From: Peptoniphilus lacydonensis
GTDB lineage: Bacteria; Bacillota; Clostridia; Tissierellales; Peptoniphilaceae
Direction: 5' to 3'
DNA length: 64,000 bases
Assembly: GCF_900106515.1 (NCBI RefSeq)
Contig: NZ_FNWF01000003.1
Span: forward strand, 620,001-684,000
The notes under the pieces were generated by a model, which saw only the letters and a list, made by a program, of their open reading frames with translations, was not told the DNA's origin and searched no databases. The position numbers and the translations under genes were made by a program. Below, piece by piece: positions 1 to 64,000 of this stretch; position 1 is the stretch's first letter; each line of letters opens with the position of its first letter.

Positions 1-328
1 GTCCCATGTATATTGAATAAATTAAAAACATTATAAAATAATATAAAACTCTTGAAAAAGTTTTTGCCCACGGGCTAACTGGTATGGATTCATAAAAAAG
101 AGCACTATCTCCAAAAAACATATTGTAATCTCCTACTACAACAGTTATTGCAGCTGCAATATAACCAAAAATCACAGAAGTAATGCAAAGTCCAAAAATT
201 GTACCTCCCCAATTAATATTTATTGTATTAAAAGCTAAACCTGTAACTCCAAATATTATTGGCAATATAAGAATAAACCAGTTAGATTTAAAATGTCTTT
301 TTATTTGATGTCCAAGTAATTTTCCCAT
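1..328 (-). CDS. ABC transporter permease, partial (3' end outside window)
   Basis: Reading frame starting with ATG at 328 and running off the left edge, about 109 codons visible. It begins MGKLLGHQIKRHFKSNW and continues into hydrophobic stretches typical of a membrane permease (several membrane segments in the visible part, separated by short polar loops). Its ATG overlaps the TAA of the preceding ATPase gene by one base (TAATG), so the two are translationally coupled; a GGAGG lies a few bases upstream. With the ATPase and the GntR regulator it forms a three-gene YtrA-type ABC operon. The transported substrate cannot be told from the sequence. Confidence 0.75.
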   Translation of the reverse strand, partial: MGKLLGHQIKRHFKSNWFILILPIIFGVTGLAFNTININWGGTIFGLCITSVIFGYIAAAITVVVGDYNMFFGDSALFYESIPVSPWAKTFSRVLYYFIMFLIYSIYMG

Positions 329-1014
329 TAAAATACCTCCGTAAAGTAATCTTCAATACTCTTATTTTCTTCACTTCTTATTTCGTCAACAGTTTTATTT
401 ATGGAAATTTTTCCATCTGATAAAAATAAAACTCTGTCAAGTAGTGGTTCAATTTGATTTATAAGATGAGTTGATAAAATTATGAGAGAATCTTCTTGAA
501 AATTATTTAAAATAATATCTATAATCTTTTTTCTTGCAGAAGGATCAACTCCAGAGATTGGTTCATCCAATAAATATATATCTGCATTTCTTGAAAGGCT
601 AAGTGCAATTTGCATCTTTTCTCTCATACCTTTACTCATTTCTTTTACCTTTGCTTTTTCAGGTAATTTAAATTCATTAAAAATTTTGTAAAATTTTTCT
701 TCATCAAAATCTTTAAAAAATAATTTGTAGATATTTACAACTTCTTTAACAGCAAGCTTGTCGCTTAATGCAAATTTATCTGGCTGATATGAAATAATGT
801 CTGCCATTTTATAATCCAACTCTTTTCCATCTACAAGAACTTCTCCCTTATAAGTTTGTTCAAGTCCTGCTAAAATTCTAAGCAAAGTTGACTTTCCAGC
901 ACCATTTGGTCCAACAAGTCCAACAATTTGTCCCTTGTCAAGTTCTAAATTTAAATCATCTAGGACTTTATTTTTATATCCCATGTTTAAATTTTTTATT
1001 TCTAACTTACTCAT
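328..1014 (-). CDS. ABC transporter ATP-binding protein (YtrB-like)
   Basis: 228-residue ABC ATPase. Walker A GPNGAGKST is at about residues 35-43, the signature is the variant SKGMREKMQ rather than LSGGQ, and Walker B with D-loop reads IYLLDEPISGVDPS. This variant signature is common in the ATPases that sit behind YtrA-type GntR regulators. I chose the ATG at 1014 (MSKLEIKN) because a GGAGGG lies five bases upstream; an ATG four codons earlier is possible. The start overlaps the TGA of the regulator gene (ATGA), and the stop overlaps the permease start. It energises the permease at 1-328; substrate unknown, possibly envelope or antimicrobial related as in other YtrA operons (inference). Confidence 0.9.
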   Translation of the reverse strand: MSKLEIKNLNMGYKNKVLDDLNLELDKGQIVGLVGPNGAGKSTLLRILAGLEQTYKGEVLVDGKELDYKMADIISYQPDKFALSDKLAVKEVVNIYKLFFKDFDEEKFYKIFNEFKLPEKAKVKEMSKGMREKMQIALSLSRNADIYLLDEPISGVDPSARKKIIDIILNNFQEDSLIILSTHLINQIEPLLDRVLFLSDGKISINKTVDEIRSEENKSIEDYFTEVF

Positions 1015-1370
1015 ACTTCCCTCCAATATTCATCTAAAAGTGTCATTGATTTTTCTTTCGTGAGATTTAATTCTTCTGCGACGCTAATTAAATTATCACA
1101 AGATTTATAAAAAGCTCCCTTAGCTATCTTTTCAATTAATTCTTCATCATCTGTTATAAATCTACCAGTGGTTCTATTAGATTTTGCAAGTCCCTCTCGC
1201 TCCAACTCTTGCAAAGCTCTTTGAACAGTGTTGGGATTTACTCCATAAATTTTTGCCAAATTTCTCACTGTGTCCATTTTTTCTCCGCTCTTCCAATCCC
1301 CACTTGAAATCTTTAACTTGAAATCTTCTAGAAGTTGTATATAAATAGGTCTATTATTATCAAATTCCAT
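1011..1370 (-). CDS. GntR family transcriptional regulator, YtrA subfamily
   Basis: 119-residue regulator with an N-terminal winged helix and only a short C-terminal tail, the size and layout of the YtrA subgroup rather than the FadR or HutC subgroups. The helix-turn-helix lies at about residues 35-60 (TVRNLAKIYGVNPNTVQRAL), preceded by the typical PIYIQL motif. It is first in an operon with an ABC ATPase and permease, overlapping the ATPase start by four bases. A palindromic TTGTATT-N16-AATACAA just upstream is a likely self-operator, so it probably represses its own ABC operon until a signal is bound. Confidence 0.9.
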   Translation of the reverse strand: MEFDNNRPIYIQLLEDFKLKISSGDWKSGEKMDTVRNLAKIYGVNPNTVQRALQELEREGLAKSNRTTGRFITDDEELIEKIAKGAFYKSCDNLISVAEELNLTKEKSMTLLDEYWREV

Positions 1371-1381
1371 ACTAAACTCCT

Positions 1382-1445
1382 TTGTATTGTTGTGTCAATT
1401 CCTTAATACAATAATTATTATATTCTCTTCATCGTCAAAATGCAA
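1382..1445 (-). promoter_or_regulatory. Promoter and inverted-repeat operator of the GntR-ABC operon
   Basis: On the minus strand a -35 TTGCAT (1445-1440) and -10 TATAAT (1422-1417) are separated by 17 bases. Immediately downstream is an inverted repeat with 7-base arms, TTGTATT (1411-1405) and AATACAA (1388-1382), spaced by 16 bases. Its position between -10 and the start codon fits autorepression by the GntR protein. Confidence 0.6.
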
Positions 1446-1530
1446 GAGTAAATTTAAAATTTTTACTATACTTATATTTTAAAAAATTCATAAATCTAAT
1501 TACTTCTAGGAAAACAAAATCTTTAAAAGT

Positions 1531-1568
1531 AAAAAACCTCTTGCCAAAATAATATAGCAAAAGGTTTT
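1531..1568 (-). terminator. Rho-independent terminator after the aminotransferase
   Basis: Inverted repeat of 12 bases (1533-1544 with 1557-1568, one G-U pair) followed on the minus strand by a short run of T. It lies 13 bases past the stop codon of the aminotransferase gene. Confidence 0.7.
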
Positions 1569-1580
1569 ATTAAAATTTTT

Positions 1581-2705
1581 TTATCTATCCATTATTTTTT
1601 TAAATTCATCTTTTAAAGAAATTTTTCTCTCTATTCCAAGTTCGTCAAAAACTTCATCTAACTTTTCATAAAGTTCCAAAAAATTTTCATAGGAAATATT
1701 ATTTCCCATATGACCTATTCTAAAAACTTTTTCAAAAATATCTCCTGCACCCTTTGAAATTAAAATTCCCTTATTTCTAAGTGATGCTAAAATATCTTCT
1801 GCAACGAAGCCTTCTGGCACAAGAACAGCTGTCAAAGTATTTGACCATGAATCTTTTGCATATAGTTCAAAACCTGCATGAGTAAAAATTTCTCTTGTAA
1901 CTTCCGCATATTTTTTATGAAGTGCGATGCTATTTTTTTCAAATAGTTTGTCGAGAGCAAGGTCCAAAGCATAAGTTAAATTTTCATTCATTGTATAAGG
2001 AAAGGCAAAACCATCTGAATAATTATAATAGTTTAAAAAATTCATATAATAACTTGGCACAGGTGTCTTTCTATTTTCAACTACTCTTTTAGCATTATCT
2101 GAAATTGTAATAAGAGTAATACCTGTCGGTGCAGATATACATTTTTGACTTCCGCCAAGTGCTATGTCGACTTTAAAATCATCAAAATCAAATTCTTCTC
2201 CACCCATTCCAGAAACTGTGTCCACAACAGATAAAATTCCATATTTATCTAACAAATTGCAAATGCTTTTAACATCATTAGTTATTCCAGAAGGAGTTTC
2301 ACAGTGAACCATTGTTGCAACTTTAAAATCATGATCTTTTTCCAAAAATCTTTTTAATTTTTCTATATTAAATCCTCGTCTAAAATCATCTTCGTAGATA
2401 ACAGCTTCACCACCATAAAATTTTACATAATCTGCAAAACCTGCCCCAAAGACCCCATTATTTAAGACAAGAACTCTGTCACCTTTTTCTACCAAATTGC
2501 AAATTGCAGCTTCAAGACCAATAATCCCTTCACCAAGCATTAAAAAAGATGTAGCATCTGTATTTAAGAGCTTTGAAATTTTCTTTTCTACTCTTCTATG
2601 TATCTTTTCGTATTCTGGATCAATATCTGGATTCGTGAGGGACTTTCCCATAAGTTCCATAACTTCTTCATCAATTGATGTTGGACCTGCACACAAAATT
2701 TTCAT
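1581..2705 (-). CDS. Class V PLP-dependent aminotransferase (alanine-glyoxylate / serine-pyruvate type)
   Basis: 374 residues starting at MKILCAGPTS, the usual N-terminus of the alanine-glyoxylate or serine-glyoxylate aminotransferase family. The PLP lysine is in GGSQKCISAPTG, and the cofactor-binding aspartate in VVDTVSG lies some 25 residues before it. Start 2705 is preceded by GAAGGAAG at good distance; the longer frame upstream begins with unrelated hydrophobic residues and crosses the terminator of ribU, so it is unlikely. Transcribed alone behind ribU. The exact amino donor and acceptor cannot be fixed from sequence. Confidence 0.85.
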   Translation of the reverse strand: MKILCAGPTSIDEEVMELMGKSLTNPDIDPEYEKIHRRVEKKISKLLNTDATSFLMLGEGIIGLEAAICNLVEKGDRVLVLNNGVFGAGFADYVKFYGGEAVIYEDDFRRGFNIEKLKRFLEKDHDFKVATMVHCETPSGITNDVKSICNLLDKYGILSVVDTVSGMGGEEFDFDDFKVDIALGGSQKCISAPTGITLITISDNAKRVVENRKTPVPSYYMNFLNYYNYSDGFAFPYTMNENLTYALDLALDKLFEKNSIALHKKYAEVTREIFTHAGFELYAKDSWSNTLTAVLVPEGFVAEDILASLRNKGILISKGAGDIFEKVFRIGHMGNNISYENFLELYEKLDEVFDELGIERKISLKDEFKKIMDR

Positions 2706-2760
2706 TTTACTTCCTTCTTTCTTATAAATTTCTTTTGAATAAATTATATTATATAGTCGT

Positions 2761-2790
2761 AAAAAAACAAGCTGCCACAAGACAGCCTGT
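2761..2790 (-). terminator. Terminator downstream of ribU
   Basis: Minus-strand hairpin ACAGGCTGTC / GGCAGCTTGT (2790-2781 with 2776-2767) with a four-base loop and a run of seven T. It lies just past the ribU stop codon. Confidence 0.85.
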
Positions 2791-2798
2791 AAAATAAA

Positions 2799-3404
2799 TT
2801 ATTTTTTAAAAATTGGACTCACTTTCTTATAAACTAACATCATAACTGCAGATGTTGTAAATCCTTTTATTAAATTGAAAGGAAGAACAGAGTAAATCAT
2901 CATAGAAAATAACCCTGTTATCTTTGAAGTGATTGCACTTCCCATTGCTATTATAGCATCCATTGGCATCACCTTTGCATAAAGTGGGAACACTACAAAA
3001 TAATTTGAAATCATTGCAAGTGTAGTCATAGCAAGAACTCCAATTGTAAGTGAAAAAATTGCCCCTTTATAAGTTTTATGTCTTTTATAAAGAAAGCTTG
3101 ATACAAAAGCAAAAGTTGCAGAAATTATAAAATTTGAAAGTTCTCCAATTCCCGCTGTCATAGTCCCCTTAAAAACAAGTGCCAAAATATTTTTTAATGC
3201 TGCTATTATAATTCCAAAAACTGGTCCCATAGTAAAAGCACCAATAAGAACTGGAAGATCTGATATATCTAGTTTCATAAAAGGTGGTGCCACAAAAGTA
3301 AGCGGCAACTGAAAATACATAAGCACAAAACCAATCACAGATAGCATTCCAATTTTTGTCATGTCTTTTGTTCTAATCATAGAACTTGAATTTACTTTAT
3401 TCAT
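2799..3404 (-). CDS. ribU: ECF transporter S component for riboflavin (RibU)
   Basis: 201-residue, very hydrophobic protein with about six membrane segments, the layout of ECF S components. The motif DISDLPVLIGAFTMGPVFG in the middle is characteristic of the RibU/ECF_trnsprt family. The assignment to riboflavin is strengthened by the FMN riboswitch directly upstream, which controls no other gene. It would work with a shared ECF energising module (EcfA, EcfA', EcfT), which is not encoded in this window. GGAGG precedes the ATG. Confidence 0.93.
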   Translation of the reverse strand: MNKVNSSSMIRTKDMTKIGMLSVIGFVLMYFQLPLTFVAPPFMKLDISDLPVLIGAFTMGPVFGIIIAALKNILALVFKGTMTAGIGELSNFIISATFAFVSSFLYKRHKTYKGAIFSLTIGVLAMTTLAMISNYFVVFPLYAKVMPMDAIIAMGSAITSKITGLFSMMIYSVLPFNLIKGFTTSAVMMLVYKKVSPIFKK

Positions 3405-3423
3405 TTTACCTCCTGTTGGGGCA

Positions 3424-3566
3424 TAAAAAAACCCCGAACCTTCGGGGTATGAAAGTTTAAATCATTCTTTCATCCAGACTTTACTGTCGGTATTGGAATC
3501 TAACCAATTCAGCTTTCGCTCGCGGACTTTACCGCCGGTTGGGACTTTAACCCTTCCCTGAAGATT
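3424..3566 (-). promoter_or_regulatory. FMN riboswitch (RFN element) with terminator
   Basis: Minus-strand leader of ribU. The aptamer (about 3566-3467) shows the RFN hallmarks: ATCTTCAGGG at its 5' side, CCGGCGGTAAAG, a GAGCGAAAGC stem, and AGTCTGGATGAAAGA at its 3' end. It is followed by a perfect 8-bp hairpin ACCCCGAA/TTCGGGGT (3431-3448) and six U residues (3430-3425), an intrinsic terminator 20 bases before the ribU start. FMN binding should favour this terminator and lower riboflavin uptake. Confidence 0.95.
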
Positions 3567-3593
3567 TAAATTAATATTTATTTCTTATATTTA

Positions 3594-3621
3594 ATTATAA
3601 CATTTGTTAAAAAATTTTCAA
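3594..3621 (-). promoter_or_regulatory. Promoter of the FMN riboswitch-ribU unit
   Basis: Minus-strand -35 TTGAAA (3621-3616), 16-base spacer, -10 TATAAT (3599-3594), about 28 bases upstream of the aptamer. Confidence 0.6.
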
Positions 3622-3649
3622 TGATAAATTGTATCAATTTTATATATTT

Positions 3650-5026
3650 TTAAATTTTTTGAGTTGCAGAGTCATAAACAATGACAGGCATCCCATTAAA
3701 AGTTTTTCCGTATAAATTCCCCATTACACTTGGCGGAACATTTATACAACCATGAGAACCATTTGAAAGATAAATATTTCCTCCAAAATTTGATCTCCAT
3801 GTAGCATCATGAAGCCCAATTCCCGACCAATTAATTGGAACCCAATAATTTACCTTAGACCTATAAGTTTCTCCAGTCAAATATCTATCTCTTTCACGAG
3901 ACCAAACTCTATCAGTGCCTGTTGGAGTTCCATTTCCTCTGTTGGGATTTCCTGAAACAATATTTGTTTCAAGTTCCATAACTCCATTATTGTAATACCA
4001 AAGTTTTTGCCTAGCGAGGTCAACTTCAATATAAGTTTTGCCAATATCATCTGCACTTCTACTAATGGCATCTTGTCTATAAACAGGTTTTAAAATTACC
4101 TCACCATCTTTATCTAAAGCTGCAATCAATTCTTCTTTCGTCTTTACTCTGTCAGTGAGCCAACCATATATCCCACCATCTACTTTTACATTTCCAATTC
4201 CTGTGGCGTTAAAAACTCTAGAAGTTTTAAAAGTATCATATTTAGATGAGAGATTCCCTACAAACTTTGCAACTTTTTCTTCGTCAACAACAAGATTCCC
4301 GTCATCTGTTTTAGAATACATGGCAATAATATTTTGTCCAGTAACTTCTTCCTTTCTGTCATCAAAATCATAAATAATTTTTTTCTTATAAACCTCTTTA
4401 TAAGAATTTAGCAGATTTTTAATATAATCACTATCAGAAGTTATTTTAGGTTCAATATAAAGATTTTCATCTTCTAAATTTAGTTTGTCATCCTTATCCG
4501 CAAAATGATTTAAAATAGAATTCCTGAGTTCATTTCTCTTTACAAAATCTCCATAAACTTCTTCTTCGATTTCAAAATCCCTTCCATTATAAATGACCTT
4601 GGCATCAGCAGAATGAACCTTCTCATTTTTTACAACCTTTAAATCATTTATCCTATTTGAAAGTGCATTATCATCATAGTGCATCTCATGTTCAATTTCA
4701 TAATTTTTTGGAACTAAAGAAGCGACAGGCCAATAAAAAGGAGTCTGATCCACAAATTCACTGCCAATATTATCTTCATAATTAATTTCACTTGCAGTGA
4801 TTTTTTCATTATTCTCCTTGTCCTTAGAAACTACTTCTAAAACAAAATTTTTGGACAAATCATTGTAATTTTTTTCAAACTCAGAAATTTTTGTAAGTCC
4901 AAAATCTCTTCCATTTACATAAGTCCTTGGCATAAACCTGTCCTTAAAAAAATAAAGTCCTGCTGCATATATAAAAATAATTAAAATAATTAAAATTGTA
5001 AAGAATATTTTAAAAGTCTTCTTCAT
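3650..5026 (-). CDS. L,D-transpeptidase with peptidoglycan-binding repeats (YkuD/Erf family)
   Basis: 458 residues. A short cytoplasmic N-terminus is followed by one membrane segment (about residues 6-25), so the enzyme is anchored with its catalytic part outside. The middle carries domains of the kind called putative peptidoglycan-binding in this family. The C-terminal about 130 residues are a YkuD domain starting at YIEVDLARQKLWYY and ending with the catalytic motif HGCINVP (His, Gly, Cys). It should form 3-3 cross-links or attach proteins to peptidoglycan. Start 5026 was chosen because of GGAGG upstream; an in-frame ATG eight codons earlier lacks one. Monocistronic. Confidence 0.9.
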   Translation of the reverse strand: MKKTFKIFFTILIILIIFIYAAGLYFFKDRFMPRTYVNGRDFGLTKISEFEKNYNDLSKNFVLEVVSKDKENNEKITASEINYEDNIGSEFVDQTPFYWPVASLVPKNYEIEHEMHYDDNALSNRINDLKVVKNEKVHSADAKVIYNGRDFEIEEEVYGDFVKRNELRNSILNHFADKDDKLNLEDENLYIEPKITSDSDYIKNLLNSYKEVYKKKIIYDFDDRKEEVTGQNIIAMYSKTDDGNLVVDEEKVAKFVGNLSSKYDTFKTSRVFNATGIGNVKVDGGIYGWLTDRVKTKEELIAALDKDGEVILKPVYRQDAISRSADDIGKTYIEVDLARQKLWYYNNGVMELETNIVSGNPNRGNGTPTGTDRVWSRERDRYLTGETYRSKVNYWVPINWSGIGLHDATWRSNFGGNIYLSNGSHGCINVPPSVMGNLYGKTFNGMPVIVYDSATQKI

Positions 5027-5131
5027 AATTCCTCCCAATATATTATACATCGAAGAAAAATTTTTTCGACAGAAACTTTAAAATGTAAGAATATTGTAAA
5101 CATTTATAGAACTTTTAAAAGCAAAAAGTGC

Positions 5132-5171
5132 AAAAAAAATCACTATCTAATTAAAACATCAGATAGTGATT
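5132..5171 (-). terminator. Terminator of tRNA-Leu
   Basis: Perfect 11-bp inverted repeat (5138-5148 with 5161-5171) followed on the minus strand by a run of eight T, six bases past the tRNA CCA end. Confidence 0.85.
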
Positions 5172-5176
5172 AACAA

Positions 5177-5260
5177 TGGTGCGGGAAAGAGGACTTGAAC
5201 CCCCACTCCAATGGAACTAGATCCTAAGTCTAGCGCGTCTGCCAATTCCGCCATTCCCGC
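5177..5260 (-). tRNA. tRNA-Leu (anticodon UAG)
   Basis: 84-nt type II tRNA with encoded CCA. Acceptor arm GCGGGAA pairs with TTCCCGC, the T arm contains GGTTCAAGTCC, the anticodon arm is CTAGA-CTTAGGA-TCTAG with anticodon TAG, and a long variable arm is present as expected for leucine. A hairpin terminator follows. Confidence 0.96.
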
Positions 5261-5475
5261 ATGAAGTGTTAAGAACAAAATATATTATACGTACATTTTT
5301 ATTCTTTGTCAATACTTTTTTATAAGTTTTTTATGAAAATTTTACAAACTCAAGTTAAAATATCAAAGATAAGATAAAATACTATAAAATTTTAAATTTA
5401 TCATATCACAATATCACATATTTATAAAATATAATGCAGTACTACAAACAAAAATTGTTTTAGGTTTTAATTTAA

Positions 5476-5504
5476 TTGAATTGTAATTCCCCATGTAATA
5501 TAAT
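5476..5504 (+). promoter_or_regulatory. Promoter of the zinc-ribbon protein gene
   Basis: -35 TTGAAT (5476-5481), 17-base spacer, -10 TATAAT (5499-5504), about 50 bases before the chosen start codon. Confidence 0.65.
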
Positions 5505-5555
5505 GATCTTGAACTTAAAATTTTATTTGATCATTTGTTAGAAAGAGTTGATTTT

Positions 5556-5957
5556 TTGAAAACAAAAGAAAAATTTAGACAATTTATGATGGGAAGATAT
5601 GGCAATGACCAACTTGGAAAATTTATATTGTTTTTAGTAATAATATGTTGTGGAATAAATATATTTCTTAAAAAAACTTGGCTAGCTACAACTGCCATAA
5701 TCCTTTTAATTTACTTTTATTACAGAGCCTTTTCAAAAGATGTAAATGCACGATACGCTGAAAATAAAAAGTACCTAGACGCAGTAGACCCACTTAGAAA
5801 AAAATTTTTTAAATCAAAAAATAAATATCAAAACAGAAAAGTTTATAAATACATAAAATGCCCAAATTGCAAGTTTGAAATGAAAGTGCCAAAAGGCAAA
5901 GGCAAAATACGAGTAACTTGTAAAAATTGTGGAAAAAAATTTGAGATAAAAAGTTAA
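5556..5957 (+). CDS. Small membrane protein with C-terminal zinc ribbon
   Basis: About 133 residues. Two adjacent hydrophobic segments (about residues 20-55) are followed by a charged linker and a C-terminal treble-clef or zinc-ribbon pattern: CPNC, then about 18 residues later CKNC. The start is uncertain: no ATG exists before MMGRYG, so translation probably begins at a TTG. I prefer the TTG at 5556 (reads MKTKEKFRQFMMGRYG), eight bases after GAAAGAG; the TTG at 5535 lacks a ribosome site. Similar short zinc-ribbon membrane proteins are common in Firmicutes and have no known function. Monocistronic with its own promoter and terminator. Confidence 0.75.
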   Translation: MKTKEKFRQFMMGRYGNDQLGKFILFLVIICCGINIFLKKTWLATTAIILLIYFYYRAFSKDVNARYAENKKYLDAVDPLRKKFFKSKNKYQNRKVYKYIKCPNCKFEMKVPKGKGKIRVTCKNCGKKFEIKS

Positions 5958-5980
5958 GAGGCGTCTATCGCTTCTTTTTT
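5956..5980 (+). terminator. Terminator of the zinc-ribbon gene
   Basis: 8-bp hairpin AAGAGGCG / CGCTTCTT (one G-U pair), 5-base loop, then a T run. It starts inside the stop codon. Confidence 0.8.
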
Positions 5981-5988
5981 CATAAACT

Positions 5989-6036
5989 TTATAAAAATAA
6001 AATCATCCCTTTAAAATATATTAAGGAGGATGATTT
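5989..6036 (-). terminator. Terminator of the YfcC-M20 operon
   Basis: Minus-strand 9-bp perfect hairpin AAATCATCC / GGATGATTT (6036-6028 with 6008-6000) followed by a T-rich tract, 16 bases past the M20 gene stop. Confidence 0.7.
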
Positions 6037-6051
6037 ATAATAATTTATTTC

Positions 6052-7215
6052 TTACATTTTTGATTTATATTCTTTAAACTCTCGAATTTGTTTTTCTATT
6101 AGTTTTGGATTTTCAATTAAGTCATACACTGTTGTAGCAATTATCTTTGCCCCATACTCTACACAATCATGAGCTTCTTTTGTTTTTCCCAAATCAACAA
6201 ACTCTTGAGAATGAGAAGACGTTCCTTCTTGTACAAAAGCTATTCTTGCACAAGATCCTGGCAACATATATGTTACATTCCCAAAATCTGTAGATCCTGT
6301 CTTTTCTCTTGGTTCTCTAATCCTAGGTGCTCCCAAATTTTTTGCATTTTTCATTATTAGTTCATTTAGAATATATGCAGGTATTTTTGATTCAAGTCTT
6401 CTATCCTCTATAATCTCATAAGTTGTTCCCGTCATTAAGGCTGCCCCTTTTATAATATCATCAAACCTTTCTACAACTTCATTTAAATATTTCGAATTAT
6501 AAGATCTTAAAGAAAAATGTCCTTCCGCTCGATCTGGTACTACGTTTGCTGGTCCAGGCAAAGACTGCACTGTATAATGCATTCTAGTATCTTCCTTTAC
6601 ATGTTCCCTTAAAAACTCTACTCCTTGAAAAGCCAGCAGTAATGCATCAAAAGCTGACCTACCCGCTTCTGGCTTTAACGCTGCATGAGATGACTTTCCA
6701 AAAAATTTAACAAATCTAGATGACAATGCCATAGATTTTACATCAACTTGTGTTGCCGGGCCACCGTGCATCATAAGTGCTATATCTATATCCTTTATAT
6801 AACCCTCTTCTAACATTATAATTTTACCCCCGCCACCTTCTTCTGCTGGCGTTCCATAAACAATTAAATTGAATGGTAAATCCCCTATAATATTTTTAAT
6901 TGCAATTGCTGCACCAATTATAGCTGGCCCTTGCATCTGATGTCCACATCCATGTCCCATGGGAAGGGCATCATATTCGCACAAAAGACCTATGTTATAT
7001 TTTGCATCTCCATTGGAATATTTTGCTCTAAAAGCTGTTTCTAAACTTCCAAGCCCTCTCTCAACTTTAAATCCCCCTTCTTCGAGGTAATCTTCCAGTA
7101 GTTTGCTTGCAAAATACTCTTCAAAGCATAGTTCAGGTTTATCAAAAATCTTATCTGATAATTCAAATAACTCTTCTTTTATTTTGTCTACTTCTTTTAC
7201 TACTAAGCTCTTCAT
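6052..7215 (-). CDS. M20 family metallo-amidohydrolase (AbgB-like)
   Basis: 387 residues, the usual size for M20D aminoacylase or amidohydrolase enzymes. Metal-binding motifs visible: GHGCGHQMQG around residue 90, TPAEEGGGG around residue 120, and a late HSQEF near the C-terminus. The GHGCGHQMQGPA form is typical of the p-aminobenzoyl-glutamate hydrolase (AbgB) and amidohydrolase subgroup. It lies 9 bases downstream of a YfcC-family carrier gene in the same operon, suggesting uptake and then hydrolysis of an N-acyl amino acid or dipeptide. A divergent LysR regulator sits on the other side. Substrate unknown. Confidence 0.88.
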   Translation of the reverse strand: MKSLVVKEVDKIKEELFELSDKIFDKPELCFEEYFASKLLEDYLEEGGFKVERGLGSLETAFRAKYSNGDAKYNIGLLCEYDALPMGHGCGHQMQGPAIIGAAIAIKNIIGDLPFNLIVYGTPAEEGGGGKIIMLEEGYIKDIDIALMMHGGPATQVDVKSMALSSRFVKFFGKSSHAALKPEAGRSAFDALLLAFQGVEFLREHVKEDTRMHYTVQSLPGPANVVPDRAEGHFSLRSYNSKYLNEVVERFDDIIKGAALMTGTTYEIIEDRRLESKIPAYILNELIMKNAKNLGAPRIREPREKTGSTDFGNVTYMLPGSCARIAFVQEGTSSHSQEFVDLGKTKEAHDCVEYGAKIIATTVYDLIENPKLIEKQIREFKEYKSKM

Positions 7216-7224
7216 AATTCTCCT

Positions 7225-8622
7225 TTACATTGGTCCAAAATTTATCATCTGAGCTCCAATCATCATTATTGAGCCAACTACTACCCATATTCCAAACAAT
7301 TTGCCCATAAATACCATCCATCTATCATACGGGATGTCTGTTGCCCCTAATATTCCCATCAATGCAGTAGATGTTGGCAATATATAATTACAAAATCCGT
7401 CTCCAAAATTAAATGCTAATACAGCTGTTTGTCTTGTGATTCCTATAGTATCTGCAAGCGGTGCAAATATCGGCATAATTGCAGCTGCCTGACCACTTCC
7501 TGAGGTTATAAACATATTAACGATAAGATTAACAATAAACATTAATGGTCCTTTTATCAAATGTGGAAAGAAATTTAACCAATTAGTCATTGCGTGAATA
7601 CTTGTATCCATAATATTACCAGCATCTAAGACACCAGAAACAGTTCTCGCAAGTCCTATAATAAGTGCTGCTCCAACCATTTTCTTAGCACCTTCAACAA
7701 AATACCTTGCTATTTGTGATGGAGAAAATCCTGCCACAAATCCTGCGACGATAGCTAGCCAAATAAATACTACCGCTGTTTCTTCCAATTTCCATTTTAA
7801 TTTTATTCCACCAAAAACAATTGTACCTAAAGCAGCAAATAAAATTAGCATAACCATCCATTTACTCCCATTCATAGGTGAATTAAACTCATCATTTGAA
7901 TCTGCATCTTTTACTCTAAGTTTGTCTAATTCATACATTGGACTTAATTCAGGATTATTCTTAACTTTTAAAGCATATCTAACTAGATATAAATTAGTAA
8001 CAATATAAAATATTAAAAAACATAAAGATCTATAACCCAGACCAGAATATGGTGGTAAACCAGCAATTTCTTGTGCAACTATTGTTGTATTAACATTAAG
8101 TGTTCCCGTTGAAAATCCAACCGCTCCACCTAGCAATATAATTGAAGCTCCAACAATCGAGTCAAATCCCATAGCTAAGGCAATCATAACCATAATTGGA
8201 GCAAACCCAATAAATGTATTAACTCCTTGAGTTGTGCAGATTAATCCAAATATAAATGTCAAAATTGGTATAAATAAGTATTCCTTACTCTTTGTTTTTT
8301 TAGAAACAGCACCAATAAGTGATTGTAATGCTCCACTCATTGTAATGATATTAAAGGATGCTCCTGAAAATAATATTAAAAATATTAAAGTTGACGTCTC
8401 ATTAAATCCATTTAATCCAATATTAAAAATCTTTAATGGATTTACTGGACTTTTTTCAATATAATGAAAACTATCAGGAGCGATAACCTTAACACCTTGT
8501 GCACTTTCTACTCTTTCATAAGCTCCTGCTGGTATTATCCAAGTTAACGCTACTGCACATAGTATAATCACTATAAGAATTACCAAAGTATGAGGAACTT
8601 TCTTTTTCTTTACTTTTTCCAT
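7225..8622 (-). CDS. YfcC family carrier (C4-dicarboxylate anaerobic carrier superfamily)
   Basis: 465 residues with about twelve membrane segments, a basic N-terminus (MEKVKKKKVPHTLVIL) and the PAGAYER motif soon after the first helix, both typical of YfcC/ArcD-like carriers. Conserved regions SGSGQAAAIMPIFAP and FNFGDGFCNYILPT lie in the C-terminal half. The family imports peptides, amino acids or dicarboxylates; substrate here unresolved. Adjacent M20 hydrolase in the same operon suggests the carrier brings in that enzyme's substrate. A GAGAGGTG ribosome site precedes the start. Confidence 0.85.
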   Translation of the reverse strand: MEKVKKKKVPHTLVILIVIILCAVALTWIIPAGAYERVESAQGVKVIAPDSFHYIEKSPVNPLKIFNIGLNGFNETSTLIFLILFSGASFNIITMSGALQSLIGAVSKKTKSKEYLFIPILTFIFGLICTTQGVNTFIGFAPIMVMIALAMGFDSIVGASIILLGGAVGFSTGTLNVNTTIVAQEIAGLPPYSGLGYRSLCFLIFYIVTNLYLVRYALKVKNNPELSPMYELDKLRVKDADSNDEFNSPMNGSKWMVMLILFAALGTIVFGGIKLKWKLEETAVVFIWLAIVAGFVAGFSPSQIARYFVEGAKKMVGAALIIGLARTVSGVLDAGNIMDTSIHAMTNWLNFFPHLIKGPLMFIVNLIVNMFITSGSGQAAAIMPIFAPLADTIGITRQTAVLAFNFGDGFCNYILPTSTALMGILGATDIPYDRWMVFMGKLFGIWVVVGSIMMIGAQMINFGPM

Positions 8623-8804
8623 ACAACACCTCTCTTAATAACAAAATAACGACAATCTCCCAATAAATTATAAAAACATCAAACCTCTTGATAACGTTTT
8701 TATAATCTTTGTCATGATAATATCATAAAGGCCTATTTTAAAACAAATACTTAATGTGCTATATGTTGCATATAAAAAATGATATGATGTGTTTGGTGAT
8801 ATAA

Positions 8805-9704
8805 ATGTTAGATCATAAAAATATTGAAATAATAAAAACAATAAAAAATGTCAAAAATATAAGTCAAGCTTCAAAGGAACTTTTCACAGCTCAACCCAAT
8901 CTCAGTAGATCTTTAAAAAAAATTGAAAATAATTTAGGCTTTAAAATTTTTAATAGATCTAATGTTCCATTAAATTTAACTCCAGAAGGAGAAATACTTT
9001 TTGAATATATTGAAAAAATGGAAATTTTAGAAAGAGAAATGTTTAATTCTATTAATTCCTTAAGAATTGAAGGGAAAAATAACTTCATTAGAATAGGATC
9101 TCTTAGCTTCCTATCGCAATATATAATTCCCAATATAGTTCCCAAACTAATTAACTCCTATCCTAACTTAGAACTAAGTTTAACCAAATATGACTCATCA
9201 AGTTTTGAAAGGGCATTATTAAATAACGAGATAGATTTATTTATAACTAACAGGTCTATTAACAATAAAAAATTAAAATCAACGTATGTAACTTCTGACA
9301 AAATATATTTAATATTTCCAAAATCAATATCAAAAAGCAAAAAAGATTTGAAAGATTTTTCCAATGAAACATTTTACCTTTTAAATCCTATAAAGAATTT
9401 GAGGAAATCTGTAGAAGACATATTTTGTGATTATAACTTTTATCCTACGAATATAAAGATGACATCAAGTATTATGAATTGCGTTAGTTTTGTTCTTGCA
9501 AAAAAAGGAGTAACCTTCGTCTATGAATCTTCATTAAGTATGATAAACCCTATTTCTAATTGCGAATTTTTTGCAATAGAAGGAGATTATGCAGATATAA
9601 CAATAGTTTATAGAGATCCATTTTTAGAAGATAAAGTAAATACTTTGAGTAAAATAATAATTAATTACTTAAATAATAAAAATAAGTTCTTATCTAAGAT
9701 TTAA
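8805..9704 (+). CDS. LysR family transcriptional regulator
   Basis: 299 residues, normal LysR length. N-terminal helix-turn-helix at about residues 18-45 (ISQASKELFTAQPNLSRSL) followed by the usual linker helix and LTPEG motif, then a periplasmic-binding-like effector domain. It is divergent from the YfcC-M20 operon across 182 bases, the standard LysR arrangement, so it very probably regulates that operon and itself. The start codon is ATG at 8805 with GGTGAT just upstream. The effector is unknown, plausibly the imported N-acyl amino acid or peptide. Confidence 0.9.
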   Translation: MLDHKNIEIIKTIKNVKNISQASKELFTAQPNLSRSLKKIENNLGFKIFNRSNVPLNLTPEGEILFEYIEKMEILEREMFNSINSLRIEGKNNFIRIGSLSFLSQYIIPNIVPKLINSYPNLELSLTKYDSSSFERALLNNEIDLFITNRSINNKKLKSTYVTSDKIYLIFPKSISKSKKDLKDFSNETFYLLNPIKNLRKSVEDIFCDYNFYPTNIKMTSSIMNCVSFVLAKKGVTFVYESSLSMINPISNCEFFAIEGDYADITIVYRDPFLEDKVNTLSKIIINYLNNKNKFLSKI

Positions 9705-10103
9705 GTCACTCTACTGTTATATAATCATAATATAATTGCCATTATTGAAAAATTTATTAAAAAAAGATAACTACTTTTTGTTACTTTAATTTTTATTTTT
9801 GCTAATGTTCTTGCTGCTAAAGAAAAAAATAACTCTTGTTATTAATAATCTTGTTTTTGAAAAAGTTTTTGTGGTTAAGAACGATAGAATTTGTATTATC
9901 CTTCGCACTGTTGCTGAAAATCTATTTATAGTTTCAATGGAACCGCAATAGAAAAGTTGAAGCTTGCACTTATAATTTTTCCACAAAACATTTATATATT
10001 TATTGATGCAAGTGGTAGTTTTATATACTGTTATTCAAACAATTAATCATTATTACAAAAATATTAAATATTCTAAATTAATTCATTAATTTGCCAATTA
10101 GAA
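9705..10103 (+). other. Intergenic stretch without a recognised gene
   Basis: About 400 bases of AT-rich DNA. It has a 66-codon open frame on the minus strand (9786-9986) without a ribosome site and with a composition (KNISKNKN end, many F and I) that looks like chance or a decayed element. A TGCAAG/CTTGCA inverted repeat lies around 9964-10014. I see no RNA gene or intact protein gene here. Confidence 0.4.
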
Positions 10104-10131
10104 TTGATTTCTCTTTAAAAATCTGTATAAT
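10104..10131 (+). promoter_or_regulatory. Promoter of the repeat surface protein
   Basis: -35 TTGATT (10104-10109), 16-base spacer, -10 TATAAT (10126-10131), short leader with a strong AGGGGG ribosome site before ATG 10166. Confidence 0.7.
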
Positions 10132-10165
10132 GGAGGTAACTTATATTTTTTAGGGGGAATAAATA

Positions 10166-11365
10166 ATGAATAAAAAAATTACATCTTTATCTTTAGCAGG
10201 AGTAATGCTACTTTCTACTGCAAGTCCTGTTCTTGCTGCTACTGAAGAAAAGGAAGTTAAAGAACCTAGCAAAGTAGAACAATTAGTTAAAAAAGGTGAA
10301 GAAGAATTAAGTAAATCAGAAGAAGCTAAAAAAGAAATGCCTTCTGAAGAAACTTTAAAAGCTCTTAAATCTGAAATCGCAAAAGAAAAAGAAGTTCGTG
10401 AATCAGAAGCATATAAAAAAGCTGAAGATAAAGTTCAATCTAATTACGAAAATGCAGTTGCTGCTGCAAAATCAATTGTAGATGATAAAGACGCTTCTAA
10501 AGAACAAGTTGATAATGCTCTAAAAGCTCTTAATGAAGCTTGCGAAAAACTTGGCAAAAAAGAAGAAGCTAAAGATGTTAAAATTGAAGTAAAAGATGTT
10601 AAAGCTACTACTCAAAAAGTTAAACTTGACGGAAAAGATGTTGTTATCTACGGATATAACATTGATGGATACAACTACTTCAAATTAAGAGATTTAGCTG
10701 CTGTTCTTAAAGACACTAAAGCTAAATTTGGCGTTGAATACAAAGATGACGTTGTTACTCTAACTAAGGGTGCTGATTACAAAGTTGCTGAATCTGACCA
10801 AAAAGAAGTTAAAGCTGATTCTAAAGGTTCAGTTACAAACGATAAAGTTCTTGTTGGCGACAAAGAATTAACTGCAACAGCATACAAAGTTGATGATAGC
10901 AATTACTACAAATTAAGAGATCTTGGCGAAGCTCTTAACTTTGGCGTAGATTTTGACAAAGAAGCTAATGCCGTTTTATTAACTTCTGAAAAAGATACTA
11001 AAGAAGAAAAAGTTGCTCCAAAATTAGAAGAAGTAAAAGAATCTCTTAAATCTGAAATCGCAAAAGAAAAAGAAGTTCGTGAATCTGACGAATACAAAAA
11101 AGCTGATGTAAAAGTTCAAACTAATTACGAAAATGCAATTGCAGCTGCAAAATCAATTGTAGATGACAAAGAAGCTAAGCCAGAACAAGTTGAAAATGCT
11201 CTTAAGGCTCTTGTAGAAGCTCAAGAAAAACTTGGACTTAAAGCTGACGCTAAAGTAGAAGAAAAAACTGACAAAAAAGAAGTTAAAGAAGATAAAAAAG
11301 ACGAAGTTAAAGAAGATAAAAAAGACGAAGTTAAAGAAGATAAAGACGCTAAAGAAGCAAAATAA
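10166..11365 (+). CDS. Secreted surface protein: copper-amine-oxidase-like repeats between two FIVAR-like helical repeats
   Basis: 399 residues. A signal peptide (cleavage near SPVLAA) is followed by a helical, Lys/Glu-rich repeat at about residues 66-130, two stalk-like units of the copper amine oxidase N-terminal type (each with Y-Y/N-FKLRDLA or YYKLRDLGEAL) at about 145-275, then a second copy of the helical repeat at about 290-360, and a Lys/Asp/Glu tail made of 8-residue units. The helical repeats resemble FIVAR or albumin-binding-like bundles of cocci surface proteins. No LPXTG, S-layer-homology or membrane anchor is seen, so attachment could be through the charged tail or the protein is released. 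Regular codon use (GCT, GTT, AAA), a strong ribosome site and flanking promoter and terminator suggest high expression. Function unknown; adhesion or host-protein binding is inference. Confidence 0.85.
   Translation: MNKKITSLSLAGVMLLSTASPVLAATEEKEVKEPSKVEQLVKKGEEELSKSEEAKKEMPSEETLKALKSEIAKEKEVRESEAYKKAEDKVQSNYENAVAAAKSIVDDKDASKEQVDNALKALNEACEKLGKKEEAKDVKIEVKDVKATTQKVKLDGKDVVIYGYNIDGYNYFKLRDLAAVLKDTKAKFGVEYKDDVVTLTKGADYKVAESDQKEVKADSKGSVTNDKVLVGDKELTATAYKVDDSNYYKLRDLGEALNFGVDFDKEANAVLLTSEKDTKEEKVAPKLEEVKESLKSEIAKEKEVRESDEYKKADVKVQTNYENAIAAAKSIVDDKEAKPEQVENALKALVEAQEKLGLKADAKVEEKTDKKEVKEDKKDEVKEDKKDEVKEDKDAKEAK
10362..10553 (+). repeat. First copy of a ~192-bp intragenic direct repeat
   Basis: Matches 11043-11234 at a constant offset of 681 bases (227 codons). 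The first 40 or so bases are almost identical and the rest differs at scattered positions. Both copies encode a helical unit ending in EKLG. Confidence 0.85.
11043..11234 (+). repeat. Second copy of the ~192-bp intragenic direct repeat
   Basis: Partner of 10362-10553; see the surface protein entry. Followed at 11277-11346 by nearly perfect 24-base tandem units coding for the charged tail EVKEDKKD. Confidence 0.85.
11277..11346 (+). repeat. 24-bp tandem repeat coding the charged C-terminal tail
   Basis: About three nearly identical 24-base units (gaagttaaagaagataaaaa plus gac) encode EVKEDKKD. Such in-frame runs change copy number easily by slippage. Confidence 0.85.
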
Positions 11366-11377
11366 TTTAGCTTAACC

Positions 11378-11408
11378 AAAAAAGTCATGGTTTTTCCATG
11401 GCTTTTTT
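11378..11408 (+). terminator. Terminator of the surface protein gene
   Basis: 13-bp hairpin AAAAAAGTCATGG / CCATGGCTTTTTT with one G-U pair and a 5-base loop, ending in a T run. Confidence 0.9.
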
Positions 11409-11446
11409 ATTTTGAAAATTTTTAAAAATCATTTTTAATAAATTAC

Positions 11447-12256
11447 TTATAAATCTTTATTTACAGCCCAAGCTGCTTTTATTTGTTTTTTTATTCTATC
11501 ATATCTCCATCTATTTTTTGAATTATAAATAGAATTTGGGTCATTTAAAATAATTCTTCCCTCATCGTCAAGTCCACTTGCCAAAGCTATGTGTCCACTA
11601 TCTGTAAAATAACCTGGACCAAAGGATAAAATTACATAATTTCCATTTTCAAGTTCACTAATTATCTCACTTTTCATAATTCCATGAACATTTATACCTT
11701 CTTTACTTAAATAATCCTCCACAAGATTCCACGAACTCATTCCACTTTCCACATAACCACTTTTTTCTGCAAACTCTGCAATTTCTTTTGGACTTCTATC
11801 TATCCCACATCCACTTAAAGTCATGGAAAGAGTTGTGGGCATACAACCTCTTGTGCCAATTATTCCACCAGCATATTTAACATATCCCCAGCGAGGATCA
11901 TACTGAAGATAAAATTTTACAGGATTATCCACGCCACAATCTTCACTTTTCATTGCAATACTTTTGTCATCTTTTAAATATCCAATAATAAATCCAAGAG
12001 ATTCTTCTCTTTTAGCTGCAAGCTTTACCATAAGATCTGGGAGCTTATCTATATTTTCGTAGACATAAGCATAATTTTTATCATCCTTTGCTTTTTCTTT
12101 TATTATTTCTATTTTGTCTGATAAGTCTTCTCTTCTAACAAAATTTTCACTATCTTTTAAAGTAACTTCTCTTGAAATATTTTCTCTATTATTAAAATAT
12201 CCTCTCGCAAGAAAAATTAATAAAAAAATAATGATTGCAGTTCTAATTTTTTTCAT
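11447..12256 (-). CDS. C39-like (papain-fold) cysteine peptidase, membrane anchored
   Basis: 269 residues. One N-terminal membrane segment (about residues 5-20) acts as signal anchor. The C-terminal half is a peptidase_C39_2 domain: YLQYDPRWGY, then the catalytic-cysteine region GTRGCMPTTLSM, and the histidine in DSGHIALASG followed by NDPNS. It should act outside the cell on peptide or peptidoglycan bonds. Start 12256 (MKKIRTAI) follows GGTGAT; an upstream ATG ten codons earlier has no ribosome site. It lies 65 bases downstream of folC and may be cotranscribed. Substrate unknown. Confidence 0.82.
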   Translation of the reverse strand: MKKIRTAIIIFLLIFLARGYFNNRENISREVTLKDSENFVRREDLSDKIEIIKEKAKDDKNYAYVYENIDKLPDLMVKLAAKREESLGFIIGYLKDDKSIAMKSEDCGVDNPVKFYLQYDPRWGYVKYAGGIIGTRGCMPTTLSMTLSGCGIDRSPKEIAEFAEKSGYVESGMSSWNLVEDYLSKEGINVHGIMKSEIISELENGNYVILSFGPGYFTDSGHIALASGLDDEGRIILNDPNSIYNSKNRWRYDRIKKQIKAAWAVNKDL

Positions 12257-12321
12257 AATATCACCACAATCATTATATAAAATCATTTTTAAAACTTTAT
12301 TCCGAATTTCTTACAAATTTT

Positions 12322-13617
12322 CTAAATACTGTATTTATAATTTAAAATAACTGATCTTGCTTCACTTACAAAATAAAGTGAGCCCGTCACTAAAATTAAA
12401 TCACCATCTTGGTATTTTTCTTTGTAATAATTTATTGCATCTTCCACATTCATAACCTCTGCATGAAGCCCATAATCTGCAGCCTCTCTTTTTAACTCTT
12501 CAGGATTTGTTCCTCTTTTATAGTCTAAATTCACAAAGACAACTTCATCTGTATAATTTGAAATTTCTTCAAGCATCTTCTTGTGCTCTTTGTCCGACAA
12601 AATCGACATAATAAGATGCAATTTTTTAAATTTAAAATTGTCAATTGATTCGACTAATTTTTTAATGCCGTCAAAATTGTGTGCCCCATCTAAAATCATT
12701 AATGGATCTCTTGATACAATTTCCATTCTGCCAGCCCAAGTTGATTTTTCTATTCTAGATTTTATTTTTTCCAAAGAAATTTTTAAAATTTTCTTTTTAT
12801 TTAAAAGATAAAGTGCATAAATTGCTCCAATTGCATTTTCCACTTGATAGTCGCCAATTTGAGTTAAAATAAAACTTTCCCAATCATCTAATTTTAATTT
12901 AAAGTCTATCCCAGACAAACTTGACTTTATTATCTCACTTTCAAGATTCTTTGTATAAAAAATTTCTGCATTTTTTTCTTCTACTTCTTTATTTATAATC
13001 CTAAGAATCTTCCTATCTTTATTTGTGGTTACAACAAGTCCACCTTCTGTTACTATACCAGCCTTTGCACTTGCAATTTCTTCAATAGTACTTCCCAGGT
13101 ATTCCATGTGATCCATAGAAATTGATGTGATTATTGAAATTAATTTCTCACGACTTGTAAAAATATTTGTTGAGTCGGCACGACCTCCCATTCCAACTTC
13201 CAGAATTGCTAAATCAACTTTTTCTCTTTCAAAATAAACTATTGCCATTATTGTCAAGAACTCAAATAAATTTAGTGCTCCATATTCTTCTATTATTTCA
13301 GACTCTCTATTTATTATAAACTCTCCAATGTCTGCAAAGTCATCCCTAGAAATTTCAGCATCTCCGATTTTTATTCTGTCACAATAAGTTATTAGATGCG
13401 GTGATACAAAAGACCCAACTTTGTAATCTTCTTTTAAAATGTCTTTTATAAAATTAACTGTTGAACCCTTGCCATTTGTGCCTGCAACGTGAATTACCTT
13501 TAAATTTTTGTGAGGAGAGCCATTTTTTTCTAAAAATTTTCTTATCCTAACATTACCTTTGGATTTAAATTTGCCAATTCTTCTTTCAATATCTTTTACA
13601 ACTTCTTGATATGTCAT
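12322..13617 (-). CDS. folC: Bifunctional folylpolyglutamate synthase / dihydrofolate synthase
   Basis: 431 residues, normal FolC length. P-loop VAGTNGKGST at about residues 44-53, Mur-ligase centre with LEVGMGGRADSTN and the SMDHMEYLG motif, and ILDGAHN in the C-terminal domain. It adds glutamate to folates in the cytoplasm. ATG overlaps the TGA of valS by four bases (ATGA), so it is translationally coupled to valS and falls under the valine T-box. Confidence 0.95.
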   Translation of the reverse strand: MTYQEVVKDIERRIGKFKSKGNVRIRKFLEKNGSPHKNLKVIHVAGTNGKGSTVNFIKDILKEDYKVGSFVSPHLITYCDRIKIGDAEISRDDFADIGEFIINRESEIIEEYGALNLFEFLTIMAIVYFEREKVDLAILEVGMGGRADSTNIFTSREKLISIITSISMDHMEYLGSTIEEIASAKAGIVTEGGLVVTTNKDRKILRIINKEVEEKNAEIFYTKNLESEIIKSSLSGIDFKLKLDDWESFILTQIGDYQVENAIGAIYALYLLNKKKILKISLEKIKSRIEKSTWAGRMEIVSRDPLMILDGAHNFDGIKKLVESIDNFKFKKLHLIMSILSDKEHKKMLEEISNYTDEVVFVNLDYKRGTNPEELKREAADYGLHAEVMNVEDAINYYKEKYQDGDLILVTGSLYFVSEARSVILNYKYSI

Positions 13618-16265
13618 AGATTTTTTTCTACCTTTTCAATTTGTGCTTTTACTGTTTTTAAAATTTCTTCATATTTTGTTACTTTCTCTTTTTCTTCTTC
13701 AATTAATTTTGCTGGAGCTTTTGATACAAAACCTTCATTTGAAAGTTTTCCCTTCGCCCTTTTTAGTTCAGCTTCAGCCTCTTTTTTATCTTTTTGTAGT
13801 CTTTTAAGTTCTTTCTCAAAGTCAACAAGTTCTTTTAATGGTAATTGGATTTCTGCCTTATCAAGTACAATTGCAATATTTTCTGAATTTTTTCTACTTT
13901 CATCGTCTGTTATTTCAACTGAATTTGAATATCCAAGGTTTAAAAGTAAACTTTTCATTTCTTCAAAAATTTCCCTAACTTCAGCATCCTTCGTGTAGAC
14001 AATTGTATTCGATTTCTTTGAATTTTCAATATTCATTTCACTTCTTGCATTTCTAATTTCACGAATTGCATTTTCAATATATTCTGTGGCACGCTCTTCC
14101 TTTTCAAATACAAATTCTTCTCTGTATTCTGGCCAATTTGAAACAATTAGTGCTTCACTTCTATTAGGAAGTGCTTGCCAAATTTCTTCTGTGATATAAG
14201 GCATAAATGGATGAAGAAGTTTTAAAATATTTTCTAAAACATATAGAAGAACTTTTACAGTATTATTTTTTTCTTCTACTTCATCAGAATATAAAACTGG
14301 TTTAACAATTTCAATATACCAGTCGCAAAAATCAGACCATACAAAATCGTAAATATCATCTGCTGCAAGTCCAATTTCATATTTTTCAATTTTTTCTGTA
14401 ATTGACTTTATAGTTTTTTGTAATTTTGAAATAATCCACTTATCTTCGTAATGAAGTTTTTCTAAATCAAACTTTGAATCTTTAATATCACAAGACATAT
14501 TCATCATGAGAAATCTCGTTGCATTCCAAAGTTTATTGGCAAAGTTTCTATTTGCTTCAACTCTTTTTGTATAAAACCTCATGTCATTGCCTGGTGTGTT
14601 TCCAGTTACAAGAGTAAATCTAAGAGCATCTGCACCATATTCGTCAATAATATCAAGTGGATCAATTCCATTCCCAAGGGACTTAGACATCTTTCTACCT
14701 TGATCATCTCTAACAAGTCCATTTAAAAGTACATCCTTAAAGGGAAGCTCATCAGTTTGTTCAAGTGCAGAAAATACCATTCTAATTACCCAAAAGAAGA
14801 TAATATCGTATCCCGTTACAAGTACATTTGTTGGATAAAAATATTCATATTCAGGAGTTTTTTCTGGCCAACCCATTGTTGAAAAAGGCCAAAGCGCAGA
14901 TGAAAACCAAGTGTCTAGAGTGTCTTCATCTTGAGTATAAGTTTTTTCTTCGTGTCCCTTTGTATTTGATGGATCAACTCTAGAAATTACAATTTCATCA
15001 TCAGAGTCTGAGTACCAAACTGGAAGTCTGTGTCCCCACCAAAGTTGCCTTGAAATATTCCAATCACGAATATTTTCTAGCCAATTTTCATAAATTTTTC
15101 CAAATCTTTCAGGAACAATATTTAAATTTCCCTTCCTGTATTCTTCAAGAGCCGGCTTCGCAAGTGGTTCCATTTTTACAAACCATTGTTTTGATATAAG
15201 TGGTTCAATTACAGTCTTACATCTTTCACAGTGACCAACAGCATTGTGATGATGCTTTTTGCCAATGTAGTAACCTAACTTCTCAAAATCTTCTATAATT
15301 TTATTTCTAGCCTCATATCTTTCAAGACCCGCATAAGCACCTGCATTTTCATTCAAATATCCCTTGCCGTCCATAATAATATTTTGACCAAGGTCATGGC
15401 GAGCACCAACTTCAAAGTCATTAGGATCGTGTGATGGAGTAATTTTTACTGCACCAGAACCAAAATCCATTTCGACATATTCATCTGCAATAATTGGAAT
15501 TTTTTTATTGTCCATTACAGGAATCATTACATATTCACCAATTAAATCAGTGTATCTTTCGTCATTAGGATTTACTGCAATAGCAAGATCTCCTGGGATT
15601 GTTTCAGGTCTTGTAGTTGCAATTTCAATTCCACCTTCTCTATCTGCAAAAGGATATTTAAAATACCAAATATTTGAATCTGTTTCCACGTGCTCAACTT
15701 CTGCATCAGAAATAGACGTTTCGCAAGATGGACACCAGTTTATAATTCTATTGCCACGATAAATAAGTCCCTTTTCATAAAGTTCTATAAATACTTCTTC
15801 TACTGCATTGGATAAATTATCGTCAAGGGTAAAACTTTGTCTAGACCAGTCGCAAGAAATTCCAAGTTTTTTAAGTTGATTTACAATATTTCCACCGTAT
15901 TCATGAGTCCAATCCCATGCACGATTTAAAAATTCTTCTCTTCCAATATCTTCCTTGGCAATTCCTTCATTTCTAAGTTTCTCTACAACTTTTGCTTCAG
16001 TTGATATAGATGCGTGGTCAGTTCCTGGAATCCAAAGAGCAGAGTAACCTTGCATTCTCTTTGTTCTTATTAGCACATCTTGAATTGTATTATTAAGAGC
16101 ATGACCCATGTGTAAGTTTCCTGTAACATTTGGAGGTGGCATTACAATTGAGTAAGGCTTTTTATTTTCGTCAACCTCTGCTCTAAAATAATCATTTTCC
16201 ATCCAATAATCATAGATTTTTTCTTCAAAATCCTTTGGATCATAAGTTTTGTTTAATTCCTTCAT
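13614..16265 (-). CDS. valS: Valine--tRNA ligase
   Basis: 883 residues. Class I signature PPPNVTGNLHMGHAL near residue 44, the KMSKSLGN loop around residue 525, the CP1 editing domain in between, an anticodon-binding domain and a C-terminal coiled coil (about 815-883, rich in K and E) all fit ValRS. GGAGG precedes the ATG. Expression is controlled by the T-box leader immediately upstream (16325-16540), and folC follows with a four-base overlap. Confidence 0.98.
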   Translation of the reverse strand: MKELNKTYDPKDFEEKIYDYWMENDYFRAEVDENKKPYSIVMPPPNVTGNLHMGHALNNTIQDVLIRTKRMQGYSALWIPGTDHASISTEAKVVEKLRNEGIAKEDIGREEFLNRAWDWTHEYGGNIVNQLKKLGISCDWSRQSFTLDDNLSNAVEEVFIELYEKGLIYRGNRIINWCPSCETSISDAEVEHVETDSNIWYFKYPFADREGGIEIATTRPETIPGDLAIAVNPNDERYTDLIGEYVMIPVMDNKKIPIIADEYVEMDFGSGAVKITPSHDPNDFEVGARHDLGQNIIMDGKGYLNENAGAYAGLERYEARNKIIEDFEKLGYYIGKKHHHNAVGHCERCKTVIEPLISKQWFVKMEPLAKPALEEYRKGNLNIVPERFGKIYENWLENIRDWNISRQLWWGHRLPVWYSDSDDEIVISRVDPSNTKGHEEKTYTQDEDTLDTWFSSALWPFSTMGWPEKTPEYEYFYPTNVLVTGYDIIFFWVIRMVFSALEQTDELPFKDVLLNGLVRDDQGRKMSKSLGNGIDPLDIIDEYGADALRFTLVTGNTPGNDMRFYTKRVEANRNFANKLWNATRFLMMNMSCDIKDSKFDLEKLHYEDKWIISKLQKTIKSITEKIEKYEIGLAADDIYDFVWSDFCDWYIEIVKPVLYSDEVEEKNNTVKVLLYVLENILKLLHPFMPYITEEIWQALPNRSEALIVSNWPEYREEFVFEKEERATEYIENAIREIRNARSEMNIENSKKSNTIVYTKDAEVREIFEEMKSLLLNLGYSNSVEITDDESRKNSENIAIVLDKAEIQLPLKELVDFEKELKRLQKDKKEAEAELKRAKGKLSNEGFVSKAPAKLIEEEKEKVTKYEEILKTVKAQIEKVEKNL

Positions 16266-16324
16266 TTTTCCTCCTACTATTTATCTTTTTTTTGCATTTT
16301 TACAATTTTATAAAATTAAAAATA

Positions 16325-16540
16325 AAAAACGTCCTCCATCCCTAAGGACGAAAGACGCGGTACCACCTTAATTTTTATTTTTCAATAAACACTTTAGAAT
16401 CTTTAACGAGATAAGTCGTCTAAGGCTACTATTTTCACCAAAGAAGCAAAAAAGCTACAATTATAAAATTTATAAAAACTTTTCACCAAGCAGTTTTTCT
16501 CTAAATATAAATTTTTACAATCCTCTTTTTTATTGCTTAT
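16325..16540 (-). promoter_or_regulatory. T-box leader controlling valS-folC
   Basis: The minus strand carries the T-box sequence AAGGTGGTACCGCG (16368-16355), followed by the terminator hairpin GTCCT-N-AGGAC and six T (16348-16325). Upstream is a stem I closed by AAAAAAG / CTTTTTTGC pairing with the GGTGAAAAG element inside. A GTA triplet lies in the expected specifier place just before the 3' side of stem I, matching a valine codon. Uncharged tRNA-Val should favour antitermination. Confidence 0.95.
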
Positions 16541-16542
16541 TT

Positions 16543-16764
16543 TTATTCTTTATCAGTATAAATCTCAGTCGAGCCGTCTGATCCACTGGTTATTTCTATA
16601 CCTTCATTTTTGTCATTTTTGTCATTGTCTTCTTTCTTTTCGGTGTAAATCTCAGTTGAGCCGTCTGTTCCTCCAATTATTCCAATAGATGCAGCTCCAT
16701 CTGAATTATATAAATTTCCCACACCTAACAAGCTAATCGTTGTTATAATTATTAATTTATTCAC
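16543..16764 (-). CDS. Small secreted-type protein with two GIIGGxDGSTEIY motifs
   Basis: 73 residues if started at the GTG at 16764, which follows GTGGGG on the minus strand; a longer frame would overlap trpS and is unlikely. A hydrophobic N-terminus (NKLIIITTISLLGVG) is followed by SIGIIGGTDGSTEIYTEKK, an Asp/Lys spacer, then a degenerate second copy ITSGSDGSTEIYTDKE. The GIIGGxDGxT motif resembles one seen in beta subunits of sodium-pumping decarboxylases and in short proteins of unknown role in Firmicutes. It sits between trpS and the valS T-box and ends two bases before the T-box region. Function unknown. Confidence 0.6.
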   Translation of the reverse strand: MNKLIIITTISLLGVGNLYNSDGAASIGIIGGTDGSTEIYTEKKEDNDKNDKNEGIEITSGSDGSTEIYTDKE

Positions 16765-16831
16765 AATTAACCCCACTTTCTTATAAGAAAGATACCACAA
16801 AAATCTTTTAAAATCAATAATCTTATAAATT

Positions 16832-17824
16832 TTATCTAGGGATAAATCCAACTTTTTTATAAACTTTTCTAAGAGTTTTCCTTGCAAGATAAGATGCCTT
16901 TTCTGACCCCTCTTTGTAAACAGATTCAAGATAAGCTTTGTCATCTCTTATCTCCTTAAATCTTTCACGAAGTGGTCTTAGACCTTCAACTACAACTTCT
17001 CCAAGATCTTCTTTAAATTCTCCGTAGCCAAGATTTTCATATTTCTTTACAATTTCCTCTGTACTCATGCCAGAGAAGGATGCATGGATATTTATTAAAT
17101 TTTTCAGACCAGGTTGTTCATCTGAATATCTAAATTCGCCAGATGAATCTGTAACTGCCCTTTTTATTTTCTTTCTTGTGTCATCTTCTGAATCTAAAAT
17201 TAAAATAAAAGAATCTTTATTTGAATCAGACTTAGACATTTTAGAGCTTGGATCTTTAAGTGACATTATTCTCGCCCCAACTTTTGGCGTCAAAATCTCT
17301 GGAACTACAAAAGTTTCAGAATATCTTGAGTTAAATCTTTGTGCCAAATCTCTTGTAAGTTCAAGATGTTGTTTTTGATCTTCACCTACGGGTACATAAG
17401 AAGTCCCATAAAGCAAAATATCAGCTGCCATTAGCACAGGATAATTTAATATTCCCGCTTGAACGTCAGAATATTTTTTAGACTTATCCTTAAATTGAGT
17501 CATCCTTTGAAGTTGACCAAGACCTGTCATCGTATTTAAAACCCAACCAAGTTCTGCGTGTTCAGGCACGTGAGATTGAATATATATAATACTCTTTTCT
17601 GGATCAAGCCCTGCCGCAAGGTAAAGTGCAAGGACATCTAAAGTATTCTTTCGAAGGTCTTTTGGCTCTTGTGGTGCTGTTATTGCGTGCATATCTACAA
17701 TACAATAAAGACAATTGTATTCATCTTGAAGCCCGATAAAATTTTTAAGTGCTCCAATATAATTTCCAATAGTGAGTGAACCAGAAGGCTGAATCCCACT
17801 ATAAACTATCTTTTTATCATCCAT
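16832..17824 (-). CDS. trpS: Tryptophan--tRNA ligase
   Basis: 330 residues, normal for bacterial TrpRS. N-terminal GIQPSGSLTIGNYIGAL contains the HIGH-like element, and KMSKSDSNKDSF is the KMSKS loop at about residue 195. It starts five bases after the stop of mtaD, so the two are one operon. No separate T-box for tryptophan is seen upstream. Confidence 0.97.
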   Translation of the reverse strand: MDDKKIVYSGIQPSGSLTIGNYIGALKNFIGLQDEYNCLYCIVDMHAITAPQEPKDLRKNTLDVLALYLAAGLDPEKSIIYIQSHVPEHAELGWVLNTMTGLGQLQRMTQFKDKSKKYSDVQAGILNYPVLMAADILLYGTSYVPVGEDQKQHLELTRDLAQRFNSRYSETFVVPEILTPKVGARIMSLKDPSSKMSKSDSNKDSFILILDSEDDTRKKIKRAVTDSSGEFRYSDEQPGLKNLINIHASFSGMSTEEIVKKYENLGYGEFKEDLGEVVVEGLRPLRERFKEIRDDKAYLESVYKEGSEKASYLARKTLRKVYKKVGFIPR

Positions 17825-17828
17825 TTTA

Positions 17829-19112
17829 CTACCTCTTCTTTATATCTTCCCATCTTTCATTTACAATTTCTCTAATTTCTTCTTCATCGACATTTACAAT
17901 TTCTCTGTCCTTCATAATAAATTTTCCATCACAAATAACACTTTCTATATCTGATGAATTTGCAGAATAAACAAGTGCAGAAATTAAATTATTCTTTGGT
18001 GTAAAGGAATTTGAATTTAAATTAAAAGTTGTAAGGTCTGCAATATAACCTTCTTTTATTAGTCCAAGGTTTTCAAATCCTAAAGCCTTTGCCCCGTTTA
18101 CAGTTGCCATTTTTAAAATTTCTATTGCAGGCACAGCCTTTTCATTCATAGTGACAGCCTTATTTACAATTCCACCAATGTGCATTTCTTCCACAAAGTC
18201 TTGATTATTATTTGATGAGTCACCATCAGTTCCAAGTGCCACTATAATTTTATTCTTTAACATTTTATCCACTGGTGTAAAACCACTTGCAAGTTTTAAA
18301 TTTGAACTTGGATTATAAACTGGGTAGAACTTTTTATCTTTTACAATCTCAATTTCCTCATCAGTTATGTGAACGCAGTGTGCAGCTATTATTTGATTTT
18401 CCAAAAGTCCAATAGAATTTACATATTCAATTGGAGTCATTCCATATTCTTTTTTAGAATTTTCAACTTCTGTCAATGTTTCTGAAAGGTGAATATGAAT
18501 TAGACCGTCATAATTTTCTTTTGCTCTTTTTGCAATTTCTTTTAAAAATTCTGTGCTACAAGTGTAAATTGCGTGAGGTGCAGGCACGACTTTTATTATT
18601 CCATCACTCTTATTGTGATAATTTTTGTAAAGTTCATCAAACTCTTCTAGCTTTTCTTCTCCCTTTTTATCCACATCTGTCATGCCACAAGTAAGAACTC
18701 CACGAATCCCTGACTCTATTGCGGCATCCCCAACTCTATTCATTTCATAATACATATCGCAAAAAGTTGTAACACCAGATTTTATATTTTCAATAATAGA
18801 TAACATTGAAGAATAATAAATATCTTCTGCGTTTAGTTTCTCTTCAAGTGGCCATATTTCGTTTACTAACCAATCCATCAAATTTAAATCATCTGCATAA
18901 TTTCTAAAATAGCTCATGCCAAGATGAGTATGTGCATTTACAAATCCTGGTGTTAAAAGTTTATTTTTTCCATCAATTACTTCATCTGCATCTAAATCTA
19001 AATTTTCTCCAATTTTTTTTATTTTATTTTTTTTAATAAAAATATCTACATCATCAACAATTTTTTCATTTTCTATATCTAAATAAGAAATATTTTTTAT
19101 AAGTAAGCTCAT
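17829..19112 (-). CDS. mtaD: Amidohydrolase, 5-methylthioadenosine/S-adenosylhomocysteine deaminase family
   Basis: 427 residues. Metal-dependent amidohydrolase of the MtaD/TrzA group: VNAHTHLGMSYFR provides the first metal histidines, then IHIHLSET and AAHCVH, and LGTDGDSSNNN the catalytic Asp region. It probably deaminates MTA, SAH or adenosine in the cytoplasm. Start 19112 follows GGAGG. First gene of the mtaD-trpS operon. Gene name by family resemblance; other purine or N-containing substrates are possible. Confidence 0.85.
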   Translation of the reverse strand: MSLLIKNISYLDIENEKIVDDVDIFIKKNKIKKIGENLDLDADEVIDGKNKLLTPGFVNAHTHLGMSYFRNYADDLNLMDWLVNEIWPLEEKLNAEDIYYSSMLSIIENIKSGVTTFCDMYYEMNRVGDAAIESGIRGVLTCGMTDVDKKGEEKLEEFDELYKNYHNKSDGIIKVVPAPHAIYTCSTEFLKEIAKRAKENYDGLIHIHLSETLTEVENSKKEYGMTPIEYVNSIGLLENQIIAAHCVHITDEEIEIVKDKKFYPVYNPSSNLKLASGFTPVDKMLKNKIIVALGTDGDSSNNNQDFVEEMHIGGIVNKAVTMNEKAVPAIEILKMATVNGAKALGFENLGLIKEGYIADLTTFNLNSNSFTPKNNLISALVYSANSSDIESVICDGKFIMKDREIVNVDEEEIREIVNERWEDIKKR

Positions 19113-19174
19113 AATTCCTCCAATAGTATTATTATAGCAAAGTTTAAAAAATTTTTTCAAATTATTCAAATAAG

Positions 19175-19203
19175 TTACTAGAAAAATTAAACTTTGATAT
19201 AAT
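19175..19203 (+). promoter_or_regulatory. Promoter for a probably leaderless mRNA
   Basis: -35 TTACTA (19175-19180), 17-base spacer, -10 TATAAT (19198-19203). The ATG of the next gene starts at 19210, seven bases after the -10, where transcription should begin. Confidence 0.6.
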
Positions 19204-19209
19204 AAATTT

Positions 19210-19866
19210 ATGAAGGGAAATTATTTAGACTTTAACATTTTTTTCGATTTAATCGGAACAATTGCCTTTGCAATTTCTGGTGCAATTCTAGGCTGTAAAA
19301 AGAATATGGATATATTAGGTGTAATTGTACTTGGACTTGTAACAGCTCTAGGAGGTGGATTTGTAAGAGATCTTGTACTTGGAATAACTCCACCTAAAAT
19401 GTTTCAAGACTCAAAAAGTGCAATTATATCTACAATTTTTTCTATAATTGTCTTTATTTTCTTTTACATTCAATTTAAATTTAAAAATCCAAAATGGCTA
19501 AAGATAACGAATAAATTTATGATTATATTTGATACAATAGGACTTGCATCTTTTACAATCACAGGAATGGCAACAGTGATCTCTCTTGGTTATTATAAAA
19601 AATTTTTGCTTATGTTTGTAGGAACAATAACAGGTGTAGGTGGAGGAATGATTCGCGATGTATTGGCAGGTACTATTCCTTTTATCTTTCGTGAACAAAT
19701 TTATGCGGGCGCATGTATATTGGGTGCAACAACTTTTATAATTACAAGACACTTCTTTTCTTACGAGATTTCTATGATAATTTGTTTTCTAACAGTTTTA
19801 ATTATAAGACTGTTAGCCGTAAAAAAAGATTGGAACTTGCCAAGAATTTCAAAAGAGGAGGAATAA
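19210..19866 (+). CDS. TRIC cation channel family protein (YicG/UPF0126)
   Basis: 218 residues, seven hydrophobic segments arranged as two similar halves. Each half carries the family signature: GGGFVRDLVLGITPP near residue 48 and GGGMIRDVLAGTIPF near residue 140. TRIC-type proteins form trimeric K+-permeable channels. There is no ribosome site upstream; the -10 box is only seven bases before the ATG, so the message may be leaderless. Followed after one base by the MTH1187-type gene. Confidence 0.92.
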   Translation: MKGNYLDFNIFFDLIGTIAFAISGAILGCKKNMDILGVIVLGLVTALGGGFVRDLVLGITPPKMFQDSKSAIISTIFSIIVFIFFYIQFKFKNPKWLKITNKFMIIFDTIGLASFTITGMATVISLGYYKKFLLMFVGTITGVGGGMIRDVLAGTIPFIFREQIYAGACILGATTFIITRHFFSYEISMIICFLTVLIIRLLAVKKDWNLPRISKEEE

Positions 19867-19867
19867 A

Positions 19868-20182
19868 ATGGCAGTAGCAGAATTAACACTAATACCAATA
19901 GGAACAAAGACGACATCTGTAAGTAAATACATAGCAGGTGCACTTGATTCTATTGAAAAAATCGAAGGACTAACTTATGAACTTAATCCAATGGGCACAA
20001 CTTTAGCTCATGACGATCTAAAAATTTTATATGAAGTCATAAGAAGAATGCAAGAATCTGTATTTGAAAATGGAGCAGATAGAGTTTACTCTGTTGTTAA
20101 AATTGACGACAGGCGTGACAAAGATTATACTTTTAAGGACAAGGTAACTTCTGTAAATGAAAAGAGAAAAATAAACAATTGA
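19868..20182 (+). CDS. MTH1187 family thiamine-binding protein
   Basis: 104 residues, the normal length of the MTH1187/YkoF-like (DUF77) family. Conserved stretches VAELTLIPIGT near the start, and ELNPMGTTLAHDDLKILYEV in the middle; these proteins form a ferredoxin-like fold that binds thiamine or related pyrimidines. GAGGAG precedes the ATG, and the gene starts one base after the TRIC gene, so they are cotranscribed. Terminator follows. Confidence 0.9.
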   Translation: MAVAELTLIPIGTKTTSVSKYIAGALDSIEKIEGLTYELNPMGTTLAHDDLKILYEVIRRMQESVFENGADRVYSVVKIDDRRDKDYTFKDKVTSVNEKRKINN

Positions 20183-20193
20183 TAATGAAGATT

Positions 20194-20220
20194 AAGCCTC
20201 ATCTTTTGATGGGGCTTTTG
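20194..20220 (+). terminator. Terminator of the TRIC-MTH1187 unit
   Basis: 10-bp hairpin AAGCCTCATC / GATGGGGCTT with one G-U pair and TTTT loop, followed by TT. Confidence 0.75.
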
Positions 20221-20258
20221 ATAAAATTTTTAATAAAATAATTCTATAAGGAGAAAAT

Positions 20259-21221
20259 ATGTACGAAGGTTTTTTGACAGATGTTAATGGAATAAAGCTT
20301 GGCCACGCAGAAGATAATGTTGCACTAACTGGGACAAGTGTGATCTTGTGTGAAGACGGTTTTACTTGTGGTGTCGATGTTCGAGGTGCTGGGCCTGGAA
20401 CTCGCGAAACTGATCTTCTAAGGGCAGAAAATTTGGTTCAGAAGGTTCACGCTGTTTTTTTAACTGGTGGCTCTGCCTATGGTCTTGATGTTGGCGGCGG
20501 CATTATGAAATTTTTGGAAGAAAATAATCATGGATTTGATGTTGGTGTCGGTGTTGTGCCAATAGTTCCTGGTGCGGTTTTATTTGATCTTGCTGTTGGA
20601 GATTCTAAAGTTCGTCCTGATTTTAATATGGGTTATGTTGCAGCAAAAAATGCAAAGAAAAAAGATGAAACTATGGGAAACTTTGGCGCAGGTTGTGGTG
20701 CAAGCGTCGGGAAAATTCTAGGTAATGATTTTGCAATGAAGTCAGCCATTGGTCAGTCTTCTGTAAAAGTTGGTGACTTAGTTGTATCTTCTATTGTCGC
20801 TCTAAATGCCTTGGGCGATATTTTTGATTGTGAAACTGGAAAAAGAATTGCTGGAGTTTATGACAGAAAAAATAAAAAGTTTTTAGATACTAATACTCTT
20901 TACGAAAACAAGTTTAAAGACTATAATCTATTTAGTCCTGCCAACACGACTATATCTGTAATTTCTACAAATGCAAAACTCACAAAGGCAAATTGTAATA
21001 AGATCTCACAAATGGCTCATGATGGTTATGCTAGGAGTATTAATCCTGTGCATACTATGAACGATGGAGATACTATTTTTACTCTTGCAAGTGGTGAAGT
21101 AAATACAGATTTAAATTTAGTTGGAATTCTTGCTGCAAAATCTATTTCTAGATCTATTGCAAATGCAATTTATTCTGCAAAAGATTCTGGCGGACTGGTA
21201 AGCTATAACGGTATTAAATAA
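20259..21221 (+). CDS. P1 family peptidase (DmpA/BapA-like N-terminal nucleophile hydrolase)
   Basis: 320 residues. The N-terminus FLTDVNGIKLGHAED, the GTSVILCEDGFTCGVDVRGAGPGTRETDLL block and the TGGSAYGLD block are hallmarks of the P1 (S58) family. GAGCGASVGKILG and SSIVALNALGDIFD lie in the second half, where family members self-process into two chains. These enzymes release N-terminal residues from peptides or beta-peptides. Transcribed between terminators with AAGGAG before the ATG; possibly continues into the following ECF gene 43 bases downstream. Confidence 0.9.
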   Translation: MYEGFLTDVNGIKLGHAEDNVALTGTSVILCEDGFTCGVDVRGAGPGTRETDLLRAENLVQKVHAVFLTGGSAYGLDVGGGIMKFLEENNHGFDVGVGVVPIVPGAVLFDLAVGDSKVRPDFNMGYVAAKNAKKKDETMGNFGAGCGASVGKILGNDFAMKSAIGQSSVKVGDLVVSSIVALNALGDIFDCETGKRIAGVYDRKNKKFLDTNTLYENKFKDYNLFSPANTTISVISTNAKLTKANCNKISQMAHDGYARSINPVHTMNDGDTIFTLASGEVNTDLNLVGILAAKSISRSIANAIYSAKDSGGLVSYNGIK

Positions 21222-21264
21222 TTTATCGAAGGGTATCTACATAGAACCCTATCAGGAGGAAAAA

Positions 21265-22020
21265 ATGAATAAAATTACTGCTCGAAACAAAAACAGAAAG
21301 CTAGTGATAGCTTCAATGCTTGGTGCGATTACAATTGTGCTTGGGATGACTCCACTTGGTCTTATTCCCCTTGGCTTTATTAATGCCACAACTATGCACA
21401 TTCCTGTAATAATTGCAGCCATTGCTGAAGGACCTATTGTTGGTGCACTTGTTGGACTTATTTTTGGTATTTCTTCTCTTTTAAATGCCATCTTAAAAAA
21501 TGCAAGCCCCGTTGCTTTTGTATTTTATAATCCGCTTATTTCAATTGTGCCAAGAGTTTTAATTGGAATAACATCTTATTACAGTTATGCTTCTATGAAA
21601 AAAGTGAAGGACAAAAACCTAAAAGTTTTGACAAAAATTCTTTGGGGAATTGTAACTCTTCTCTTAATTCTACTGCTTGTTAAAGATATTAAGACGGGAG
21701 CATCAACTATTAATATAACCTTTGTTGTAATTTTACTTGCTTTATGTATTGGACTTTTTATCTATTCTCTTAAATCTAATGAAATAGATTTTCCAATTGC
21801 AATAGGTGCCTTTATCGGTTCAATGACTAACACAATTTTAGTCCTTGGTGGCATTTATTTAATTTATGCAAAGAGATATGTGGAAGCACTAAACATTCCC
21901 ATGGAAAGTGCAAAATCTGCGATATTGGGTGTTTCTGTTACATCAGGCATCCCTGAAGCTATAATATCTGTTATTGTAACAACAGCGGTTATAAAAGCTT
22001 TAAAATCAAAAAGGAGCTAA
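21265..22020 (+). CDS. ECF transporter S component, possibly pantothenate (PanT-like)
   Basis: 251 residues, about six membrane segments, starting with a basic tail and the motif MLGAITIVLGMTPLGLIPLG typical of S components. The stretch MHIPVIIAAIAEGPIVGALVGLIFG is a strong ECF S signature. The next gene starts one base after its stop and encodes a CoaX-like pantothenate kinase relative, which suggests a pantothenate-type substrate (inference from context only). AGGAGG precedes ATG. It would need a shared EcfAA'T module encoded elsewhere. Confidence 0.82.
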   Translation: MNKITARNKNRKLVIASMLGAITIVLGMTPLGLIPLGFINATTMHIPVIIAAIAEGPIVGALVGLIFGISSLLNAILKNASPVAFVFYNPLISIVPRVLIGITSYYSYASMKKVKDKNLKVLTKILWGIVTLLLILLLVKDIKTGASTINITFVVILLALCIGLFIYSLKSNEIDFPIAIGAFIGSMTNTILVLGGIYLIYAKRYVEALNIPMESAKSAILGVSVTSGIPEAIISVIVTTAVIKALKSKRS

Positions 22021-22021
22021 T

Positions 22022-22804
22022 ATGTTACTTGCAATTGATATAAATAATAAAAATACTAATTTTGGCGTATTTGATGAAGATAAAATTATTACAAAATTTT
22101 CTATTATGACTGATAGAAATAGATCCACAGAAGAAGTTAAACTCATTTTAAAATTAATCTTAAAGGACAGAAATATAATGCTAGAAGATATTGACGACAT
22201 AATACTTTCAACAGTAGTGCCAGAACTCTACCAAAATTACGAAATCATTTCCATAAATTTAATTGGAAAAAAACCTAAAATTATTTCTGCTGGAGTAAAA
22301 ACAGGTCTTAATATAAAATGTGAAAGCCCCCGAGATGTTGGTAGTGACAGGATAATAAGAGCTGTTGCTGCAACAAACAAATATAAAGATAACTTAATAA
22401 TAATTTCTGCATCATCTATTACAACTATCGACTATATCAATGCAAAAAAAGAATTTTTAGGTGGCTTAATATTTCCTGGAGTAAACTTACTTCAAAAATC
22501 TCTTGTTCGAGAAAGCTCAAAACTTCCACAAGTTGAAATAAAATCATGTAAAGATATTTTGGGAAACAACACAGAAAAAGCAATCCAAAGTGGAATATAC
22601 TTTGGATATAAAAATGCAGTTTCAGGTGTTATAAATGAAATATTTAAAAAGTATTCACTTAATAAAAAAAACACACAAATCTTAACCACAGGGATTTATG
22701 CAAATCTTCTTGATAACAATGAATTTGAATTTGTTGAAGAAGAGATGCTCGGTCTAGAGGGTTTAAAAATAATTTATGACTTAAACAAAAATAAGGCTTC
22801 ATAA
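22022..22804 (+). CDS. coaX: Type III pantothenate kinase homologue with altered nucleotide-binding motifs
   Basis: 260 residues, usual CoaX length and fold order: N-terminal phosphate loop, GSDRIIRAVA in the middle (keeps the catalytic-type Asp), then LGGLIFPGVNLLQKSL and the C-terminal TTGIYANLL. Two otherwise conserved ASKHA motifs deviate: the first loop reads DINNKNTNFG where DxGNTN is expected, and the second reads SASSITTIDY where DxGTATTxD is expected. The enzyme may still work, be very divergent, or have lost kinase activity. Directly coupled to the ECF S component. Ends in a terminator shared with murI. Confidence 0.8.
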   Translation: MLLAIDINNKNTNFGVFDEDKIITKFSIMTDRNRSTEEVKLILKLILKDRNIMLEDIDDIILSTVVPELYQNYEIISINLIGKKPKIISAGVKTGLNIKCESPRDVGSDRIIRAVAATNKYKDNLIIISASSITTIDYINAKKEFLGGLIFPGVNLLQKSLVRESSKLPQVEIKSCKDILGNNTEKAIQSGIYFGYKNAVSGVINEIFKKYSLNKKNTQILTTGIYANLLDNNEFEFVEEEMLGLEGLKIIYDLNKNKAS

Positions 22805-22822
22805 TTCGAAGTCTTATTTTTT
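22791..22822. terminator. Bidirectional terminator between coaX and murI
   Basis: 10-bp inverted repeat ATAAGGCTTC / GAAGTCTTAT (22791-22800 with 22808-22817, one G-U pair), T run on the plus strand and A run before it, serving both convergent genes. It includes the coaX stop codon. Confidence 0.8.
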
Positions 22823-23647
22823 ATACTTTTCTAAATCTTTTATTTTAACATTGTGAAAATTTACCTCAAAACTACTTAAATCAACAATTTTTTCCATAGT
22901 ATACTTAAACTTTTTTATGTCACCTGTAATGTAAAAATCAATTTTACGATTTTTATACTCAACTTCATTTTCATTTATATCCAAAATATCCATGGCATCT
23001 AAAACAGTTTGATATGCAGGATCTACCATCAAAACTTTCTTCCCTTCTCTTTTTAAAATCCTCTTAAAAGAATTTTCAACAATTGGATAGTGAGTGCATC
23101 CTAAAATCATAGTATCAAAATCATAATCACCAAATTCATCTATGTATTTTTTTACAATTCCATCAACATATTCCTCTTCAAAATCTCCGCTTTCCACAGC
23201 AAGAGTGAGCGCAGGACAGTATACACTTCTAAGCTCAACAGTAGGATCAATTTCTCTTAAAGCTTTTTCATAAACTCCACTTTCAACGCAGGATTTTGTA
23301 GCTACCAAGGCTACTTTTTTATTTTTCGTCCTCTCTACTGCATTTTCACTTCCAGGTTTGACAACACCAATAATAGGATAATCGTAGGTTCCATTTGACT
23401 TTTTGAGCCCATAACTTGTTGCAGTATTGCACGCAATAATGGAAAGATCAACACCTAGATCATTAAAAAACCCCATGGCTTCTATGGTATAATCTCTTAT
23501 TTCTTCTGCACTTCTTGCACCATATGGCATCCTCAAAGTATCTCCAAAAAAAACAAAATTTTTATTCTTGATTTTATTTAAAGCAACTTTTAAAACAGAA
23601 AGGCCACCAACTCCACTGTCATAAAATCCAATCAAATTTTTGCCCAT
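22814..23647 (-). CDS. murI: Glutamate racemase
   Basis: 277 residues. FYDSGVGGLSVL at the N-terminus, the first catalytic cysteine in IACNTATSY at about residue 72 and the second in LGCTHYPI at about residue 182 are the standard racemase motifs. It makes D-glutamate for peptidoglycan. Start 23647 follows GGGTGAT; the in-frame ATG eleven codons earlier has no good site. Convergent with coaX. Confidence 0.95.
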   Translation of the reverse strand: MGKNLIGFYDSGVGGLSVLKVALNKIKNKNFVFFGDTLRMPYGARSAEEIRDYTIEAMGFFNDLGVDLSIIACNTATSYGLKKSNGTYDYPIIGVVKPGSENAVERTKNKKVALVATKSCVESGVYEKALREIDPTVELRSVYCPALTLAVESGDFEEEYVDGIVKKYIDEFGDYDFDTMILGCTHYPIVENSFKRILKREGKKVLMVDPAYQTVLDAMDILDINENEVEYKNRKIDFYITGDIKKFKYTMEKIVDLSSFEVNFHNVKIKDLEKYKK

Positions 23648-23781
23648 TAAATCACCCGCTCTTTTATTATAATAACACAAAAAAATAATAAATTATAAAC
23701 TAAAAAATATTTTAACTTAAATTTATAAATTAATCAAAATAATATTTTTTATCAGAAAATATATAACTGTTTATCGCAAAG

Positions 23782-23814
23782 AAAAAAGCCCGTAACCATT
23801 GAGATTACAAGCTT
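23782..23814 (-). terminator. Terminator of tRNA-Lys
   Basis: 12-bp hairpin (23803-23814 with 23786-23797) with G-U pairs, followed on the minus strand by six T. Confidence 0.75.
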
Positions 23815-23819
23815 CTAGA

Positions 23820-23896
23820 TGGTGCACCTTAACGGACTCGAACCGTTGGCCCACTGATTAAGAGTCAGTTGCTCTACCAACTGAGCTAAAGGTGCA
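23820..23896 (-). tRNA. tRNA-Lys (anticodon CUU)
   Basis: 77 nt including encoded CCA. Acceptor TGCACCT pairs with AGGTGCA, D arm AGCTCAGTTGGTAGAGC, anticodon arm ACTGA-CTCTTAA-TCAGT with anticodon CTT, T arm GGTTCGAGTCC. A terminator follows. Confidence 0.96.
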
Positions 23897-23958
23897 AATT
23901 TTACATTTTTGATATTTTCTCTTTACATTACCAATGCAACAAAAAATATTATAATTAA

Positions 23959-23985
23959 AAAAAACACTCTTGTCAAGTGTTTTTT
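23959..23985 (-). terminator. Terminator of the GntR/FCD regulator gene
   Basis: 10-bp hairpin AAAAAACACT / AGTGTTTTTT around a 7-base loop; on the minus strand it ends in a T run three bases beyond the stop codon. Confidence 0.8.
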
Positions 23986-23987
23986 AG

Positions 23988-24656
23988 TCAACTTTTAAAC
24001 ATTTTATAATCAGCTTGTTCTTCAAACATAGAGTAAATATTCTCTATAGTTTTTTCACTAGCTTTTCTTGCTTCTTTAGGTTTTTTTTCTTCAATTAATT
24101 TATAAACTTTTTGTAAATTATTAAAATGTTTTTTGTAATTTTTCTTATCTCTAAAAATAAAATTTCCAAATCTGTAAAGTCTTTGATTTATCATGTTCAT
24201 AACTTCAATTAAAATTTCATTATTAAGAGAACTGACAAGTGCCATATTCCATTCAATAATCAAATTCTGAATCAATTCATCATCTTTGTTATCGATTGCA
24301 ACACGCAGTTGTTCATTCACATCTTCAAAATATTTTGTCTTTTTATTAAGACCATTCTGTGCCAAAAGTTCAACAGCAAGTGGCTCTAGCGATTTCCTAA
24401 CTATATAAAGATTTTTGGCTTCTTTTACAGAGATTTTAGAAACTATGTAAGATTTTCTCGGAAAGCTTGTAACAAGTCCATCTTCCTCAAGCTTTTTTAA
24501 GGCTTCTCTAACTGGAGTCCTACTAACTCCAAGTTCTGAAGCTATTTCCATTTCAATTAGTTTATCTCCTGGCAATAATTTATTTTTTAAAATTTTTTCT
24601 TTCAAATCTCTGTACACCAAATTACTAAGTGATTTTTTATTGCTACGAAGATCCAA
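23988..24656 (-). CDS. GntR family regulator with FCD domain (FadR subfamily)
   Basis: 222 residues. N-terminal winged helix with LVYRDLKEKILKNKLLPGDKL and the recognition region ELGVSRTPVREALKKLEEDGLV, then an all-helical FCD effector domain of about 140 residues. Such regulators usually answer to small organic acids or sugars. The gene stands alone between tRNA-Lys and a divergent lipoprotein gene, so no target pathway is evident. A GGGAGGG ribosome site precedes ATG 24656. Confidence 0.9.
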   Translation of the reverse strand: MDLRSNKKSLSNLVYRDLKEKILKNKLLPGDKLIEMEIASELGVSRTPVREALKKLEEDGLVTSFPRKSYIVSKISVKEAKNLYIVRKSLEPLAVELLAQNGLNKKTKYFEDVNEQLRVAIDNKDDELIQNLIIEWNMALVSSLNNEILIEVMNMINQRLYRFGNFIFRDKKNYKKHFNNLQKVYKLIEEKKPKEARKASEKTIENIYSMFEEQADYKMFKS

Positions 24657-24814
24657 AATTTTCCCTCCTCCCTTTTAATAAAATGTTTTCCTGAATCACA
24701 TTTTTTCTTCTTTTTTATTATATCATATAATTTTATTTTGTTTATAATTTTTTATTTAAGGGTAAAAAATAAATATAAAATTAGAATAATTGTATTAATT
24801 TTAAGGGAGGACAT

Positions 24815-25501
24815 ATGAAAAAGAAAATTTATTTAGTAACTTTAGGTATTGGTTTAGCCCTTACTCTTTCTGCTTGTGAAGCTCCAAGAAATACAGCATT
24901 AGAAGTTAAAAAGAATGATTCACAAATTGAATCTAGTAAAGAATCTGACGATAAAACAAATAAAAAGGATGATAAATCTTTTGAAAAAAATAAGTCCAAT
25001 GTTAAAGATAATAAAAATCAAAATTCAAAAGATTCTAAGGATGAAAAAAGTGCTGATTCTCAAAAGGATTTATTAAATGTGCAAATCACAAAAGAAAATG
25101 CTTTCGATGAATTTAAAAAATTGCACCAAGATGCAAAAGTAGAATCTTTCAAGTTGGAAACAAAAAAACAAGATTTAGTTTACGTAATCCAAGGTTATGA
25201 TTCTCAAAAAGAATACGAATTTGAACTTAATGCAGAGTCTGGTGAAGTAGTAAAAGACGGAGTTAAGGAAGAAAAAAATGAAGACAAAGTTTCTGATATT
25301 CAAAAAAATATGCTAGAATCAATCGATAGTATTACTCAAAAATCTCTCCAAGATGCAGGTGAAGGTTATGTAGTAACAGAATATAAACTTTACTATGACG
25401 ATGTGAATTATATTGTAGAGGTAAAATTGGAAAAAGATGGCGAAGATATTTCCTATAGTTATGACATTGCAACAGGAAAATTATTAGAAAAGGACCTATG
25501 A
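24815..25501 (+). CDS. Lipoprotein with two PepSY-like domains
   Basis: 228 residues. Lipoprotein signal peptide with lipobox LSAC at residues 18-21. A low-complexity Lys/Asp/Ser linker covers about residues 30-88. Two PepSY-type modules follow: ITKENAFDEFKKL...GEVVKD at about 92-150 and YVVTEYKLYYDDVNY...TGKLLEKDL at 185-228. PepSY lipoproteins are thought to restrain peptidases or bind peptides at the cell surface. AGGGAGG before ATG; own terminator. Confidence 0.88.
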   Translation: MKKKIYLVTLGIGLALTLSACEAPRNTALEVKKNDSQIESSKESDDKTNKKDDKSFEKNKSNVKDNKNQNSKDSKDEKSADSQKDLLNVQITKENAFDEFKKLHQDAKVESFKLETKKQDLVYVIQGYDSQKEYEFELNAESGEVVKDGVKEEKNEDKVSDIQKNMLESIDSITQKSLQDAGEGYVVTEYKLYYDDVNYIVEVKLEKDGEDISYSYDIATGKLLEKDL

Positions 25502-25531
25502 TATAAAACAAAATATAAAATAAATTTTATG

Positions 25532-25558
25532 CCAGAGAAAAAATATCTCTGGTTTTTT
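25532..25558 (+). terminator. Terminator of the PepSY lipoprotein gene
   Basis: 7-bp perfect hairpin CCAGAGA / TCTCTGG, 7-base loop, then six T. Confidence 0.85.
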
Positions 25559-25694
25559 ATTTTTATACAATTTAATATCTAATACAACTATTCTTTCCCA
25601 AAAATTATACTCTATTTCTTCTTATACTTAATCTTTAAGTTTTAGATTTACATTGTTTGGGAATAAATTAAATATAAAAATTGGAGGTATTTTT

Positions 25695-26105
25695 ATGAAA
25701 TTTGCTGTGCGTTATTATACAAAAACTGGAAATACAAAAAAACTTGCCGATGCTATTGCAAAGGTCCTTGGAGTTGAAGCTTTGCCTATTAGCACTCCCA
25801 TAGATGAAGCTGTAGATATTTTATTTTTAGGTAATTCTTATTATGCCTTTAGTATTGACCCAGAAGTTATTAAATTTATTGATTCTCTCAATAAGGACAT
25901 GGTTGGCAAAATTGTCAACTTTGGGTCTGCTGCTATGTTAAATTCTACTTGGAAAAAGGTAAAAAAAGAATCTGATAAAGTTGGAATTTCTTTAGACGAA
26001 AGAGAATTTCACTGCAAAGGAGAGTTTAAGGGACTTCACAAAGGAAGACCTAATGAAGAGGATTTAATGGCTGCTAAAGATTTTGCAAAGAAATTTTTAA
26101 ATTAG
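25695..26105 (+). CDS. Flavodoxin family protein
   Basis: 136 residues, short-chain flavodoxin size. N-terminal VRYYTKTGNTKKLADAI is the FMN phosphate-binding loop (T-x-T-G-N-T), and LFLGNSYYAF is the next conserved block. It carries single electrons in the cytoplasm. Start 25695 follows TGGAGG; the longer upstream frame has no site. The CDF transporter gene starts 15 bases downstream. Confidence 0.88.
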   Translation: MKFAVRYYTKTGNTKKLADAIAKVLGVEALPISTPIDEAVDILFLGNSYYAFSIDPEVIKFIDSLNKDMVGKIVNFGSAAMLNSTWKKVKKESDKVGISLDEREFHCKGEFKGLHKGRPNEEDLMAAKDFAKKFLN

Positions 26106-26120
26106 ATTCGGAAGCTATAA

Positions 26121-27254
26121 GTGAAAAAGGATAATTATGATATTTTAGAATTATCAGAAAATCGAGGTAAGACAATTGTAAGGACAAGTATTATTGGAAC
26201 TTTAACCAACGTTTTATTAGCAGCCTTTAAAGCAACTTTAGGTATACTTGTTAATTCAATCGCTCTTGTTTTAGATGCAGTAAATAATTTATCTGATGCT
26301 CTCTCCTCTGTTGTTACTATTATTGGCGAGAAGCTATCAAGCAAGGCTCCAGATAAAAGACATCCCATGGGCTATGGGCGAATCGAATACATTTCGTCAA
26401 TGATTATATCTGCCCTAGTGCTATATGCAGGGATAACTTCCCTAGTTGAAAGTGTTAAAAAAATTTTAAATCCAAGTCCAGCATCCTACACAAAGCTTTC
26501 TATTATAGTTATTGGTATTGCTGTCGTTATAAAATTTATTTTAGGTAAATACGTAAAGAGCCAAGGTAAAAAGATCAACTCCACTGCATTAATTGCATCT
26601 GGTTCTGACTCTTTATTCGATTCAATTCTTTCTCTTTCAGTTTTTATATCTGCTATAATCTTTATGACTTGGGAGATTTCTCTTGAGGCCTACGTTGGAA
26701 CTATCATCTCCATATTTATGATAAAAGCGGGAATAGAAATGATGCTCTCAACTATTGACGATCTCATTGGACACAGAGCAGACCGCTACATGGTGAAAAA
26801 AATTGCTGATTTGATAAATGAAGAAGAACAAGTACTTGGTGTTTACGATTTGGCGCTATTTAATTACGGACCAAACAGATATTACTGTTCTCTTCATGTA
26901 GAACTTCCTGACACTATGTCAGTTTCTGATGTTGATAAACTCACTAGAAAATTGCAATACAAGGTATATAAAAATACTGGCATAATTTTAATTGCCCTTG
27001 GAGTTTATTCTTTTAATACCAAAAATAAAAAAGCTACAGAAATTAGAAAAACTGTTGAAAAGAAAATTTTAAATTATGATTGGGCTCTACAAGTCCACGG
27101 ATTATATGCTGATACAGAAAAAAAGACTCTGCGATTTGACGTTGTTTTAAGTTTTGATATAAATAGAGAAGATGCTCTCAAAATATTAAGAAATGATTTT
27201 GAAAAATTATATCCAGATTATGAGATTCAAATAGTCCCCGATCTTGATTTATAA
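26121..27254 (+). CDS. Cation diffusion facilitator (CDF) family transporter
   Basis: 377 residues. Six membrane segments in the first 220 residues with metal-site motifs DAVNNLSDALSSVV in helix 2 and ASGSDSLFDS in helix 5, and KRHPMGYGRIEYIS in the loop after helix 2. A C-terminal cytoplasmic ferredoxin-like domain follows, longer than in the simplest CDF proteins. Starts with GTG at 26121 behind CGGAAG. Likely exports divalent metal (Zn, Mn or Fe) by proton antiport; the metal is not predictable with confidence. Confidence 0.9.
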   Translation: MKKDNYDILELSENRGKTIVRTSIIGTLTNVLLAAFKATLGILVNSIALVLDAVNNLSDALSSVVTIIGEKLSSKAPDKRHPMGYGRIEYISSMIISALVLYAGITSLVESVKKILNPSPASYTKLSIIVIGIAVVIKFILGKYVKSQGKKINSTALIASGSDSLFDSILSLSVFISAIIFMTWEISLEAYVGTIISIFMIKAGIEMMLSTIDDLIGHRADRYMVKKIADLINEEEQVLGVYDLALFNYGPNRYYCSLHVELPDTMSVSDVDKLTRKLQYKVYKNTGIILIALGVYSFNTKNKKATEIRKTVEKKILNYDWALQVHGLYADTEKKTLRFDVVLSFDINREDALKILRNDFEKLYPDYEIQIVPDLDL

Positions 27255-27268
27255 AAATTCACTGAATA

Positions 27269-27312
27269 TTTTATCCCCTTATCAATAAAAACGTAGGGGA
27301 TAAAATTTTTTA
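27269..27312 (+). terminator. Terminator of the CDF transporter gene
   Basis: Perfect 10-bp hairpin TTTTATCCCC / GGGGATAAAA (27269-27278 with 27296-27305) followed by six T. Confidence 0.85.
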
Positions 27313-27390
27313 ATATCTAAAAAATACATAGAACTACTTTTGATTTGCACATAAATAATAATATAACTTCAATCCAATCGTCCATATTAA

Positions 27391-27419
27391 TTGACAACTT
27401 TACTAAATAATTGTATAAT
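27391..27419 (+). promoter_or_regulatory. Consensus promoter of the aspartate-to-threonine operon
   Basis: Perfect -35 TTGACA (27391-27396), 17-base spacer, perfect -10 TATAAT (27414-27419). The leader to lysC is about 64 bases and shows no lysine riboswitch or T-box. Confidence 0.85.
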
Positions 27420-27489
27420 CTTAAAAATTACTTTTAATTTTTATTGTTTATTTTTAGGCATCTTATATTTACTTAAAAAGGAGAAAAAG

Positions 27490-28812
27490 ATGAAAGTCGT
27501 AAAATTTGGTGGCAGTTCTCTCGCTAATGCCACTCAGCTTAAAAAAGTTAAGAAAATTGTAAAAAAAGACGATGCGAGAAAATACATCGTTGTTTCTGCG
27601 CCTGGAAAGGGTGTGGGAAACAATCACAAGGTTACTGACCTTCTAGCAATGTGTCACGAATTAAGTGCCCATGCTTTAAATTTTAACGAAGTTTACAAGA
27701 TCATCGAAGATATTTTTAAAAATATTGTTGATGATCTTGTTTTGGATATTGACATTGATAAAATTTTAAAAGATGTTAAAGATGAAATCACAGAAGGTGC
27801 AAGCTACGACTTTGTTGTCAGCCGTGGTGAATACATGAGTGCCAAAGTCCTTGCCAATTATCTTGGATATGATTTTGTTGACGCAAAGGACTTAATTGTC
27901 TTTACTGAGGGTGTTTTGAACCTTGATAAGTCAACAGAAAAAATAAAAAATATTTTAAATTCTCACGAAAGAGTTGTTGTTCCTGGTTTTTATGGACTTG
28001 ATGAAAATAATAAAATTAAAACTTTTTCAAGAGGCGGATCAGATGTCACTGGTTCTGTTATTGCTTCTGCTCTTTATGCAGAAATTTATGAAAACTTCAC
28101 TGATGTAAGTGGATTTTTGGTGGCAGACCCAAAAATTGTAAAAGACTCCTCCCCTATTGGCACAATTACTTATAAAGAACTTAGAGAATTGTCTTATATG
28201 GGTGCAAAAGTTCTTCATGAAGATGCAATTTTTCCTCTTCGTGACAAAAATATTCCCATTAATATTAAAAATACAAATTTCCCCGATGATGACGGGACTT
28301 TAATTTTATCTAAATGTAATTTTAGAAATAAAAATATTGTAACTGGAATTTCTGGCAAAAAAGATTTTACTGTAATTAATCTTGAAAAAGTCAATATGAA
28401 CTCTGAAAAAGATTTTTTTAGAAAGCTAACTACTGTTTTTGAAAGCAATGACATTTCTATTGAACATATGCCCTCAAGTATTGATTCTGTTTCTGTAATT
28501 GTCGCTGATTCTTACATTACTCCAAAATTAAACAAAGTTTTGGAAGAATTAAAAATTTATTTAAATGTGGATAGTATTAGTTGGGAACGTGATATTTCTC
28601 TCATTGCTGTTGTCGGTCGTGGCATGATAAATGAAAAAGGTGTTTCTGCTAGAATTTTTACTGTCCTTGCAAAGTATGGCATAAATATAAAAATGATAAG
28701 TCAAGGTTCTAGTGAAATTAATATAATCATTGGTGTTGAAACAAAAGATTTTGAAAAGGCAATCGAAGCAATCTATCGTGAATTTTATAAGGAGGAAAAA
28801 GATGAAATATAA
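27490..28812 (+). CDS. lysC: Aspartate kinase with C-terminal ACT domains
   Basis: 440 residues. Catalytic domain with KFGGSSL at the N-terminus, VVSAPGKG, SRGEYMSAK and SRGGSDVTG; then two ACT units (about residues 300-440), the second with VVGRGMINEKGVSARIF and KYGINIKMISQGSSEINI. It makes aspartyl phosphate, the first step toward lysine, threonine and methionine. ACT domains make feedback control by threonine or lysine likely. Start 27490 follows AAGGAG. First gene of lysC-asd-hom-thrC::thrB; its end overlaps asd by 11 bases. Confidence 0.95.
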   Translation: MKVVKFGGSSLANATQLKKVKKIVKKDDARKYIVVSAPGKGVGNNHKVTDLLAMCHELSAHALNFNEVYKIIEDIFKNIVDDLVLDIDIDKILKDVKDEITEGASYDFVVSRGEYMSAKVLANYLGYDFVDAKDLIVFTEGVLNLDKSTEKIKNILNSHERVVVPGFYGLDENNKIKTFSRGGSDVTGSVIASALYAEIYENFTDVSGFLVADPKIVKDSSPIGTITYKELRELSYMGAKVLHEDAIFPLRDKNIPINIKNTNFPDDDGTLILSKCNFRNKNIVTGISGKKDFTVINLEKVNMNSEKDFFRKLTTVFESNDISIEHMPSSIDSVSVIVADSYITPKLNKVLEELKIYLNVDSISWERDISLIAVVGRGMINEKGVSARIFTVLAKYGINIKMISQGSSEINIIIGVETKDFEKAIEAIYREFYKEEKDEI

Positions 28813-29779
28813 TGTAGCTGTTATTGGTGCAACTGGTCTTGTTGGAAGTATGATGTTAAAAGTATTAAGTGAGAAAAATTTTCCAATAGACAATTTATTT
28901 TTGTTTAGTTCCAAAAAATCTGCTGGTAAAATTATAAATTACTGTGGCAAGGATTACACTGTCGAAGAGTTAAAAGAAGATTCTTTTGAATATAGAGATA
29001 TAAAAGTTGCCTTATTTTCTGCTGGTGGATCTGTTAGTAAAAGATTTGCACCAATAGCTGCCAAAGCTGGGGTAACTGTTATTGACAATAGTTCTGCTTT
29101 TAGAATGGCCCCGCAAGTTCCCCTAGTTGTTCCAGAAATTAATCCAGAAGATATTCTTTATAATAATGGAATTATTGCAAACCCAAATTGTTCTACAATT
29201 CAATCAGTTTTACCTCTAAAACCAATTCACGACAAATACAAAATTAAAAGAGTCATTTATTCCACTTACCAATCCGTTTCTGGCTCTGGGATAAAAGGTA
29301 TTTCTGACTTAAATGAAGGAACTAATCTTGCCTACAAATATCCAATTAAAAATAATTGCATCCCTCAAATCGACGACTTTCTAGAAAATGGATACACTAA
29401 AGAGGAAATGAAGATGATAAATGAAACTAAGAAAATTCTTCACGATGACTCTCTACTTGTGACAGCGACAACTGTTCGTGTTCCTGTTTTGAATTCTCAC
29501 AGCATTTCCATAAATGTAGAAGTTGAAAAGCCTTTTGAAATTTCTGATGTTAAAGAAATTATAAAAAATTATCCTGGAATGATTTTGAAAGATGACCCAA
29601 CTAATCAAATTTATCCAATGCCACTTCTTTCAAAGGACACAGATGATGTCTATGTGGGAAGAATAAGGCGAGACTTTACTGTCGAAAACGGAATAAACTT
29701 GTGGTCTTGTGCAGATAATATTAGAAAAGGTGCTGCAACTAATGCAGTGCAAATTGCAAAGAAACTTTTGGAGGTTTAA
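28802..29779 (+). CDS. asd: Aspartate-semialdehyde dehydrogenase
   Basis: 325 residues. Nucleotide-binding GATGLVGSMML at the N-terminus, catalytic cysteine in NPNCSTIQ around residue 130, and SYQSVSGSG-like YQSVSGSGIKG after it. Reduces aspartyl phosphate to the semialdehyde. Start 28802 follows AAGGAGG and lies inside the 3' end of lysC (11-base overlap), so translation is coupled. Confidence 0.96.
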   Translation: MKYNVAVIGATGLVGSMMLKVLSEKNFPIDNLFLFSSKKSAGKIINYCGKDYTVEELKEDSFEYRDIKVALFSAGGSVSKRFAPIAAKAGVTVIDNSSAFRMAPQVPLVVPEINPEDILYNNGIIANPNCSTIQSVLPLKPIHDKYKIKRVIYSTYQSVSGSGIKGISDLNEGTNLAYKYPIKNNCIPQIDDFLENGYTKEEMKMINETKKILHDDSLLVTATTVRVPVLNSHSISINVEVEKPFEISDVKEIIKNYPGMILKDDPTNQIYPMPLLSKDTDDVYVGRIRRDFTVENGINLWSCADNIRKGAATNAVQIAKKLLEV

Positions 29780-29780
29780 A

Positions 29781-30962
29781 TTGAAAATTGCACTAATGGG
29801 ATTTGGAACTGTCGGCACAGGTGTCGAAGAAATTTTATATAAAAAAAAAGATAACCTTTTAAAAAATAATTTTGATATAAAAATTGAAAAAGTTTTAATT
29901 AAAAATGTAAATAAAAAAAGAAATCCTTGGAATAAAGATCTAATTTTTACAGATAATTTTGATGAAATCTTAAATTCTGACGTTGACGCAGTCATTGACG
30001 CCACATCTTCTGTTGATGAAACTTATAATAGGATTATATCTCTTATGAAATCTGGCAAAAATATTATAACAGCAAATAAGGCTGTGGTTTCAAAACATTT
30101 TGAAGAATTAAATGAACTTGCTAAAGAAAATGATATTTATTTTTCTTATGAGGCTTCTGTTGCTGCTGCTATACCTATTATTCATCCTATTACGGAAGAA
30201 CTTCCCTTTAACAAAATAAAAGAAATTTGTGGGATTTTAAATGGCACATCTAATTATATCTTGTCAAAAATGGAAAAAGAAAATTTAGATTATAAGGAAG
30301 TTTTAAAAGAGGCACAGGCTCTCGGTTATGCTGAATCTGACCCCACTGCTGACGTGGATGGCTTGGATTCAATGAGAAAAATTAGAATACTTTCTTCTCT
30401 TTTTTACAATGCACAAATTAATGAAGAAGAGATTTTTACCTTTGGAATTTCCAATATTAAAAAATCCGATTTAGATTTCATAAAAAAAGAAGGCTATTTC
30501 ATTAGGCTAATTGCAAAATCAAAATTAATTGATGATAAAATAAATATCTTTGTAATGCCCACTCTACTAAATGATGATTTCTTTACCAAAACTTTTGACA
30601 GCACCAATGCAATAAAAGTTTTGGGAGATAATTTTGGTGAATATGAACTAAAGGGTGCTGGGGCTGGAAAGCTTGAAACAGCTGATGCCATTATGCGTGA
30701 CCTTTTAAGAATTCTCTCCAAAAGAGAAATCAAAACCTTTTATAATAACGAAAATAACTTTGATGTTTCAAAAAAATTTACAGGAAAATATTATATTAGA
30801 ACATCTGAAATTTCAGATATATTAAAAGATATTATCGCAAAAGATAATCTAATAGAAAAAGATCATCATATAATTACAAAAGAAGTTTCTCTTTTTCAAA
30901 TAAGTGAAATTGTAAAAAACTATACAGAAGAAATTTTTATTGCAAGGGTGGAAGAAATATGA
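29781..30962 (+). CDS. hom: Homoserine dehydrogenase
   Basis: 393 residues. Rossmann loop GFGTVGTGVEEIL, ITANKAVVSKH, and the substrate motif GILNGTSNYILSKM followed by GYAESDPTADVDGLD are all diagnostic. Starts with TTG at 29781 behind a perfect GGAGG and one base after asd. The C-terminal part (about residues 310-393) resembles a small ACT-like tail and may give feedback control. Its stop overlaps the next gene by four bases. Confidence 0.95.
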   Translation: MKIALMGFGTVGTGVEEILYKKKDNLLKNNFDIKIEKVLIKNVNKKRNPWNKDLIFTDNFDEILNSDVDAVIDATSSVDETYNRIISLMKSGKNIITANKAVVSKHFEELNELAKENDIYFSYEASVAAAIPIIHPITEELPFNKIKEICGILNGTSNYILSKMEKENLDYKEVLKEAQALGYAESDPTADVDGLDSMRKIRILSSLFYNAQINEEEIFTFGISNIKKSDLDFIKKEGYFIRLIAKSKLIDDKINIFVMPTLLNDDFFTKTFDSTNAIKVLGDNFGEYELKGAGAGKLETADAIMRDLLRILSKREIKTFYNNENNFDVSKKFTGKYYIRTSEISDILKDIIAKDNLIEKDHHIITKEVSLFQISEIVKNYTEEIFIARVEEI

Positions 30963-33253
30963 AATTTTTATCTACAAGGAATTCAAATTTAAAAATCTCT
31001 GGACTCGAGGCAATTGTAAAGGGCATCTCTGATGATGGCGGTCTTTTTGTTCCTGAATCTTTTCCAAGTTTTAACATAATTAAAAATCTAGATTTAAGTT
31101 ACACAGATTTAGCCCACAAAATCTTATCACTTTACCTTACAGACTTTGATAAGGATGATTTGAAAAAAATAATTGAAAAATCCTATGATAGTTTTGAAGA
31201 TGAGATTGCAAAAATAGATTACAATAAAAACATTTATCTTGAACTTTATCATGGAAAGACTTCTGCCTTTAAAGACTTTGCCCTTTGTCTTTTGCCCAAT
31301 CTTTTATCCTATGCCAAAAAATCCCTTGGCATAAAAGAAAAAACTTTGATTTTAACGGCAACATCTGGAGATACAGGTAAAGCTGCCCTAGAGGGTTTTT
31401 ACAACATAGATAATATTGACATTTTAGTTTTATATCCAACAGAAGGTGTAAGTTCCATTCAAAAATCTCAAATGGACACAACAGACTCTCTAAACTCAAA
31501 AGTCATCTCTATCGACGGCAATTTTGATGATGCACAATCTGCTGTGAAAAAAATCTTTAATGACAAAAAAATAAAAGATGAACTGGCAAGAAAAAATATT
31601 TATCTTTCTTCTGCAAACTCAATAAATATTGGAAGACTGCTACCTCAAATTGTATATTATTTTTATGCCTACGCTGATTTAATCAAAAACAAAAAAATAA
31701 ATACAGGTGAAAAAATAAATTTTTGCGTACCAACTGGAAACTTTGGCGATATATTGGCCGGATACTACGCAAAAGAGATGGGTCTTCCAATTGACAAACT
31801 TGTAATAGCATCAAATTCAAATAATATTTTGACAGATTTTTTCACAACAGGCACCTACGATGCAAATAGAGAACTTAAGAAAACTATTTCTCCATCCATG
31901 GATATTTTGATTTCTAGCAACTTGGAAAGATTAATTTATCACAAATCTTCTGATGTAATTGTTAAAGAAAAAATGAACGAACTACAAAATTCTCATGCCT
32001 TTAATTTTGATTATGATTTCTCTGATTTTTTACGTGGCTTTGCAACAGAAGATGAAACAAAAAATACAATTGCCAAAACTTTTAAGGAAGATGGATACCT
32101 CATTGACCCACACACAGCTGTGGCGAAAAATATTGTGGATAAATTAGATTTAAAAAACACTGTTATACTTTCAACTGCAAGTCCATATAAATTTTCATCA
32201 TCAGTTTTATCTGCCCTTAACGAAAATATTTCTTACAATGAATTTGAAAATATAAAAACTTTAAATAAAATTACAAATGTAAAAATTCCAACAGAAATTG
32301 GGAAACTAAAAAATAAAAAAACAATTCACAACAATAAAATAAATAAAAGTGAGATAGAAAACGAAGTTTTAAAATTTGCAAGAAGGGGCAATAGAATAGC
32401 TGTACCTGCAACTTCTGCAAACTTGGGCCCAGGCTTTGACACTTTAGGACTTTCACTAAAACTTTATAATAAATGTGAATTTAAAATAATAGCAGATGAG
32501 AAAACATTTGAAAAAAATATTAAAAATAATTTAATTTATAAATCCTATGCACATACCTTTGAATATTTTGGCGAAAAAATAACACCAGTAGAATTTAATT
32601 TAGATTCTAATATTCCAATGTCAAGAGGTCTTGGTTCTTCTGCTTCTTGTGTAGTAATGGGAGTTATGGCTGCTTTCTATGTAATGGGTGAAAATCTTGA
32701 TAAATATGAAATCTTAAAAATTGCAACAGAAATAGAAGGTCACCCCGACAATGTTTCACCTGCTATTTTTGGAGGTGCAACTGTATCAATACTAAAAAAT
32801 AATGAAGTCTTTGTAGAAAAATTTAAAATTTCTGACAAAATAAAATTTTTGGCACTTATCCCAAATTTTAAACTTAAAACAGATTTAGCAAGAGGTGTTC
32901 TTCCAAAAAATTATTCAAAAAAAGATGCAATATTTAATATATCAAGAGTTTCCCTTTTGACTTTATCTCTTATATCAGGCAATTATAAAAATTTAGAGAT
33001 TGCTTTCGAAGATAAAATTCACGAGCCTTACAGATATAAACTTATTCCTGAGATAAATGAAATTAAAAAAATAATAGATGAAAGTTCTGCTATAACTTAT
33101 TACCTAAGTGGTGCAGGCTCAACTATTATGATTATTCTAAAAGAAGATGACCACAAATCGGAAAAATTCATTGAAGAAAAAATAAAAAATCTAAAAAATG
33201 ACTACACTTTACTTCCCTTAGAAATAGATGACAATGGTGCTTTTATAATTTAA
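30959..33253 (+). CDS. Threonine synthase / homoserine kinase fusion protein (ThrC::ThrB)
   Basis: 764 residues, one uninterrupted frame. Residues 1 to about 455 are threonine synthase: MKFLSTRNS, then SDDGGLFVPE, the PLP-lysine in GKTSAFKDFAL, LTATSGDTGKAA and CVPTGNFGDILAGYYAKEM. A Lys/Asn-rich linker (about 440-470) leads to a complete GHMP kinase of about 290 residues: AVPATSANLGPGFDTLG, SRGLGSSASCV (ATP loop, near residue 555), GHPDNVSPAIFGG and LSGAGSTIMI. It should phosphorylate homoserine and convert the product to threonine in one polypeptide. In most bacteria thrB and thrC are separate genes; here the order is synthase first. Overlaps hom by four bases (ATGA). Confidence 0.93.
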   Translation: MKFLSTRNSNLKISGLEAIVKGISDDGGLFVPESFPSFNIIKNLDLSYTDLAHKILSLYLTDFDKDDLKKIIEKSYDSFEDEIAKIDYNKNIYLELYHGKTSAFKDFALCLLPNLLSYAKKSLGIKEKTLILTATSGDTGKAALEGFYNIDNIDILVLYPTEGVSSIQKSQMDTTDSLNSKVISIDGNFDDAQSAVKKIFNDKKIKDELARKNIYLSSANSINIGRLLPQIVYYFYAYADLIKNKKINTGEKINFCVPTGNFGDILAGYYAKEMGLPIDKLVIASNSNNILTDFFTTGTYDANRELKKTISPSMDILISSNLERLIYHKSSDVIVKEKMNELQNSHAFNFDYDFSDFLRGFATEDETKNTIAKTFKEDGYLIDPHTAVAKNIVDKLDLKNTVILSTASPYKFSSSVLSALNENISYNEFENIKTLNKITNVKIPTEIGKLKNKKTIHNNKINKSEIENEVLKFARRGNRIAVPATSANLGPGFDTLGLSLKLYNKCEFKIIADEKTFEKNIKNNLIYKSYAHTFEYFGEKITPVEFNLDSNIPMSRGLGSSASCVVMGVMAAFYVMGENLDKYEILKIATEIEGHPDNVSPAIFGGATVSILKNNEVFVEKFKISDKIKFLALIPNFKLKTDLARGVLPKNYSKKDAIFNISRVSLLTLSLISGNYKNLEIAFEDKIHEPYRYKLIPEINEIKKIIDESSAITYYLSGAGSTIMIILKEDDHKSEKFIEEKIKNLKNDYTLLPLEIDDNGAFII

Positions 33254-33351
33254 AAACTATCATTTTATTTTTAAAGTCTATTTGTATACCTTTTTTTCTT
33301 TATTATTTACACAAATAATGCTATCATAAAATTAAAAACAAAGGAGATCTT

Positions 33352-33858
33352 ATGAAAAATTTTAAAGTAAAAGACTTAGTAATAACGTCGCTTTTCATCG
33401 CTCTTGTATATGTATTTACGTGGATTGTAAAAATTCAGCTTCCCTTTGCACCCAACGGAGGACTAATTCATCTTGGCAATGTTCCATTTTTCTTAGCAGC
33501 AATATTTTTTGACAAAAGAGTAGGCATGACTGCAGGAGCAATTGGAATGGGACTCTTTGACCTAACAAGCGGCTGGGTACTGTGGGCACCAATGACTATC
33601 ATTTCTGCGTTAATAATGGGATACATATTGAATAAACTCAATTATGGAAAATTAAATACAAAAAATTTAATTATTTCCTTTGTACTTGTTGCAATTGTAA
33701 AAGTTGCAGTTTATTATATCGGCGAAATTTTTATTTTATCATCATTCATAACACCACTTGCATCAATTCCAGGAAACTTAATTCAAATTGCAGTTTCATC
33801 TGTAATTGTACTTGTAATATTAAAACCAATGGAGAAAGTTTTTAAAAATATAAAATAA
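33352..33858 (+). CDS. ECF transporter S component, substrate unknown
   Basis: 168 residues, about five to six membrane segments. Starts KVKDLVITSLFIALVYVFTW, the usual S-component helix 1, and contains GLIHLGNVPFFLAAIFF and AGAIGMGLFDLTSGW in the middle, which match the ECF_RibU/DUF1393-like family. No riboswitch is seen upstream and no biosynthetic gene is adjacent, so the vitamin is unknown. GGAGAT precedes ATG; own terminator. Confidence 0.82.
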   Translation: MKNFKVKDLVITSLFIALVYVFTWIVKIQLPFAPNGGLIHLGNVPFFLAAIFFDKRVGMTAGAIGMGLFDLTSGWVLWAPMTIISALIMGYILNKLNYGKLNTKNLIISFVLVAIVKVAVYYIGEIFILSSFITPLASIPGNLIQIAVSSVIVLVILKPMEKVFKNIK

Positions 33859-33869
33859 TTTTACATCAA

Positions 33870-33896
33870 AAAAGATAGCCCTTTCGCTATCTTTTC
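33870..33896 (+). terminator. Terminator after the ECF S component
   Basis: 10-bp hairpin AAAAGATAGC / GCTATCTTTT with 6-base loop. Confidence 0.85.
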
Positions 33897-33914
33897 TTAT
33901 TATAATCTTTAATT

Positions 33915-34838
33915 TTAAAAATTATCTTCTATAATAATCTCTCTATTCTTATTTATATCTTCTGCTTTTTTTAGCATTATTTCCAAATCTTTTTCATCAA
34001 AACTATAAACCTTATCGCAAAAATAGCAACTGACTTCTGCCTTTTTATCTTCATGAAGTATCTCTCTTATTTCCTTTGGACCCACAGATATAATTGCATC
34101 TTCAACTTTTTCGCGAGAACAATTGCACTTGTAACTTATCTCTCTTTTTTCCAAAACTTTAAAATTAATATCCTTCATCAAAATTTCAATTAGCTTTTCT
34201 GCATCATTATACTCATCAATAATTGACGTTACATTTGTGACCTTTTTTAAATTTTCCTCTAGCTTTGAAATTTGTTCTTCAGTTGCACCCGGCATAAGTT
34301 GAATTATAAAGCCACCAGCAGCCTTAATTGAATAATCAACATCAACTAAAACCCCTAAACCAACAGCCGATGGAACTTGATCAGACTGCAAAAAATAAAC
34401 TGCAAGATCTTCTGCAATTTCACCAGTTGTAAGATTAACAGTGCCTGTATAAGGCTCTTTCATACCAGTATCCATCACAAGGGTTAAGCTTCCATCTCCA
34501 ACAATTCCAGACACATCTATTTTTCCATCGCTTTCTCTAATAGGAAGATCTGCCAAAGGGTTTGTAACATAACCTTTTACATATCCATCGTTTTTACAAG
34601 TTGCAACAATTTTGCCAGCAGGTCCATTTCCATTAATAGAAAGAGTTATTGAGTCCTCTTCATTTTTTTGCCAAGAGCCAATAATTGCTGCAGCAGTTAA
34701 AACTCTACCTAAAGCTGCACTAGTAGTCTTTGATAACTTATGAATTTTCGCAGCCTCTTCAACTACATCAGTTGTTATAGCAGCAGAAATTTTTATAGTT
34801 TCAGTTTCATCAATTGCCCTTAAAATATATCCCATCAT
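33915..34838 (-). CDS. hslO: Hsp33 redox-regulated chaperone
   Basis: 307 residues. N-terminal chaperone domain including GNGPAGKI, then the C-terminal zinc site CNC (near residue 240) and CYFC (about 30 residues later), the four cysteines that form disulfides on oxidative stress. Two ATGs lie in tandem at 34838 and 34835 behind GGTGAT; either can start. A -10 TATAAT lies at 34857-34852, giving a very short leader. Convergent with the ECF gene. Confidence 0.95.
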   Translation of the reverse strand: MMGYILRAIDETETIKISAAITTDVVEEAAKIHKLSKTTSAALGRVLTAAAIIGSWQKNEEDSITLSINGNGPAGKIVATCKNDGYVKGYVTNPLADLPIRESDGKIDVSGIVGDGSLTLVMDTGMKEPYTGTVNLTTGEIAEDLAVYFLQSDQVPSAVGLGVLVDVDYSIKAAGGFIIQLMPGATEEQISKLEENLKKVTNVTSIIDEYNDAEKLIEILMKDINFKVLEKREISYKCNCSREKVEDAIISVGPKEIREILHEDKKAEVSCYFCDKVYSFDEKDLEIMLKKAEDINKNREIIIEDNF

Positions 34839-34867
34839 ATCACCATCTATTATTATAACAGGTTAAT

Positions 34868-34954
34868 ATGAAAATCTCTAATCTAAGTATTCTTATAAAT
34901 AGAGAAGAAGCAATAAGTGCAGGTTATGAAACTTTCAAAAGATGCCATCCTTAA
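34868..34954 (+). pseudogene. Possible remnant of an Ada-type cysteine-cluster domain
   Basis: 28-codon frame with AGG spaced six bases before its ATG. The end reads INREEAISAGYETFKRCHP, which resembles the closing motif of Ada-like metal-binding domains (EEAxxAGYxPCKRCxP) but with the first cysteine replaced by Phe. It is too short to be a domain alone, so a decayed 3' end or a chance match is likely. Confidence 0.3.
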
Positions 34955-35001
34955 TATTTTTAAACAAATTTAATTTTTATAATGCTTTAAATAAGTATAA
35001 T

Positions 35002-35727
35002 CTACTTTCTTGCAACTATTGTATACCTTGAAGTTTTATCACTAACATCTTTAAATTCATAGTCATCGTAAATTTCTACTTCAAAAAATCCTATATCTTC
35101 CAATAATTTCTTCACATAAAATAAGTCATAGGCTCTCTCTAAATGTTCTTCATAAAATCTTTCGTACAAATTGTCTTTGGCATTTCTGAAAAAATTGACT
35201 CCATAGGTATTTAATTTTTCCTCTTCATCATAAATATTTTCCCAAATATATAGTACATCTTCCACTTCATCCACTGTTACAGGGTCAATATTTTTAAATT
35301 TGTACTCTGTATTTAAGTCAAAAATAAAAATTCCATTTTCATTTAAATGCTTATAGGTTGATTCTATTGCTCTTTCAAAATCTTTTTTCTCTGTTAAATA
35401 GTTTAAGCTGTCGCCAACAGAAAAAATTGCATCGTAATTTGATGGCGCAGAAAATCCTGCCATATCTTGCCTAAATAATTTTAAATTTTTACTCTTAATT
35501 TTATTCTCACATACAGAAAGCATATCGTAAGACAGATCAAAAGCGTGAATTTTAAAATTCTTTGCAAGTTTTTCTGTCAAACCCCCTGTTCCACAAGCCA
35601 TCTCTAAAATTAATTTAGGCTCTAGTGACCTTTTCTCTAGAACCTCTTTTACAAATTTATAAATTTTTTCATAATCTAGATCATACATCAACTTGTCGTA
35701 GAAATAAGCAAAATCTCCGTACATCAT
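35002..35727 (-). CDS. Class I SAM-dependent methyltransferase
   Basis: 241 residues. SAM motif I LEMACGTGGLTEKLA near residue 40, DLSYDMLSV as the motif II acidic residue, and GDSLNYL further on. Small-molecule type with a C-terminal beta extension. The substrate is not identifiable. Its tandem ATG codons overlap the TGA of the sirtuin gene (ATGA), so the two are coupled. Confidence 0.85.
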   Translation of the reverse strand: MMYGDFAYFYDKLMYDLDYEKIYKFVKEVLEKRSLEPKLILEMACGTGGLTEKLAKNFKIHAFDLSYDMLSVCENKIKSKNLKLFRQDMAGFSAPSNYDAIFSVGDSLNYLTEKKDFERAIESTYKHLNENGIFIFDLNTEYKFKNIDPVTVDEVEDVLYIWENIYDEEEKLNTYGVNFFRNAKDNLYERFYEEHLERAYDLFYVKKLLEDIGFFEVEIYDDYEFKDVSDKTSRYTIVARK

Positions 35728-36461
35728 ATTCTTTTTTCAATCTCCTCTAATATTTCCTCTAAAACAATTGTGGAATTTTCATTTATAACTACATCAGCAC
35801 GCCTGTCCATTGGTGTTTTATCATTATTTATAATAATCAAGTGGTCAACATAATTTGGAAGAAAATTTACAGGAGAAACTGTAAGGGACGAACCAACTAC
35901 AATTAATGTTTCTGTATTATCAAGTTCTCTTGCTCCTCTTTCAAAATCATCAGGCATCATATCTCCAAACATCACTACATTAGGTCTAAGTGTTCCACCA
36001 CACTTATCACATTTTGGCGGAATTTCATCTTTTTCTACTTTTTCACGCATAACGGAGAAAGGATATTCACTTCCACAATTAATGCAGTGTATTCCCCTCG
36101 TTTCTCCATGAACTTCATAAATATTTTTTGAACCCGCTTTTGCATGCAAATTGTCAATATTTTGTGTAATTATTCCAGAAAGATATCCCATTTCTTCTAA
36201 CTTTGCAAGAGCAATATGTCCCTTATTTGGTTCTTGATCGTTTAAATCTTCTAAAATTTTATAGCCCTCTTTGTAAAATATTTCTGGATGATTTAAAAGT
36301 CTATCTTTTGAAAGTGCAAGTGCTGGATCCATCTTTGAATAATAACCTGTATTACTTCTAAAGTCTGGTATCCCTGAGTCAGTAGAAATTCCTGCACCTG
36401 TTAGTGCAAAAACTTTTTTAGAATTTAAAATTAAATCACAAGCTTCTTTTATCTTATCCAT
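35724..36461 (-). CDS. cobB: Sir2 family NAD-dependent protein deacetylase
   Basis: 245 residues, normal size. ALTGAGISTDSGIPDFRS at residues 19-36 is the NAD loop, TQNIDNLHAKAGS and EVHGETRG carry the catalytic Asn-Asp and His, CINC and CDKC bind zinc, and VVGSSLTVSPVN is the late NAD motif. Removes acyl groups from lysines in the cytoplasm. In an operon with a CPBP protease gene upstream (9 bases) and a methyltransferase downstream. Ribosome site GGAGG. Confidence 0.95.
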   Translation of the reverse strand: MDKIKEACDLILNSKKVFALTGAGISTDSGIPDFRSNTGYYSKMDPALALSKDRLLNHPEIFYKEGYKILEDLNDQEPNKGHIALAKLEEMGYLSGIITQNIDNLHAKAGSKNIYEVHGETRGIHCINCGSEYPFSVMREKVEKDEIPPKCDKCGGTLRPNVVMFGDMMPDDFERGARELDNTETLIVVGSSLTVSPVNFLPNYVDHLIIINNDKTPMDRRADVVINENSTIVLEEILEEIEKRI

Positions 36462-36470
36462 GTCGACCTC

Positions 36471-37385
36471 CTAAAAAACAATATAGTGATACACAAAGTA
36501 CAAAATCACAAGTGCAATTATTGGAACGAAATTAAACAAATCAATTCCTTCCACATCTCTATATCTAATTCTTACGTTCTCTCTGCTTTCTCTTTCTTTT
36601 TTCAAATTTTTTAAAATAACTCTAATTAAAATTACAGAAAGAATTGAAATAAGAATTAGCAAAATAATTATAGAAAGTTCAAGAGAGCCAATTTCTCGCG
36701 ATAATTTCGTGCGACGCAAAAATTCAAATAATCTCTCATTCACATATCTCGCTGTGAAAACTGCAATTATATTATTCACAAAATGTGCCACAATAGATGG
36801 CAAGATTGAACCTGTGTACTCAATTACAGTAGCAAATAAAAGCCCCAACAAAAATGGAGCGATAAAATTTTGTATATCAAAGTGAAACAATGCAAACACA
36901 AGAGCAGAAACAACTATGGCAAACTTTTCTCCATAAACATTATAAGCGTTAACAAGAGTCCCTCTGAAAAAAATTTCTTCACAAATTGCAGGCACAAGGC
37001 ACATAAAAATTAAATAATTAAAAATTGGCACATTCTGCAACATTATTTCCATAGGAAAATTTTTGTATTCAATAAAGTTTGAAAGAAGTGACAAAAAAAT
37101 TCCATTCATCAATAGAATAATCGGATAGGAAAGTATCACTATAATAATAGTTTTTAAAATAACTTCAAAGGAAGTCTTTTTTATCTTTAAAACCTCTTTA
37201 AGACTCCCCGTTGAAGAAATCAAAATTGCAGGTAATAAGATTATAAATACTTCTGTAATAAAGGTCCCCAAAAAATTAAATTTTTCTTGTATATTAAAAC
37301 CAATTGTTAAAAATATTATTGCAAGTATAAGCGTGAGTGTATTTACACTCATTACATTTAAAGTTTTCTTTTTAAAATTACTCAT
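36471..37385 (-). CDS. CPBP family intramembrane glutamic endopeptidase
   Basis: 304 residues with about eight membrane segments. Motif 1 EEIFFRGTLVNAY (Glu-Glu-x3-Arg) near residue 137, motif 2 ALFHFDIQN, and motif 3 IVAHFVNN form the CAAX/ABI active site in the membrane. Often linked with bacteriocin self-immunity or protein processing. First gene of the CPBP-sirtuin-methyltransferase operon. Confidence 0.9.
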   Translation of the reverse strand: MSNFKKKTLNVMSVNTLTLILAIIFLTIGFNIQEKFNFLGTFITEVFIILLPAILISSTGSLKEVLKIKKTSFEVILKTIIIVILSYPIILLMNGIFLSLLSNFIEYKNFPMEIMLQNVPIFNYLIFMCLVPAICEEIFFRGTLVNAYNVYGEKFAIVVSALVFALFHFDIQNFIAPFLLGLLFATVIEYTGSILPSIVAHFVNNIIAVFTARYVNERLFEFLRRTKLSREIGSLELSIIILLILISILSVILIRVILKNLKKERESRENVRIRYRDVEGIDLFNFVPIIALVILYFVYHYIVF

Positions 37386-37466
37386 TCTTCTTCCTTATAA
37401 ACTCTTATCAAAAATTTTTCTTGTCACATCTATTATATACAAAATTGTTGGAAAATTCATCTTTAA

Positions 37467-37496
37467 TTGATATTGTATACCTCACTTTGGTATAAT
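37467..37496 (+). promoter_or_regulatory. Promoter of the DUF4364 gene
   Basis: -35 TTGATA (37467-37472), 18-base spacer, -10 TATAAT (37491-37496), 19 bases before the ATG. Confidence 0.6.
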
Positions 37497-37514
37497 TATT
37501 TGGAAGGTGATCTT

Positions 37515-38030
37515 ATGAAAAATAGTTCCTTTGAACTTGCACTAAATAAACTTCTAATTTTATATATTATAGATAATTTTAACCATAAATTAAAAGAAAA
37601 CGATCTAAGTTATTTTGTTTTAAATATAGAACTTTTTAATTATTTTTATTTTAAACAATATTTAAAAGAATTGGAATCCAATGGTCTGGTTCTCTTTGAC
37701 AGTGATAAAAAATATTATTTGTCAGATGACGGTAAAAAAACTTTAAATATTTTCTATGAACAAATTCCAAAAGAAAATATAAATTTCTTAGATGAAAAAA
37801 TGGAAAAATATAATCACGAACTTGCAGTTAAAAATTCAATTATTGCAAATTCCTTAGAAGAAAATGGATCTCACTATGCAGATTTGAAAATAATTGATGG
37901 AGAAATCCCAGTCCTCAACTTAAAAATTGAAGCATCAGATGCTTTAATGGCAAAAAAAATTTCTGCAAACTTTAAAAAGAATGCAGAAAATATTTATTCG
38001 GAAATATTAAAAATATTAACAGACGAATAA
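37515..38030 (+). CDS. DUF4364 family protein (winged-helix-like)
   Basis: 171 residues. The N-terminal region NKLLILYIIDNFNHKL...LFNYFYFKQYLKELESNGLV, followed by YYLSDDGKKTL, looks like a winged helix and matches the DUF4364 layout common in Clostridia. The remaining half is a small alpha-beta domain. Function unknown, probably DNA-binding. Start 37515 follows GGAAGGTGAT. Own promoter and terminator. Confidence 0.7.
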   Translation: MKNSSFELALNKLLILYIIDNFNHKLKENDLSYFVLNIELFNYFYFKQYLKELESNGLVLFDSDKKYYLSDDGKKTLNIFYEQIPKENINFLDEKMEKYNHELAVKNSIIANSLEENGSHYADLKIIDGEIPVLNLKIEASDALMAKKISANFKKNAENIYSEILKILTDE

Positions 38031-38035
38031 TCTCT

Positions 38036-38067
38036 AAAGGCCACGATTTAAATTTTGCGGTCTTTTT
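38036..38067 (+). terminator. Terminator of the DUF4364 gene
   Basis: 7-bp hairpin AAAGGCC / GGTCTTT (one G-U pair) then T run, overlapping the end of the convergent proA gene. Confidence 0.6.
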
Positions 38068-39322
38068 AACTTCTAAACTCTCCATGACCAAATATTATAT
38101 ATTTATAGCTAACTAACTCTTCTAAACCAACTGGTCCTCTTGCATGAAGTTTTTGTGTCGAAATTCCCAGTTCTGCTCCTTTCCCAAACTCTCCACCGTC
38201 TGTAAATCTTGTAGACGCATTTACATAGACGCAAGCTGAATCAACTTCTTCTAAAAATTTCATAGCTCTTTCATAGGAATTTGTCAAAATAGATTCTGAG
38301 TGTCCAGTGGAGTATTTAGTTATGTGTTCTATTGCCTCATCAACATCTTTAACCGTCTTTACAGAAAATTCATAGTCTAAATATTCTCGAAAAAAGTCAT
38401 CTTCTGTCGCAGAAACTGAATTTTTAAATTTTGAAATTGATGCATCATCTGCGTGAACTTTTATATCATACTTTTCTACAACCTCATTTAATAGATCAAA
38501 AAATTCATCAGGCAAATTTTCGTTAAGGACTAAAGATTCCACTGCGTTACAAACTCCAATTCGCTGTGTCTTTGCATTTTCTATTATCTTAACTGCTTTT
38601 TCTACATCACAGTCTTCATCTACATAAATATGGCAATTGCCAACACCTGTTTCAATTACAGGCACCTTTGCATTTTCAACAACTGAATTAATTAAAGACT
38701 CAGATCCTCTTGGTAGCAATAAATCTACATAACCCTTTAGTTGCATAAGTTCTTTTGCGGATTCTCTTGATGTATTCTTTACAATTTGCACAAAATTTTC
38801 ATCATATCCTGCATTTTTTATTCCAAGTCTAATTGCATCTGCTATTGCAATATTTGAATTTATTGACTCCTTGCCGCCCCTCAAAATTATTGCACTAGAT
38901 GCCTTTAGGGCTAAAATAGAAGCATCAAGAGTTACATTAGGTCTTGCCTCATAAATAATTGCAATAACTCCCATTGGAACAGTTTTTTTACCAATTAAAA
39001 GTCCTGCTGAATTTTCTTCCATAGAGAGAACTTTTCCCACAGGATCTTTAAAATCAATCACTTCGTCAATTGACTTTGCCATTGATTCTATTCTTTTATC
39101 ATTTAAGAGAAGTCTGTCAATAAGACCTTCAGGCATATTGTTTTCTCTTCCTTTTTTTATGTCCTTTTCATTTGCTTTTAAAATATTTTCACTCTCGTTT
39201 AAAAGTGAATTTTTAATTGAAGCAAGCATTTTATTTTTTTCAGATGTGTTTAATTTTTTTAATTTATGAGATGAACCTTTTGCAACTTGCCCCAACTCTT
39301 TAACACTTAAAATATGTTCCAA
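38066..39322 (-). CDS. proA: Gamma-glutamyl phosphate reductase
   Basis: 418 residues. Aldehyde dehydrogenase fold with IAIIYEARPNVTLDAS and the catalytic cysteine in RIGVCNAVESL near residue 265; late motif STRFTDGGEFGKGAELGIS is diagnostic of ProA. Starts with TTG at 39322 behind GGGAG, overlapping the proB end by 23 bases. Makes glutamate semialdehyde for proline. Confidence 0.96.
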   Translation of the reverse strand: MEHILSVKELGQVAKGSSHKLKKLNTSEKNKMLASIKNSLLNESENILKANEKDIKKGRENNMPEGLIDRLLLNDKRIESMAKSIDEVIDFKDPVGKVLSMEENSAGLLIGKKTVPMGVIAIIYEARPNVTLDASILALKASSAIILRGGKESINSNIAIADAIRLGIKNAGYDENFVQIVKNTSRESAKELMQLKGYVDLLLPRGSESLINSVVENAKVPVIETGVGNCHIYVDEDCDVEKAVKIIENAKTQRIGVCNAVESLVLNENLPDEFFDLLNEVVEKYDIKVHADDASISKFKNSVSATEDDFFREYLDYEFSVKTVKDVDEAIEHITKYSTGHSESILTNSYERAMKFLEEVDSACVYVNASTRFTDGGEFGKGAELGISTQKLHARGPVGLEELVSYKYIIFGHGEFRS

Positions 39323-40082
39323 TTTCTTCTCCCTTCACTATATCTCTAATTATTTTCATATTGTCCCCTGACGCAATTACAACTTCAATATTTTTTTCTA
39401 TTGCAAGCTTTGCTGCCTTTATTTTTGTATACATTCCACCTGTGCCTACGTTAGATTCGGTTTCTTTTGCCATTCCTTCTATCTCTCTAATATCCTGAAC
39501 TTCGCGAATTATTTTTGCATCAGAATTTTTCCTTGGATCATCTGTATAAAGTCCCTCAATATCTGTCAGCATTATAAGAAGGTCTGCCTCTGTAATTCTT
39601 GCAATTATTGCAGAAAGTGTATCGTTGTCGCCAAATTTTATTTCGTATGTGGAAATTGTGTCATTTTCGTTTATTATTGGAATGGCATTCATCCCCTGAA
39701 GTTTTTCAAAAGTATTTTTGGCATTTTTTCTCATCTCGTCATCTTTTTCAATTTGCCTAGTTAAAAGAATTTGTGCAGAATTATATCCATAAGATATTAA
39801 AGACCTGTCATAAATATTTGTTAGAGCAACTTGGCCAACTGCTGCTGCTGCTTGTTTATCTGATGTTTCCCTTGGTCTTTCTGACAAATTTAATTTTTCA
39901 CGCCCTGCTGCAATAGCTCCACTTGAAACTAAAATTACATCTATCCCTCTATTTTTTAAATTTGCTATTTCAAAACAAAGTTCGTCGATTTTTTGTAAAT
40001 TTATCTTTCCATTGTCATGAGTTATGGAAGATGAACCAACTTTTATAACAACTTTTTTTATTTCTTTTGAAAAATTTCTCAT
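39300..40082 (-). CDS. proB: Glutamate 5-kinase
   Basis: 260 residues, the short form: amino acid kinase domain only, without the C-terminal PUA domain found in long forms. VVIKVGSSSI at the N-terminus, LVSSGAIAAGREKL, and GDNDTLSAIIA then GTGGMYTKIKAA are standard. Start 40082 follows AAGGTGA; an ATG three codons earlier overlaps that site. First gene of proBA. Confidence 0.95.
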   Translation of the reverse strand: MRNFSKEIKKVVIKVGSSSITHDNGKINLQKIDELCFEIANLKNRGIDVILVSSGAIAAGREKLNLSERPRETSDKQAAAAVGQVALTNIYDRSLISYGYNSAQILLTRQIEKDDEMRKNAKNTFEKLQGMNAIPIINENDTISTYEIKFGDNDTLSAIIARITEADLLIMLTDIEGLYTDDPRKNSDAKIIREVQDIREIEGMAKETESNVGTGGMYTKIKAAKLAIEKNIEVVIASGDNMKIIRDIVKGEEIGTYFKC

Positions 40083-40211
40083 TTCAATCACCTTAGATAT
40101 AATATACTTTAAATCTTAATTTTAGTAAATAATTTTTCTATTTTTCTAAAAAAGTATATTTTAAATAAATAATCATAAGATTTAAAATTTTACCCTCCTA
40201 CTTTTTCAATA

Positions 40212-40220
40212 TGCTATAAT
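40212..40220 (+). promoter_or_regulatory. Extended -10 promoter of the Nfn-fusion gene
   Basis: TGC followed by TATAAT (40215-40220) with no clear -35, the pattern of an extended -10 promoter, 20 bases before the start codon. Confidence 0.5.
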
Positions 40221-40240
40221 ATTTTTGGAGTGTGATTATT

Positions 40241-42562
40241 TTGCCAAAAATTTTAAAAAAAGAATTACTTGCGCCAAATATTTATTTATTTGACATATAT
40301 GCACCTAAGATTGCAGCTTCTGCAAAACCAGGTCAGTTTATTATTTTAATAGCCGATAAATATTCTGAGAGAATTCCTCTTACAATTTCCGATTACGATG
40401 TTAAACGAGGAAGTGTGCAAATAGTTGTGCAAGCTTCTGGTGAATCAACAAAAAAAATTGTATCTTTTAAAGAAGGTGAAAGCTTTAAAGACTTTGTTGG
40501 TCCTCTCGGTCATGCATCTGATTTCTTTGAAATGAATACGAAAGAATTAAAAGATAAAAAATACTTATTTGTTGCCGGAGGTGTGGGAACTGCACCAGTT
40601 TACCCTCAAGCAAAATTCTTTAAAGAAAATGGACTAAATTGTGACATTATAATTGGAGCAAAATCCAAAGAATTTGTGATCTTGGAAGATGAATTAAAAT
40701 CGGTCTGCGACAATTTATACATAGCAACAGACGATGGAAGTTATGGCTTCAAGGGAATGGTAACTGACAAAATCATAGATTTAGTTGAAAATGAAAATAA
40801 AAAATATGACCACATCGTTTCCATTGGACCAATGATTATGATGAAATTTGTATGCTTAACTACAAAAAAATATAATCTTCCTACGACTGTTTCTCTTAAT
40901 CCAATTATGGTGGATGGAACTGGAATGTGTGGAGCTTGTCGTGTTAGCATTGACGGAAAGACTAGATTTGCTTGCGTTGACGGGCCCGAATTTGACGGTC
41001 ACCTTGTGGATTTTGATTCTGCAATGAAAAGGCAAAGACAATATATCGACAACAAAAAGACAAAAACTATTTATGATCACCACTGCACAATGGATCTTGC
41101 TGTGTCCGATCACTTGGCAGAAAAATCTGTGCAAGACGAAAACTTAGAAGGAGAAAAGCACGACAACTTTGTAATAAAAAAAGCAAAAGATAGATTTAAA
41201 AAAGTACCTATAAAGGAACAAGTCCCTGACGAAAGAAATAAAAATTTTAAAGAAGTTTGTTTGGGATATACTGCAGAAGAAGCTGTAGAAGAATCTAGCA
41301 GATGTTTAAATTGTAAAAAACCTGGCTGTGTTGATGGATGTCCCGTTTCAATTGATATACCTGGTTTTATAAAAGAAATTGCAAATGGTAATTTCGAAGA
41401 AGCTTACAAAGTTCTTTCTCTATACACTTCCCTTCCCGCTGTCTGTGGAAGAGTTTGTCCACAAGAAACACAATGTGAAGAGAAATGTGTGCTTGCAAAT
41501 CGTGGCGATGCAGTTTCTATAGGTAAACTCGAAAGATTTACAGCAGACTATGCAAGACGCCATCAAATAAAAGATTCATCCGAAATAAGAAAAATAAATA
41601 AAAAAGTTGCCATTATAGGTGCTGGCCCCGCTGGACTTACTTGTGCAGGTGAACTTGCAAAAATGGGCTATGATGTGACAATTTTTGAAGCTTTGCAACA
41701 AAGTGGCGGCGTTTTAATTTATGGTATTCCTGAATTTAGACTCCCAGATGAAGTTGTGGAATATGAAGTAGAAAATATTAAAAATCTTGGCGTTAAAATT
41801 GAAAATAATTTTGTCATTGGAAGAACTATGACAATTGACGACATAATAAAAGAAGGTTTTGAAGCAGTATTTATAGGATCTGGTGCAGGACTTCCTAAAT
41901 TTATGAATATTCCTGGAGAAAACTTAAATGGAGTTTATTCTGCAAATGAATTTTTGACAAGAAATAATCTAATGAGATCCTTTGACGAAAAATATGACAC
42001 ACCAGTAAATGTTGGAGAAAAAGTTGCTGTCGTTGGTGGCGGAAATGTTGCAATGGACGCTGCAAGAGTTGCAAAAAGACTTGGTGCAGATGTATCTATT
42101 GTTTACAGAAGAACAGAAAAAGAACTTCCTGCAAGAACAGAAGAAGTTCACCACGCAAAGGAAGAAGGCATTAAATTTGAAATGCTAACTGCTCCAGTAG
42201 AAATTATTGACGATGAAGATGGATGGGTAAAATCGCTTAAATGTGTTCGAAATGAACTTGGAGAGCCTGATTCATCTGGAAGAAGAAGACCCGTTCCAAT
42301 AAAGGGAAGCGAATACAAAGAAAATTTCCAAACTGTAATAATGGCGCTTGGAACAAATCCAAATCCACTTATTTCTTCAACTACAAAAAATCTTGACATA
42401 GAAAAATGGGGCGGAATAATTGTAAATGAAGAATCTCAAACTTCTCGTAAAGAAATCTTTGCTGGTGGAGATGCAGTAACTGGATCTGCCACAGTAATAC
42501 TTGCCATGGGTGCAGGAAAAAATGCAGCAAAATCAATTGACGAATTTTTGAGAAATAAATAA
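40241..42562 (+). CDS. NfnA::NfnB-type fusion: ferredoxin-NAD(P) reductase subunit joined to glutamate-synthase-small-subunit-like subunit
   Basis: 773 residues from the TTG at 40241, which is ten bases after GGAG; a GTG at 40232 is too close. Residues 1 to about 270 are a PyrK/NfnA-like flavoprotein: FAD site RIPLTISDYD, NAD loop VAGGVGTAPVYPQ, and a [2Fe-2S] cysteine cluster DGTGMCGACRV with ACVDGPEF. From about residue 320 it is GltD/NfnB-like: CLNCKKPGCVDGCPVSIDIP and CGRVCPQETQCEEKCVL bind two [4Fe-4S] clusters, then GAGPAGLTCAGELA (FAD) and VVGGGNVAMDAARVA (NADPH). Bifurcating NADH-dependent ferredoxin:NADP+ oxidoreductase is the expected role; this joins its two subunits in one chain. 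Confidence 0.9.
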   Translation: MPKILKKELLAPNIYLFDIYAPKIAASAKPGQFIILIADKYSERIPLTISDYDVKRGSVQIVVQASGESTKKIVSFKEGESFKDFVGPLGHASDFFEMNTKELKDKKYLFVAGGVGTAPVYPQAKFFKENGLNCDIIIGAKSKEFVILEDELKSVCDNLYIATDDGSYGFKGMVTDKIIDLVENENKKYDHIVSIGPMIMMKFVCLTTKKYNLPTTVSLNPIMVDGTGMCGACRVSIDGKTRFACVDGPEFDGHLVDFDSAMKRQRQYIDNKKTKTIYDHHCTMDLAVSDHLAEKSVQDENLEGEKHDNFVIKKAKDRFKKVPIKEQVPDERNKNFKEVCLGYTAEEAVEESSRCLNCKKPGCVDGCPVSIDIPGFIKEIANGNFEEAYKVLSLYTSLPAVCGRVCPQETQCEEKCVLANRGDAVSIGKLERFTADYARRHQIKDSSEIRKINKKVAIIGAGPAGLTCAGELAKMGYDVTIFEALQQSGGVLIYGIPEFRLPDEVVEYEVENIKNLGVKIENNFVIGRTMTIDDIIKEGFEAVFIGSGAGLPKFMNIPGENLNGVYSANEFLTRNNLMRSFDEKYDTPVNVGEKVAVVGGGNVAMDAARVAKRLGADVSIVYRRTEKELPARTEEVHHAKEEGIKFEMLTAPVEIIDDEDGWVKSLKCVRNELGEPDSSGRRRPVPIKGSEYKENFQTVIMALGTNPNPLISSTTKNLDIEKWGGIIVNEESQTSRKEIFAGGDAVTGSATVILAMGAGKNAAKSIDEFLRNK

Positions 42563-42902
42563 AATAAAAATCTTAGATATTGCATATATAATTTGTAAAA
42601 TAGCTAATGAGAGATAATAAATTTTTATAATCACAAAAAGATGTAGTGTCCTTTAATCTTAAATTAAATGGCATTACATCTTTATTATCTATAAAATACT
42701 ATTTTAAAAAGGAAATATTTATTAATAAAATTAATATAACTTTAATAAGTCTAATTACAAAATTATAATTAATATTACAGATTTTATAATTCATATTTTG
42801 TGACTAGAGAGATTAAAAACTTCAGTTCTATAATATGAAAAATTCCAAATATAATAAAAACAGGCGCCACATCACATTTATGACTCCTACTTTTTATTTA
42901 TG
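42563..42902. other. Intergenic stretch with one long hairpin
   Basis: 340 bases, very AT-rich, between convergent genes. It holds a 12-bp inverted repeat AAAGATGTAGTG / CATTACATCTTT (42637-42648 with 42672-42683; one G-U pair) around a 23-base loop, possibly the terminator of the Nfn gene. No ORF with a ribosome site is seen. Confidence 0.5.
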
Positions 42903-44261
42903 TTATGAATTAAATTCTTTATATTCTCTTTTCGCTTTTTTTTGCTCTTCTTGTATTACTTTTATGCTAGCCTTTATTATTCTCTTATCTGCAACTGCAA
43001 GTTCTGTCAAAATACAACCTGAAGATTTTACGCTAAATTTCTTTTTCTCATTTTCGTCTGGAATAAATCCAAGTTTTTCTATTATAAGCCCAGAAATAGT
43101 TTCGTGATTTTCTGAATATAAAGATGTTCCCAAACCATCATTTATATCTTCAATATCCATTGATCCATCTACAATATATTCGTTTTCGGCAATTTTTTCT
43201 ATATTGTGATTTTCATCATCATACTCATCTTCAATTTCACCAACAATTTCTTCAACTATATCTTCTACTGTTACCATGCCAGAAAATCCACCATATTCAT
43301 CAATTAAAATCGCAACATAATTTTTAGATGCTTGAAGTTCTTTTAACAACATATCAATCTTTTTAGTTTCTGGCACATAATAAGGTGACTTTATGCAATT
43401 GTCAAGATTTATAGAACTGTAATTATTTTTTGCATACTCCACAAATAAATCTTTTATATAAACAGTTCCGAGAATATTATCCGTATTCTCTCTATATACT
43501 GGCATTCTCGAATAACCGTTTTTTAAAATTTCTGTAACTGTTTCTGTAGTAAATTCATCGTAATCTACCATGTAAATAGACGTCCTAGGTGTCATTATTT
43601 CATAAGCTAGCTTATCGTCGAAGTCCATAATATTTACAATCATCTCTTCGCCAGCAGAATTTATCACACCTTGTTGTGTGGATACTTTTATATAGCTTTT
43701 TAATTCTTCTTCTGAAATTTTTTCTTCTACATCTTCAGAATATTTTCCCATCATCTTCAATACAAAAACTGTTGAAAAGGATAATAATTTCACAAAAGGA
43801 TAAAATATTTTTGATGCAACTGAAATAACTTGAATTGAGTTCAGTGCAACTTTCTCAGAATTTTGAAGTGCAATTCTTTTTGGAACAAGTTCACCTAAAA
43901 CAAGAGTTATATATGAAAGCAAAAAAGTCACTAAAATAAAAGCAACTGTTGTTCCATATGTAACGCCCTGATTCTTCAAAAATCTACCAAAAACTTGCGA
44001 TATACTTGTCGCTGCAGATCCTGATGAGAAAAATCCAGAAAGAGTTATTGCAACTTGTATTGTTGATAGAAATCTAGTCTGATCAGAAGAAACTTCTAAA
44101 AGCATTTTTGCTTTCTTATCTCCTTCTTCTGCCAACTCTTTTATTTTGTTATGATTTACTGAAACCATTGCCATTTCAGCTGAAGCAAAAAACGCATTAA
44201 TTCCTGTTAGTACTGCTATTAAAATAAGTTTAGCCCACAAGGCCCCATCGTCCATTGACAT
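42903..44261 (-). CDS. CNNM/CorC-HlyC family membrane protein
   Basis: 452 residues. N-terminal CNNM (DUF21) domain with four membrane segments (about residues 10-165) including AFFASAEMAMVSVN, then paired CBS domains with MTPRTSIYMVDYD and a second repeat ending VAILIDEYGGFSGMVTVEDIVEEIVGEI-like sequence, and a C-terminal CorC_HlyC FAD-binding-like domain (about 360-435). Family members transport or sense Mg2+ or other divalent metals. The name hemolysin is historical. Monocistronic, ribosome site GGAAG. Confidence 0.92.
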   Translation of the reverse strand: MSMDDGALWAKLILIAVLTGINAFFASAEMAMVSVNHNKIKELAEEGDKKAKMLLEVSSDQTRFLSTIQVAITLSGFFSSGSAATSISQVFGRFLKNQGVTYGTTVAFILVTFLLSYITLVLGELVPKRIALQNSEKVALNSIQVISVASKIFYPFVKLLSFSTVFVLKMMGKYSEDVEEKISEEELKSYIKVSTQQGVINSAGEEMIVNIMDFDDKLAYEIMTPRTSIYMVDYDEFTTETVTEILKNGYSRMPVYRENTDNILGTVYIKDLFVEYAKNNYSSINLDNCIKSPYYVPETKKIDMLLKELQASKNYVAILIDEYGGFSGMVTVEDIVEEIVGEIEDEYDDENHNIEKIAENEYIVDGSMDIEDINDGLGTSLYSENHETISGLIIEKLGFIPDENEKKKFSVKSSGCILTELAVADKRIIKASIKVIQEEQKKAKREYKEFNS

Positions 44262-44407
44262 CTTCCTTTCTATCTTTTAAACTTATTATAACAAAGAAAA
44301 CAAAATTTTAAAAATATAAATTAGATTAAATCAACGTTTAACTCTATTATTTTTATTAAAATTATTGTGGTATATTTAAATTAAATTCATGAAATTGGAG
44401 GTTTTAA

Positions 44408-45028
44408 ATGAAAAACTTAAAAAAAATATTTAAGAAGCCTTATTTTAGGATTGTGATTTTAATAGTTGCACTTTTAATAGCCTTTTCTGTTGGCAAAAAA
44501 AATATGGAAAAAGAAATGACACCAACTATAACTTCTTCCCTTATAAAAAATAAACTTGTAAATGCTAAGGAACTCACAACCCTTAAGTATTACTACACAA
44601 ATGTAGGTGAATTTGAAAATCAAAATACTTTTTATGGATACAAAGTTCCCTTTACTTCTAAAAAATTTATCGTTTCCTATGATGGAGTTATAAATGCAGG
44701 AATTGATCTTGATAAAATTAAGGTAAGCGTAAATGATAACAATATAAAAATAAAAATTCCTCCCACAAAAATTTTGAGTCATGAAATTTTTGAAGATTCT
44801 CTAAAAGTTTTTGATGAGCGTGAATCCATCTTTAATAGAATTGATATTGAAGATTACAACAACTTTTCAAAGGATCAAAAGAAGGAAGTTGAAAAAAACG
44901 CAATTAAAAAAGGCCTTTTAAAAGAAGCGGATACATCTGCAAAAAGAGCAATAGAAGATATACTCTCAACAGATACTATTTTAAAAGATTACAATATCCA
45001 AATTATAACTGACAGCAAACTAAATTGA
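44408..45028 (+). CDS. DUF4230 domain protein, membrane anchored
   Basis: 206 residues. Basic N-terminus and one membrane segment (about residues 14-28), then a DUF4230-type extracellular domain: MTPTITSSLIKNKL, KELTTLKYYYTNVGEF, and KIKIPPTKILSHEI, ending with a helical region. Function unknown. TTGGAGG precedes ATG; its own terminator follows. Confidence 0.85.
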   Translation: MKNLKKIFKKPYFRIVILIVALLIAFSVGKKNMEKEMTPTITSSLIKNKLVNAKELTTLKYYYTNVGEFENQNTFYGYKVPFTSKKFIVSYDGVINAGIDLDKIKVSVNDNNIKIKIPPTKILSHEIFEDSLKVFDERESIFNRIDIEDYNNFSKDQKKEVEKNAIKKGLLKEADTSAKRAIEDILSTDTILKDYNIQIITDSKLN

Positions 45029-45059
45029 TTTTTTAAAATTAAATATTTTATAATTAAAG

Positions 45060-45095
45060 TAACCCCAAGTCTTTATGTGACTTAGGGTTATTTTA
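45060..45095 (+). terminator. Terminator of the DUF4230 gene
   Basis: 12-base hairpin arms (45060-45071 with 45079-45090, one mismatch) with 7-base loop, followed by TTTTAA. Confidence 0.7.
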
Positions 45096-45216
45096 ATTAT
45101 TAGATTCTTTTGATTGAAGCGAAAAAACTTTCAAGATCGTAAATCCAAAAAAGAATAAATCTTAAATGATAACACTATAAGGTTCATCTTTATAGTACTC
45201 ATCTTTTAAATTTATA

Positions 45217-46296
45217 TTAATCCTTTCTTTCTCTATAAGTTTCTTCTACTTTAAGTAATTTTTTTACTTTTTCTAAAGAAACATCGTCTAAAGACTTGCA
45301 TTTCCATTTTGGTTCATATCCCTTTTCTATAATTTTGGATTTTATTCCTTCGTTCATAGATCTTGTATCTACTGCATAATTTAATACTTTAAGATCTAAA
45401 TTTAGAGTTTCTTCATAAGTTAAACTTTTACAAACAAAATATTTTTCAAACTGAGTTGCAAGCATAAAGGGATCTTTTTTCTTTAAATTCTCAAAACTTT
45501 CTTGTAAAAATTTATCTTCTAAATTTTTTTCTAAATTTTCAAATATTTCTTTTAAACTGGAGTGAGAGAAATGTTTTTCAATTTTTTCCATATTTTTATC
45601 TAAAAAAGATTTTTCAGATTCTACTGCATACTTTTCAGCCTCCTTTTTTACTTTTTCTATTAATTCTTCTCCGTTATAAATTTCGGAAAACTCAAAAAGT
45701 TTTTCTACTATATTTTTATAATCCTTTGAATTTACACAAACATCTGCTAAATTATATTTTATTAAATCATAAGACTCTAAACTTGCTCCACACAAACCTA
45801 CATACTGTCCTAAAGCTTTAGGAAGTTTCGATATATAATGGCAAACTCCAACATCTGGTACAAAACCGAGACCAGTTTCTGGCATAGCCCAATTAACATT
45901 TTCTTCACATATTATTAAATCAGAATTAATACTAAGTCCGATCCCTCCGCCCATTACAACACCATACCAATGGCTTACAACAGGTTTCTTGTAATTTGCA
46001 ATATACTTATCGAGAGAAAACTCCTTAGAAAAAAATCCATCTTTTTTATCACAATCAAAATTATTTACAAAATCATAATAAAGTTCTTTTAAATCTCCTC
46101 CTGAACAGAACCCCTTTTCAGACTTGCTATCAAAAAGTATTGCCTTTACTCTTTTATCTTTTTCCCATTTTTCTAGTATATTTCTTAATTTTATAATCAT
46201 CTGAAAATTAAGTGCATTTATTTTTTCTGGTCTATTTAAATAAATCACACCCACATTTCCAACTATCTCTTCTTTAATTAAATCATCTTTAATCAT
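45217..46296 (-). CDS. Enoyl-CoA hydratase/isomerase family, 3-hydroxyisobutyryl-CoA hydrolase-like
   Basis: 359 residues, the length of 3-hydroxyisobutyryl-CoA hydrolases rather than simple crotonases (about 260). Crotonase motifs: GFCSGGDLKELY (oxyanion loop), VMGGGIGLSINSDLIICEE, and the PETGLGFVPDVGVCHYISKL block that marks this hydrolase subgroup. C-terminal helical region about residues 250-359. Start 46296 follows GGGGAT; an earlier ATG lacks a site. The precise CoA thioester is unknown. Monocistronic. Confidence 0.82.
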   Translation of the reverse strand: MIKDDLIKEEIVGNVGVIYLNRPEKINALNFQMIIKLRNILEKWEKDKRVKAILFDSKSEKGFCSGGDLKELYYDFVNNFDCDKKDGFFSKEFSLDKYIANYKKPVVSHWYGVVMGGGIGLSINSDLIICEENVNWAMPETGLGFVPDVGVCHYISKLPKALGQYVGLCGASLESYDLIKYNLADVCVNSKDYKNIVEKLFEFSEIYNGEELIEKVKKEAEKYAVESEKSFLDKNMEKIEKHFSHSSLKEIFENLEKNLEDKFLQESFENLKKKDPFMLATQFEKYFVCKSLTYEETLNLDLKVLNYAVDTRSMNEGIKSKIIEKGYEPKWKCKSLDDVSLEKVKKLLKVEETYRERKD

Positions 46297-46382
46297 ATTA
46301 TCCCCATATTTAAAACATTTATCTAAAATCATAATTTACTTAAATTTATTAGAAATAAAATAAACCTCTATAAATTTAAAAA

Positions 46383-46853
46383 CTATCTAACTCTAACTTT
46401 TGCAGAAATATCTTCTGCCAAAACTTTTATTACAACAACAGACTTTGTCATTTCTTCTGTGACTTTAAATTCTTTATCAGTTTGCACCTTCATTAAAACT
46501 TCAAGAGCTTCTATTTTTTCCTCTATGTCTTCAACTATGCTAGCTTTTCCACGACACATTACACATTCATATTCTGCGCCATGACCACAAGCAGTATTTG
46601 CTGTAATTATATTTTCGTCTTTGTCAATTTCCACAAAAACATTCTCATTTTTGTTGATACAATCTAACTTGTGACCTTCCTTTGCACTATGCATATAAAA
46701 AATAAATTTTTCTTCATTTAATTTGTATCCATAATGCAAAGGGACAACATAAGGATAGTCACCATCAAATAACCCAAGATGCATAAATCTAGCAGATGAA
46801 ACTATCTCTTCTATCTTCTTAATATCCTCTACTTCTCTATCTCGTCTTCTCAT
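46383..46853 (-). CDS. Pyridoxamine 5'-phosphate oxidase family protein (Nim-like)
   Basis: 156 residues. The pattern ARFMHLGLFDGDYPYVVPLHYGYKL, then IFYMHSAKEGHKLDCI, is typical of the split-barrel flavin proteins related to NimA nitroimidazole resistance proteins. FMN or heme binding is likely. A CVMCRGKASIVED stretch lies in the second half. Start 46853 follows GAGGTG. Whether it affects metronidazole cannot be told from sequence; most such homologues have unknown substrates. Confidence 0.82.
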   Translation of the reverse strand: MRRRDREVEDIKKIEEIVSSARFMHLGLFDGDYPYVVPLHYGYKLNEEKFIFYMHSAKEGHKLDCINKNENVFVEIDKDENIITANTACGHGAEYECVMCRGKASIVEDIEEKIEALEVLMKVQTDKEFKVTEEMTKSVVVIKVLAEDISAKVRVR

Positions 46854-46913
46854 AATACACCTCAACAATATTGTAATAAATAAAAATAAACTAGTCCACT
46901 TTATTAAAGTTTT

Positions 46914-46941
46914 AAAAAAAATCCCAACAAAAAGTTGAGAT
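46914..46941 (-). terminator. Terminator of the cytidylate-kinase-like gene
   Basis: 8-bp hairpin ATCTCAAC / GTTGGGAT (one G-U pair) with TTTTT loop and seven T on the minus strand, eight bases past the stop codon. Confidence 0.85.
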
Positions 46942-46949
46942 CTAAATAA

Positions 46950-47576
46950 TTATTTTTTGTTTTTTGACATATCTACAATTAAATTTGCAATATTTTCAAA
47001 ATCAAAAACAGAAGAATTTATACAAATATCATAATTTGAAATTTCTCCCCACGTTTTCCCAGTATTCCTGCTATAATGATTTGCACGTCTGTTATTTTCT
47101 CGATTCATTTTAAGCTCAAGCTTTTCTTTCTTCACGTTATAAGTATTCAAAATTCTTTCTTCTTTAAAATCATTAGAAGCATAGATAAATACAGATAGTT
47201 TTGGGAAATCTTCCAAGACAAAATCTCCGCACTTGCCAAAGATTATTGCCTTTTTATTTTTTGCAATTTCTCTTATTGTTCTTGAATCCAACAAAAAAGC
47301 TGCATCATTTGTAGCAATATCTTCCTGTGAATATGAATAATTTTGTCTATACAAATCATAAATTGTTCCCTGTAAAAAGGAATCATCTTTTTTTATATCT
47401 TCAGGCTTAAGTTTTCCCTCAAGGCTCATTAACTCAATTAATTTCTCATCGTAAAATTCATACTGCAACTTGTCTGCAACTTTTTTTGCAATTTCATTTG
47501 CACCGCTGCCATACTCGCCGTCAATTGTAATTAACTTTTTGTCCGTCTTCTCAAAAATCTTTCCAAATAGTGACAT
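46950..47576 (-). CDS. Cytidylate-kinase-like family protein
   Basis: 208 residues. Phosphate loop ITIDGEYGSGANEIAKKVA near residue 17, and FYDEKLIELM after it, fit the cytidylate_kin2 family (PF13189 type), small P-loop proteins common in Clostridia. The N-terminal Lys and Phe leader (about 15 residues) is short. True substrate is unproven; the family name comes from fold. Monocistronic with own terminator. Confidence 0.85.
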   Translation of the reverse strand: MSLFGKIFEKTDKKLITIDGEYGSGANEIAKKVADKLQYEFYDEKLIELMSLEGKLKPEDIKKDDSFLQGTIYDLYRQNYSYSQEDIATNDAAFLLDSRTIREIAKNKKAIIFGKCGDFVLEDFPKLSVFIYASNDFKEERILNTYNVKKEKLELKMNRENNRRANHYSRNTGKTWGEISNYDICINSSVFDFENIANLIVDMSKNKK

Positions 47577-47659
47577 ATCTTCACCTCTGTAATATTATAT
47601 ACTATCTGTGTGAAATATTTTTTAATTAATATTAAATTATTGTGAAAAATTTTCAAAAT

Positions 47660-48559
47660 TTATTCAAATCTTCTCTTTAAATAATTTTCTATTGGTATCT
47701 GTGCCAAAAGTGTAGAAACAAAAATTATAGTCGCACCTATTATCTCTCTTTTGTCCATTCTTTGAGATAAGATAAGCCAACCGAAAAGAGCTCCAAAAAC
47801 TGATTCAAGGGAACTTATCATAGATGCTATAACTGGATCCAAATCTTTTAGTGCAAGTATCTGTAAAGTAAATCCAATTCCAGAGGACAAAATCCCCGCA
47901 TATAAAATAGTTGTGTATGATTTTAAAATATTTTCCATACTTATGTCTTCTAAGAAGAAAGCCATAGCAAAAGAAATAATTCCACAAACTCCAAATTGAA
48001 TAGTCGAAACTAAAACTGTATTTGTTCCTCTTGAATATTTTGAAAGTGATAAAATATGTAATGCAAAAGTTATTGCAGAAAAAATAATTATTATATCACC
48101 TTTATTTATTCTAAAGCCACCATTTACAGATAAAAAATAAGTCCCCGTCATAGAAAAAATTATACAAAATCTTATTTTTTTACTTATTTTATTTCCTCTA
48201 AAAAATCCAATTATTGGAATAAAAACTATATAGAGCACTGTCAAAAATCCAGCTTTGCCTGCAGTGGTGTAAATGAGTCCTGTCTGTTGCAAATTAATTC
48301 CAATAGTAAAAAGAATTCCACACACAATTCCACCTTGGACTGTTTTCTTTATATCAAACTTCTCTTCTCTAAAGGTTTTTGACTTTTTTTTAAATAATAT
48401 ATATGTGAGATACAAAAAAATAACAGAAACAAAACACCTTGCAGCAGTAAAAGTAAAAGGCCCCAAATATTCCATTCCAGCTGACTGTGCCACAAAAGCA
48501 AGTCCCCAAATTATTGAAGTTACAAATAACATTATTGAAGATTTAAATTCTCTACTCAT
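47660..48559 (-). CDS. EamA/DMT family transporter
   Basis: 299 residues, ten membrane segments in two EamA halves. First half starts SSIMLFVTSIIWGLAFVAQS and has AARCFVSVIFLYL; second half ends ALFGWLILSQRMDKREIIGATIIF, a classic DMT signature. Exports amino acids or metabolites. ATG 48559 follows GGAGGTG; immediately upstream is a hairpin with seven U that could attenuate expression (48571-48619). Confidence 0.9.
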   Translation of the reverse strand: MSREFKSSIMLFVTSIIWGLAFVAQSAGMEYLGPFTFTAARCFVSVIFLYLTYILFKKKSKTFREEKFDIKKTVQGGIVCGILFTIGINLQQTGLIYTTAGKAGFLTVLYIVFIPIIGFFRGNKISKKIRFCIIFSMTGTYFLSVNGGFRINKGDIIIIFSAITFALHILSLSKYSRGTNTVLVSTIQFGVCGIISFAMAFFLEDISMENILKSYTTILYAGILSSGIGFTLQILALKDLDPVIASMISSLESVFGALFGWLILSQRMDKREIIGATIIFVSTLLAQIPIENYLKRRFE

Positions 48560-48570
48560 CAAAACACCTC

Positions 48571-48619
48571 CAAAAAAACACCAATCCAGAAGATTATAAT
48601 CAACTAAATTGGTGCTAGT
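48571..48619 (-). promoter_or_regulatory. Leader hairpin with U run just before the EamA gene
   Basis: On the minus strand CACCAAT (48614-48608) can pair with ATTGGTG (48585-48579), directly followed by seven T and then GGAGG. The left arm also lies in the loop of a competing small hairpin AACTA / TAGTT (48619-48602). This looks like a leader terminator or attenuator; the 7-bp stem with a 22-base loop is weak. Confidence 0.4.
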
Positions 48620-49027
48620 TTCTTTTATTCAATAATATCATAATTTACCTTACAAAAACAATAATGTATAAAAATTTATTTCTTGTTTTTTATTTAAATT
48701 TTATTTCAAAATATTTTTATGCCTTTAAAGTACCACACACGTTCATGTATCGAAGTATTCTATATTTTAAAGTACCAAATTCTTGCATGTATCTATATAT
48801 TATATGTTTGTTTAGTGTATTTTCATAAATATATTTTTCATTTTATTCTTTTATTGTTTATATTTAGCTATTTTTTGGTATAATCTAGTTGAGCAAAAGA
48901 TTTCACAAAATTTTAAATCTTATATTATATAGATTATGTTAATATATTGTAAAAATATTATTTAATATTTATCTATTAATCTATAAACTTTTAATACACA
49001 TTAAATAAAATTCTAAGGAGGTGAATT
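48620..49027 (+). other. Long AT-rich upstream region of the CAP gene
   Basis: About 400 bases without an ORF. Contains a pair of imperfect 42-bp direct repeats (48724-48807) and many TATA-like runs. The CAP gene has AAGGAGGTG directly before its ATG. No RNA gene was recognised. Confidence 0.5.
48724..48807 (+). repeat. Two imperfect 42-bp direct repeats upstream of the CAP gene
   Basis: Unit 1 starts at 48724 and unit 2 at 48766. Both begin TTTAAAGTACCA, and CATGTATC occurs at the same place in each; the bases between and after differ. Spacing of four helical turns suits a protein-binding array. Confidence 0.6.
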
Positions 49028-49612
49028 ATGAAAAATCTGAAGAAACTTTTGTCTATTTCTCTATTAGTAACATCTCTTTTTACAGCAAATGTTTATGCAA
49101 AAGATGAAAATATATCTTCGACCCTTAAAGAATTAAATGCAATACCTATTTCAAATACAAAAGAAAACAATATTAATTTACCTACAAAAAACAAATTGGA
49201 AGAAGGCTTCATTGGAAATTCCACTGAATTCACAAATATGATGAATGCTTATAGATTTTCTCTTGGTCTAAAAGAAGTTAATGAAGATAGAAAGCTTGTC
49301 GAGATTGCTCAAAAAAGATGTGAAGAAGAGATCAATCAGTACATAACACAAAATAATATAAACCACATTAGCGCATCCAATGCAAATGCAAATCTTGGCG
49401 AAAATATTTATGGCAGATTTCAATTTGGAAAAACTAAAAATCAACAAAATGTAAATGGTAGAGCACTTGCTGAGTGGAAAAATTCCCCTGGTCACAACGC
49501 AAATTTATTGAATAAAGATGCCAAAAATTGTGGATTTGCATATCTTAGAAAAAATATAAATGGAAAAATTTATGAAGTGAGTGTTTATGTATTCGATACC
49601 TCTGTAAAATAA
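49028..49612 (+). CDS. Secreted CAP (SCP/PR1) domain protein
   Basis: 194 residues. Signal peptide with cleavage near NVYAKDE (residue 24-25). The CAP domain (about 70-194) has FTNMMNAYRFSLGLKEV, the first active-site His in NHISASN, GENIYGRFQF, and WKNSPGHNANLL with the second His. Exported role, possibly envelope or host interaction; unknown. AAGGAGGTG before the ATG. Confidence 0.88.
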   Translation: MKNLKKLLSISLLVTSLFTANVYAKDENISSTLKELNAIPISNTKENNINLPTKNKLEEGFIGNSTEFTNMMNAYRFSLGLKEVNEDRKLVEIAQKRCEEEINQYITQNNINHISASNANANLGENIYGRFQFGKTKNQQNVNGRALAEWKNSPGHNANLLNKDAKNCGFAYLRKNINGKIYEVSVYVFDTSVK

Positions 49613-49767
49613 AATTATTGGCTAGAGATTTTATTTATAGTTTTTTTACTTTCACTTTTTATATTTGATAAATAAAATTTATTATAATATTTCACAATAT
49701 TATTTTTAAGTGCTTAATTAATAGACGTTTTTTTAATCTATTGTATAATAGTAGTAGAGGTGAATTT

Positions 49768-51195
49768 ATGATTAAATTTAATTTGTACGAAGAAGGAGGA
49801 CTAAAAGTCCACTTCCTTAAAAAAAATGAAAAAGCTGAAGGAGAATTTAATAAATTTTTAGAGGATAAAAAATTTATTGGAAAACTAAATGAAATGATTT
49901 ATCTTCCAATTTTAAATGATGATTCTCATATTTTTATTGGTCTTGGAGAAGACGAAATTGGTCTTGAAGATATTAGAAATATTTTCTTTAAACTTGGAAA
50001 TATCTTGAGAGAGAACAAAGAACATAAAGTTGAAATCAAAATGCCAAAACTTTCTCTTTGCAACAGAAAAACTCTCATGGCTTCTTACGAAGGACTTCGC
50101 CAAAGTGAATATGAATTTACAAAAAAGACTGATCTAGAAGATAAAAAAGAAGACTTTGAACTCACAGTAAATTATTCAGCTTTTAATGGTCCAAAAGAAA
50201 AACTTCAAGAAGGCTTAGAAAAAATCACAAATATTATGGACGGAGTTTTTCTAGCAAGAGATCTTGTAAATGAAACTGCCAATGTAATATATCCAGAAAG
50301 TCTTGCAAATATAACAAAAGAAAAATTGGAAAAAGTTGGAGTAAATGTAAAAATTTACGAAGAAGATGAAATAGAAAAAATTGGCATGAAGGCATTCTTA
50401 AGAGTTGCAGCAGGTGCATCTAATAGACCAAGACTTATTGTGATGGAATATAACAATGCTAACACAGATAAAATTGCTCTAGTCGGAAAGGGATTAACTT
50501 ATGATTCTGGCGGATACAATCTTAAATCTGCCTCTGGAATAAACTATATGCACTGCGACATGGGCGGAGCAGGAACTGTAATTGGAACAATGTATGCTCT
50601 AGCAAAAAATAAAGCAAAGGTAAATGTTGTTGGAGTTGTCGCCGCTTGTGAAAATATGATTTCTGGAACATCTTACAAACCAGGAGATATTATTGATTCA
50701 ATGAAAGGACTAACTATTGAAGTTGATAACACAGACGCAGAGGGAAGACTTACTCTAGCAGATGCAGTTCACTATGCTACAAATGATCTTGGTGCAAAGA
50801 AAATTATTGACCTTGCTACTCTTACTGGTGCAGTTGTTTCTGCTCTTGGAGAAGTTTATACTGGTGCCGTATCAAATAATGAAGAATTTTATAAAGATGT
50901 AGAAGAAGCAGGGAAAATTTCTGGCGAAAAGATTTGGGCATTCCCTTATGATGAAGATTTCAAAAAATTAAATAAATCAGAAGTTGCTGATATTAAAAAC
51001 ACTTCAAACAATGGTGCTGGTTCAGTAACAGCAGGACTTTTCGTGGGAGCTTTCGTTAAAGAAAATATACCTTGGGTACACCTTGATATAGCTGCAACTG
51101 CATACAAATCAAAAGCAGAAAACTACCTTCCAAAAAGAGCAACGGGAGTTCACGTAAAGACCTTAAATAACTTGCTAGATCCTACAGATTGCTAA
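49768..51195 (+). CDS. M17 leucyl aminopeptidase family protein
   Basis: 475 residues. N-terminal macro-like domain (about 1-150) and a C-terminal catalytic domain with the metal motifs GKGLTYDSGGYNLKSAS (Lys, Asp), DMGGAGTVIGTM, and NTDAEGRLTLADA (Asp, Glu, catalytic Arg). Releases N-terminal residues from peptides in the cytoplasm. Start 49768 follows AGAGGTG; a further upstream ATG has no site. A TATAAT at 49744 marks its promoter. The last recognisable core gene before the accessory island. Confidence 0.93.
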   Translation: MIKFNLYEEGGLKVHFLKKNEKAEGEFNKFLEDKKFIGKLNEMIYLPILNDDSHIFIGLGEDEIGLEDIRNIFFKLGNILRENKEHKVEIKMPKLSLCNRKTLMASYEGLRQSEYEFTKKTDLEDKKEDFELTVNYSAFNGPKEKLQEGLEKITNIMDGVFLARDLVNETANVIYPESLANITKEKLEKVGVNVKIYEEDEIEKIGMKAFLRVAAGASNRPRLIVMEYNNANTDKIALVGKGLTYDSGGYNLKSASGINYMHCDMGGAGTVIGTMYALAKNKAKVNVVGVVAACENMISGTSYKPGDIIDSMKGLTIEVDNTDAEGRLTLADAVHYATNDLGAKKIIDLATLTGAVVSALGEVYTGAVSNNEEFYKDVEEAGKISGEKIWAFPYDEDFKKLNKSEVADIKNTSNNGAGSVTAGLFVGAFVKENIPWVHLDIAATAYKSKAENYLPKRATGVHVKTLNNLLDPTDC

Positions 51196-51199
51196 AAAG

Positions 51200-51222
51200 C
51201 AGACGATTTTCGTCTGTTTTTT
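51200..51222 (+). terminator. Terminator of the M17 aminopeptidase gene
   Basis: 7-bp hairpin CAGACGA / TCGTCTG with three-base loop and six T. Confidence 0.9.
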
Positions 51223-51238
51223 ATTTATATTTTTTTGA

Positions 51239-51363
51239 CTATTCAAATACTAGTATGTATTCTCCATCCGCAAATCTATTAACTTTTACGGGCTCGCTTA
51301 CTCTAAAAAAAGTTTTCTCTAAAAAAGTTCCATAAAAATAATCTTTTTTATATCCTGTAATAT
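51239..51363 (-). pseudogene. Orphan C-terminal protein fragment
   Basis: 41 codons open to a TAG at 51241-51239 and reading NITGYKKDYFYGTF through EPVKVNRFADGEYILVFE. It has no start codon and partly overlaps the topB fragment in another frame, so it looks like the end of a gene whose front was deleted. Parent family not recognised; a conjugative-element protein is possible because topB remnants are next to it. Confidence 0.35.
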
Positions 51364-51581
51364 TCTATATCTAGGTATAAATTCAATATGTGCTCTTCTA
51401 TTCTCCACTTTTTGTATTTTTCATCATAACTATCAGGATTTGCCATCTGAACTAGATGACCTACACACCAAGATACTCTATAATCATTTCCCTCATAATA
51501 TCCATCTTTTTTGTTCTTTGCTCCTATAAGCTTTGCTATTGACATTGCAACGCTTGGTTTTTCTGCTATAACTAATTTCAT
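51348..51581 (-). pseudogene. topB: Truncated DNA topoisomerase III (N-terminal fragment)
   Basis: 77 codons with a normal GGAGG and ATG. The first 65 residues match the Toprim start of TopB: MKLVIAEKPSVAMSIA, YRVSWCVGHLVQMANPDSYDEKYKKW. After KWRIEE the sequence leaves the family and stops; full TopB has several hundred more residues. TopB of this type is common on conjugative elements, so this is likely a deletion scar of such an element. Confidence 0.85.
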
Positions 51582-51602
51582 TTTTCCTCCTTAATTTTTT
51601 AT

Positions 51603-51633
51603 AAAAAAAGAGCGAAAGATTTCTCCTTCGCTC
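51603..51633 (-). terminator. Terminator of the AbiE operon
   Basis: Minus-strand 7-bp hairpin GAGCGAA / TTCGCTC (51633-51627 with 51616-51610), followed by seven T, downstream of the AbiEii-type gene and just before the topB fragment. Confidence 0.75.
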
Positions 51634-51753
51634 GCAATTTATCATAGTCTTTACTACATCACTTATTTATTTTTTATTAACAAACTATTATCTTCTCTTA
51701 GTTTCACAAATTATTTTAGATTTTAATATAAATTTTAAGAACCATATACTTTT

Positions 51754-51783
51754 CTATCGTAGATTCTTCTTTTTATACGATAG
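51754..51783. repeat. Inverted repeat CTATCGTA-N14-TACGATAG next to the toxin stop codon
   Basis: 8-base perfect arms at 51754-51761 and 51776-51783. The arm sequence recurs inside the operator palindrome at 53234-53273, so the AbiE module has the same motif at both ends. Confidence 0.7.
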
Positions 51784-52621
51784 TTAAGTTTTATGTCTGA
51801 ATGTTTCTATAGAAGCTAGTATTTCTTCCCATGAAATGTTTTTAGCATATTCATTTTTTCTTTGATAATTTTTCCAAATATTTCTTAGATCTTCACTTTC
51901 CTTTATGGCGTCTATATAAATATTTCGATTTATAAAATAGTCTAAAGTTTCCCTCTCTTTTGCCTTTGCTTTTACTGCTTCAAGCAATTTATCCATGTCC
52001 AGAGTGGGATTTAGTTTTAATAAGGTATATACATCATAATAATCTCTAGCTCTTGTGTTTAAAATATTTCTTACAAGAATACTCTCTATCTTTTCAGCTA
52101 ATATACTAGTAATTGGATAGGCTTTTAAATATATTTCCTCATCAGAGAAAATAGGCAGATAAGAATAATCTATTTCTCTAGGAATAATGAGATCTCCTGT
52201 AGTAATATCTATTTTTACCGCTACCTTCATATTAAAAAAATTAGCTATTAGTGTAACCCTAAAATCTTCATACTCTCCAATTTCATGAATATTTATAATT
52301 TTTTCTATATGCCAATTTATATTATCATCCAATTCTATAGATAGTATTTCTTCTATAATTTTCTCTATACTATTTTGATCTATTGCTAGACCTTTTACAG
52401 TTGTATCAATGTTCCATGGTGCTTCTCATGTTAATGCCTATTAGAGAGGAATTTAAAAAGCCTCCTTTAATGACGAAGTTTTTTCTATACTTACTGTGAT
52501 ATAAACGCTCTATAAAACAATCCATCATATAATAATTTATTAAGGTGTTGGCTGGTAATTTTAATTCTTTTTCCTTGTTTTTTATTGTATCTTTTAATTG
52601 TCTAGGATCTTTAAATATCAT
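51784..52621 (-). pseudogene. AbiEii-type toxin (nucleotidyltransferase), frameshifted
   Basis: Front part: start 52621, MIFKDPRQLKDTIKNKE, and nucleotidyltransferase motif VIKGGFLNSSLIGINMRSTM. This frame then reads EH and stops at 52406. The next frame continues the same protein (DTTVKGLAI...) to the stop at 51784. Deleting one A/T of the pair at 52412-52413 restores MDIDTT, so a single-base insertion breaks the gene exactly at the DxD catalytic motif. The C-terminal part (IREIDYSYL..AYPITSILAEKIESIL..RARDYYDVYTL) is otherwise intact. Overlaps its antitoxin by four bases. Either truly inactive or an assembly error. Confidence 0.88.
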
Positions 52622-53214
52622 ATAAGGACCTCCATGTAATTTCTCATCTGCTCCTTGCTCCCAAAGATTTCTGCATATTTAATTAAGTCTAAGCTATTTA
52701 AAATTCCTGCCTCTAAGCCTGCTTTCAGAGCATTAACTAGTAAGTTTCTATCTCCACTTTCTACTTTAGCCATCATTTCAGCCAAGCTTCTTTCTTTTGA
52801 ATAAACCCAAATCTTATTTCCAAAAGGGCTTGTTATTTCCACCTGACCCAATTTCCATAGTTCCTCTTTTAGGTAATAAAATTTATATCCCTTATCCTTA
52901 AGAAGACTGCTATTATATCCGCTGGGAATAGTTGCTACAATCTTTACTGGATTTTCATCGCTTAGGGAATGGAGATAAAGGGCAGTTTCATTGGAAAAAA
53001 TTGCCTTAGGAGCCCTATACTGAGTAATGTAATAGGGATCTTCTACAAATTCTGGGTGAAGATATAAGCCCCTTACCAGCCTTTCAACCTTTTTATCCTT
53101 AGCCATTTGTTGAAGTTTTCTTATACTAATACCAAGTTTATCTAATTCTTCTGCTGATAAAATACCCTTATTCTCCCTCATAAGACTTAGAATTTCATTT
53201 TCATCTCTAATCAT
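52618..53214 (-). CDS. AbiEi family antitoxin (type IV toxin-antitoxin)
   Basis: 198 residues, intact. N-terminal winged helix: ENKGILSAEELDKLGISIRKLQQMAKDKKVERLVRGLYLHPEFV, which is the AbiEi_4 pattern, followed by the C-terminal domain with SPFGNKIWVYSKERSLAEMMAK. In AbiE systems this protein represses its own operon by binding inverted repeats and neutralises AbiEii. An exact 15-base palindrome overlaps its promoter. Start 53214 with GGTTGGTGAG upstream. Next gene is the frameshifted toxin, so the antitoxin may now lack a partner. Confidence 0.9.
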   Translation of the reverse strand: MIRDENEILSLMRENKGILSAEELDKLGISIRKLQQMAKDKKVERLVRGLYLHPEFVEDPYYITQYRAPKAIFSNETALYLHSLSDENPVKIVATIPSGYNSSLLKDKGYKFYYLKEELWKLGQVEITSPFGNKIWVYSKERSLAEMMAKVESGDRNLLVNALKAGLEAGILNSLDLIKYAEIFGSKEQMRNYMEVLI

Positions 53215-53233
53215 ATTTACTCACCAACCTTTA

Positions 53234-53278
53234 CTTATCTATCGTATATATTTTATCGTATACGATAGATAAGTTCAA
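53234..53278 (-). promoter_or_regulatory. AbiE promoter overlapped by a perfect palindromic operator
   Basis: -35 TTGAAC (53278-53273), 17-base spacer, -10 TAAAAT (53255-53250) on the minus strand. A perfect 15-base inverted repeat, CTTATCTATCGTATA (53234-53248) and TATACGATAGATAAG (53259-53273), spans the spacer and -10. Binding of the antitoxin here would block transcription. Confidence 0.8.
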
Positions 53279-53294
53279 TCCTTTGACTTCTCAT

Positions 53295-53518
53295 TCATCT
53301 TATATCATAAAGAATGTATATATCTTTCTCCTTATATGAAGAATATGAACAGACTAATTTTACATAGTATAAATTCCACTTTTAACTTTTAAAAGTTCTA
53401 CTCCTTTTGATAATCTACTAAGATAAACAATAGGTACATTATTTTCTCTACAATATTTACATGTTATAATTCATCCTGAATTTTCAAGATATTTTTTAAT
53501 CTTATCTTTATAGTTCAT
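53295..53518 (-). pseudogene. AbiEi antitoxin relic B
   Basis: Starts at ATG 53518 behind GGGG. The translation MNYKDKIKKYLENSG-stop-IITCKYCRENNVPIVYLSRLSKG...VKSGIYT matches the N-terminal winged helix of AbiEi antitoxins (II.SKYC.ENNIP..YLSRL...GIY). It has an in-frame TGA and then, after a frameshift and loss of the middle, ends with YKEKDIYILYD, the C-terminal part. Two changes make it dead. It sits just upstream of the intact AbiEi gene, as a second, unrelated copy. Confidence 0.6.
53301..53367. repeat. Direct repeat copy 1 (C-terminal AbiEi relic)
   Basis: About 67 bases matching 58021-58088, with a core of about 26 identical bases (around 53320-53345) and a few indels. See relics A and B. 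Confidence 0.75.
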
Positions 53519-53562
53519 AAATATACCCCTTTTTCTACTCTCTAATTCTGGTTTTTAAGAAT

Positions 53563-53598
53563 AAAAAAGGGGACTTCTACACTTTGGTGTAAATAGTC
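53563..53598 (-). terminator. Terminator of the ABC-Xre operon
   Basis: Hairpin GACT-N-TTACAC CAAA GTGTAGAAGTC (53598-53587 with 53582-53572) then CCCC and six T, on the minus strand past the xre gene stop. Confidence 0.65.
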
Positions 53599-53621
53599 AT
53601 CTATATATAATAGAACATTCT

Positions 53622-54416
53622 TTAATTTTTGTTAAATATTTCTATTACTTTATTTTTCAAACGAATTATAAAACTATTTCTATAGGCTAAATTATTTATT
53701 AAAAATTTATACTCTCTATTTATAGAATCAACGTAAGTAAACATAGACACCGCAAATGCAATAAATAAAACTCCTAGTGAATTAAATAAAGCCCCTTTGG
53801 ATGTGTCGAATTCATCTCCATAGATACATAATAATACTCCTATAAATAATAATATAATCATTGGCAACTTTACTCTTAGCTGTTTTTCTTGAATTGTTTT
53901 AAGCTCATCTTTTAACTGTTTATAATAATTTGGATCAAATATTAACTTTTTATTAATCCACTTTTTATAGCTATCTAAATTTGATTTATATATATTCTTC
54001 TTTAGAAAAAATATGCTTCCTATAATTAATATGCACGCGGATAAGATATAATTGATGAAGGTCTCACTATTATTTAAAATAAATGGTATAAGCGAACAAA
54101 TCATTATTCCTATACCTATGGATTCTGACTTTATTATTTTTCTTTTGTAGAATAAATATCCTTCTCCACTCTCTTTACTGACATAATAATTATCATCTCC
54201 GCTTTTATTCTCTTCTCCATTATCTTCTTTAATTAAATAATCGGTACTCACCTCAAAAATATTTGATAACATCATTAATTTTTCTACTTCAGGATAACCT
54301 TGATTATTTTCCCACTTGCTTATAGCCTGCCTGCTAGTTCCTAATCGTTCTGCCAGTAGTTCTTGTGACATCCCTTTTTCTTTTCTTAACTTATAAATTT
54401 TTTCTCCTAAATTCAT
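53622..54416 (-). CDS. Xre family regulator with membrane-spanning C-terminal half
   Basis: 264 residues. N-terminal helix-turn-helix [40 protein letters not shown]. After a short linker (about residues 70-100) there are about four hydrophobic segments to the end, so the DNA-binding domain is membrane tethered. Proteins of this build often regulate an adjacent ABC exporter. Located 36 bases downstream of the FtsX permease gene, in the same operon. Start 54416 follows AAGGAG. Confidence 0.85.
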
Positions 54417-54452
54417 CAATATTTTCTCCTTTTGTACTACAATTAAATCATC

Positions 54453-56888
54453 TTAAAGTTTCCCATACATTTTTTTTACAATCAATGACTCAATTGCCAA
54501 ATTTAATATAATTAAAACAGTCCAAGATATTATTAAAAATTTGTAATCAATTTTAAAAAGCAATCCCCAATGTAAAGTTGAATTTATTCCATCTATGAAA
54601 ATCCAATTTAAAAATATAGAAGATAATACTGCCAATGTACATGAGAATATTGATTTTATTAATATGTCAAAAACATAATTGCTCTTAATTTGTCTTTTTG
54701 TAAATCCCAATCTTTTTAAAATTGTCATAGTATAATTATTTTCTTTTATTTCAGAAATAATAGAATTTACGATAATTAATATTCCTGATAGTAAAATAAA
54801 TATTACTACACTATCTAAAATATACATAAACTGCTTATCAATTTTTTCCTCGTATGTCTTCGCTTGATTCACACTTCTTATTGATATATTAGAATCCTTA
54901 TCTATTTGTTGAAATGAATTTATAAAATTTTCAAAGGTCTTTCCTTTTTTTAAAATTATATTAGCACTTCTAATCTTATATCTTTCATCAGCTGACAAAA
55001 AACCTTCTTTACTCAAAATTAATGACTTTCCATCATTAATCACTGATTTATAACTTCCTTTAATTTCAAAATCTTTTTTCCCAATTTTTATTGTATCTCC
55101 AATTTTTAAGCCATTTTTTTGTAATACAAGTTCCGAAGCCAACAAAGTATTTGTATTCTTAACATTTTTTAGATCTTCATTATTTAAATTCAAATACCTT
55201 TTTAGTTGACTTTCCATTCTATCATCAATTACATATCCATTAACTTGTATTTCCATACCTTTATAGTCAATGTATCTTTGATATAAAGGATATACTTCTT
55301 CAACCATATTTGTTTTTCTTGTATTTTCCAAATTCATGTTTGTAACGGTTGAATCTGAATTAGCATTTAAAACTACATCTCCAAAATATGAATAGTTCAA
55401 TAAATTATCTATCAATTTGTTAAATTGATTCCCTGTAGCCGCCATTCCTAATGCTAATGTTACTATTAATGTTGTGAGAATTACCACTTTTTGAACTCGA
55501 TTTTTATTATTACTAAAATTATTTTTTATTAACAAACCATTACAGTTATCTATGAAATATTTATTGCCTATTATTCTCTTTATAAATATTTCTAAGAATA
55601 TTTTTGTAATAGATATTACCAAAAGAACAACACTAACTATCCTTAAAATTATTTCATATGGTTTGAAAGGAAGATGGTTAAATATTAAGTTCATTCCCAA
55701 AACAAAACCAATAATTAAAAAATATATCTTTTTATCACTGACTTTTTTCGTACTTATTGTTTCTCTTTCATTTAATCCATCTGCAATACTCTCATTTAAG
55801 TATTTTTTACCCAGCATAATAGATGTTATAAATCCTATAAAAACAACTATTACACTTCCCCAAAATATTCCTATATACGGAAACAGATACGGTATTTTAT
55901 CTACCTTTAATAATCCGCCAATAATATTTAAAATTATCTTAGAACTTATTATTCCAAAGAATATCCCTGAAAGCACGCCTATTAATGTTATAAATACTCC
56001 AATCCCACCTACTATAAAAAATAAATTCCTTTTCCTAGTTCCTAATACTTTTAGTATGGCTATGTCGTTTCTCATTTTTTTAATATAAAAACCTATTGTA
56101 ATCCAAGTTAAATAATAAGCTAATATCATAATTATAGCTGAAACGATATAAAAAAGATTAAAAAATATATTCAATTCCTTATCAAAAGACGTAGATTTGT
56201 ATCTTGATTCTTCTATTTTGTACTTACTTCCAATTGTAGAGCTAATATTTTTTATCGATTCTTCAACTTGAGTTTTTTTAAATAAATTTACTCTATATTC
56301 TTTTGTACTTATTACATTATTCAATTCTTGGTCAATTACAATGCACGAAAAAGAATGTTTCATAACTGTTCCACTATTTTTTAAGATTCCAGATATTAAG
56401 TATTCTTTTTCGCCACCGCCTGCTTGTATTTTTATACTATCTCCAATTGATAGTTTATAATCATCACGCAATAATTCTGTTATCATACATTCATTTTTCT
56501 CAGGTAAAGTTCCATCTACTACAGATAGGATTCCATTATTTACCTCAATCTTAGGGTTAGTTCCTATTAATAATATAGTTGCTATTTTATCTTTTAACTC
56601 TACATTCTTCTCCATTTCTGAATAACTAATTATTGATTTTATCGCTTTATTATTTTGTAACTTATTTTTTAAGCCTAAATCATTTTCTCCACCATTTAAT
56701 TCGATTATTAAATCTGTTCCAGAGGCTCTATTACCAATATAGTTGTTATAATAATTTTTAGTAGAAGCAGCGCAAATTATTGTTGTAACAAAAATCATGA
56801 TAGCTAAAGCTATTGAGGCTATTGATAAAATATTTCTTGTAATATTTTTTCTCATCTTCCTTTTTAAATAAAATAATACTTCATTCAT
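54453..56888 (-). CDS. FtsX-like permease of an ABC exporter
   Basis: 811 residues. Two FtsX-type permease units: the first helix at residues 17-38, a large external loop, then three helices near 250-380; a second unit near 440-480 and 690-811 with FILLSGILIIVNSIISEIKENNYTMTILKRLGFTKRQI typical for MacB/FtsX. Works with the ATPase gene directly upstream, which it overlaps by four bases. Such systems expel antimicrobial peptides or lipids in Firmicutes. Confidence 0.9.
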   Translation of the reverse strand: MNEVLFYLKRKMRKNITRNILSIASIALAIMIFVTTIICAASTKNYYNNYIGNRASGTDLIIELNGGENDLGLKNKLQNNKAIKSIISYSEMEKNVELKDKIATILLIGTNPKIEVNNGILSVVDGTLPEKNECMITELLRDDYKLSIGDSIKIQAGGGEKEYLISGILKNSGTVMKHSFSCIVIDQELNNVISTKEYRVNLFKKTQVEESIKNISSTIGSKYKIEESRYKSTSFDKELNIFFNLFYIVSAIIMILAYYLTWITIGFYIKKMRNDIAILKVLGTRKRNLFFIVGGIGVFITLIGVLSGIFFGIISSKIILNIIGGLLKVDKIPYLFPYIGIFWGSVIVVFIGFITSIMLGKKYLNESIADGLNERETISTKKVSDKKIYFLIIGFVLGMNLIFNHLPFKPYEIILRIVSVVLLVISITKIFLEIFIKRIIGNKYFIDNCNGLLIKNNFSNNKNRVQKVVILTTLIVTLALGMAATGNQFNKLIDNLLNYSYFGDVVLNANSDSTVTNMNLENTRKTNMVEEVYPLYQRYIDYKGMEIQVNGYVIDDRMESQLKRYLNLNNEDLKNVKNTNTLLASELVLQKNGLKIGDTIKIGKKDFEIKGSYKSVINDGKSLILSKEGFLSADERYKIRSANIILKKGKTFENFINSFQQIDKDSNISIRSVNQAKTYEEKIDKQFMYILDSVVIFILLSGILIIVNSIISEIKENNYTMTILKRLGFTKRQIKSNYVFDILIKSIFSCTLAVLSSIFLNWIFIDGINSTLHWGLLFKIDYKFLIISWTVLIILNLAIESLIVKKMYGKL

Positions 56889-57553
56889 TCTATCTTCCCG
56901 TCTTTTATTGTAATAACCTTACTTGCATATTCCATATCTTGATTAGAGTGTGTAACCATCAATATTGTCGTGCCTAATTCTCGGTTTATATTTTGAAATA
57001 TTTCTAGAATTATTTTTTTGCTTTTACTGTCTAAATTTCCTGTTGGTTCATCTGCAAAAATAATTTTTGGTCTATTTACTATAGCTCTAGCAATTGCAAT
57101 CCTTTGTTGCTGACCACCAGATAACTCTTTTGGAATATATGAAATATACTTTTCTAATCCTATATAGGATATAAATTTTTTTGCCTCTATCATAGCGTCC
57201 TTATTTTTAATACCATTGATTAATAATGGCAACATAACATTTTCTAACGCTGTAAGTTCCTGTAGTAAATCATAGTTTTGAAATATAAAACCTATATTTT
57301 CTCTTCTAAAAATAGCTTTCTGAGATTCATTCATTTCATTTAAGCATTGATTACTAATGAATACTTCACCTTTAGTTGGTTTTAAAAATCCAGCTAACAA
57401 ATTTAATAATGTTGTTTTCCCTGATCCACTTTCTCCCTTTATTGCTATAAACTCTCCCTCTTCAATATTTAAGTTTACATTACTTATGATTTCTCCAGAG
57501 CTTAATTTAGAATCGTATAATTTACACAAATTGTTTGTTCTTAAAATTTCCAT
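56885..57553 (-). CDS. ABC transporter ATP-binding protein (MacB/LolD type)
   Basis: 222 residues. Walker A GESGSGKTTLLNLL, signature LSGGQQQRIAIARA, Walker B IIFADEPTGNLDS and the H-loop MVTHSNQDM; the LolD/MacB-specific FQNYDLL stretch is present. Energises the FtsX permease with which it overlaps. Ribosome site GGGAGG before ATG 57553. The operon continues into xre and lies between the two AbiEi relics. Confidence 0.95.
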   Translation of the reverse strand: MEILRTNNLCKLYDSKLSSGEIISNVNLNIEEGEFIAIKGESGSGKTTLLNLLAGFLKPTKGEVFISNQCLNEMNESQKAIFRRENIGFIFQNYDLLQELTALENVMLPLLINGIKNKDAMIEAKKFISYIGLEKYISYIPKELSGGQQQRIAIARAIVNRPKIIFADEPTGNLDSKSKKIILEIFQNINRELGTTILMVTHSNQDMEYASKVITIKDGKIE

Positions 57554-57961
57554 CTGTATAAAACCTCCCTTTTCATATTTAGAGTTTATTATTTTTTTCT
57601 TTCCAGTCTATAACTTTAAGATTACACTTTCGCAACTACTGATTGCATTTTAGTTGCATCTTTGCTTTTTACTGATTCTACCAACTTTCATTCCAGCTTA
57701 TTCAACGATATTCATATAATTACAATTATTTTCTATATGCTAAAAACCTCCTTTTTTTCTTCATATATAAAAAAGACGATTGCTTGATTTCTCAAACTAT
57801 CGTCTTTTTATAATTTCATATCTAACTTTTCTTAAACTTTTTTAAATAATCCCATTACTTCTAATTTTTTAATATACTTTCAAAAAATAATATACCATTG
57901 CTAAATTAAAAGTAGGCCTGTCCTATTACTAATCTTGTGGCAAAAAACTGTTAACTTTGTT
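57554..57961. other. Non-coding stretch between exporter and relic A
   Basis: About 400 bases. It contains the 57769-57809 hairpin. A short open stretch at about 57630-57690 (minus) has no convincing start or family. No other gene seen. Confidence 0.5.
57769..57809. terminator. Long perfect inverted repeat upstream of the exporter genes
   Basis: 11-bp arms AAAAAGACGAT / ATCGTCTTTTT (57770-57780 with 57799-57809) with an 18-base loop; ends in T on either strand. Probably a terminator for transcription entering from the right. Confidence 0.6.
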
Positions 57962-58174
57962 TTATTTATATACCAGCTCCATAATTTCTCTTACTTTATT
58001 TTCAATCCCATTTTTAATGCTATATTATAAAGAGCGTGTATATCTTTCTCCTTATATGAAGAATAATGAACGGACTAATTTTTCATAGACTTCTATATCC
58101 ATTTGATCCTTATAAAAAATAAAATCACAAAGCGTCTTTTCATATAAATATAATCTTACTTTATTGCCAAACAT
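57962..58174 (-). pseudogene. AbiEi antitoxin relic A
   Basis: Begins at ATG 58174. Reads MFGNKVRLYLYEKTLCDFIFYKDQMDIEVYEKLVRSLFFI and stops; a frameshift then gives EKDIHALYNIALKMGLKIK, and after another shift VREIMELVYK to a stop. This is the second half of an AbiEi antitoxin (pattern KVRLY-ERTICDII..MDI..., KDLxxLxxYAxxL). At least two frameshifts and a missing first half make it dead. Confidence 0.6.
58021..58088. repeat. Direct repeat copy 2 (C-terminal AbiEi relic)
   Basis: Partner of 53301-53367; same orientation, 4.72 kb away, so the Xre-ABC operon lies between them. Confidence 0.75.
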
Positions 58175-58261
58175 TATCTCTATTTATATGACACCCAAGT
58201 TAGACAGACTTTTTTATATAATGAACATTAAGCCCACTTGGTTTTTCATTAAATTTATTTG

Positions 58262-58680
58262 ACATAGAGCCAATTCAAATTCTTTTAAATTAGATTCTTC
58301 TGCTCTTTTTATCCATTCTCTTAAATATTTAGGGTTGACTAAGAACATAGTAGCACCCACAGGGCACACAGTGAAATAATTCTTTTAACCTATATTCTAA
58401 TTTTAAATCCTCACTAAAATCAAGCATTAAAGAAACCTCTTTAGCCTGTTCAGAAGTTAGCTCAAAAGGAGGTCTTGTGAGTAAACTCCTACTTTTCTTA
58501 AAATATTTTCTAAGCTTAAAAGAAATATCCTTTTGAATTCTCTTTCTAACATTCTCTAGAGCCCATGAAACTTGCCTTATGAAGTGATACCTATCAACTA
58601 TATGAATAGAATTTCTAAAGAACCTATTCTTAACAGACTTAAAAGTATTAGACATATCACTTACAAAAAACTTAATTTAT
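58262..58680 (-). pseudogene. ISL3 family transposase relic
   Basis: Central part of an ISL3 transposase. The frame 58655-58329 reads MSNTFKSVKNRFFRNSIHIVDRYHFIRQVSWALENVRKRIQKD and ends with LKELFHCVPCGCYYV; the DRYHF...ALENVRK block is the DDE region of ISL3. Upstream, FFVSD precedes this in frame without a start; downstream, after a frameshift, KYLREWIKRAEESNLKEFELAL continues the transposase. N-terminal third and C-terminal end are missing and no terminal inverted repeats are seen. Confidence 0.75.
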
Positions 58681-58756
58681 ATGCACCTTCAAACTTTATT
58701 TTTAGTTATTTTAAGTTTAGGACTTAATGCGTATAAGTGCAAATTTTTTATGTAAA

Positions 58757-58792
58757 AATATCTGTTAGAGATTTACTCCCCCAACAGATATT
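58757..58792. repeat. Perfect 10-bp inverted repeat upstream of the hppA terminator
   Basis: AATATCTGTT / AACAGATATT (58757-58766 with 58783-58792), loop 16 bases. Its sequence resembles the following terminator stem, as if duplicated. Confidence 0.6.
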
Positions 58793-58801
58793 ATAGAAAC
58801 T

Positions 58802-58833
58802 AAAAAATCTGCTAAAGATTTCTCTCTAGCAGA
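58802..58833 (-). terminator. Terminator of the hppA operon
   Basis: 7-bp hairpin TCTGCTA / TAGCAGA (58833-58827 with 58814-58808) followed by six T on the minus strand, 10 bases past the hppA stop. Confidence 0.8.
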
Positions 58834-58842
58834 CTTATTTTT

Positions 58843-60846
58843 TTATAAGAATAATCCACCATGTGATACAAATAGTGGTGCAAATACAAGGGATACAACA
58901 GTTATAAGTTTAATTAAAATGTTTAGGGATGGTCCTGATGTATCTTTGAATGGGTCACCAACAGTATCTCCTGTTACAGCAGCTTTGTGAGCTTCTGAAC
59001 CTTTACCACCATGTGCTCCACCTTCAATATACTTTTTAGCATTGTCCCAAGCTCCACCTGCGTTTGACATAAAGATTGCCATTAATACACCTGTTACAAG
59101 AGCTCCTGCTTGAAGTCCGCCTAATGCTTCTGCTCCAAATAAAAGTCCAACTAAAATTGGAACTATTACAGCAATAAGACCTGGCACTACCATTTGTTTT
59201 AAAGCTGCTCCTGTTGAAATATCTACACATCTTGCATAGTCAGGAGTTCCTTTACCTTCCATAATTCCAGGAATTTCTTTAAATTGACGTCTAACTTCGT
59301 CAATCATTTCTGAAGCCGCATTACCTACTGCTGACATTGTTAGAGCAGAGAAAGCAAACGGAAGCATACCGCCAATAAAAGTAGCGGCAATTACTTGTGG
59401 CTTAGAAATGTCAATTCCTGTAAGTCCTGTTGCATTAATATAAGAAACGAAAAGTGCAAGAGCAGTAAGTGCTGCTGACCCAATTGCAAATCCCTTTCCT
59501 ATAGCTGCAGTTGTATTACCAACAGAATCAAGTGAGTCTGTGATTTCACGAACATCTTCTGGTAAGTCGCACATTTCTGCAATACCACCAGCGTTATCTG
59601 CAATTGGTCCATAAGCATCAACGGCAATTGTCATACCAGTTGTTGAAAGCATACCAACTGCTGCAAGAGAAATTCCATAAAGTCCAATAACTGGATCTGT
59701 AGTTCCACCTGCTCCAGCATATGCTGCAATAATTCCAATTGCTATTACAATAATAGGCCCAACTGTTGACATCATCCCAACAGAAAGTCCTGCAATAATA
59801 TTTGTAGAAGCTCCTGTTTGTGATTCAGCTCCAATTCTTTTTACTGGTGCATAATTATCTGCTGTGTAATATTCTGTGAATTTTGAAATTATAAGACCAA
59901 CTGCGATACCAATTATAACTGGTGCAAAAGGTTTTAAACTTCCAAAAATAGAATTTGATAAAATTGCTGAAGCAATCATAGTAACAGCAGCTGAAACGTA
60001 TTCTCCTGCATTAAGAGCTTTTTGTGGGTTTTTATCTCCCTTTACAAAAAATGCAGCAATAATAGATGCAATAATTCCAACTGTTGCAACTAAAAGACCA
60101 AACTTAACACCATTATCTCCATAAGCAACTACTCCAAGAGTAATAACTGAAAGAAGTGCTCCAACATAAGATTCGAAAAGGTCTGCTCCCATTCCAGCAA
60201 CGTCCCCAACATTATCTCCAACATTATCTGCAATAACTGCAGGGTTTCTTGGATCGTCTTCTGGAATTCCCGCTTCAACTTTACCTACAAGATCAGCTCC
60301 AACGTCCGCTGCTTTAGTATAAATTCCTCCACCTACTCTTGCAAAAAGTGCAATAGAAGATGCTCCTAATGAAAATCCTGTAATGATTTCAGTTTGTCCT
60401 CCTGTAAAGAAATATGCTAAACTAATACCAATAATTCCAAGTCCAACTACGCACATTCCCATTACAACTCCACCAGAGAAAGCAACATCAAGCGCTTTAC
60501 CTAGTCCACCTTTCCAAGCTGCATTAGTTGTTCTAACATTTGCCTTAGTAGCAACTTTCATACCAACATAACCAGCAGTTACTGAAAAGATAGCTCCTAC
60601 AACGAAACATATAGCAGTTGGAACTGATTTTAATCCTACTGCCAATATAATTGCAAGTACTATTACAAATACAACGAGAGCCTTATACTCTCTTTTCAAA
60701 AATGCCATAGCTCCTTCAGAAATATATGAAGAAATTTCCTCCATTCTTTCATTACCGGCATCTTGTTTTGACACAAAGCTTGCTTTATAAAAAGCAAATA
60801 AAAGTGCCAAAACACCGGCTATAGGAGCTAGATTTAAAATATTCAT
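58843..60846 (-). CDS. hppA: Membrane-bound ion-translocating pyrophosphatase, K+-dependent type
   Basis: 667 residues and about 16 membrane segments. Pyrophosphate-binding acid motifs: [35 protein letters not shown], and near the C-terminus [16 protein letters not shown] followed by [28 protein letters not shown]. The [10 protein letters not shown] site has Ala where K+-independent enzymes have Lys, so K+-dependent; H+ versus Na+ pumping cannot be told. Recovers energy from biosynthetic pyrophosphate. GGAGG before the ATG; secG lies upstream in the same direction, 28 bases away. Confidence 0.96.
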
Positions 60847-60874
60847 TCTAATCCTAATCCTCCTTAAATTTTAA

Positions 60875-61099
60875 TTAAATTGCAACCAAAATAATAAGTG
60901 CAATCGCAAACACAATGCTTGTAATCATGACAATTCTGTTTTGAATGTCTTTTTTACTAGAACCTTTGTGTGAACCCCACATAGCAGTTTCTTCGCCTTG
61001 AAGAGTTCCCAAACCAGCTTGTTCTGATTCCATTTGTGCTACTATCGCTATTATAACCACGCTCGCAATAATAATTATAACAGATAATAAAGTTTGCAA
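60875..61099 (-). CDS. secG: Preprotein translocase subunit SecG
   Basis: 74 residues, normal size, two membrane segments (about residues 3-20 and 55-73) joined by a cytoplasmic loop with GLGTLQGEETAMWGSHKG, a conserved SecG loop. Partner of SecYE. Located directly before hppA. Start 61099 follows GGGAGG. Confidence 0.9.
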   Translation of the reverse strand: MQTLLSVIIIIASVVIIAIVAQMESEQAGLGTLQGEETAMWGSHKGSSKKDIQNRIVMITSIVFAIALIILVAI

Positions 61100-61293
61100 A
61101 CTTATACCTCCCTTAAATTTCTATAACATATAAATTCTAACACAGCAAGCCATCCTAATCAACGAATTTATACGTTTTTTGGTAATTTTTTAGATTACAC
61201 CTATTTTGATTCTTTCTTTATAATTTTTAGATTCCTCTAAACATAAACTTTTGAAATCCAAAATAATATTTGAACTTCACTTTTTTCTACTTA

Positions 61294-61302
61294 TGTTATA
61301 AT
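61294..61302 (+). promoter_or_regulatory. Extended -10 promoter of gap
   Basis: TGT followed by TATAAT (61297-61302), with a weak upstream -35, 32 bases before the ATG. Confidence 0.5.
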
Positions 61303-61333
61303 AAAAGTAACAATGAATAACCAGGAGGTTTTT

Positions 61334-62353
61334 ATGAAAAAAAATGTTGGAATAATGGGCTTTGGAAGAATAGGAAGAGATGCTCTAAGAATTTGGGCTC
61401 TAAGAGATGATGTAAACTTCGAAGTTACCCATGTAGCCGTTAGAAATTTAGAAAAAACTTTAAAAGAAAGAACTCATCTATTCAAGTTTGATTCAATTTA
61501 TAGAAAATTCCCCGGCGAAATTGAATTTACAGAAGATGGTATGATAATCAATGGAAAAAAAGTTACTTTTGTCGAATCAAAAACTCCAGACCAAATGAAT
61601 TGGAAAGAACTTGGTGTTGATATTGTAATTGATTCATCTGGCGCATTTAAAGACGAAGAAAAAGCAAGAGGTCACTTAGAAAGTGGTGCAAAAAAAGTCG
61701 TTTTAACTTCTCCAGGCAAAGGCGATATGTTGACAGTTGTAATGGGTGTAAATGATGATAAATATGATCCTACTGTTCACGATATAGTTTCAAATGCAAG
61801 TTGCACAACAAATTGTCTTGCTCCAGTTACTAAGGTTATTTTAGAAAACTTTGGAATTAAAAAAGGACTTATGTCTACAGTTCACGCTTACACTAATGAC
61901 CAAAACATCCACGACGGAGTCCACAAAAAGGATATGCGTCGTGCAAGAATGGGTGCAGAAAATATTATCCCAACTTCAACTGGTGCAGCAAAAGCAGTTG
62001 GAAAAGTTATTCCAGAAGTTGACGGTATTCTTACGGGTTTTGCCCTAAGAGTTCCTGTCCCAACAGGATCACTTGTCGACGTAACTTTTGAACTTGAAAA
62101 AGACGCAAGCGTAGAAGAAATCAATGCAGCAATCAAAAAAGCTTCCGAAAATGAACTAAAAGGAATTTTAGAATACTCTGAAGACGAACTTGTTTCTTCT
62201 GACATTATTGGCAACACTCACTCTTCTATTTTTGACTCCCTTCTAACAACAGTTAATGGAAAAATGGTTAAACTTATTTCTTGGTACGACAACGAATGGG
62301 GTTACACTGAAAGAGTAATTGACCTAACAGAAAAAATTGCCAAAAGTTTATAA
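61334..62353 (+). CDS. gap: Type I glyceraldehyde-3-phosphate dehydrogenase
   Basis: 339 residues. NAD loop GIMGFGRIGRDALR, catalytic cysteine in SNASCTTNCLAP near residue 150, and WYDNEWGYT near the end. GIIGN-type substrate loop variants are present: HDGVHKKDMRRARMGAENIIPTSTGA. The gene has no pgk neighbour, standing alone with its own promoter and a terminator. Start 61334 follows CAGGAGG; an ATG seven codons earlier lacks a site. Confidence 0.96.
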   Translation: MKKNVGIMGFGRIGRDALRIWALRDDVNFEVTHVAVRNLEKTLKERTHLFKFDSIYRKFPGEIEFTEDGMIINGKKVTFVESKTPDQMNWKELGVDIVIDSSGAFKDEEKARGHLESGAKKVVLTSPGKGDMLTVVMGVNDDKYDPTVHDIVSNASCTTNCLAPVTKVILENFGIKKGLMSTVHAYTNDQNIHDGVHKKDMRRARMGAENIIPTSTGAAKAVGKVIPEVDGILTGFALRVPVPTGSLVDVTFELEKDASVEEINAAIKKASENELKGILEYSEDELVSSDIIGNTHSSIFDSLLTTVNGKMVKLISWYDNEWGYTERVIDLTEKIAKSL

Positions 62354-62363
62354 TTTAATTTAT

Positions 62364-62397
62364 GTAAAAGACTTGCCAATTTAGGTAAGTCTTTTAC
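62364..62397 (+). terminator. Terminator of gap, possibly bidirectional
   Basis: 14-bp hairpin GTAAAAGACTTGCC / GGTAAGTCTTTTAC with one G-U pair and a six-base loop. Confidence 0.85.
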
Positions 62398-62441
62398 AAA
62401 TAATTTATCAAAAGCAAAAACATACTCTTAAAAAATCTACT

Positions 62442-64000
62442 TTAATCTTTTATAATTGTTCCACTATTTTCTGGTTCATTTGTATTTAAAATCTTTATAG
62501 TTATATTCTTTTTCTTCACAGGATTAATTGCATCTCCTTGATAGACCTCAGCACCCTTTTCTATAATCTCTTTTAACTCACTATAATTTAATTTGTCAAT
62601 TGTCTTGGCATGGGGATCACTTTTTGGATCTGATGTCATTATTCCATTTACATCAGTCCAATTTTCATATACTTTGCTGTCAAGTGCATAAGCAATTAAA
62701 CTTCCCGTATAGTCACTACCCCCTCTTGTAAAAGTAACTATATCTCCATTTGTATTTCTTCCATAAAACCCTGGAACAACTGCTTTTTTATTTTCTCCAA
62801 TTTTACTTTTTATAGCATCTGTAGACTTCTCTAAGTTTACTTTCCCATTTACATCAAAAATTATTAAATCCTTGGCATCTATAAAATCATATTCTAAATA
62901 TTTTGCTAGAATTTTTGCATTTAAAAATTCTCCCCTACTTACTATAAAATCCTTATCTGTGGAATTTTCAATTTCATCAAAGACATATTTTAGTTCTTCA
63001 TCCCAAAAGCCTTCAAGTCTTAAATCTTTTGCTATTGAAAAAAATCTACTTCTTATCTTTTCCAGTTGAGTATCTCTATATACTTTTTGAAGCTCTAAAT
63101 TTTCTTCCAAAGATTTTATTATTTGATTTAACTCTTCTATTTTATTATTCTTTTGAGATAAACCTATTAGTTCATCTGTTACTTTTGTATCCTCGCTAAA
63201 TCTTCTCCCAGGTGCAGAAACAACTATTACATCTCTATCATTCTTAGAAAAAATAATTTTTTTAACTTTTGCAAATTGTCCTGCATCTTTTAGAGAACTT
63301 CCTCCAAACTTTGACACAGATTTACCTTTAATAGTTTCAATAGCAAAAGGTGTTTCTTGATAAACGCAATAGTTTAGCCAATTTGAGAAAAATAAATTTC
63401 CCGAGGATCTCCACTTCATCTTAATATCTTTATTCGGATCGTTGTCTTTATAATAATTAAGCGGAATATTTATTTTTTTAGACTTAGCTAAATCTCTAAT
63501 ATATTCATTATGAAGAGTTTCTCTATCATATTCCCAATGACCAAAGTTAAAAATAAATCTATGATCCTTCGTTGTTGCAAGAGAAACCCCAGTGTCACTT
63601 CTTGCAGCAAGAACTTCAAGATCAGAGATGTCTTCTAAATCTTTTTCATCTACATAGGTATGCCTTGACGTTGGAATCAAAAAAGTATCATCAAACCCCT
63701 TTATTATTTTATTATCCTTCAATTTATCAAACTCAAAAACTCCAAATATTTTTTCATCTGCAACTTTGTGTTCAATATCATAATAATATCGAAGAGCTGC
63801 CTGTGCAGACCAACATATAAACATTGTAGAAAACACATTTTCCTTTGCAAACTCAAAAATTGTCTTTAATTCTTCCCAATACTTTATCTTTTCGTAGGCA
63901 ACAAGTTCAATCGGTGCACCAGTAATTATCATAGCATCGTATTTATTGTCTTTAATATCATCATAGGTTTTATAAAAAGCCTTTAATCTTTTTAAATCAC
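62442..64000 (-). CDS. Homoserine O-acyltransferase / aspartokinase fusion (MetA::AK), 5' end outside window
   Basis: 519 codons visible; the frame is open through the right edge, so the N-terminus is missing. The first about 225 visible residues are MetA: TGAPIEL, the catalytic Cys in FICWSAQAAL, the His in FNFGHWEYD, and KMKWRSSGNLFFSNWLNYCVYQETPF. In characterised MetA enzymes Glu after TGAPI (as here) goes with acetyl-CoA rather than succinyl-CoA. After a short linker IETIKGK a complete aspartokinase catalytic domain starts (KFGGSSLKDAG, VVSAPGRR, SRGEFLNAK, TRGGSDYTG) and stops at ENSGTIIKD, with no ACT domains, unlike LysC at 27490-28812. Methionine branch enzyme joined to the pathway's first enzyme. 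Confidence 0.9.
   Translation of the reverse strand, partial: DLKRLKAFYKTYDDIKDNKYDAMIITGAPIELVAYEKIKYWEELKTIFEFAKENVFSTMFICWSAQAALRYYYDIEHKVADEKIFGVFEFDKLKDNKIIKGFDDTFLIPTSRHTYVDEKDLEDISDLEVLAARSDTGVSLATTKDHRFIFNFGHWEYDRETLHNEYIRDLAKSKKINIPLNYYKDNDPNKDIKMKWRSSGNLFFSNWLNYCVYQETPFAIETIKGKSVSKFGGSSLKDAGQFAKVKKIIFSKNDRDVIVVSAPGRRFSEDTKVTDELIGLSQKNNKIEELNQIIKSLEENLELQKVYRDTQLEKIRSRFFSIAKDLRLEGFWDEELKYVFDEIENSTDKDFIVSRGEFLNAKILAKYLEYDFIDAKDLIIFDVNGKVNLEKSTDAIKSKIGENKKAVVPGFYGRNTNGDIVTFTRGGSDYTGSLIAYALDSKVYENWTDVNGIMTSDPKSDPHAKTIDKLNYSELKEIIEKGAEVYQGDAINPVKKKNITIKILNTNEPENSGTIIKD

Follow-up and report, generated by a model that had tools for sequence, protein, structure and literature searches.

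ACT domains are the usual, though not the universal, means by which aspartokinase (AK), a key target in amino-acid production, is regulated. Passages in two papers (PMC1885841, PMC555942) describe fusions of AK with homoserine dehydrogenase and with LysA, the latter, from Xanthomonadaceae and Xylella, joining the first enzyme of the pathway to an enzyme of a single branch. A reference title in PMC555942 calls AKII-HDII methionine-repressible, and a passage of PMC1885841 has duplicated, fused AKs responding to different signals. MetL (aspartokinase II-homoserine dehydrogenase II) and ThrA of E. coli are likewise AKs joined to an enzyme of the same pathway. Here we describe a gene of Peptoniphilus lacydonensis that resembles both systems and differs from each. 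The partner in MetL and ThrA is homoserine dehydrogenase and is C-terminal, whereas here it is MetA and is N-terminal, the AK lacks ACT domains and control is presumably exerted by a T-box; the partner in aspartokinase-LysA is the last enzyme of the lysine branch, whereas MetA is the first of the methionine branch. An earlier note on this DNA had called the arrangement an unusual wiring of AK. This holds in so far as no MetA-aspartokinase fusion appeared among the titles and abstract openings searched in the open-licence literature, but not for the fusion of AKs as such (described in the passages of PMC1885841 and PMC555942 cited above). Bifunctional aspartokinases are already known, and the combination of a MetA partner with an ACT-less AK is a new variant.

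The window, that is, the whole stretch of 64,000 nucleotides that was analysed, ends within the gene, whose features are as follows.

62442..64000, minus strand: metA:AK fusion gene, its 5' 238 bases lying beyond the window (full gene 62442-64238, 598 aa; L003:2442-4238)
63345..64000, minus strand: MetA (homoserine O-acyltransferase) domain, residues 81-298 of 1-298 being in the window; Pfam HTS; E111, C142, H234 and E236 conserved
62445..63326, minus strand: aspartokinase catalytic domain, residues 305-598, without ACT; Pfam AA_kinase, phmmer to 3tvi, conserved AK columns
63090..63143, minus strand: 18-residue insertion in the N-lobe helix, about residues 366-383; from alignment and TD-to-GE spacing

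The frame is open over 62442..63998 (minus strand) up to the window edge and the gene runs on in the genome to 64238, so that MetA and AK do lie in one open frame, as had been claimed from the window. HTS/MetA (PF04204) matches residues 2-298 (E 4.3e-119, 397 bits against a cut-off of 27), and all of its positions, 1-298 of 298, are covered; the MetA N-terminus to the right of 64000 is therefore complete. AA_kinase (PF00696) matches residues 308-585 (E 6.9e-36, 124.6 bits against a cut-off of 24.9) and the protein stops at residue 598, 13 residues after the end of this match. The Pfam scan of the 598 residues gave no ACT model at E ≤ 0.001, whereas the paralogous AK of the window does give ACT, which bears out the description of the AK half as lacking it. 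The fusion stop lies 88 bp from the end of a tail-to-tail GAPDH gene; there is therefore no space for a detached ACT domain 3' of the fusion, a candidate that we reject on this ground. A stop or frameshift between the domains near 63300 was looked for and none was seen. That two genes were joined by an error of assembly or sequencing has a negligible probability, since independently sequenced genomes have the same junction, with the same MetA/AK spacing in the other aligned ACT-less fusions.

Catalysis by MetA enzymes relies on a Cys, a His and a Glu; a further Glu, at position 111, marks the acetyl-CoA type. Residues E111, C142, H234 and E236 are invariant in 18 aligned fusions, in agreement with the earlier note, which had found the active-site Cys and His present; the acyl donor would accordingly be acetyl-CoA. 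The best profile matches of the MetA half are homoserine acyltransferases, the NCBIfam MetA model NF047918 giving 293.8 of 460.5 bits with only the in-window part of the fusion protein as query. In sequence and fold the MetA half resembles the MetA proteins of B. cereus (2ghr, 2vdj) and T. maritima (2h2w), which, unlike the fusion, stand alone at about 300 residues.

Taking the domains together with the leader and neighbours described below, we think it likely that the protein is a bifunctional aspartokinase/homoserine O-acetyltransferase dedicated to methionine and controlled by a Met-tRNA T-box. The C-terminal AK half would make aspartyl phosphate and, lacking ACT, should be insensitive to lysine and threonine. 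Its product would pass through Asd and Hom to homoserine, which the N-terminal MetA half would turn into O-acetylhomoserine, committed to methionine, for sulfhydrylation by MetY. The T-box leader, reading Met-tRNA, would control the gene or operon, with product inhibition of MetA possible in addition, and an ACT-bearing AK, where present, would supply the other branches, as at the head of the thr operon in the window genome.

The best sequence match of the AK half is an aspartokinase, and the motifs K310-FGGSS, S434-RGE, R505-GGSD and Y524-ENWTD are invariant in the 18 aligned fusions. With near-constant columns defined as those in which 95% or more of 48 unfused AKs agree (L046, L055, L056 and G540 not included), 39 of 49 are retained in 24 ACT-less fusions. 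Ten are altered, five of them at 554-560, where our guess is that the helix touches ACT in normal AKs; YQ in place of LH at 566-567 is fusion-specific. Such changes in and near the helix 552-567 would suit an AK half that is catalytically dead and serves MetA as scaffold or sensor, as would the further AK match in most fusion genomes, the relatives with MetA alone, and structural models in which the K310 lobe of a monomer is separated from the other parts of the AK site. We nevertheless regard a dead AK half as improbable: the retained columns include the K310, S434-E437, R505-D509 and Y524-D529 motifs, the fusion is the only AK match in genomes G021 and G079, and the AK half is under purifying selection, its dN/dS being 0.03-0.10 in seven close pairs (MetA half, 0.01-0.07 in seven close pairs). 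The best evidence for activity comes from G021, which has the order T-box-metA:AK-asd-hom, with a Hom of 310 aa, and a single AK match and a single Hom match in the genome. As the short route is complete there without another AK match, the AK half is probably active.

The ACT-less fused AKs have in common an insertion of about 18 residues that none of 52 other AKs examined contains. Counted from the TD motif to the following GE, the distance is 82-83 in 22 of the 24 ACT-less fusions and 76 in G010, whereas it does not exceed 74 in the 52 others, where 65 is typical; on re-reading, it was 80 in G021 and 81 in the window protein, and 51-63 in five unfused AKs. Among solved structures, the Clostridium acetobutylicum aspartokinase 3tvi is closest in sequence to the AK half (phmmer E 4.8e-62), although only the first 276 of its 446 residues are matched and the alignment has a gap at the insertion of the fusion. 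The short AK profile AspKin_pair of Pyrococcus (TIGR02078, 327 positions), which is not of a protein fused to MetA, matches weakly (106 bits against a cut-off of 242.4). A Candidatus Daviesbacteria MAG encodes an unfused AK-like protein of 274 aa that ends after the catalytic core (L046:4213-5037), and ACT-less AKs are therefore not limited to the fusion.

In predicted structures, the P. timonensis fusion had a mean pLDDT of 84.8 and a pTM of 0.52, the relative orientation of the halves not being fixed, and the window AK half modelled alone had a mean pLDDT of 92.8. The MetA part of the P. timonensis model superposes on 2h2w with Z 37.9 and an rmsd of 1.9 Å over 288 residues; in the AK model, the body that begins near residue 79 superposes on 3c1m (Z 22.1, 1.8 Å over 214) and 2j0w (Z 20.9, 1.5 Å over 215). 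With the N-terminal lobe included, the rmsd to 3tvi is 34-35 Å, which we read as a displaced lobe because both models make residues 353-405 one 53-residue helix, with the insertion inside it. The modelled displacement may be a domain swap or an artefact: a domain-swapped dimer would account for it, and it could be a product of the shallow alignments (38 and 32 rows). A more elaborate proposal, which we hold to be rather doubtful, is that the loss of ACT is compensated structurally, the insertion, whose length hardly varies, converting the hairpin of the N-lobe into the 53-residue helix so that the KFGGSS lobe would complete the site of the other chain in an obligate swapped dimer, with the MetA half as a module for oligomerisation and for sensing methionine or SAM. 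If true, the lineage would represent a novel structural class among aspartokinases, taking its feedback signal from a fused downstream enzyme.

The fusion is immediately preceded by a T-box match (RF00230; 64300-64531 in window coordinates), which at 90.2 bits is slightly below the gathering score of 93; those at other fusion loci score 94.9 (L011), 109.3 (L019) and 100.4 bits (L016), the last two standing ahead of metY-fusion. At the specifier the window genome has GAA-N-AUG-G, as do all 17 of the fusion loci from the contig scan described below. Strict motifs for antiterminator and specifier occur as a pair ahead of the fusion or its operon in 29 of 30 family genomes, G106 being the sole miss; in L018 (P. 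asaccharolyticus) the specifier motif is present and the antiterminator motif absent. The reading of the specifier, whose position was judged by eye, was checked on the 11 T-box matches of the window genome (L064, L068 and L074 were not used): in five others the trinucleotide fits the downstream gene, which we take from the translations to be ileS (ATC), thrS (ACT), valS (GTA), serS (TCC) and argG (AGG), the serS codon being one base nearer GAA and ileS and valS having no GAA as such. Further AUG T-boxes in this genome stand ahead of metY and of an ABC transporter ATPase. With a slightly looser pattern, the motif pair was also present at 9 of 11 stand-alone metY-metA operons examined.

Since the specifier is AUG, expression of the fusion should follow uncharged Met-tRNA, and it is probably turned on at methionine shortage. 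The suggestion that flux through the fusion is unregulated is thus not supported: besides the leader, the MetA half may be feedback-sensitive by analogy with homoserine O-acetyltransferases, for which methionine feedback is stated in a passage of PMC10464499. Control seems instead, to judge from these sequences, to have shifted from ACT allostery to the sensing of Met-tRNA. A conserved ACT-less AK lineage with an insertion of its own, a committed methionine enzyme fused to it and a Met-type T-box ahead of it offers a test case for the exchange of allosteric for transcriptional control.

The other part of that suggestion, a dedicated flux to methionine, is supported by the T-box and, in some genomes, by the neighbours. 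Of the 30 family genomes with the fusion, 12 have metY as its immediate upstream neighbour and 3 have asd immediately downstream; hom is found downstream in 2, one of them interrupted. The window itself holds a second set of pathway genes.

27391..28812, plus strand: canonical aspartokinase with ACT domains (the paralogue), first gene of AK-asd-hom-thrC:thrB; ACT_9, ACT and ACT_7 by Pfam
28802..29779, plus strand: asd, aspartate-semialdehyde dehydrogenase, the step after either AK; start codon approximate
29709..30962, plus strand: hom, homoserine dehydrogenase, making the expected MetA substrate; ORF start probably over-extended
30959-33253, plus strand: thrC:thrB, threonine synthase and homoserine kinase domains in one 764-aa frame by Pfam; a second pathway fusion in the genome

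The catalytic domains of the fused AK and the paralogue are 42% identical (BLAST). The profile search counted three AK matches in the window genome, the fusion and the paralogue being among the matches listed, and another search gave two; the majority of fusion genomes show one or more additional matches, a second was counted in G081, and G079 has a single one. The hom gene above is the only Homoserine_dh match of the window genome. Such matches occur in 29 of 32 fusion genomes; none was found in G079, G081 and G319 (90, 81 and 93% complete), though the fusion and asd are present. The operon in these three (L107, L108 and L162) is metY-metA:AK-asd.

These genomes bear on whether the fusion might be a general entry enzyme for lysine, threonine and methionine, to which MetA is attached for co-expression only. 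An AK supplies every branch, the fusion is without a second AK match in G079 and G021, and in G079, which has no Homoserine_dh match, AK and Asd may serve another branch. The Met-type T-box and the linkage to metY speak against this, as does the window genome, where a separate ACT-bearing AK heads the thr operon and a DHDPS (DapA-type) gene is also present; we consider such a general role unlikely and retain the dedicated methionine enzyme.

No match to S-methyl_trans (PF02574, MetH-type) or Meth_synt_2 (PF01717, MetE) was found in the window genome, although, as a control, matches to the profiles came up in 9 and 10 genomes out of 14. In the 30 fusion genomes, S-methyl_trans was matched in 4 and Meth_synt_2 in 15, only two of these with full MetE-like scores; neither family was matched in 11 of the 30, the window genome included. 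The last methionine step in the window genome, judged by these profiles, lacks a recognisable MetE or MetH enzyme. This could be taken to mean that the MetA half has another acyl acceptor than homoserine, such as serine, and that its product is no methionine precursor, the more so as the MetY family TIGR01326 is named for O-acetylhomoserine and cysteine synthesis alike. Against it stand the homoserine acyltransferase profiles, the conserved MetA catalytic residues and the Met-type T-box, and we rate it as very improbable beside the acetylation of homoserine. The window genome has an O-acetylhomoserine sulfhydrylase above the TIGR01326 cut-off, behind an AUG T-box, and a methionine gamma-lyase above its cut-off, so that direct use of methanethiol for methionine is possible. 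Direct sulfurylation with MetX and MetY is described in a passage of PMC10416483. Eleven genomes, that of the window among them, thus have the fusion module but no methionine synthase that could be recognised, which raises the question of whether methionine is made directly from O-acetylhomoserine and methanethiol.

The fusion is not a one-off of the window strain. A contig scan returned 55 loci, 17 of them with the whole fusion (L005-L021), from Peptoniphilus, Anaerosphaera, Urinicoccus, Kallipyga and one Bacillota MAG, and in a profile search of 130 family genomes 30, from nine genera, had the fusion at full length. Within the window's genus it is present in 13 of 14 genomes, G114 being without it, and two relatives, G038 and G012, carry broken copies; the fusion is therefore dispensable in places. 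At least 16 other genomes of the 130 have MetA alone. No fusion outside the family was found among 249 genomes of the order (E ≤ 1e-90). An even sample of 398 genomes of the phylum, which included two of the 30 family fusion genomes, added two: the distant G319, ACT-less, with metY-metA:AK-asd and the T-box motif pair, and G540, a MetA:AK fusion of 759 aa with an ACT-like tail (L161:3350-5629; tail 25.7% identical to the ACT region of the window paralogue), where the pair was not found. Two long-frame candidates from this sample were rejected: G613 is MetA only (305 aa), and G604 has a long frame ahead of MetA without an AK match. The 592-aa frame of Aedoeadaptatus L023/L130 is MetA only by Pfam and BLAST, apparently an over-extended ORF.

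Trees were calculated with 25 fusions (leaving out, of the 17 fusions of the contig scan, L007, L008, L010, L012, L013, L014 and L017, and also the broken L106 and L170). On the AK side, all 24 ACT-less fusions group in a single clade that excludes 51 unfused AKs as well as G540 (SH-aLRT 96, in a quick tree without bootstrap). The 51 comprise 28 from genomes and 23 of the 36 AK loci of the contig scan (L024, L039, L040, L042-L045, L047, L048, L052-L054 and L057 left out); ACT was checked in part of them, L046 ending after the core, L031 being cut by the contig and L154 having ACT in the next frame. The nearest neighbours of the fused clade are L036 (Levybacteria MAG) and L046, the latter long-branched, with support 93. 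In the MetA tree, made without L023/L130 and G090, grouping all 24 MetA halves was rejected (p-AU 0.022), and one origin for the entire fusion is not a simple reading. In genus g3, MetAs that stand alone are nested among the fusions, which suggests that the AK half was lost there; G319 may represent a transfer or an older fusion. G540 stands apart in both trees, on a long AK branch, and is by this placement a separate fusion.

Two further observations concern gene order. In G071 an ACT-bearing AK lies directly upstream of a stand-alone MetA, unfused (L129:3081-5362, minus strand), and the T-box motif pair was not found there with the looser pattern used for the metY-metA operons. Upstream of the fusion in the window genome are citrate lyase genes (L003:4696-11307; citF and citE by Pfam, the remainder by eye), and citrate-lyase-like ORFs, judged by their first residues, occupy the same place in several relatives.
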